Assembly: GCA_937139405.1 (NCBI GenBank)
Contig: CAKZPV010000051.1
Span: forward strand, 1 to 32,635
Length of the DNA stretch: 32,635 bases
Source of the DNA: an uncultured Nitrospirota bacterium
GTDB lineage: Bacteria; Nitrospirota; Nitrospiria; Nitrospirales; UBA8639
Reading direction: 5' to 3'
The notes beneath the pieces are model-generated. The model was not told the origin of the DNA, did no database searches, and was given only the letters and a program-made list of their open reading frames with translations. Positions 1-32,635 of this stretch are shown here, one piece after another (position 1 is the stretch's first letter; every line of letters starts with the position of its first letter). Position numbers and translations under genes: made by a program.

Positions 1-169
1 TCAGTACAAATGAGGCAATTGGATAGTTGCTCCTTTAAGGCATGCCTTGTAGATTGTCTAATGTCTGCTTTGGGTCGATTTGCGACGGTTGGGCTGAAAT
101 TTACAACGTCCGCTTTGGCCGTGAAAACCCTAAGCGTACGATAATTTCCTAATCCTCTATCGTCCCCAT
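1..169 (-). other. possible start of a further leftward gene, frame interrupted, cut by window edge
   Basis: An ATG (167-169) lies 5 nt after a strong Shine-Dalgarno (AAGGAG, 175-180 on the minus strand), as expected for a translation start just after the nuclease-like gene. This frame stops after six codons (MGTIED, TAG at 149-151). A different frame is open from the nuclease stop to the window edge and reads LGNYRTLRVFTAK and onward for about 50 residues, but it has no start codon. One extra base near 150-155 would join the two. I infer a real gene with a frameshift (sequencing error or decay). I do not recognise the product. Chance openness over only 170 nt cannot be excluded. Confidence 0.25.
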
Positions 170-185
170 CTATGCTCCTTTCTTG

Positions 186-899
186 TTAGCTCCCATAGTT
201 TGGGAGTTCTCCTGTACATGCCTGAACTCGATGCCAGAAGTCCTTCAATATCTCTGAAGACTCCTTACATGCGGCCGACCAGGACAACAGACAATTTAAT
301 GAGATCACGCAGAAGCTCCTTTTTTCGGCGAACTGTTTTTCGTTCGGACTCAGCATTGGAGTTTTGCGTTGTTCGAAGACTGTATCCAACGGCCCGTTAT
401 AGAGAAAGACGCCCTTATGAGGGCTTGGATGAGTCGGTAAAGGTTGAATGGCACCTTTTGTTTTGTAGGACCTATTTGGATCTTGCTTTATGTAACCACG
501 TTTCCTAATTTTGTCTTCGCCGGACAGCTCAAACACCCAGTCGTCGAGTTGCCTAAGGTTTTCTTGAGTCGGCCCCACCCCTTTTCTGCCAGATTTCACC
601 TCTATAACCAACGGCATGGAATTTAAAGCGAAAGAAGGTACATCAACAATCCAATCCTCAGCTGTTGAGTTGCGTCCATTGCGAACAATGAGGCGCATAC
701 CTTCTAGTATTAGACGGACTCGAATTTCTAAGGCCCTTCCCCCCAATTGGTAGTCAGATTTAAGATGGACCACTTCCTTCTGAACCAACCCATATATTGC
801 GTCTTCGAACTGCTCATATAGCTTATCGAAACTGCGGACCTTCGAAGCCTCTACCAAAGCCGTAATGGCATCACTGATGCTTTCAGTCTTAGGTGTCAC
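186..899 (-). CDS. uncharacterised PD-(D/E)XK nuclease-like protein
   Basis: This is a 237-residue protein I cannot assign to a named family. Residues 58-102 resemble a PD-(D/E)XK nuclease core: a helix with E58, then acidic D82/D86, then the strand LVIEVK with E100 and K102. It is followed by a helix of the type GPTQENLRQLDDWV that often flanks such cores. The stretch around 140-165 is rich in Pro, Lys and His, and there is no signal peptide or membrane segment. The start is GTG (897-899), with an AAAGGA ribosome site 8 nt upstream. It lies 61 nt downstream of htrA on the same strand. A DNA-cleaving or DNA-binding role is inference from the motif alone, and no methylase or helicase partner is visible on this side. 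Confidence 0.6.
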   Translation of the reverse strand: MTPKTESISDAITALVEASKVRSFDKLYEQFEDAIYGLVQKEVVHLKSDYQLGGRALEIRVRLILEGMRLIVRNGRNSTAEDWIVDVPSFALNSMPLVIEVKSGRKGVGPTQENLRQLDDWVFELSGEDKIRKRGYIKQDPNRSYKTKGAIQPLPTHPSPHKGVFLYNGPLDTVFEQRKTPMLSPNEKQFAEKRSFCVISLNCLLSWSAACKESSEILKDFWHRVQACTGELPNYGS

Positions 900-960
900 C
901 CGAAGAATCCTTTACCCACATGACTAGCATGCATTGCCAAAATCCACTGCCTTTGAAGCA

Positions 961-2334
961 TTACTGCTGAGTTTTGAGGACGATGAAAAACGCGCGGGAT
1001 TTGCGGATGATACGGAGGAGTACGGTTTGCCCAGGCTTGACGTTCTCTAAAACCTCTGAAAATTGCGCGACATTTCTGGTCGCCTGTCGATTCACTTCCG
1101 TGATGAAATCGCCTTCTTGAATGCCTTCTGAATGGGCTAGACCACCGCGTTCGACTTTGGAAACTAAAACTCCAACCGTTTCTTTAAGTTCAAACTCTTT
1201 TGCGAGAGCGGCAGTCAGAGTCTGCACGTCCAATCCTAATTTTACTTCTGATTTTTGGTAGGGGAGAGAAGCCAACGTGGGTTTTTCTGGTCGCTCTGCC
1301 ATAGGTACATGGTACATCATTTCTTTGCCGTCTCGGAGAACCAGGATTTTGGCTTTTTCTCCAGGACCGACTCTCGCAACGAGGCGCGAGAGTTGATTGG
1401 GGGAGTTAACCGGCTGGCCCTCTACCTTAAGGATAATATCGCCAGGCTTAATACCTGCTGCATAGGCCGGATCGTCTTCATAGACTTCGTTGATCAAGAC
1501 ACCTTGGCCTTCCTTGATCCCAAATTGTTTTGAGAGCTCTTTCGTCAAGCCTTGAATGCCTACACCTAGCCATCCTCGAACGACACGACCTTTCGAGACT
1601 AATTGAGCCACGACACGGGAGACCATATCTGCCGGGATAGAAAAGCCAATACCTTGGGCCATATGAATGATGGCGGTATTAATACCGATTACTTCGCCTC
1701 TAAGATTAAATAAAGGACCACCTGAGTTTCCTGGATTAATGGCGGCATCCGTTTGGATAAAGTTTTCATATTTCGACAAGTTTAATCGTTCTCGGCCAAT
1801 GCCGCTAATGACCCCCAAGGTGACTGTTCGGTCTAACCCCATGGGATTACCCACAGCTAGTACCCATTGGCCAACTTTTAATGAAGAGGAATCTCCAAAT
1901 TCCGCAGCCGGCAATTTTCTGTCAGTTTCAATTTTAAGCACGGCTATATCGGTTTCTTTGTCTCGACCAATAATTCTGGCAATTTGATGTGTCTTATCTG
2001 AAAGCCTCACTTCTGCCTCTGTTGTATCTTCACCCACTACATGATTATTGGTCACAATGATGCCGTCGTCTCGAACAATGACCCCTGATCCGCTTCCTTG
2101 TGTGTACGAGCCTTTCCGTTTAAATCCTTGTGAGGAGGTAATTTCTCGAATCGGCGTAATATTCACCACCATTGGCGTAACGCGTTCCGCCAGGCTGGTG
2201 ATGGTATATTGAATTTCTTCTAGAGCCTGAAGACCGCGAAGTTCTTTGTCTTTTGGCGAATTAGACCATGATAGATTTATGCCTAAGCTAACATAAATTA
2301 TTGAAAAAATGGCTATTTTTATTAAAATTTTCAT
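961..2334 (-). CDS. htrA: HtrA/DegP-type periplasmic serine protease with two PDZ domains
   Basis: This is an envelope quality-control protease/chaperone of the DegP/MucD family (457 aa). An N-terminal hydrophobic signal segment (residues about 2-22, after Lys) sends it across the inner membrane. The trypsin-like domain shows the full triad: H98 in TNNHVV, D129 in TDIAVLK and S204 in GNSGGPL. Two PDZ domains follow at about 252-345 (WLGVGIQ, GIKPGDIIL) and 365-450 (GIQEGDFI). The length and architecture are normal for a Do-type protease. It is the ninth gene of the leftward operon from lepA and starts 42 nt after plsY. No separate promoter is obvious in that gap. Degradation of misfolded envelope proteins is the family role. 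Confidence 0.95.
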   Translation of the reverse strand: MKILIKIAIFSIIYVSLGINLSWSNSPKDKELRGLQALEEIQYTITSLAERVTPMVVNITPIREITSSQGFKRKGSYTQGSGSGVIVRDDGIIVTNNHVVGEDTTEAEVRLSDKTHQIARIIGRDKETDIAVLKIETDRKLPAAEFGDSSSLKVGQWVLAVGNPMGLDRTVTLGVISGIGRERLNLSKYENFIQTDAAINPGNSGGPLFNLRGEVIGINTAIIHMAQGIGFSIPADMVSRVVAQLVSKGRVVRGWLGVGIQGLTKELSKQFGIKEGQGVLINEVYEDDPAYAAGIKPGDIILKVEGQPVNSPNQLSRLVARVGPGEKAKILVLRDGKEMMYHVPMAERPEKPTLASLPYQKSEVKLGLDVQTLTAALAKEFELKETVGVLVSKVERGGLAHSEGIQEGDFITEVNRQATRNVAQFSEVLENVKPGQTVLLRIIRKSRAFFIVLKTQQ

Positions 2335-2376
2335 GCACTTTACAAGATATCGTAATGTCGCATAATAAATATTATG

Positions 2377-2973
2377 TTAATTACGGAATAGGCTCATTTT
2401 GGGTTCTGTTCCCTTGACCAGACGAGAAATGTTCTCTGTATGACCATACACAATTAATCCTAAAATACAAAATGAAAAAAGAATGAGTGGGATGTCCCCG
2501 ATGAAAAGGTAGGCCAAAATGGGAAAACTTAAAAATGCCGCCAATGCTCCTCCTGAAGAATAGTGAAAAACCAAGACAGTCCCAATCCATACTCCTAATA
2601 GGCAAAGACCCAGAACCGCTTCAATTCCCAAAACAGAGCCAAGCGCTGTGGCTACTCCTTTACCTCCTTTGAAACCTAAAAATATCGAAAAGATGTGCCC
2701 AAAAACAACCGCAAAACCCATAAGGAGTACCCATACGCTCGACGCTCCAAGACTTTGAGCGACGCCTGTAGCCAATACACCTTTTCCAATATCCCCAATG
2801 AGCGTGAGAATGCCTGCTTTCTTGCCTGAGACTCGAAGCACATTGGTAAACCCAATATTTTTACTCCCCATGGTTCGAGGATCTTGTTTACCTAAGGCTT
2901 TACTGATCAGTAATCCAAATGGAATAGAGCCCAATAAATAGGCTCCCACTATGGCTAGCACATACACGAGCAT
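2377..2973 (-). CDS. plsY: acyl-phosphate:glycerol-3-phosphate acyltransferase PlsY
   Basis: PlsY is an inner-membrane enzyme that moves an acyl group from acyl-phosphate to glycerol-3-phosphate, giving lysophosphatidic acid, the first step of phospholipid synthesis. The 198-residue protein has about five hydrophobic segments and the family motifs: GSIPFGLL near the N-terminus, then DPRTMGSKNIGFTNVLR with GDIGKG about 25 residues later, and the glycine-rich loop GFKGGKGVAT. Length is normal. It lies 22 nt downstream of pgsA, another phospholipid gene, in the lepA-htrA operon. Its acyl-phosphate supplier PlsX is not in this window. Confidence 0.95.
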   Translation of the reverse strand: MLVYVLAIVGAYLLGSIPFGLLISKALGKQDPRTMGSKNIGFTNVLRVSGKKAGILTLIGDIGKGVLATGVAQSLGASSVWVLLMGFAVVFGHIFSIFLGFKGGKGVATALGSVLGIEAVLGLCLLGVWIGTVLVFHYSSGGALAAFLSFPILAYLFIGDIPLILFSFCILGLIVYGHTENISRLVKGTEPKMSLFRN

Positions 2974-2995
2974 TTGATTGTCTTGAAGGACTAGC

Positions 2996-3628
2996 TTACC
3001 AATATTGAGGGCTAATTTTTTTGAAGATAAGGATGAGATAACGCCAGCCGGAAACCAATGACAATACTAGCGCCATATAGAGGAGAATGATACCAAGTAA
3101 GGAAAGAGTATTCTGCCATTCAGGCCAAGCACCTTGGAGTATGAGACACAGAATTCCACCAATTTGACCAACCACTTTAAATTTTCCTAGTGAATCGGCT
3201 GGAACGATAAACCCTTCTTTGGCAGCAACAGCTCTGGCACCTGTCACAATGAGCTCTCGTGCAATCATCACGATGGCCAACCACACGGCGACTTGTTGAA
3301 CTTGGACCAGAAGGATCAAGCCCGAGGCGACCAAGAGTTTATCAGCCACAGGGTCAAGTAATTTCCCAAGGTTAGTAATTTGTCCACTTCGACGTGCTAA
3401 ATAACCATCTAAAAAATCAGTGAAAGCGGCAGCGGCAAAGACAAGTCCTGCCCATAGGGCGCGTTCTGGCGTTGGCTCTAAATACAACCAGACAAAAACA
3501 GGAATGAGCAGAATACGCAGAAGGGTAATAGAATTAGGAAGATTCAGACTTGATTCCCCTTCTCCTAATCTCGGGTTAGTTTTGGCTTTGATCGTGTCTG
3601 CCGAATTCATATGTTTAGGTTTAAGCAA
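2996..3628 (-). CDS. pgsA: CDP-diacylglycerol-glycerol-3-phosphate 3-phosphatidyltransferase
   Basis: PgsA makes phosphatidylglycerol-phosphate from CDP-diacylglycerol and glycerol-3-phosphate in the inner membrane. The CDP-alcohol phosphatidyltransferase signature is complete: D71-FL-DG75-YL-AR79, then G88, D92 and D96 with the required spacing. Four to five further hydrophobic segments follow. The 210-residue length includes a polar N-terminal extension of about 28 residues before SITLLRILLIPVF. Internal Met7 (position 3610) is an alternative start, so the exact N-terminus is uncertain. It begins 4 nt after the kdsA stop, which suggests translational coupling. PgsA rather than phosphatidylserine or cardiolipin synthase is supported by length and by the PNSITLLRI start typical of PgsA. 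Confidence 0.94.
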   Translation of the reverse strand: MLKPKHMNSADTIKAKTNPRLGEGESSLNLPNSITLLRILLIPVFVWLYLEPTPERALWAGLVFAAAAFTDFLDGYLARRSGQITNLGKLLDPVADKLLVASGLILLVQVQQVAVWLAIVMIARELIVTGARAVAAKEGFIVPADSLGKFKVVGQIGGILCLILQGAWPEWQNTLSLLGIILLYMALVLSLVSGWRYLILIFKKISPQYW

Positions 3629-3632
3629 AAAG

Positions 3633-4481
3633 TTAAGTTAATGAGGGAAAATCGCCTTTTCTGGAAACTTCCCAAATCACTTGAAGTTGAAGAAGTAATC
3701 CTCGGAGTTCTTGTAACCGTACCATATTAGGACCATCAGATAACGCTTCTTCAGGTTGAGGATGAACTTCCATGAAAAAGCCATCACACCCGACGGCAGC
3801 AGCAGCTCTGGCTAATGGGGCAACAAATTCTCGTTGGCCTGACGAACAGGTTCCTCCCCCACCAGGTAATTGCACACTATGTGTCGCATCAAAGATTACT
3901 GGATACCCAAGATTTCGCATAACAGGCAATGAACGCATATCCACGACAAGATTTTGATAGCCAAAACTGGCACCTCGTTCGGTAAGGCAAATACTTTTGG
4001 TGCCGGCTTCTTCTAATTTTTTGACGACATTACTCATGTCCCATGGTGACAAAAACTGGCCTTTTTTTACATTCACCACACAGCCAGATTTGGCAGCAGC
4101 GCTGAGCAAATCGGTTTGTCGACAGAGAAAGGCTGGAATCTGTAAAACATCCACAATATCTGCCACTGCTGCCACATCTTGCACTTCGTGGATATCCGTG
4201 AGAATCGGCACACCAATTTCTTTTTTAACCTTGCTGAGGATTTGTAACCCAGCTTCAAGGCCTAATCCTCGAAACGATGAAATTGATGTCCGATTGGCCT
4301 TATCATAGGATGCCTTAAAGATATAAGGAATTTTCAACTCTTGGGCAATGCTCGCAATGGCTGCGGCCGTTTCTAAGACGATAGCTTCGTTTTCAATCAC
4401 ACAGGGACCTGCAATCAATATATGCGGAGAGTCACCGCCTACCGGAATGGAGCCTATATGGACGATGTTAGAAGGCGGCAT
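3633..4481 (-). CDS. kdsA: 3-deoxy-8-phosphooctulonate synthase KdsA (metal-dependent type)
   Basis: KdsA condenses phosphoenolpyruvate with arabinose-5-phosphate to Kdo-8-phosphate, a committed step in making the LPS inner core. Visible motifs are IAGPCVIE, the segment [52 protein letters not shown] and [16 protein letters not shown]27 in GPC marks the metal-dependent class; E. coli-type enzymes carry Asn there. The frame could start at 4604, but that overlaps the end of pyrG and adds 41 residues that do not resemble KdsA. ATG 4481, 16 nt after the pyrG stop, gives 282 aa, which is normal for the family. The ribosome site is weak. The neighbours pyrG and kdsB belong to the same Kdo route. 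Confidence 0.95.
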
Positions 4482-4497
4482 GAGCAAATCCGGTCGG

Positions 4498-6102
<1,605 letters not shown>

Positions 6103-6213
6103 TCAGATAAGGGTAGCATTGGTAAAAATGTGGACGACCCAAGACTTCACCATATTTTTCTCTCTCTTTTCAAGCCTCTGAATAACTCACACATTCGTGC
6201 TCATCGCCATTTC

Positions 6214-6945
6214 CTATTTCCTGAGTAGAAAGGATTCTGCCATAGCCAAATCTTCTGGCGTATCGATGCGAAGAGACTCATGTTCGGTCTCCCAGACCAT
6301 GATTGGCATGCCATGCTCTAAGGCTCGCAACTGTTCTAATTTTTCGGCTTCTTCAAGGCTTCCACTGGGAAGTTCGCTGAATTGTTGTAAGGCAGATTTT
6401 TTAAAAATATAAATCCCCAAATGCATCCAGGCGGCAGTGTCAATCCCAGTAGGTATGCCGTCTCGCCAACATGGCACGGGACTACGAGAAAAATAGAGTG
6501 CCCGTCCTTGATCGTCTGTGACAACTTTTACAATCGAAGGGTTCCCTCGATCTTCTTGCTGGAGAATCTTCCGTTTTAATGTTCCAATACCTATACCGGA
6601 GCTCAAAAATGGCTCAATCAGATCACTCAGCAAACCAGGATGGAGGAGGACTTCATCGGCCTGAAGATTTACGACATAATCATAGGACAGTTGCGTGGCG
6701 ACTTTCGCGACCCGATCTGTCCCTGTCCGACATGGTTCAGTGACTAAGCAGACTTCTCCTCCGAAGTTTTTTACCGTTTGCGAAATAGCATCATGGTCTG
6801 TGACAACCAAGATTTGTCCAACCTGTGGAACGTGCATGACCGCTTCATACACATGCTGAATGAGTGACTTTCCCGCTAAATTCGCCAGTGGCTTACCAGG
6901 AAACCTTGAAGATCCCTGACGAGCCGGAATACAGATACTCACCAT
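6214..6945 (-). CDS. kdsB: 3-deoxy-manno-octulosonate cytidylyltransferase (CMP-Kdo synthetase)
   Basis: KdsB activates Kdo with CTP to CMP-Kdo for transfer onto lipid A. The nucleotide-binding start IPARQGSSRFPGKPLA is complete, followed by TGTDRVAKVA and YSRSPVP-like FSRSPVPCWRDG, and the C-terminal segment LEQLRALEHG matches the family. The usual NVQGDEP loop reads NLQADEV here, a mild departure. Start choice: the frame extends to 7026 inside rfaE1, but family members begin a few residues before IPAR. ATG 6945 lies 4 nt after the rfaE1 stop and gives 243 aa; ATG 6963 is an alternative. Neither has a good Shine-Dalgarno, so coupling to rfaE1 translation is likely. Confidence 0.94.
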   Translation of the reverse strand: MVSICIPARQGSSRFPGKPLANLAGKSLIQHVYEAVMHVPQVGQILVVTDHDAISQTVKNFGGEVCLVTEPCRTGTDRVAKVATQLSYDYVVNLQADEVLLHPGLLSDLIEPFLSSGIGIGTLKRKILQQEDRGNPSIVKVVTDDQGRALYFSRSPVPCWRDGIPTGIDTAAWMHLGIYIFKKSALQQFSELPSGSLEEAEKLEQLRALEHGMPIMVWETEHESLRIDTPEDLAMAESFLLRK

Positions 6946-6949
6946 AGAT

Positions 6950-7963
6950 TCAGCCGTTGTCATGCGTGAAAACATCTTGAAGTTGCGACCGCGTAACCGT
7001 TGCCGTACCCACCATCCCCACGACAATTCCTGCGGCTTGATTCGCTAATAATGCCGCATCTGCAATAGGAGCCTTAGCACTTAAGGCTAAGGCCAAAGTG
7101 CTCACAACGGTATCGCCCGCACCAGTCACATCATATACTTGGCGAGCGACAGCGGGAATGGTCCACGAATGGCCATTTTTTTCAAAAATGCTCATCCCCT
7201 CTTCTCCTCTGGTCACCACAACCGCTTGGCATTGCAAGCTTTGTTGGAGCGCGCGACCAATCTGTGTAATAGAGATATGTTGAGTCGGAAGGAAACCCGC
7301 CCCTTGTTTGGCTTCGAGGTAATTAGGGGTAATAACCGTCACTCCAGAATAATACGGCATATGCTCAACTTTTGGGTCAACAATGATAGGGACGCCATGG
7401 GCAGTGGCTCGCTTTTGAATCTGATGCATCAGTTCTTCGGTAATAAGACCTTTCGCATAGTCGGAAACTACGATGCAGGAAAGATCATGAAGCCGTGAAT
7501 TGACATGCTGAATGACTTTGCGCTCAATAGACTTCGAGATTTGCTCCCGTTGCTCAACATCAAAGCGAACAATTTGTTGATTGTGAGCAATAACCCTGGC
7601 CTTTTTAATTGTTGGGCGACTTTTGTCGATGAAAATTCCTAGCCCCTCCTTGGAAATTTTTCGAATGTCTTTTAATATTTGTTTTCCGTAGGGATCATCG
7701 CCAACTACACCACAGAGTTCAACCTGACCACCCAAAGTAGCAATATTATGATAGACATTCGCCGCTCCTCCCATGCGATATGATTCAGAGTTCACATGAA
7801 CCACCGGCACGGGCGCCTCAGGAGAAACTCGATTAACCGTCCCCCAAATATAGTGATCGAGAATAAGATCGCCAAGTACTAATATTTTTGTTTTTGAAAA
7901 GCGGGACAGGTAGGTCTTGAGTTTTCGAGAGGAAAGAGCTGGAACAGATAACGCGTTTTTCAT
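6950..7963 (-). CDS. rfaE1: D-glycero-beta-D-manno-heptose-7-phosphate kinase
   Basis: This PfkB-family sugar kinase phosphorylates heptose-7-phosphate at C1 on the way to ADP-heptose for the LPS inner core. The 337-residue protein shows GDLILDHYIWG (31-41), RVSPEAPVPVV (45-55), the sugar-binding GGAANV (65-70), NPNY-like ITPNYLEAKQG, TRGEEGM (251-257) and the catalytic GAGDT with D284. It corresponds to the N-terminal half of the fused HldE. The adenylyltransferase half is absent here and must be encoded separately if the pathway is complete. It lies 50 nt downstream of lepB and almost touches kdsB, grouping heptose and Kdo precursor synthesis. Confidence 0.94.
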   Translation of the reverse strand: MKNALSVPALSSRKLKTYLSRFSKTKILVLGDLILDHYIWGTVNRVSPEAPVPVVHVNSESYRMGGAANVYHNIATLGGQVELCGVVGDDPYGKQILKDIRKISKEGLGIFIDKSRPTIKKARVIAHNQQIVRFDVEQREQISKSIERKVIQHVNSRLHDLSCIVVSDYAKGLITEELMHQIQKRATAHGVPIIVDPKVEHMPYYSGVTVITPNYLEAKQGAGFLPTQHISITQIGRALQQSLQCQAVVVTRGEEGMSIFEKNGHSWTIPAVARQVYDVTGAGDTVVSTLALALSAKAPIADAALLANQAAGIVVGMVGTATVTRSQLQDVFTHDNG

Positions 7964-8013
7964 TGAAGAGTACGATCAAAAAAAGCTCGGCTCAATCAGC
8001 AGGAACATGTCTC

Positions 8014-8766
8014 TCATTCAATAGTTTTTCCGATTCGATTCCACCGAACCCAATCAGTCCATGAGCCTTGCCCATTCCATGACCAATAGACTAAAAAGGC
8101 GCGGCCCTTAATTTTATCCATTTTCACAAACCCCCAAAACCGGCTATCAAGGCTCTGATCTCGATTGTCGCCCATCACAAAATACGAGTCTGTGGGGACT
8201 GTGATCGGGCCAAAATTATCGCGCGGATTTATTCGACCATCAATAATTCCTGGATCGACTCTTTGGGTAAAATCTTTGTCAATAAAAAGCTCTCCATTGA
8301 CAAGAACAGTTTTATTGCGAATTTCAATAACATCACCAGGGGTCCCGATGAGGCGTTTAATGAAATCTTTATTTTCATCCTCAGGATATCGAAACACAAT
8401 GACATCTCCACGTTGTGGAGGATCAAAATCTAGGACAATGTTGGAAGAGAAGCAAGTAACCGGTGGGAACGCCATTTGAAATTCACAGTCCTTCGGCAAT
8501 TGAATACCATAGGCGAGTTTCGAAACCAGAATATGGTCGCCAATGAGCAACGTGGGGATCATGGACCCAGAGGGAATTTTAAAGGCTTGGACGACAAAAA
8601 CCCTGATAGTGAGAGCTAAGATAATGGCGATAATCAGGGCTTCGGCATATTCACGAAAAATGGATTTTGTAGAAGAGGTGTTATCTGACTTTACGGATGG
8701 CTCGGAAGTTGGCTTCTCAAGACTCGTCTCTGCTGGTTCTGTAGGCTGTGATTCTTGTTGTGACAT
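8014..8766 (-). CDS. lepB: signal peptidase I
   Basis: Signal peptidase I is an inner-membrane serine protease that removes signal peptides from exported proteins. A polar 35-residue Ser/Thr/Pro/Glu-rich tail precedes one transmembrane helix (about 40-60). The Ser/Lys dyad is S68 in IPSGSMIPTL and K137 in FIKRLIGTPGD. Box E is GDNRDQSLDSRFWG near the C-terminus. Cys94 and Cys105, in the insert before the RGDVIVF segment, could form a disulfide (inference). At 250 aa it is normal for a single-spanning family member. It begins 7 nt after the lepA stop, the classic lepA-lepB pairing, and the two are probably co-translated. Confidence 0.96.
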   Translation of the reverse strand: MSQQESQPTEPAETSLEKPTSEPSVKSDNTSSTKSIFREYAEALIIAIILALTIRVFVVQAFKIPSGSMIPTLLIGDHILVSKLAYGIQLPKDCEFQMAFPPVTCFSSNIVLDFDPPQRGDVIVFRYPEDENKDFIKRLIGTPGDVIEIRNKTVLVNGELFIDKDFTQRVDPGIIDGRINPRDNFGPITVPTDSYFVMGDNRDQSLDSRFWGFVKMDKIKGRAFLVYWSWNGQGSWTDWVRWNRIGKTIE

Positions 8767-8773
8767 CAGCAGT

Positions 8774-10588
8774 TTAACTCGGGTCCGTCTTCAGAATGGC
8801 AAGAAATGCTTCTTGAGGAACTTCGACACGCCCAATTTGCTTCATACGTTTTTTCCCTTCCTTTTGCTTCTCCCATAACTTTCGTTTTCGAGAAATATCC
8901 CCACCGTAACATTTAGCGGTCACATTTTTCTTGATAGCCCCAATGGTTTCTCTGGCAATGACCCGCTTTCCAATGGCTGCTTGTATGGCAATTTCAAACA
9001 TTTGCTTCGGAATAAGTTCTTTCATTTTCTCTGCTAATTGCCGCCCACGATTGACAACTTTGTCTTTATGAGCAATCATGGACAACGCATCAACTGTTTC
9101 TCCATTGAGCAAGAGATCCAGTTTTTCCAACTCGGATTTTCGATAGCCCAACAATTCATAGTCTAAGGAGGCATAGCCCTGGGTCCGTGATTTCAAACGA
9201 TCATAAAAGTCTAACACAATTTCATTTAAAGGCAGTTCATACGTCAGCATGGCTCGAGTTGGATCCAAATAGGTTAAGCCGACTTGAATGCCTCGACGTT
9301 CCTGGCACAGTTGCAAAATATTGCCAATATATCCTTCGGGCACAATGATTGTGGCTTTGATAAATGGTTCTTCTATGCGTTCAATTCGAGAAGGGTCAGG
9401 GAGTTTCGAAGGATTATCAATGTCGATCAACTCACCGGTAATGGAATGTACCCGATAGACAACAGTTGGCGCGGTGCTAATCAGATCAAGTGAATATTCT
9501 CGCTCTAAGCGCTCTCGAATAATTTCCATGTGGAGTAAGCCTAAAAATCCACATCGAAAACCGAAACCCAACGCTAATGAAGTTTCTGGTTCATAGACAA
9601 ATGAGGAATCATTTAGCTGTAATTTTTCTAACGAATCACGGAGATCCTCAAATTTGGCATTGTCTGTCGTATAGAGACCGCAAAACACAACAGGCTTTAC
9701 ATCTCGATAGCCAGGTAATGGCTCGGACGTGGGGTGCTTAGGGTCTGTAATCGTGTCTCCAATTTTCGTGTCGGACAGTTCCTTCATTCCTGCGCAAATA
9801 TACCCCACCTCCCCAGGGCCCAATTGGGGGACTTTCATTCGCTTGGGAGAAAACGTGCCAACTTCCAACACTTCAAATTCTCGTCCCGATGACATCATTT
9901 TGATCATCATATTTTTGCAAATCACTCCATCCACGACCCGAAGTAACACAATGGCTCCTTGATAGTTGTCAAACCACGAATCAAAAATCAAGGCTTTTAA
10001 GGGTTCATCCGTCGAACCGGTTGGAGCAGGGATAATCTCGACTAACCCTTCAAGGATTTCTTGGACTCCCCGCCCATCTTTTGCGCTCACGAGAAAGGCT
10101 TCATGCTCAGTCAGTCCTAACACATCACGAATTTGGGTTCTCACACCTTCAACATCTGCACTAGCTAAATCAATTTTATTAATGACAGGAATGATGACTA
10201 AATTGTTCGCAATGGCTAAATAGGCATTCGCGATCGTTTGGGCTTCAACTCCTTGCGTGGCATCAATTAATAAGAGTGCGCCCTCACAGGCGGCTAGACT
10301 CCTGGAAACTTCATAGGCAAAATCAACATGCCCAGGCGTATCAATTAAATTAAAGAGATAGGTCTCCCCTTTTGACGTTTGAAACTGAGTAGTCACAGCA
10401 TGGGCTTTTATGGTAATTCCCCGTTCCCGCTCCAAATCCATGTCATCGAGATATTGAGCACGAAATTCACGTTGAGAAACAGCTCCAGTCATCTCCAAAA
10501 ACCGATCGGCCAACGTGGATTTGCCGTGGTCAATGTGGGCAATAATAGAGAAATTTCGTATGTGGGTTTGCGGGAAGGTCTTACGCAT
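8774..10588 (-). CDS. lepA: elongation factor 4 (LepA), ribosomal GTPase
   Basis: LepA/EF4 is a translation GTPase that binds ribosomes and affects initiation and elongation under stress. The P-loop AHIDHGKST is at residues 17-25; switch and G3/G4 motifs [20 protein letters not shown] and NKIDLA follow. The LepA-specific C-terminal domain ends with the Lys-rich [18 protein letters not shown] and [10 protein letters not shown], so it is LepA and not EF-G. At 604 aa it is full length. The only possible start near the conserved [13 protein letters not shown] is ATG 10588. A near-consensus promoter ends only a few bases upstream, making lepA the first gene of the leftward operon with a very short leader. 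Confidence 0.97.
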
Positions 10589-10602
10589 TCGAAGTGTCAG
10601 TG

Positions 10603-10631
10603 ATTGTAATGAGGCTCTAAAAGCTTGTCAA
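10603..10631 (-). promoter_or_regulatory. sigma-70-type promoter for lepA operon
   Basis: On the minus strand, TTGACA (10626-10631) and TACAAT (10603-10608) are separated by exactly 17 bp. This matches the housekeeping -35/-10 consensus at 11 of 12 bases. Transcription would begin near 10596, leaving only about 8 nt before the lepA ATG at 10588. No transcript data are available; the call rests on the sequence match and position. Confidence 0.8.
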
Positions 10632-10658
10632 AATTAATCATGTATCTTTGAGAAACAT

Positions 10659-12047
10659 ATGCCAAAGCGATCAACCTCGTCAGTTAAACAATTGCAAAAA
10701 GATGCACAATCGTATATCTGGCACCCCTTTACGCAAATGCAGGAGTGGGAACAGCAGCCTCCCCTTCTTATCGGTCGTGGAAAAGGGACTTTCCTGTATG
10801 ATATCGATGGGAACGCCTACTTAGATGGGACATCATCTATTTGGGTTAACCTTCACGGACATCGACATCCCACGATCGATCGGGCAATCCGACACCAACT
10901 GACCCAGGTTGCTCATTCCACGCTTTTAGGACTGTCTCATCCTCTAGCGATCCAATTAGCGAAAGCCCTGATTAAAATCGCTCCAAAGGGCCTCAAGAAA
11001 GTCTTCTTTTCAGATAATGGATCAACAGCTATCGAAATTGCTCTTAAAATGGCCATACAATATTGGCAACAATGCCCTTCTCCTCAACCACGAAAAACGC
11101 AGTTCATCCATCTTGGTTTGGCCTATCATGGTGACACAGTTGGAGGCATGAGTCTCAGTGGTATCGAATCGTTCCAAAAACCATTTTCTTCACTGCTCTT
11201 TCCCGGTCGACAACAGGTTGATGCTCCCTACTGCTACCGTTGCCCACTCACGTTACAATTTCCTGAATGTCAGATGGAATGTTTGACGCCGCTGAAAACT
11301 CTTCTTCAAGAAAAACATGAAGAAATCGCCGGAGTGATTGTGGAGCCAATGGTTCAAGGGGTGGCAGGCCTCATTCCTTCTCCCCCAGGATACCTTCAAC
11401 GTCTCTATGAATTGTGTCGAGAATATCAGGTGTTATTCATTGCCGACGAAGTGGCTACTGGATTTGGGCGAACCGGTCGCATGTTCGCTTGTGAACATGA
11501 AACGGTCAGTCCAGATATTATGGCAATAGCCAAAGGGATGACCGGTGGATATCTTCCTCTAGCCGCAACATTGACAACCGAGAAAATCTACGCAGCATTT
11601 TTAGGTATGCCACATGAAGGAAAAACATTTTTTCACGGCCACAGTTATACGGGGAATCCATTGGGATGTGCCGCAGCACTGGCCAATCTCTCTATTTTTA
11701 AAACCGAACGAACGTTAACTAAGGTTCAACAACGTACTCCAAAACTTTCCGCTTTTTTGAAGACACTTGCTGCTGATCCATGGGTAGGAGATATCCGGCA
11801 ATGTGGATATATGGTAGGCATCGAGTTAGTTCGGCATCAAGAAAACAAAGAACCGTTTTCTTTAATGGATCGCATTGGGCATCGCGTTGCCATTGCCGCC
11901 AGAGCCCTTGGTCTTCTTACTCGACCAATTGGTAATACGATGATACTCATGCCTCCCCTATCCGCAACATTACAAGAATTAAAGCAAATGGTCGGAATTC
12001 TCAAAGTTGCCATTTCTATTGTCCGTGCTTCAAAGAATGCCTCCTAG
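10659..12047 (+). CDS. bioA: adenosylmethionine-8-amino-7-oxononanoate aminotransferase
   Basis: BioA transfers an amino group from S-adenosylmethionine to 7-keto-8-aminopelargonate, making 7,8-diaminopelargonate in biotin synthesis. This is a class III PLP aminotransferase of 462 aa. It shows IWHPFTQM near the N-terminus, the BioA-typical DGTSSIWVNLHGHRHP (56-71), SDNGSTAIEIALKM (118-131), AYHGDT (155-160), DEVATGFGRTG (263-273) and the PLP lysine K292 in IAKGMTGGYLP. It is the only plus-strand gene in the first 27 kb, divergent from lepA, and no other biotin gene is present. The upstream ribosome site (GAGAAA) is weak. It ends by sharing CTAG with the opgD stop on the other strand. Confidence 0.95.
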   Translation: MPKRSTSSVKQLQKDAQSYIWHPFTQMQEWEQQPPLLIGRGKGTFLYDIDGNAYLDGTSSIWVNLHGHRHPTIDRAIRHQLTQVAHSTLLGLSHPLAIQLAKALIKIAPKGLKKVFFSDNGSTAIEIALKMAIQYWQQCPSPQPRKTQFIHLGLAYHGDTVGGMSLSGIESFQKPFSSLLFPGRQQVDAPYCYRCPLTLQFPECQMECLTPLKTLLQEKHEEIAGVIVEPMVQGVAGLIPSPPGYLQRLYELCREYQVLFIADEVATGFGRTGRMFACEHETVSPDIMAIAKGMTGGYLPLAATLTTEKIYAAFLGMPHEGKTFFHGHSYTGNPLGCAAALANLSIFKTERTLTKVQQRTPKLSAFLKTLAADPWVGDIRQCGYMVGIELVRHQENKEPFSLMDRIGHRVAIAARALGLLTRPIGNTMILMPPLSATLQELKQMVGILKVAISIVRASKNAS

Positions 12048-13609
12048 CCATAAGTAAAGGGTAGATATTGATAGAGCCAAGTTTCGGTGAGGGTTCGATC
12101 ACCGAGCTTGAGGAAGAGGCGGAGATTGACTGGATCATCGCTTTCGACATAAAGGTCAAAAAACGCCCGCCAAGTCTTAGTGCCAACCACCTGTAGCGCG
12201 TAATTATTGTCGATTCGGCCTTTGGTCGTGCTGATGACCGGTTCAACCTTGTCTAGCTTATCGATATCATGAAGCGATTTACCCTCAAAATCGATAACGA
12301 ATTTCCAGCCGCCTTTCGGGCGTGGCTGACCAGGGATGCCCGCATTGCCAAGTCGAGTATGGCTGACCTGGGCGACAGCGTTCGAAGCATAGGGCTCGGA
12401 CGATGCCCAATGAAGCCTATAGGTATACTCCCATGCTGAACCAGCTTTCACAGGTTCTTTAGGGAGCCAATAGATGACGATATTGTCATGAATTTCATCG
12501 TCAGTTGGAATTTCAATCAATTGAACTTCGCCTTCGCCCCATTCACTGGTCGGCTCGATCCAGACGCTTGGCCGACGATCGTAAAATACGCCATCATCCT
12601 CGTAGTGGTAGAAGGCACGGTCACGCTGCAGTAGACCAAAGCCCTTGGGGTTGGCATCAATAAAGCTGTTGGTCATTACCGATGACGGATTGTTGAGTGG
12701 ACGCCAGAGACGCTCGCCTGTGCCTGTCCACATCGCCAAACCATCACTGTCATGGATTTCTGGCCGCCAGTCTCGAGCTTGATGGCGATTGTTCTCGGCG
12801 TACCAGAACATACTCGTCAGAGGCGCAATCCCCATGCGCCGGATATCCTGGCGTGCGTAAAGATTTGCATCGATATCCATGACAATCTGTTGGTTCTTGA
12901 CGCAGTCCATGCGAAAAGCGCCGGTAATACTTGGCCCATCAAGCATGGCGTAGACCACAAATACATCGCTCTCTGGGGTGCCAGGCTCTAACCAGAACTC
13001 GGTGAAACGGGGAAATTCCTCGGGAGTCGGTAGGGCAGGATCGATAGCGACCCCCCTTGCCGATAGGCCGTATTGATTAAGCTCGCCGGAACTACGAAAA
13101 TAAGAGGCACCAAGAAAAGCCAGCCAATCGGTGGTTACACCAGGGCCCTCTTGGAGGCGAAAGCCTGAGAAGCCAAGATCATCCGGCAAGATCTTGTCCA
13201 GGCTGGTTTCGCCGAAGGTGAAGTAGTCGGGACGGTAGAGAATTTCCATGGCCTGCCCACTATCAAGAACATGAAGCTTCACGGGCACTTTGAAATAGCG
13301 ACCAAGATGGAAGAACTGGGCCGGAAAATTGACGCTGCCGTCCGCGCCTAATTCCTGCTCGCGGTCGAATATGATCTGCTGAAAGGCGTCGTAGTCAATG
13401 GCATCCAATACGTCGCTGTGACGAATTGCCGGTTCTTGATATGGCTTCCTGGCCATAGCTTGAGCGCGACGCTTCAACTCATCAAAGGTGAAAGACTTAG
13501 CCTTACTGAATTGAAGACCAATCGTCTCGGCTCCACTCCGAATCGGTCCTAGGCCAGTCAGAGTGCTGACAGTGGCCATTAGGAATAGAAACTGGCGGCG
13601 ATTCAACAT
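12044..13609 (-). CDS. opgD: OpgD/OpgG-family periplasmic glucan biosynthesis protein, probable Tat substrate
   Basis: This protein belongs to the MdoG/OpgG family, which shapes osmoregulated periplasmic glucans in Gram-negative bacteria. The N-terminus NRRQFLFLMATVSTLTG has a twin-arginine and a hydrophobic stretch, as in E. coli OpgD (Tat-exported), so I prefer OpgD over Sec-exported OpgG. Family landmarks include FTFDELKRRAQAMARKPY, FFHLGRYFKVPVKLHV, GASYFRSSGELNQYGLSARG, EFPRFTEFWLEPG and the segment YYDRRPSVWIEP-like DRRPSVWIEPTSEWGEG. The length of 521 aa is normal. Its reading frame is visibly richer in G and C than its neighbours, hinting at acquisition from a proteobacterium (inference). 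No opgH glucosyltransferase is nearby. A 97-nt gap separates it from the SAM hydrolase. Confidence 0.9.
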   Translation of the reverse strand: MLNRRQFLFLMATVSTLTGLGPIRSGAETIGLQFSKAKSFTFDELKRRAQAMARKPYQEPAIRHSDVLDAIDYDAFQQIIFDREQELGADGSVNFPAQFFHLGRYFKVPVKLHVLDSGQAMEILYRPDYFTFGETSLDKILPDDLGFSGFRLQEGPGVTTDWLAFLGASYFRSSGELNQYGLSARGVAIDPALPTPEEFPRFTEFWLEPGTPESDVFVVYAMLDGPSITGAFRMDCVKNQQIVMDIDANLYARQDIRRMGIAPLTSMFWYAENNRHQARDWRPEIHDSDGLAMWTGTGERLWRPLNNPSSVMTNSFIDANPKGFGLLQRDRAFYHYEDDGVFYDRRPSVWIEPTSEWGEGEVQLIEIPTDDEIHDNIVIYWLPKEPVKAGSAWEYTYRLHWASSEPYASNAVAQVSHTRLGNAGIPGQPRPKGGWKFVIDFEGKSLHDIDKLDKVEPVISTTKGRIDNNYALQVVGTKTWRAFFDLYVESDDPVNLRLFLKLGDRTLTETWLYQYLPFTYG

Positions 13610-13706
13610 ATCATGAAAATTAATTTGAGGAGGAACGTTGCCTGGAAGTAAATTCCTTGAGACGGTTTCCCGTTCTTATTCCGTGCTGTTAGGAAATGCT
13701 TGCATT

Positions 13707-14507
13707 TTAGATTAACGTTACTTTTTGTCCAACCTGTAATCCGCAGCGTTCGACAGCTCGACCTTGTTTTACAAAAATTTCAAGATGCCCATTGCTATTG
13801 ATTAACATCTCCGGAAGCCCTGTGGCCCCTTCTCCATAATACATTTTAAGCCCTTTAATGGTTAGATCGCCAACCGTGAGGCCGACAGGTTCTTGTTTGG
13901 TGACTGATCCAAAGGTTTCCATTTCGGTCGGCGTGATATTGGTGATCGCGTTTCCAAAATGATCAATATACATGATGCGGCCTTCAAGGACCTGTTGATT
14001 CATTTTTGGAGTATCATCTGGAAGTGTGACGTAATCATAGATCAATCGTCCGTAAGATCCAGGGCTTTGCCCTTTCGTCAACCAGGCTGCAGATGGTGCA
14101 AATAGATCTCGCCCATCAAACGTGGCTCCGGCCGAATCCAAACGATACTGTTTATTTTCAATGGCTCGAACTTCTACAGAAGCTTCTTCTTTGAAAATAT
14201 TACTAAGCACTCCATTATCCGGAGCAATAAAGAAATAGCGTGAGGTTGAAACAAGAATCGCGCGACGGTCACTTCCCACGTCTGGATCAACCACAACTAC
14301 ATGGACTGTTCCGTCCGGATAATATTCATAACAAGATTTTATGAAAAATGCTGCCTGCTCAATACCATGCGGCGGGATAGCATGAGTCAGGTCAATGGTA
14401 CGAATTTGAGAATTTATCCCTAACATGACGCCTTTCATGCTCGGAACAAAATAATCCGTTTCGCCAAAATCTGTTAGTAGGGTCACGAGTGAAATAGCTG
14501 ATGCCAT
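13707..14507 (-). CDS. S-adenosyl-L-methionine hydrolase (adenosine-forming), DUF62 family
   Basis: Members of this family hydrolyse S-adenosylmethionine to adenosine and methionine with a bound hydroxide; relatives are the SAM-dependent chlorinase/fluorinase enzymes. The 266-residue protein has VTLLTDFGETDYFVPSMKG (9-27), the segments IDLTHAIPPHGI and VHVVVVDPDVGS, FIAPDNGVLS and the conserved DGRDLFAPSAAWL. The C-terminal half is the small beta-barrel domain. No halogenase-specific insertion is evident, so hydrolase is the likeliest activity. Its ATG overlaps the greA stop by one base (TAATG), indicating translational coupling. Its position at the end of the pyrimidine operon has no obvious metabolic reason. 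Confidence 0.88.
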   Translation of the reverse strand: MASAISLVTLLTDFGETDYFVPSMKGVMLGINSQIRTIDLTHAIPPHGIEQAAFFIKSCYEYYPDGTVHVVVVDPDVGSDRRAILVSTSRYFFIAPDNGVLSNIFKEEASVEVRAIENKQYRLDSAGATFDGRDLFAPSAAWLTKGQSPGSYGRLIYDYVTLPDDTPKMNQQVLEGRIMYIDHFGNAITNITPTEMETFGSVTKQEPVGLTVGDLTIKGLKMYYGEGATGLPEMLINSNGHLEIFVKQGRAVERCGLQVGQKVTLI

Positions 14508-14986
14508 TAGGTCTGCTCCTCAAAACAAATGGATTGAATTTCATATTCAATCACTCCGGCCGGTCGATGGACTTCGACAATATCACCCACTTGGTGACCG
14601 ATCAATGCTCGACCAATGGGTGACTGAACAGAAATCGAACCATTTTTTAAATCAGCTTCATCTTGTCCAACCAAAGTGTATTGTTTGTTCTCCTCGGTCT
14701 CCATATTTAACAAGACAACTGTCACACCGAAGACCACGGTGTCACTTTCCCCACTCGCTATATCAACAATCTGAGCACTACCTAACTTATGCTCTAATTC
14801 GGCCATTCGAGTACTAAGGAATTGTTGGTATTCTTTCGCAGCTTTATATTCAGCATTTTCCTTTAAATCCCCATGTTCCCGAGCTTCGGTAATGGCTTGA
14901 ATGTTCTTAGGTCTTTCCTCTCGTTTCAAACGAGTCAGTTCAGCTTGTAACGCGTCGTATCCTTTTTTCGTCATAGGAAAGTTCAT
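14507..14986 (-). CDS. greA: transcription elongation factor GreA
   Basis: GreA binds the secondary channel of RNA polymerase and stimulates cleavage of backtracked RNA, rescuing stalled complexes. The 159-residue protein has the N-terminal coiled-coil (PMTKKGYDALQAEL through KAAKEYQQFLSTRMAELEHKL) with the tip acidic segment AREHGDLKENAEY, which coordinates the active-site Mg2+. The C-terminal FKBP-like domain includes SPIGRALIGHQVGDIVEV. Length and motifs are standard. It follows carB by 63 nt, and its stop overlaps the SAM hydrolase start. Confidence 0.97.
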   Translation of the reverse strand: MNFPMTKKGYDALQAELTRLKREERPKNIQAITEAREHGDLKENAEYKAAKEYQQFLSTRMAELEHKLGSAQIVDIASGESDTVVFGVTVVLLNMETEENKQYTLVGQDEADLKNGSISVQSPIGRALIGHQVGDIVEVHRPAGVIEYEIQSICFEEQT

Positions 14987-15049
14987 AAGTAACTACTCCA
15001 CATGAAATTCTTGAATGTGACAAGGGTAAGCATGATCTCTGTAAAGCAA

Positions 15050-18000
15050 TCAGGCATGGCCATGATGATACTCTTGTAAGCTTTTTACAGTCATCGCTGT
15101 TTTTTTCATAGCCTCAATGCCACACACTGCAGCTTGTGCTCCTTGCATCGTGGTAAAATAGGGGACATTACTAAACACCGCCGCCGTTCGAATTGATGCC
15201 GAATCTTCATGCGACGTTTTATCACCAACCGTATTAATCACCATAGCGAGATCATTATTTTTAATTAAATCTCCAATATGGGGACGTCCTTCATTGACTT
15301 TATTTACAGTTTGCACGGTGATACCATGTTGTTGCAAGATGGCTGACGTTCCCTTCGTAGCATAAATAGAAAAGCCTAAGTGCTCTAGACATTGAGCGAT
15401 ACCAAGAGCCGATGGTTTATCGGCATTTTTCACGCTTAAGAGAACCGCGCCATCCAACGGGAGAGCCATTCCGGTCGCGGCTTGAGATTTTGCGAAGGCC
15501 CATCCGAAACTTTTATCAATTCCCATCACTTCCCCAGTGGAGCGCATTTCCGGACCCAATAACACATCAGAAACCCCGAGCTTGGTAAATGGAAATACGG
15601 CTTCCTTTATTGCGATGTGAGAGATTTTCGGCACTTGCAGAAAACCTAAATCTCGCAATGCTCGCCCAGCCATGACTTTCATGGCTAATTTTGCCAAATG
15701 TACACCAATCGCTTTACTGACAAATGGCACCGTTCGCGAACCACGAGGATTGACCTCTAGAATATAAATTTGATCACCTTTTACAGCATATTGAATATTC
15801 ATGAGACCAATGACTTGGAGTTCTTTAGCTAAAAGAATGGTTTGCTCTTGAATGGCGTGAATAATACTTTCAGGAAGGGTATGCGGAGGCAATGAACAGG
15901 CGGAATCACCAGAATGAATACCCGCCATTTCCACATGTTCCATAATGCCAGCCACAACAACATCTGTTCCATCGGCAATTGCATCAACATCGACTTCAAT
16001 TGCATCTTCTAAATAATCATCAACGAGTAAGGGATGCGAGCTTAGATCAAATGAGGCATTCTGAAGATAGAGATCTAAGGATTCGGCATCATATATAATC
16101 TGCATGCCCCGTCCACCTAACACATAGGAGGGACGCACCATGACAGGATAGCCAATATTGATGGCAATGATATGAGCTTCATGAGCCGAGCGAGCGGTCC
16201 CGTTTTGGGGTTGTTGCAGACCTAACTCCGTTAACATATCACTAAATCGTTTTCGGTCTTCAGCTCGGTCAATGGCATCAGGCTGGGTTCCAATAATCAC
16301 CACACCTTCTTGGGACAAGGGTACTGCCAATTTTAGGGGTGTTTGCCCTCCAAATTGAACCACGACGCCTTCCGGTTGTTCTGTTTGAATGATTCGTAAG
16401 ACATCTTCTTTGGTTAATGGCTCAAAGTATAATCGATCAGAAATGTCATAATCTGTACTAACAGTTTCAGGATTGCAATTGACCATGATGGTCTCAATAC
16501 CTTCTTCGCGCAAAGCCATGGCTGCATGTACACAACAATAATCAAATTCAATGCCTTGACCAATCCGATTAGGTCCACCTCCAAGGATCATAATTTTACG
16601 TTGTTGACTTGAATACGCCTCGCAGCTCGTTCCAGCTGTGGAATAGAGATATGGGGTATGAGCTTCGAATTCCCCGCCACAGGTATCGACTCGTTTGAAT
16701 ACGGTCACGGAATCCCCTTTACCATTCTGTCGTATATCGCGAATCCAATCTTCATTGCGTCCGATCAATTGACCTAATCGTTGATCTGAAAAACCATTTT
16801 TTTTTGCGTTATGAAGTTGAAAAAGCAAGGCCTGTGGTAATTCTATCGATGACTCTGTCATCGTTTTATTAGCAAGATAGGGCACACAGGCGCGTACCCA
16901 TTCGGCTTCTTGGATGACGATTTGCTCAATTTCTTCTAAAAACCAAGGATCGATTTTTGTACATTCATAGACATCCTCAACAGACATCCCAATTCTAAAG
17001 GCATCGGCCACGTGCCAGAGTCGATCAGCTGTCGGCTTTCGTAGAGCAGCTTGAATCACATTAAAAAGAGTGTGAGATGCCGAATTAGTTTCTTGCGTGC
17101 CATCAAGTCCATGTAATGACACCAAGCCACAACGATCCGTTTCCAGAGATCGAACAGCCTTCTGTAATGCTTCTTTAAACGTTCCTCCTAGGGCCATCGC
17201 CTCTCCCACCGACTTCATATGAGTGGTGAGAGTGCGCTCAATGCCTACAAATTTTTCAAACGTAAATCGTGGAATTTTGACGACGACATAATCTATAGTG
17301 GGCTCAAAACATGCTTTCGTGACCTGGGTAATATCATTAGGAATTTCATCAAGGGTATAGCCCACTGCTAATTTTGCAGCAATTTTTGCAATGGGGAACC
17401 CAGTCGCTTTTGACGCCAAGGCAGAACTTCTTGACACACGAGGATTCATTTCGATGACGATCAGTTCACCGTTGTCTGGGTTTACAGCAAATTGAATATT
17501 TGATCCACCAGTATCGACGCCAATTTCACGAATAATCCGCAGCGCGGCATCCCGCATATATTGATATTCTTTATCCGATAATGTCATGGCTGGCGCAACG
17601 GTGATACTATCACCAGTATGCACACCCATAGGATCGACATTTTCAATAGGACAGACAATAACCACATTGTCTTTAGAATCCCGCATGACTTCTAATTCAT
17701 ATTCTTTCCAGCCCAAAAGAGATTTTTCCACTAATACTTGTCCAACCGGACTGGTGACTAATGCCCAATCGATATAACGATCAAATTCTTCGCGATTGTA
17801 AGCAATGTTCCCCCCCGCCCCACCTAGAGTAAATGAAGGACGGACAATGGCTGGAAATCCAATCTCTTCAATTAATTGAAGCGCTTCTTCTCGAGACCGG
17901 ATTGATCCACTTGAAGCTGTTTGAAGACCAATGCGTTCAATCGCCTGCTTGAACAGATCTCGATCTTCAGCCTTTTGAATAGAAGCATAGGATGCGCCAA

Positions 18001-18346
18001 TGAGCGTCACGCCATATTTTTCTAAGATACCCCGTTTGACTAATTCAACCGTCACATTTAACGCGGTTTGACCACCCATTGTCGGTAAGAGGGCATCGGG
18101 TCGATCTCGTTCAAAAATAGCTTCTACCACTTCTACGGTAATCGGTTCTATATAAGTTCGATCAGCGAGATCAGGGTCAGTCATAATCGTTGCGGGATTG
18201 CTATTAAGCAACACAACCTCATAGCCCTCTTCTTTCAGCGCTCGACAAGCTTGAGTCCCGGAATAATCAAATTCGCAGCCCTGTCCAATAACAATGGGGC
18301 CAGACCCAATTAAAAAAATACGATTGATATCATTTCGCCGAGGCAT
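15050..18346 (-). CDS. carB: carbamoyl-phosphate synthase large subunit
   Basis: CarB makes carbamoyl phosphate from bicarbonate, two ATP and ammonia channelled from CarA; the product feeds pyrimidines and arginine. The 1098-residue protein shows the internal duplication: the two halves begin with [20 protein letters not shown] and the matching [16 protein letters not shown], each followed by an ATP-grasp domain with [13 protein letters not shown] or [13 protein letters not shown] and [18 protein letters not shown] or [16 protein letters not shown]. The C-terminal 140 residues are the MGS-like allosteric domain, where UMP and ornithine act in E. coli. The size is normal. It is separated from carA by sppA and the M48 protease gene, an unusual arrangement. 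Confidence 0.97.
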
Positions 18347-18373
18347 AGAAGAGTTCTCAGATTCGTTTTAATA

Positions 18374-19288
18374 TTATTGAGGCGAAGGTTTGGATATATG
18401 ATCGGTCTTCAAATCAGATGACTCCGGATGATAAAACCGCATAGCCTGTGGAATCCAGGCTTCGATCTGATTAATGCGAGTCACATCTGACGGATGAGTC
18501 GACAAAAATTCTGGAACAGCGTTTTGACTACGAAAACAAAACTTTCCAATCATTTTTCTTGGGCACCCACTCATCCGTTCCCAAAAAGGTACTGCTTCGT
18601 GTGGGTCATACCCAGCTTTGGCCATCAATTGTAATCCAATAAAATCAGCTTCTGTTTCCTGCTCGCGAGAATTAGGCAAGGCCACGCCAACACCATAGGC
18701 ACTCATGGCTCCAATCGCCACACCTGGATCAATTCCTCCAACGGCTGCTCCAGCCAAGGCACCAAGTTGGCCTATCTGCTCAAGAATTCCCCGACTATAG
18801 CGCTCAGCACCATGGCGCTGTAGGGCATGGGCTACCTCATGAGCCATGACGGTGGCTAGACCAGCTTCGGTTTTGGTTAATTTTAAGATTCCAGTGAAAA
18901 TGGCGACTTTCCCACCAGGAAGCGCAAACGCATTAATCTGTTCATCATCGTCAATAACGGCAAACTCCCAGACATACTCTGGTTTATTCGCGCCCTTCGC
19001 AATTCGTTGTCCAACTCGATTCACCATGAGGGTAACTTTTGGATCCTTACTGAGCCGAGCATTTTTTAGGACTTCCCGAAAAGCTGAAAGTCCCAACGCA
19101 ATTTCTTTTTCTTCAGAAATATATATTAATTGATCGCGTGCGGTACCCGGTGCTTTTTGACAAGCCACAGCAAGTATACAAAGAAGCCCGAGGCAGAAAG
19201 ATTGCAACATCCTTCTGTTTGTGGGGAACCTTCGTTGGAATCGTGATAGATGATTCATACAAGAACTCAAGGGAATCAAGGAATCCAC
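18374..19288 (-). CDS. M48-family metalloprotease, probable lipoprotein
   Basis: This is a zinc endopeptidase of the M48 type, related to the periplasmic BepA/LoiP proteases of outer-membrane quality control. The HEVAHALQRHG motif places zinc ligands H150 and H154 with catalytic E151, and ETEADFIGL (211-219) supplies the third ligand. A hydrophobic segment ending in LAVAC (residue 43) suggests signal peptidase II cleavage and lipid attachment. It has no multi-spanning membrane region, so it is not HtpX. Starts are uncertain: 19288 overlaps sppA by 13 bp, while ATG 19258 and 19210 are alternatives. The Arg-rich segment before the hydrophobic core favours 19258 or 19288. It lies between sppA and carB. 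Confidence 0.9.
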   Translation of the reverse strand: MDSLIPLSSCMNHLSRFQRRFPTNRRMLQSFCLGLLCILAVACQKAPGTARDQLIYISEEKEIALGLSAFREVLKNARLSKDPKVTLMVNRVGQRIAKGANKPEYVWEFAVIDDDEQINAFALPGGKVAIFTGILKLTKTEAGLATVMAHEVAHALQRHGAERYSRGILEQIGQLGALAGAAVGGIDPGVAIGAMSAYGVGVALPNSREQETEADFIGLQLMAKAGYDPHEAVPFWERMSGCPRKMIGKFCFRSQNAVPEFLSTHPSDVTRINQIEAWIPQAMRFYHPESSDLKTDHISKPSPQ

Positions 19289-20241
19289 ATATACATCATG
19301 TGAGGAGTTCCACTTTGTAAAGCACCAAGTACAGTCTTCGCATTTATTTGAGGAAATCCTAAAGGGCCCACTGTTGGGGGCTCAAAATGAGAATAAATAT
19401 TTTGATGTGTTTCAGGACTACTTCGTGTGTAGGTCACCACTTGTGCATCAGTTAATTTTGCGTGTTCTTTGGCTTGCTCAATGGCATCATCGAGATAACC
19501 AATCTCATCAATCAATCCCTCTGTCTTGGCAATATCAGCTGTATAAATTCGCCCATCAGCCAATTCTCGAATTTTTGACTTCGACAACTTGGGCCGTCCT
19601 TCTTCTACTACGGTAAGAAAACGAGCATACAAGCGATCAATCACATCTTGAAAAATTGCGCGTTCTTCATCCTTCATAGCTCGAAACGGGGATCCCATTG
19701 ATTTTTTAGGACCCGAAACAATGGCCGCTGGTTGAATGCCCACTTTTTCCAGTAATCCTTGGGTATTGAGTGTGAGCATGATTACGCCAATGCTTCCTGT
19801 AATTGTCGAAGGATGGGCAATAATATGATCTGAGGCCATCGCCACGTAATAGCCTCCAGATGTTCCGATATCCATAATTGACGTGATAATGGGTAGCTTG
19901 TGTTTCTGTTTAAATTCTTGAAGTTCATGATACAAAATATCTGATGAAGTAACCGTTCCCCCAGGGGTGTTGATACGGAGAATAATGGCTTTAATGTGAT
20001 CGTCTTTTTCAGCTTTCGTCAATTCTTCTTTGAGGCGAGCTGGAAGGCTCGGTTCAGAAAAAATCCCAGATTCTTTGCTTGTGGATAAGGTCCCAGAAAT
20101 ATCAATCAACAGTATTTTGTCAGATCCTTCTCCTGAAATTTTTGTTTCCTGTAGTGATTTTCCACCTGAGAATAAATCGACATGAATGCATCCACTGAAG
20201 AAGAAACACAGGAGAAGTGTCCAACTGAATTTGTTAGCCAT
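19276..20241 (-). CDS. sppA: signal peptide peptidase SppA (36K type), lipoprotein-like
   Basis: SppA degrades leftover signal peptides in or near the inner membrane. The 321-residue protein is the short single-domain form. The Ser/Lys dyad is S128 in [13 protein letters not shown] and K180 in [11 protein letters not shown], 52 residues apart as in Bacillus SppA. Other landmarks are [11 protein letters not shown] (87-97) and TGSIGVIM (148-155). An N-terminal hydrophobic segment ends in FSGC (C18), a lipobox, so it may be lipid-anchored rather than a transmembrane protein. Its start overlaps the carA stop by 8 bp, with an AAGGGGG ribosome site inside carA, which suggests coupled translation. 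Its place within the pyrimidine operon is discussed under findings. Confidence 0.94.
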
Positions 20242-21424
20242 CTCTGGCCCCCTTCATCATGTCGATAAATTGTTGAAAGAGATAGGACGAATCATGAGGA
20301 CCTGGAGAGGCTTCTGGATGATATTGAACAGAAAGAACCGGACTATCCAACCCAACCATCCCTTCACAACAGCCATCATTCAGGCTACGATGGGTGACTT
20401 CCATCCGACCAATAGACGTATCAAAAGGTTGTGTCGCCCAGAGAACTTCTTCTTGTTCATTATGCGGAAGATCTACGGCAAAGTTATGGTTTTGAGACGT
20501 GATTTCAATCTTTCTAGTCCGAAGATCCATAACCGGATGATTGGCTCCATGATGTCCAAAAGGTAACTTATGTGTATCCAGGCCCAAGGCTAACCCCAAG
20601 ATCTGATGTCCTAAGCAAATACCAAATATGGGCTTCCACCCGAGCAAGGCTTTCACGGTGTTCACCGCATAGGGAACACCTTCAGGATCACCTGGTCCAT
20701 TCGATAAAAACACCCCGTCAGGCTGTCGTTCACGAATATCGTCTGCACTTGTGGAGGCAGGCACGACCTGAACCACACATCCCATATCTACCAAACTCCG
20801 AAGAATATGATGCTTCACCCCAAAATCCATCACCACAACTTTATATGCAGTCGATGAAATAATAGGTTTAGTGGCAACAGCGTTATTTCCATCAGAACAG
20901 AGAACCAAGCTTCCATTTGACCACTGATAGGGAGAATCACACGATACCTCCCGCACTAAGTCTCGCCCGACAATGGAGGGGGCAGATTGAGCCTTAGCGC
21001 AGAGCGACGATTCATCAAGATCCACATGCGAAATGACGCCCATTTGAGAACCTTTTTTTCGTAGATGACTCGTTAACGCACGAGTATCAATCCCTTGAAT
21101 ACTCACAATTTTATGTTCGAGCAAATATTCTTCAAGAGTTTGACGCCCCCGCCAATTACTCATCCGTCTAGACGCTTCTCGTACAATAAAGCCTTCTACC
21201 CATACTTGCCGAGATTCGTCATCTTCAGGCATCACACCGTAATTGCCTATTTGCGTACTGGTCATCAACACGATCTGGCCTTTATAAGAAGGATCAGTCA
21301 GAATTTCTTGATACCCGGTCATAGCCGTATTGAAAACCACTTCCCCAATTGTCTCTCCTGCAAATCCGAGAGCCTGTCCTTTAAACACGGTCCCGTCAGC
21401 TAAAGCTAATACCGCCGGCTTCAT
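20234..21424 (-). CDS. carA: carbamoyl-phosphate synthase small (glutaminase) subunit
   Basis: CarA hydrolyses glutamine and passes ammonia to CarB. The 396-residue protein begins with the CarA-specific N-terminal domain ([31 protein letters not shown], 32-51) and ends with a class I amidotransferase domain: [10 protein letters not shown] (241-250), nucleophile C270 in [12 protein letters not shown], and the H369/E371 pair in [11 protein letters not shown]. The length is normal. It is fifth in the pyr operon after the DUF4149 gene (55-nt gap) and overlaps sppA by 8 bp. Expression should respond to UMP through the PyrR attenuator upstream of pyrR if no internal promoter exists. Confidence 0.97.
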
Positions 21425-21479
21425 ATCATCATCACCCTAGTATTGCATTCTATGAAACTTCGCACTTTCAAGAAAAAAC

Positions 21480-22013
21480 TCAGTGAGCAACAGCAAGACG
21501 ATGGACAAGTATTTTTCGTAATTTCAGAATAAACAACGAAAAAGCAAGTCCAACATTCACAAGATGTAGTGCTCGAACTATCATATGCAAGCGAAAGAAT
21601 TGTGAATACGCCAATTCTTTGTGTTCTTTCGAAATGGCTTCAAAGGCTTCCTCTTGTAAGGCGACGGCTTGAGGCCCCAAAATTCCTAGAATTCCCACCG
21701 TGACCATGAGCATTCCGCCAAGAAGCCACCATTCTCCGGCGGTGACTGAAAATAAGAAAGAAGGGTCTTGTCCGTAGGTCCGAAATCGTAAGAAGGAGAC
21801 AAGGGTTAGAACACATAATATTCCGACATTCAGGTACCCATAGCCATCAAAGACACGACGTAAAAATCGACCGGCTGGTTCCATGCCAAAAGAATTAAAG
21901 ACTGCAGGGATGACCACGGCTATGATAACGATCAACCCACCTACCCATAAGGTCAATGCGCAGATCTCTACAAAAAATCCTACTATACCCCAATTTACGC
22001 GCCTCTTTTCCAT
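21480..22013 (-). CDS. DUF4149 (TMEM205-like) four-helix membrane protein
   Basis: This small membrane protein (177 aa) has no established function. Four hydrophobic segments are visible at about 9-39, 60-76, 90-112 and 143-165. The first carries LWVGGLIVIIAVVIPAVFN, followed by the loop AGRFLRRVF, and the last follows FFRLHMIVRALHLVNVGLA. This pattern (a GG in helix 1, a Pro and Phe at its end, an Arg pair in the loop, and a late Arg-His helix) matches DUF4149. Its ATG lies 3 nt after the pyrC stop, so it is probably translated with the pyrimidine enzymes. Whether it transports something related to their substrates is unknown. Confidence 0.75.
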   Translation of the reverse strand: MEKRRVNWGIVGFFVEICALTLWVGGLIVIIAVVIPAVFNSFGMEPAGRFLRRVFDGYGYLNVGILCVLTLVSFLRFRTYGQDPSFLFSVTAGEWWLLGGMLMVTVGILGILGPQAVALQEEAFEAISKEHKELAYSQFFRLHMIVRALHLVNVGLAFSLFILKLRKILVHRLAVAH

Positions 22014-22016
22014 AGG

Positions 22017-23336
22017 CTAGCGAGCATCATAAACCAATCGACCTTCCACCAAGGTCATCTTGACTTTTCCTTTCACCGTCATACCACCAAACGGAGTATT
22101 CCGGCTTTTGGATTGAAATTGTTCGGGGTCAACCACCCATTCTTCCTTGGCATCAAAAATCACCATATCGGCCAAGCTGCCGGGTGCAAGTGAGCCCACT
22201 GGAAGATGGAACAATTGGGCTGGTGCGCGAGTCAACTTATCAAGAGCCTGTTCCATGGACAAGACACCATCATCAACAAGTCGAAGAGTCAGTGGCAGGG
22301 CGGTTTCAAAACCAACGATTCCGAAGGGTGCTGTATCAAATTCTAATTGTTTTTCTTGAAGTGCATGTGGTGCATGATCGGTAGCAATCACATCAATTGT
22401 GCCATCAACTAATCCCTGTCTAAGCGCCTGCATATCTTCATCAGTTCGAAGAGGAGGATTCATTTTGGCATTAGCCTTGTAGCCGCGGACGGCTTCTTCA
22501 GTAATGGAGAAATGGTGCGGGCAGACTTCCGCACTAACTGGAAGCCCTTGGGCTTTCGCGTGACGAACAAGCTCAACAGAACGTGCGGTGCTTAAATGTG
22601 CTAAATGTACACAGACGCCAGTAAGGTCAGCCAGAGCAAGATTCCGAGCGACCATCACTTCTTCCGATGCATCAGGAATGCCGGGCATACCTAATTCAGT
22701 GGAGACAACGCCCTCGTTCATACATCCACCGTCAGTCAAATGTAAGTCTTCACAATGATCGACCACAGGAACGCCAAAGGCTTTGGCATATTCCAATGCG
22801 CGGCGCATGACTAAACTATTCATGACAGGACGACCATCATCCGATATAGCGACACAACCAGCTCCGACCAGTTCACCAATATTGGCCAGTTCTTCACCAT
22901 CTGAATTCTTCGTAATAGCCCCAATTGGGAAAACTCTGGCCTTCCCGGCCTCTTGACCTTTGGTCAACATAAATTGGGTAATCGCGGCATTATCATTGAC
23001 TGGCTTGGTGTTGGGCATCGCACAGATTGAGGTAAAGCCTCCGGCCACAGCTGAGTCCGAACCGGTTTGAATCGTTTCTTTATATTCAAACCCCGGTTCT
23101 CGCAAGTGGCAATGGAGGTCGACTAACCCGGGAGCCACAATCCAACCACTGGCATCAAGAATCGTGACAGAATCATCTTGTTCTATAGAATGTTTGAGTG
23201 GATAACCCACCTCCACAATTCTTCCATCTTGAATTAACACATCAGCTCGTCCGTTGACATGGCCCGGGTCAATGACCGTTCCACCCTGAATGCAGACAAT
23301 TGATGAAGGCGTGTGATTGGACAATGTGTCGTTCAT
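22017..23336 (-). CDS. pyrC: dihydroorotase (class I)
   Basis: PyrC closes carbamoyl-aspartate to dihydroorotate, the third step of UMP synthesis. The 439-residue protein is a class I amidohydrolase with the zinc ligands in their expected places: H75 and H77 in VDLHCHLREPG, an acidic residue near D167 in ISDDGRPV, H194 in DHCED, H247 in HLAHLS and D320 in IATDHAPH. Substrate-binding Arg79 in LREPG and N109 in MPNT are present. It differs from the shorter class II enzyme of E. coli. It follows pyrB by 23 nt. It could in principle be an inactive pyrC homologue, but all ligands are present, so it should be active. Confidence 0.96.
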   Translation of the reverse strand: MNDTLSNHTPSSIVCIQGGTVIDPGHVNGRADVLIQDGRIVEVGYPLKHSIEQDDSVTILDASGWIVAPGLVDLHCHLREPGFEYKETIQTGSDSAVAGGFTSICAMPNTKPVNDNAAITQFMLTKGQEAGKARVFPIGAITKNSDGEELANIGELVGAGCVAISDDGRPVMNSLVMRRALEYAKAFGVPVVDHCEDLHLTDGGCMNEGVVSTELGMPGIPDASEEVMVARNLALADLTGVCVHLAHLSTARSVELVRHAKAQGLPVSAEVCPHHFSITEEAVRGYKANAKMNPPLRTDEDMQALRQGLVDGTIDVIATDHAPHALQEKQLEFDTAPFGIVGFETALPLTLRLVDDGVLSMEQALDKLTRAPAQLFHLPVGSLAPGSLADMVIFDAKEEWVVDPEQFQSKSRNTPFGGMTVKGKVKMTLVEGRLVYDAR

Positions 23337-23359
23337 GGTTTCCTTATTTCTAATAATAG

Positions 23360-24280
23360 TTAAGCAGCGCCTGACAATAAATACATTAAAGCCATTCGGA
23401 CCGAAACTCCATTCGTCACTTGATCTAAAATAACAGCCGCTGGACTATCTGCCACAGCCGGCGAGATTTCAATTCCTCGATTCAATGGACCCGGATGCAT
23501 AACAATCGTATCAGGTTTCGCCAACCTAAGGCGTTCTGAGGTGAGACAAAAGAGTTTGGCATATTCTCGAATACTCGGGAGCAAGGCTTGCCCCAGCCGT
23601 TCTCGTTGCAATCGCAACATCATAATGACATCCACTCCATTGAGCGCATCCTCGAATTGGTAATACACTTTGGCACCAAGTCGTTCCACATACAGTGGCA
23701 ACATTGTCGGCGGTGCGACAACTCGGACCTCAGCTCCCAATTTGGTTAAGGCAACAATATTCGATCGGGCGACACGACTATGCGCCACGTCTCCAACGAT
23801 TACAATGGTAAGCCCTTGGATCTCTTTCTTTTTTTCTTTGATCGTATACACATCCAATAGCGCTTGAGTCGGATGCTCATGCCATCCGTCTCCGGCATTA
23901 ATCACAGAAGATTGAACAAAACGGGACAAATGTTCGGCGGCGCCAGGAGAAGAATGTCGCAGAACAATAATATCGGCTTGCATAGACTCAATATTTCGCG
24001 CCGTGTCGAGGAGTGTTTCTCCTTTGACAACGCTGCTCGTCGAGGGAGAAAAATTAATTACATCTGCACTCAATCGTTTAGCCGCTAATTCAAAAGACGT
24101 TCGTGTCCGAGTGCTAGGCTCAAAAAACAAGTTCACAACTGTTTTGCCACGAAGAGCCGGCACTTTTTTGATATCACGCCCACCCACTTCTTTCAACGAC
24201 TCAGCCGTCGTCAGAATCAGTTCGATTTCTTCTATCGATAATTCTGCAATGGTCAGTAAGTCTTTGCGCTTCCAACCCAT
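23360..24280 (-). CDS. pyrB: aspartate carbamoyltransferase catalytic chain
   Basis: PyrB joins carbamoyl phosphate to aspartate, the first committed pyrimidine step. The carbamoyl-phosphate loop [15 protein letters not shown] is intact, followed by [20 protein letters not shown] for the aspartate side, the segment [10 protein letters not shown] and [11 protein letters not shown] near the C-terminus. The frame opens at 24316 inside pyrR, but the family usually begins shortly before the K-DLL-I segment. ATG 24280, 7 nt after the pyrR stop, gives 306 aa, which is normal. No pyrI regulatory subunit is present, so control is likely at the RNA level through PyrR. Confidence 0.96.
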
Positions 24281-24287
24281 AATCGCG

Positions 24288-24848
<561 letters not shown>

Positions 24849-24876
24849 CTACTTGAATATTTCAGGATAAAAAGGC

Positions 24877-24911
24877 AAAAAAAAACCCTTCTCAAGATCA
24901 CATGAGAAAGG
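24877..24911 (-). terminator. pyr attenuator terminator
   Basis: On the minus strand a 9-bp stem (5' arm 24903-24911, 3' arm 24886-24894, one G-U pair) with an 8-nt loop is followed by nine T (24877-24885). This is a textbook intrinsic terminator, 44 nt before pyrR. Its 5' arm also takes part in the competing antiterminator. Confidence 0.9.
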
Positions 24912-24966
24912 TCTGAAAGTTTTGGCCATTGAGAGGCCACTACCATAAGTTGCTCTCCTTACTCAC
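24902..24966 (-). promoter_or_regulatory. pyr antiterminator (alternative pairing)
   Basis: RNA GTGAGTAAGG (24957-24966) can pair with CCTTTCTCAT (24902-24911), giving 9 of 10 pairs (one G-U, one T-T mismatch). The first strand overlaps the 3' side of the PyrR hairpin and the second is the 5' arm of the terminator, so this helix excludes both. A small TGGCC/GGCCA hairpin (24923-24939) lies in the loop between them. Confidence 0.8.
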
Positions 24967-24980
24967 CTCACTGGATGAGT
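24961..24980 (-). promoter_or_regulatory. PyrR-binding hairpin (anti-antiterminator)
   Basis: The minus-strand RNA reads ACTCA-TCCAGTGAGG-TGAGT: a perfect 5-bp stem closes a loop that matches the PyrR recognition consensus UCCNGNGAGGY. CC and GG can form the short upper stem. UMP-bound PyrR would stabilise it, free the terminator and shut down the pyr genes. Confidence 0.88.
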
Positions 24981-25081
24981 TTTAAAGGTTTCTTCATCCT
25001 ATTCAGGACACATGTTCCTGTCAAGAGTTCGACTATAGGAAAAGGAGAGAAAAGCAATCTACCCGTAGGCTTCCGACATAA

Positions 25082-25111
25082 AATATAAAGCCTAAATGAC
25101 ATTCTTTCCAA
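25082..25111 (-). promoter_or_regulatory. candidate promoter of the pyrR operon
   Basis: On the minus strand TTGGAA (25106-25111) and TATATT (25082-25087) are separated by 18 bp. A start near 25075 would give a leader of about 240 nt that contains the whole PyrR attenuator. The match is moderate; the position after cca and before the attenuator supports it. The rest of 24834-25153 holds no gene. Confidence 0.5.
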
Positions 25112-25153
25112 AAACTTCAAGAAGCACAGAGAAATATACAAAAGGAAGACCGT

Positions 25154-26548
25154 TCAAAGACAATATCTTCTCACCCATTCTATAGCGTCTTCCAAGCTTT
25201 GAATCTCTCCATTCAATTGTTCCTCAAATACGATTTGGAGAATTTCACCCATCTGTGGTCCCGGAGAAACCCCGAGCTCAAGCAAATGCCTTCCTAAGAG
25301 AAACGGCTCAGTACCTTTATTTTGAAGATTGAGACTATGGGCCACCTCTAACATCGCGGTCATGTTGAGTGGCATTTTTTTTGGTAATGGAGGACGTCCA
25401 CTATGGTCCGCTTCAACTAACCGACCGAGCATTTCAAGTGTTTCACCAGCAGCTGCCAACGATACTGACAATCGCCGTACATGCCGCAACGAATCTTTGA
25501 AGTCAACGTGCGTAAGATGGTAACGACATAATGCAATGACCCGCTCGACCGTTCCAAATGGCGCACCGATTCGAGCGAGAAAGGCTTGAAAAATCTCGAC
25601 AGTATCACAATGCCCACGAGACCGGATTCGGCCATCAATCGTTTCCGTCGTCGAGGGTTTCCCCAAATCATGACAAAGAGCAGCAAAAATCAAAACGACC
25701 CGCTCGTCTTTGGCTAGTCCGTCTCGTTCCGCAATTGCTGCAGCCTCATCCGTAACCAACAATGTATGCGTCCAAACATCGCCTTCCGGATGAAATTCTG
25801 GGTCTTGAGGACAATCAATCAAGGACTTCAGCTCAGGATAGACCCGAATCCACCCCGCTTGAAGAAGAAATTTCAATCCAGCTGAGGGTAGAATTGATTG
25901 GGACGCCCATTTGTACCATTCTCCCCAAATACGTTCGATAGGCAATGTGTGATATTCGGGCAATAAATCTTGCGACATCGCTAGTGTGTCAGGGGCTCCT
26001 CTCAGGGCATATCTTCCAGCAAATTGCATCCCTCGAAGCACACGCAATGGATCTTCTTTGAAACATTTCGTGGTATGTCGAAGAATCTTTTCCTCAAGAT
26101 CTATTAGCCCACCAAAAGGATCAAGTAATTCCTGGCTTTCTGAATCCCACGCCATGGCATTGATCGTAAAATCTCGACGACCAGCAGCTTCTTCAATAGT
26201 TATAAATGGATCTGAATACATATCAAACCCCTCATGTCCTAACCCTCTTTTTGACTCTCGTCGTGGGAGAGAAATATCAATCGGCACTCCCTTTAGTTTG
26301 ATCACTCCAAAAGCCTCTCCTACTAAATCGAGAGGAAAAGAACTTGAGAGAAGTTCAACGATCTGTTTGGGTGGAATACCATACGCCTCAATGTCAAAAT
26401 CTTCAGGTGTCAGACCCAGAAGCCAATCTCGAACACATCCACCGACAAAAAGAGCTCGTCCATTCGCGTTTCTTATCACACGCATAATCTCTATGTGTGC
26501 TGCTCGTACAATAGGATCAGCTATCAGAAACGTTATATGTTTTTTCAT
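25154..26548 (-). CDS. cca: tRNA CCA-adding / poly(A) polymerase family nucleotidyltransferase with HD domain
   Basis: This class II nucleotidyltransferase family adds or repairs the tRNA 3' CCA end; close relatives add only C, only A, or poly(A) tails. The head domain has FVGGCVRDWLLG (34-45) and the catalytic D50/D52 in EDFDIEAYG. Next come RRDFTINAMAW (124-134), the EDPLRVLRGMQFAGR helix (165-179) that contacts nucleotide and tRNA, and a C-terminal HD phosphohydrolase domain with H261 and H293/D294 (ALCHDLGKPST). The HD domain occurs in E. coli-type CCA enzymes and in others. Which bases it adds cannot be decided from sequence alone. It is monocistronic or lies upstream of the pyr leader; there is no clear terminator between them. 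Confidence 0.88.
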   Translation of the reverse strand: MKKHITFLIADPIVRAAHIEIMRVIRNANGRALFVGGCVRDWLLGLTPEDFDIEAYGIPPKQIVELLSSSFPLDLVGEAFGVIKLKGVPIDISLPRRESKRGLGHEGFDMYSDPFITIEEAAGRRDFTINAMAWDSESQELLDPFGGLIDLEEKILRHTTKCFKEDPLRVLRGMQFAGRYALRGAPDTLAMSQDLLPEYHTLPIERIWGEWYKWASQSILPSAGLKFLLQAGWIRVYPELKSLIDCPQDPEFHPEGDVWTHTLLVTDEAAAIAERDGLAKDERVVLIFAALCHDLGKPSTTETIDGRIRSRGHCDTVEIFQAFLARIGAPFGTVERVIALCRYHLTHVDFKDSLRHVRRLSVSLAAAGETLEMLGRLVEADHSGRPPLPKKMPLNMTAMLEVAHSLNLQNKGTEPFLLGRHLLELGVSPGPQMGEILQIVFEEQLNGEIQSLEDAIEWVRRYCL

Positions 26549-26856
26549 AATTTATACTTAAACAGCTCGTTGAGAATTTTTATATTTCGTGCCCTTTTAC
26601 ATTATTAATTTCTTGCAGATTTCATCTAGAATAAGTGAACAATTTGTACGTTCACTCCTTTTAATTATCAAATCTCCTAAGCCGCGCTTTCGAATAGCAC
26701 TGGAATTTAATATGGATTCCCAGTCATTTTGAGAAAATCTGTCAAAGAGCCAAAAGGGCAAAAACCCGGCTCCGTACAGGTCACTCGAGGCAAGTTTTTA
26801 TATATTGAATGCTAAGATGAACGCTTGGGACGTCTCAAAGGAAAGACGCCACAAGA

Positions 26857-26927
26857 GCTTATCAAAAGCAGACACTGCAATCTCCTATAGTTAAACTTTA
26901 GGAAGTTCTTCTTCTACCTTGATAAGC
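26857..26927. ncRNA. candidate structured RNA element, three-helix junction
   Basis: A perfect 9-bp inverted repeat (GCTTATCAA 26857-26865, TTGATAAGC 26919-26927) encloses two further hairpins: GCAG-ACA-CTGC (26868-26878) and CCTATAG-TTAAA-CTTTAGG (26884-26902, one mismatch). The downstream arm could instead pair with ACGCTT at 26821-26826, so two folds compete. The strand is undecided and no riboswitch family motif was recognised. Confidence 0.35.
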
Positions 26928-27375
26928 GTATACAATGCTTTCTTTTACAGATGTTATTTCATCCGTATTTTGCAACATGCAAGTGGTTGATTTCATAGAA
27001 AGTAGAAAACTGTGGCAAAAAGGATTGTTTTTACAACAAAACTATTCTTGTGAAAGAGGGGGAATGAGCTTGTCTCAACAGCGTCGGTCGCATGATCACA
27101 ATTAGCAAAAATCCTCTCCTGCTCCATTGTCACGTTGCTTGGAAGAACTTTTTACCAAAATACCAACGCACCTTGTTTTATTTAGGTTTACCTTATAAAC
27201 TAAAGAATTATGCCTCCTTTTTCCGATCGTATGTTTTTACACTCCAATCTTGTTCAAAAATTTTCACGAACTTTGTAGAGAAACTCTTTCAAAGGGTCGA
27301 TCGTCGTAATACCCTGTTCCCAGGTAACTCCTTCCAGGCTGTTATCATCCTAAAACCTGCTTGTCTCTGCTGGCC

Positions 27376-27394
27376 TTCCTCATGTTATGAGGAA
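27376..27394. promoter_or_regulatory. 8-bp inverted repeat upstream of malic enzyme gene
   Basis: TTCCTCAT and ATGAGGAA form a perfect 8-bp inverted repeat with a 3-nt centre, 47 nt before the ATG at 27442. It could be a repressor operator or an RNA hairpin in the leader. No T-run follows, so it is not a terminator. Confidence 0.4.
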
Positions 27395-27441
27395 ATGCTG
27401 CAAATGACTAGCGCTGTGACAATTTACGGAGATCAAAGATT

Positions 27442-28833
27442 ATGTCAGATCATAAGCCAATCGTATCTCGAACTGGAAAAACGGAATTCATCAGGATGAT
27501 CCGCTACAAGAGCGAAAATCACGTGGGTGTATTAGCAAAATTTATGACTGCCATTGCAGACGAAAGCGGAAGTGTGGGTGATGTCAAAACACGGAAGCTT
27601 GGAAAATTTTACATCTGGCGAGATGTCACTATTATTGCTAATGATCGAGAACACTTTGAGCGCATCCTCAAGGCCATTCGAGCATTGAAGAAGACTACGG
27701 TTGAGCAGATCATTGATGAAGTGCTTGAACGACATCAAGGTGGAAAGATTAAGATGGACATCAGCCACCCGATTGAGACGATCAACGATATGCGGGCAGT
27801 GTATACCCCAGGGGTGGCGGATGTGTGCCGCCTCATACAGAAGGATTCTGATGAAGCCTATAATTACACCTGGATTCACCAGACTGTTGCTCTCTTGACC
27901 AATGGAACCCGTACCCTAGGGTTAGGGGACATTGGTCCTGTGGCGGCCATGCCAGTGATGGAAGGGAAAGCCGCCCTCTTTAGAAAATTTACGGGCTGTA
28001 ATATGATCCCCATCCCTATCATCTCCAAAGACCCGCAGAAGTTTATTGATACCGCCATTCAGATCTCCTCAGGATTCGGGGCGATTCATTTGGAGGATAT
28101 CTCGGCCCCAGAATGCTTTGAAATAGAAGAAGCGTTGGTCAAACACCTAAATATTCCCGTCATGCATGATGACCAAGATGGGACCGCCGTTGTTTGTTTA
28201 GCTGCCGTCATCAATGCATGCCGAATCGTCAAAGGGGATCTCGAGAAAGTCCAGATTGGTCAGGTTGGGCTTGGTGCCGCCGGGAGCGCCATTGCCCGAC
28301 TGATTATGGCCTATACAAAACGTAACGTCTGGTGTTGTGACAACAATCCTGCTGCAATCGATCGTCTCGAAGAATTTCGTCAGAACAGGGCCACCTTAGA
28401 AGAGATCATGGAGCGTTGTGACGTCGTTATTTCCACGACGGGTGTTGAGGGCTTAATCGACCCGTCCATGGTGAAACCGCAACAAATTATCCTGGCGTTG
28501 ACCAATCCTGTTCCAGAAATCACCGAGGAGCAGGCCTTGAAAGCCGGAGCTGCCTTCTACTCGGATGGTCGCTACGTCAATAACCTGCTCGCCTATCCTG
28601 GCATTTTCAAAGGGGCCTTGGAAACCCGAGCAACGGGGATCAACGATCCTATGCTGCTTGCCGCCGTCCAGGCCATCGTCGATGCCACGCCACAAGGTGA
28701 AATTGTCCCCAGCCCACTGGACCCCACGGTTCATCGGGCTGTCACTAAGGCTGTCGCCAAGGCTGCTATGACGAGTGGTATCGCGCAAAAGGATTTGGAT
28801 GAGGAATATTTTGATATTGAAGAAAAGGTGTAA
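27442..28833 (+). CDS. ACT-domain malic enzyme (NAD(P)-dependent, decarboxylating)
   Basis: Malic enzyme converts malate to pyruvate and CO2 with reduction of NAD(P). The 463-residue protein begins with an ACT-like regulatory domain (about 16-90, starting [19 protein letters not shown]), which usually binds an amino acid or similar effector. The short prokaryotic malic enzyme core follows: Y121 in [11 protein letters not shown]176 in VMEGKAALF, metal ligands E218/D219 in [14 protein letters not shown] and D243/D244 in MHDDQDGTA, and the dinucleotide fold [15 protein letters not shown] (273-287). There is a GGAG ribosome site about 10 nt before the ATG. The cofactor cannot be told. Its codons are richer in G and C than those of nearby genes. 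It stands alone with a terminator 142 nt downstream. Confidence 0.93.
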
Positions 28834-28975
28834 GGAGCACCCACTTCCGATACACCTTGTAACACACAACAAATAAAGCGTTAACGTGCGAAACAATAAG
28901 AAACCCTTCACGATGAATAATCTTAATGATATTTAGTGATATAATAGTTCGCAGGTAATTGATTGGAAAAAATCT

Positions 28976-29000
28976 GCTGCCCTTTTGCGCAGCTCTTTTT
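28976..29000 (+). terminator. intrinsic terminator after malic enzyme gene
   Basis: GCTGC (28976-28980) and GCAGC (28989-28993) pair around an 8-nt loop and are followed by TCTTTTT. It lies 142 nt after the malic enzyme stop on the same strand, the only candidate for ending that transcript. Confidence 0.7.
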
Positions 29001-29127
29001 CTGCCAGGACCCCCCATACCAAGATATAGGCATACGAAAAAACATGGATTTATCAAACAAAACATCCTCTAATCAAGCGTATTTGTTGATGGTTTTCGAT
29101 TTTAAATTTATAAAAATATATAACAAA

Positions 29128-29154
29128 AAAAGAGCGCTTTTTAAACGCTCTTTT
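29128..29154. terminator. bidirectional A+T-flanked terminator
   Basis: AAAAGAGCG and CGCTCTTTT form a perfect 9-bp stem with a 9-nt loop, with A-rich and T-rich flanks, so it could work in both directions. Its base composition is that of the right-hand (Bacteroidota-like) block. The gene it would terminate is not present intact. Confidence 0.7.
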
Positions 29155-29202
29155 AACTCTAAAATTGGATTAATCTAACTAAAATTTTAATTGAGAGATA
29201 AA

Positions 29203-29226
29203 AAAGTCAGGTTTTACCCTGACTTT
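29203..29226. terminator. second A+T-flanked terminator
   Basis: AAAGTCAGG and CCTGACTTT form a perfect 9-bp stem with a 6-nt loop; A residues precede it and T residues are part of the closing stem. It lies about 75 nt after the previous one and could act on either strand. Confidence 0.65.
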
Positions 29227-29355
29227 GTCGATTAATAGCACTTAATCAATAAGTAAACCCCCTCGGTCACCTAATATTTTTATATTGTATTAAATAGTTA
29301 TCTAATTTCTGATTCAAATATCAACATTTTTCTACCTTAAATAATTGCTATTTGT

Positions 29356-29385
29356 ATAGTTGGTTGTGAAAATTGTATAGTTGGT
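29356..29385 (+). promoter_or_regulatory. LytTR-type direct repeat operator
   Basis: ATAGTTGGT occurs twice (29356-29364 and 29377-29385) with exactly 12 bp between, a 21-bp period; the identity extends upstream to TTGTATAGTTGGT. LytTR domains bind 9-bp direct repeats of the form [TA][AC][CA]GTTN[AG][TG] with this spacing; each copy fits 8 of 9 positions. A third, inverted copy (ATAGTTAGT on the minus strand, 29448-29456) lies 46 nt before the regulator start, so autoregulation is the likely role. Confidence 0.7.
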
Positions 29386-29502
29386 ATTTTAAATTTAATA
29401 AAACGTCATTCTATTTATTTAAACAAACTTAATACACATAAAACTTGACTAACTATACAAATTACGAGTCACTACATTTAATATATTATTATATTTGAAA
29501 TT

Positions 29503-30237
29503 ATGATTAAAGCAGTAATAGTTGATGATGAGCCAAAAGCTATCCAGAGTTTATCTTGGGAGCTTACCAACTTTAGTAATGAGGTTGAAATACTTGAAAC
29601 ATTTTCAAATCCTGAAGATGCTATTGTGTATTTAAACTCAAATACTCCCGATTGTTTGTTTTTAGATATACAAATGCCAACTATGGATGGTTTTCAATTT
29701 CTAAAAAAACTATCAAATAAAGAATTTCCTGTTGTAATTACTACTGCTTATGACGAGTATGCGATAAAAGCTTTGAAACATGAAGCTATAGATTATTTAT
29801 TAAAACCTATAGATTCTGACGATTTACAAGACACTATTCAGAAAATTAAAAAATTTAATTCTAGACTTATTAATTCTTCTAAAATTGAAGATGTTCTTAT
29901 TAGTTTTAATGAGAAATACGATAAAAAGAAAATCACGATTAATACCGACGGAAAATTAATTTTCTTAGATGTTGATGATATTTTGTTTGTAGAATCTGAT
30001 GGCAATTATAGCACTATAATAATGAACGATTCTCAAAAAATAGTCATTACAAAAAAGCTAAAAGAAGTAAACGCTATATTGCCAGAGCATCATTTTTTTA
30101 GAATACACAACTCCTACATTGTTAACCTAAATAATATTAAAGAATTTATTAAAAATGAAGGTTATGTTATTATGAAATCTAACCATAAAATTCCAGTGGC
30201 TAGACAACGAAAATCAGATTTTTTAGAGAAGCTTTAA
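29503..30237 (+). CDS. LytTR-family response regulator
   Basis: This is a two-component transcription regulator of the LytT/AlgR type. Residues 1-120 form a receiver domain with acidic D8/D9, phospho-acceptor D55 in LFLDIQMPTMDGF, T80 or T81 and K101 in LLKPID. Residues about 137-244 form a LytTR DNA-binding domain (TINTDGKLIFLDVDDILFVE, the segment FFRIHNSYIVNLNNI and the C-terminal VARQRKSDFLEKL). The 244-residue length is typical of Bacteroidota members. The gene is very A+T-rich and lacks a Shine-Dalgarno, as usual in Bacteroidota. The partner kinase begins 2 nt downstream. The direct repeats upstream suggest autoregulation; other targets are unknown. Confidence 0.93.
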   Translation: MIKAVIVDDEPKAIQSLSWELTNFSNEVEILETFSNPEDAIVYLNSNTPDCLFLDIQMPTMDGFQFLKKLSNKEFPVVITTAYDEYAIKALKHEAIDYLLKPIDSDDLQDTIQKIKKFNSRLINSSKIEDVLISFNEKYDKKKITINTDGKLIFLDVDDILFVESDGNYSTIIMNDSQKIVITKKLKEVNAILPEHHFFRIHNSYIVNLNNIKEFIKNEGYVIMKSNHKIPVARQRKSDFLEKL

Positions 30238-30239
30238 TA

Positions 30240-32198
30240 ATGCGTAATAACAAACCCAAAAATATAAAACAGATTATAGGCTTCATTTTTTTGATGAATC
30301 TTTTTACATCTATAAACTTACAAGCTCAGAATAGTATTGAAACTGATTTTGAAGCTGATTTAAAAACGCTTTTAGAGTCTAAACCAACGCCTTACAAATC
30401 AATTCATGATTTATTTTCAAAATATAACAGAGATAGCTTAAAAATTAAACAATTTGTTGAGGCTTCTAAAATGGCATCATATATAGAAGGCGAAAGTTAC
30501 GCCTTAAATGCATTGGGTGTTTTGTATAGAAATATCTCATTGTATCAACAATCGATATCTACTCATAAAATTGCTGAAGCTCTAGCCCAAAAAGCTAAAA
30601 ATTTAGAACTTCAGGTTATCAACCTTAATAATATTGGTGTGGCTTACCGAAGAATAGATTTGGTAAAACCAGCTCTAGATTTTCACACCAAAGCTCTAGA
30701 GATTGCGCAATCTATTAAAAATCCTTCTGATGCTTTAAAATACAATATTGCAGTTTCTCATAATAGTATGGGAAATATTTATTTGATTTTAGAGCAATAT
30801 GATTTGGCTAATAAGCAATTTCAAGAATCTTTAATTATCGAAAAAGCTTCTGATAACAAACTAGGATTGGCTATTAATTATCAAAATATTGGTTATGCTT
30901 TTGAAGCTCAAAATGAGTTGGATGAAGCTCTGAAAAACTACAACTTGTCTTTAGATTACAACAATCAAATAGACTCAGATTTAGGTCGTGTTATTTGTTT
31001 TAATAGTATTGGACAAGTTTATATTAAACAAAAAAAGCTAGGTGAAGCCAAAACTATTATTGAACAAGCTTTAGAAAAAGCCTTAATTATTGGCGATCAA
31101 TACTACATAGCATTATCTTATATTAATTTAGGTTGGGTGAAAAAAGAATTAAGGCTTTTTAAAAATGCTGAAACCAATTTAAAACAAGGATTGCATGTTG
31201 CTAAATCTTTTAGTTTACAATCTTCAGTTGTTGATGCTAGCAAACATCTATCAGACCTTTATTCAATTAAAGGAAACCATAAACTAGCCTTACAGTATTA
31301 TAAATCTTCAATTGAAATCAAAAAAACGATTAATAACGATCGTAATTTACGCTATGTAAACGATGTTATTATTCAATACGAAAACGAAGCTAAAAACAAT
31401 CAAATTGAAGCTTTGGCTAATGAAAACGAACTTGTAAAATCTAAACTAGAGCTTAATGAAAAAATGCTCTGGGGTGCTTTTTTCGCTTTAATAATTATTA
31501 TTGCAATTATTATTGCGCTTTACAGAAACAGGCAGTTACAACAAGAAAAGCAGATTCTTACTTTAGAGCAAGACATGTTGAGAAGCCAGATGAATCCGCA
31601 CTTTATTTTCAACTCATTAAATTCAATAAAGCTTTATTTTATTAATAATGAAAAGGAAAATGCTGTTTATTATCTAAATAAATTCTCTAAACTCATCCGT
31701 AAAATTTTGGTAGCTTCTTCTGAAAAAGAAATCTCTCTTGAAGATGAATTAGATACCATGAAGCTATACATGAATATTGAAAACATAAGATTTTCAAACG
31801 AAATAGACTTTAAAATTAATGTTGACGATGCGATTAATACTGCAAATACAAAGGTTCCTTCTTTAATGTTGCAGCCTTTTTTAGAAAATGCTTTGTGGCA
31901 TGGTTTATCTTCAAAAAAAGAAAACGATAAGAAGATTACGCTTAATGTTTTTAAAACCTTAGATGATTTTGTAACCATCTCTATTGAAGATAATGGTATT
32001 GGTAGAGAACAGTCTCAAAAAATTAATAAAGACAAACTTTTAAAACGTAAATCTGTTGGTATTGCTATTACAAAAGCACGACTTGCAAACTTCTCTAAAA
32101 GCTTCACCAACGATTACAAAATTGATATTGAAGATTTATATGATGTAAATAGAATTGCCACTGGCACAAAAGTTATTGTTAATATACCAGTGGCTTAA
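30240..32198 (+). CDS. TPR sensor histidine kinase, LytS/YehU (His_kinase) type
   Basis: This is the sensor partner of the upstream LytTR regulator (652 aa). An N-terminal signal or anchor segment (IIGFIFLMNLFTSINLQAQ, about 12-30) precedes a periplasmic or exposed region of about six TPR repeats (85-370; for example NLNNIGVAYRR, SHNSMGNIYLI, NYQNIGYAFEA, CFNSIGQVYIK). One transmembrane helix (about 410-427) and a short coiled coil (430-450) follow. H454 in MNPHFIFNSLNSIK is the phospho-acceptor. The ATPase domain has N550 in LQPFLENALWHGL and DNGIG (584-588). This layout is common in Flavobacteriia. The TPRs probably sense a protein partner; the signal is unknown. Confidence 0.93.
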   Translation: MRNNKPKNIKQIIGFIFLMNLFTSINLQAQNSIETDFEADLKTLLESKPTPYKSIHDLFSKYNRDSLKIKQFVEASKMASYIEGESYALNALGVLYRNISLYQQSISTHKIAEALAQKAKNLELQVINLNNIGVAYRRIDLVKPALDFHTKALEIAQSIKNPSDALKYNIAVSHNSMGNIYLILEQYDLANKQFQESLIIEKASDNKLGLAINYQNIGYAFEAQNELDEALKNYNLSLDYNNQIDSDLGRVICFNSIGQVYIKQKKLGEAKTIIEQALEKALIIGDQYYIALSYINLGWVKKELRLFKNAETNLKQGLHVAKSFSLQSSVVDASKHLSDLYSIKGNHKLALQYYKSSIEIKKTINNDRNLRYVNDVIIQYENEAKNNQIEALANENELVKSKLELNEKMLWGAFFALIIIIAIIIALYRNRQLQQEKQILTLEQDMLRSQMNPHFIFNSLNSIKLYFINNEKENAVYYLNKFSKLIRKILVASSEKEISLEDELDTMKLYMNIENIRFSNEIDFKINVDDAINTANTKVPSLMLQPFLENALWHGLSSKKENDKKITLNVFKTLDDFVTISIEDNGIGREQSQKINKDKLLKRKSVGIAITKARLANFSKSFTNDYKIDIEDLYDVNRIATGTKVIVNIPVA

Positions 32199-32208
32199 TT
32201 TCTCTCAA

Positions 32209-32635
32209 TTATTTTATAACAATCTTTTTGTTTATTGATTTTCCTTCGCTACTAATTTTCAAAATATAGATTCCCGTTTTTATATTATTTAAATTAAGTG
32301 TGTTTGTGTTTTTAAAAACAGCTACACTATTTCCTAATATGGAATACACCTCAATCTTATCAATTTTAGCAGTTGAATTAATATTTACAATTCCGTTCGT
32401 TGGGTTTGGATAAATTGATACGCTGCTTTCGATGATCTCATCAACACCCAAAGCAGTTTGCATACATTCCGAACCACGAATTATTTGACCTCTAACTTCA
32501 CCATTTGCATTTGCAGCAGTGTGAACATTGACATACATTTCGTTGTTTCTAAATTTCAATTCTGCTGCTGTGTTCATCGGCACTGCATCATCTCCAGTTA
32601 AATATCCGTACGCACCATCAGTCGTTCCTGTTGAA
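32209..32635 (-). CDS. secreted CHRD-domain protein with T9SS type A sorting tail (N-terminus outside window)
   Basis: The frame is open to the right edge, so only the C-terminal 141 residues are seen. A CHRD-type end (STGTTDGAYGYLTGDDAV, LKFRNNEMYVNVHTAANANG, GEVRGQI) is followed by a linker and a type IX secretion sorting domain: SVSIYPNPTNGIVNI, KIEVYSILGN, NLNNIKTGIYILKI and a C-terminal KKIVIK. T9SS exports such proteins through the outer membrane, cuts off the tail and often anchors the product at the cell surface. This machinery is restricted to Bacteroidota and close relatives. The gene converges on the histidine kinase with 10 nt between; its function is unknown. Confidence 0.88.
   Translation of the reverse strand, partial: STGTTDGAYGYLTGDDAVPMNTAAELKFRNNEMYVNVHTAANANGEVRGQIIRGSECMQTALGVDEIIESSVSIYPNPTNGIVNINSTAKIDKIEVYSILGNSVAVFKNTNTLNLNNIKTGIYILKISSEGKSINKKIVIK

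Follow-up and report, generated by a model that had tools for sequence, protein, structure and literature searches.

A flavobacterial tail on a Nitrospirota draft-genome contig, very probably a chimera of assembly or library preparation

Introduction

Misassembly into chimeric contigs is described by the authors of GUNC as a known and relatively rare source of error, and checks based on marker genes are less sensitive to contamination when it is non-redundant (PMC8201837). In chimeras of this type, fragments of two lineages share one contig and marker-gene estimates barely notice them. The DNA described here is of the same kind, and differs in that the position of the break is resolved to about 10 bp, in two separate contigs. 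The foreign DNA itself also has a close counterpart, the LytTR/TPR-kinase locus of Flavobacteriaceae (including Psychroserpens), which has the same gene order, the same hairpins, and the same convergent gene with a type IX secretion system (T9SS) tail. Compared with the Psychroserpens-type locus, the nearest kinase is only about 71% identical in amino acid sequence, and the source flavobacterium itself therefore lies outside the genomes compared.

The stretch examined (the window) is the entire contig C51 (32,635 bases), one of the 51 contigs of a 4.46-Mb draft genome of an uncultured Nitrospirota bacterium with a listed completeness of 98.2% and contamination of 1.2%. The left-hand bacterium is probably a nitrite-oxidiser, unrelated to the flavobacterium. 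The four families seen in the order of the left-hand bacterium fit the layout of Nitrospirales in PMC12342949, which is circumstantial, and the match to a chlorite-dismutase/HemQ-type protein is non-diagnostic for naming the left phylum.

Results

The features of C51, and the related feature of a second contig, C38, are collected in Table 1.

Table 1. Coordinates of features in the window (C51) and in contig C38
Feature	Contig	Position	Strand	Basis or comment
Host-genome part: lipid, pyrimidine, and malic-enzyme genes	C51	1..29066	.	Colinearity, tetranucleotide usage
Malic enzyme, N-terminal ACT-like region	C51	27442..28833	+	Final complete host gene left of the junction
Host-genus zwf leader with hairpin and zwf start	C51	28892..29065	+	Matches same-genus zwf upstream regions
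First zwf codons (MDLSNKTSSNQA in frame), truncated by the junction	C51	29044..29079	+	Alignments
Breakpoint interval	C51	29066..29079	.	Host homology to ~29066, flavobacterial homology from ~29074
Flavobacterial intergenic region with conserved blocks and two terminator-like hairpins	C51	29074..29502	+	Resembles the sequence preceding the LytTR gene in Psychroserpens and its relatives
LytTR response regulator	C51	29503..30237	+	Pfam; up to 88% amino acid identity to Psychroserpens
TPR sensor histidine kinase (His_kinase PF06580)	C51	30240..32198	+	Up to 71% amino acid identity, Psychroserpens-type genomes
CHRD-domain protein, 3' part, T9SS C-terminal sorting domain	C51	32209..32635	-	Pfam; truncated by the contig end
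Flavobacterial nqrC, nqrD, and start of nqrE (on contig L184, total length 3,760 bp)	C38	1..about 1703		Matches 8/8 flavobacterial genomes tested, 72-77%

The G+C content of C51 is about 46-49% to the left of the join and falls to 27-29% to its right, with no recovery up to the contig end. Across 2,548 one-kb windows drawn from the two ends of every contig (excluding C41 and part of C21, which read N), the assembly averaged 46.5% G+C (s.d. 4.3%); values below 34% were seen only in the C51 tail, in part of C38, and in a short stretch of C3, and the sole long run below 30% among these windows is the C51 tail. By tetranucleotide usage, positions 26,060-29,060 are host-like, with a score of -0.24 (chunks of the host assembly average -0.25), and positions 29,080-32,635 are flavobacterial, with a score of +0.27 (flavobacterial chunks average +0.24). 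The initial annotation had proposed an abrupt change of genome type on this contig, and this is borne out by the G+C drop, by the tetranucleotide scores, and by the homology on each side.

To the left of the join, the region from 9.1 to 25.0 kb is colinear with sister genomes of the same genus at 71-81% identity and is single-copy, its assembly containing no other close copy; we conclude from these two properties that this part of C51 is correctly binned. The PyrR element reported earlier was confirmed on the minus strand at 24,877-24,992. The malic-enzyme gene has 84% nucleotide identity to its counterpart in the sister genome G008 and 83% to a second copy on C34, where an intact zwf lies downstream of it on the same strand; a further copy is present on C32. 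These diverged second copies of malic enzyme and zwf on C34 could be read as two strains, and C51 could then be a mis-binned contig of a different organism, one with a natural mixture at this place in its genome. We give this explanation practically no weight, as the 9.1-25.0 kb region is single-copy and has its genes present and in the same order in the sisters, and the sisters are themselves multi-copy, with additional malic-enzyme genes in G008 and a zwf paralogue in G005 and G006. We note that the three host copies of the ACT-type malic enzyme (C51, C34, and C32) share 78-90% amino acid identity, that several zwf paralogues are present in the host genome (C34, C8, and C17), and that malic enzyme and zwf are adjacent on C51 and C34 and divergently arranged in G005 and G006.

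Immediately to the left of the junction, positions 28892-29065 align at 75-78% identity with the sequence that precedes zwf in G005 and G006, and positions 28935-29064 align at 74% with that of G015; the leader includes a conserved terminator-like hairpin, GCTGCCCTTTTGCGCAGC, followed by a run of T. In all three of these genomes the alignment runs on through the whole of zwf, whereas in C51, with its ATG at 29,044, it breaks off after about 8-12 codons. C34 likewise matches the zwf start of C51 over 29029-29066, and the open reading frame from that start continues in frame into flavobacterial sequence, to a stop at 29178. On the right-hand side, homology can be traced back to about 29,074 (a match to the flavobacterial locus L038 begins at 29074). 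Because the host match ends at about 29,066 and the flavobacterial match begins at about 29,074, we place the breakpoint at ~29,066-29,079. A junction had previously been assigned to 28,860-29,130, a range that starts too far to the left, with the A+T-rich stretch 28,892-29,065 being the zwf leader of the host; we rejected the possibility that 28,834-29,065 is already foreign because of its match to the zwf leader of the same genus. The remainder of zwf was not found in the assembly, in which the three zwf-like matches are complete genes elsewhere. A search of the junction for structured RNAs gave no Rfam match above threshold, and the hairpins at this site resemble terminators. Among viral contigs, nothing matched the exact 32-mer of the junction.

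To the right of the junction, the LytTR/TPR-kinase pair and the T9SS-tailed protein named in the initial annotation were recovered with Pfam, and its description of this side as Bacteroidota-like is correct and can be made more exact: the source is a member of Flavobacteriaceae close to Psychroserpens (identities of up to 71% for the kinase and up to 88% for the LytTR regulator). Among 80 related loci, every one with a name more precise than phylum or class belongs to Flavobacteriaceae or Flavobacteriales, with the best in Psychroserpens and its close kin. From about 29,114, the intergenic region (hairpins included), the LytTR gene, and the kinase gene form one block colinear with flavobacterial genomes at ~70-77% identity, and a convergent T9SS-tailed gene occupies the same downstream place in several of these relatives. 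A conserved block (GATTAATAGCATTTAATC, GTGAATCCCCACGATCAC) lies beside the two terminator-like hairpins at 29,120-29,280 and in its counterparts in loci L003-L016; the second conserved block differs in C51 but pairing is still possible. The block upstream of the LytTR/TPR-kinase pair has no match to an Rfam family; it could represent a small RNA not yet described, or a regulatory site.

The foreign DNA of C51 is flanked by host DNA on one side only and continues, with no return to host sequence, to the contig end, which falls within a flavobacterial gene. Some twenty end-to-end overlaps of exactly 77 bases are present among the other contig ends of the assembly, which shows that it was built from a k=77 de Bruijn graph, and the foreign end of C51 takes part in no such overlap. 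Separately, we observed that five contigs (C9, 43,210 bp; C35, 42,834 bp; C26, 17,911 bp; C23, 61,239 bp; and C25, 140,834 bp) have identical 77-base ends and are thus each circular in the assembly graph. C9 (primase and tail tape-measure genes) and C35 (head-tail connector and C5 methylase) resemble phage genomes, C26 carries a relaxase and is plasmid-like, and C23 and C25 have no Pfam match in the large open reading frames tested.

A one-sided piece of this kind could also arise by horizontal transfer, with flavobacterial DNA inserted into the host zwf and the far side of the insertion lying in an assembly gap. In favour of this, the join is clean and free of any run of N, and the intact zwf on C34 would make loss of the C51 copy tolerable. 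We nonetheless consider transfer very improbable, given that the rest of the interrupted zwf is missing from the assembly and that the foreign DNA keeps the intergenic hairpins, gene order, and composition of its donor. Neither an integrase, a transposase, nor an insertion sequence was found among the open reading frames of 28.8-32.6 kb, and no tRNA, in agreement with the earlier statement that no integrase or tRNA marks a transfer event here. There is also no sign of the event in relatives: searches of 12 of them, including 8 same-genus genomes, did not find the 3.5-kb foreign piece, and the T9SS sorting domain, which occurs once in the assembly, was above the cut-off in none of 40 relatives.

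A further argument against transfer is provided by an unrelated second join, on C38. From about position 1,690 onward C38 matches only the host genus, with a transposase-like fragment (a putative label, from reading of the translated sequence) followed by a universal-stress-protein (UspA) gene with 90% DNA identity to G008, and the point of fusion to the flavobacterial nqr genes is inside nqrE. At the join, the two parental sequences resemble each other over a stretch of about ten bases, which would permit joining through a short overlap but does not prove it. In the relatives checked, the LytTR/kinase and nqr loci are on different contigs (526,760 vs 337,271 bp in one, and 1,282,496 vs 300,976 bp in the other), and the C51 and C38 pieces are therefore not one transferred block. 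Two separate flavobacterial insertions with their far sides in assembly gaps, perhaps from recent uptake from a close partner in mixed culture, would leave the same picture, and we regard such a double insertion as very improbable. The A+T-rich stretch of C3 at about 313-315 kb was also considered as a further flavobacterial piece, but this was unsupported, the gene there being a long coiled-coil open reading frame. As an observation in its own right, C3 at about 312,600-315,400 (L199:16874-19585) carries a low-G+C pair, in which a small HNH-like protein is beside a long ATPase/coiled-coil protein; this is possibly a putative defence pair, named by eye.

Discussion

We are confident that C51 is a chimera produced during assembly or library preparation and not a biological feature. 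Its two parts are each colinear with a different and unrelated lineage, the foreign part is at the contig end, and the junction breaks a gene that is intact in both parental lineages, as is the case for zwf on C51 and for nqrE on C38. A mobile element or a transfer might be marked by an integrase, a tRNA target, or terminal repeats, or be bordered at either end by host DNA; here no integrase or tRNA was found, and host DNA borders one side only. A chimeric contig had been put forward as the simplest explanation, and it is supported by the truncation of zwf with loss of its remainder, by foreign DNA running to a dead contig end, by its absence from relatives, and by the same fault in C38. Both joins bring together two lineages inside a gene, with the flavobacterial piece at the outer end of the contig, and the occurrence of two such joins, independent of each other and to a single foreign lineage, argues for misassembly or for chimeric library molecules.

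Very probably, ~29.07 kb of C51 comes from the binned host genome and the other ~3.56 kb from a co-occurring marine Psychroserpens-like flavobacterium, with the false join interrupting zwf just after its start, at the point at which the host contig lost its true continuation. We infer that the assembler may have joined tips of the k=77 de Bruijn graph through a short overlap, or that chimeric molecules may have been present in the library; either way, the join would not have been made in the cell.

A genome with an estimated contamination of 1.2% can thus hold chimeras between distant lineages, and we advise trimming C51 after about position 29,070 and C38 before about position 1,700. Taken at face value, these contigs would lead to the host being wrongly assigned genes of a companion flavobacterium: those for a type IX secretion substrate, for a LytTR/TPR kinase system, and for a fragment of a Na+-translocating NADH dehydrogenase.
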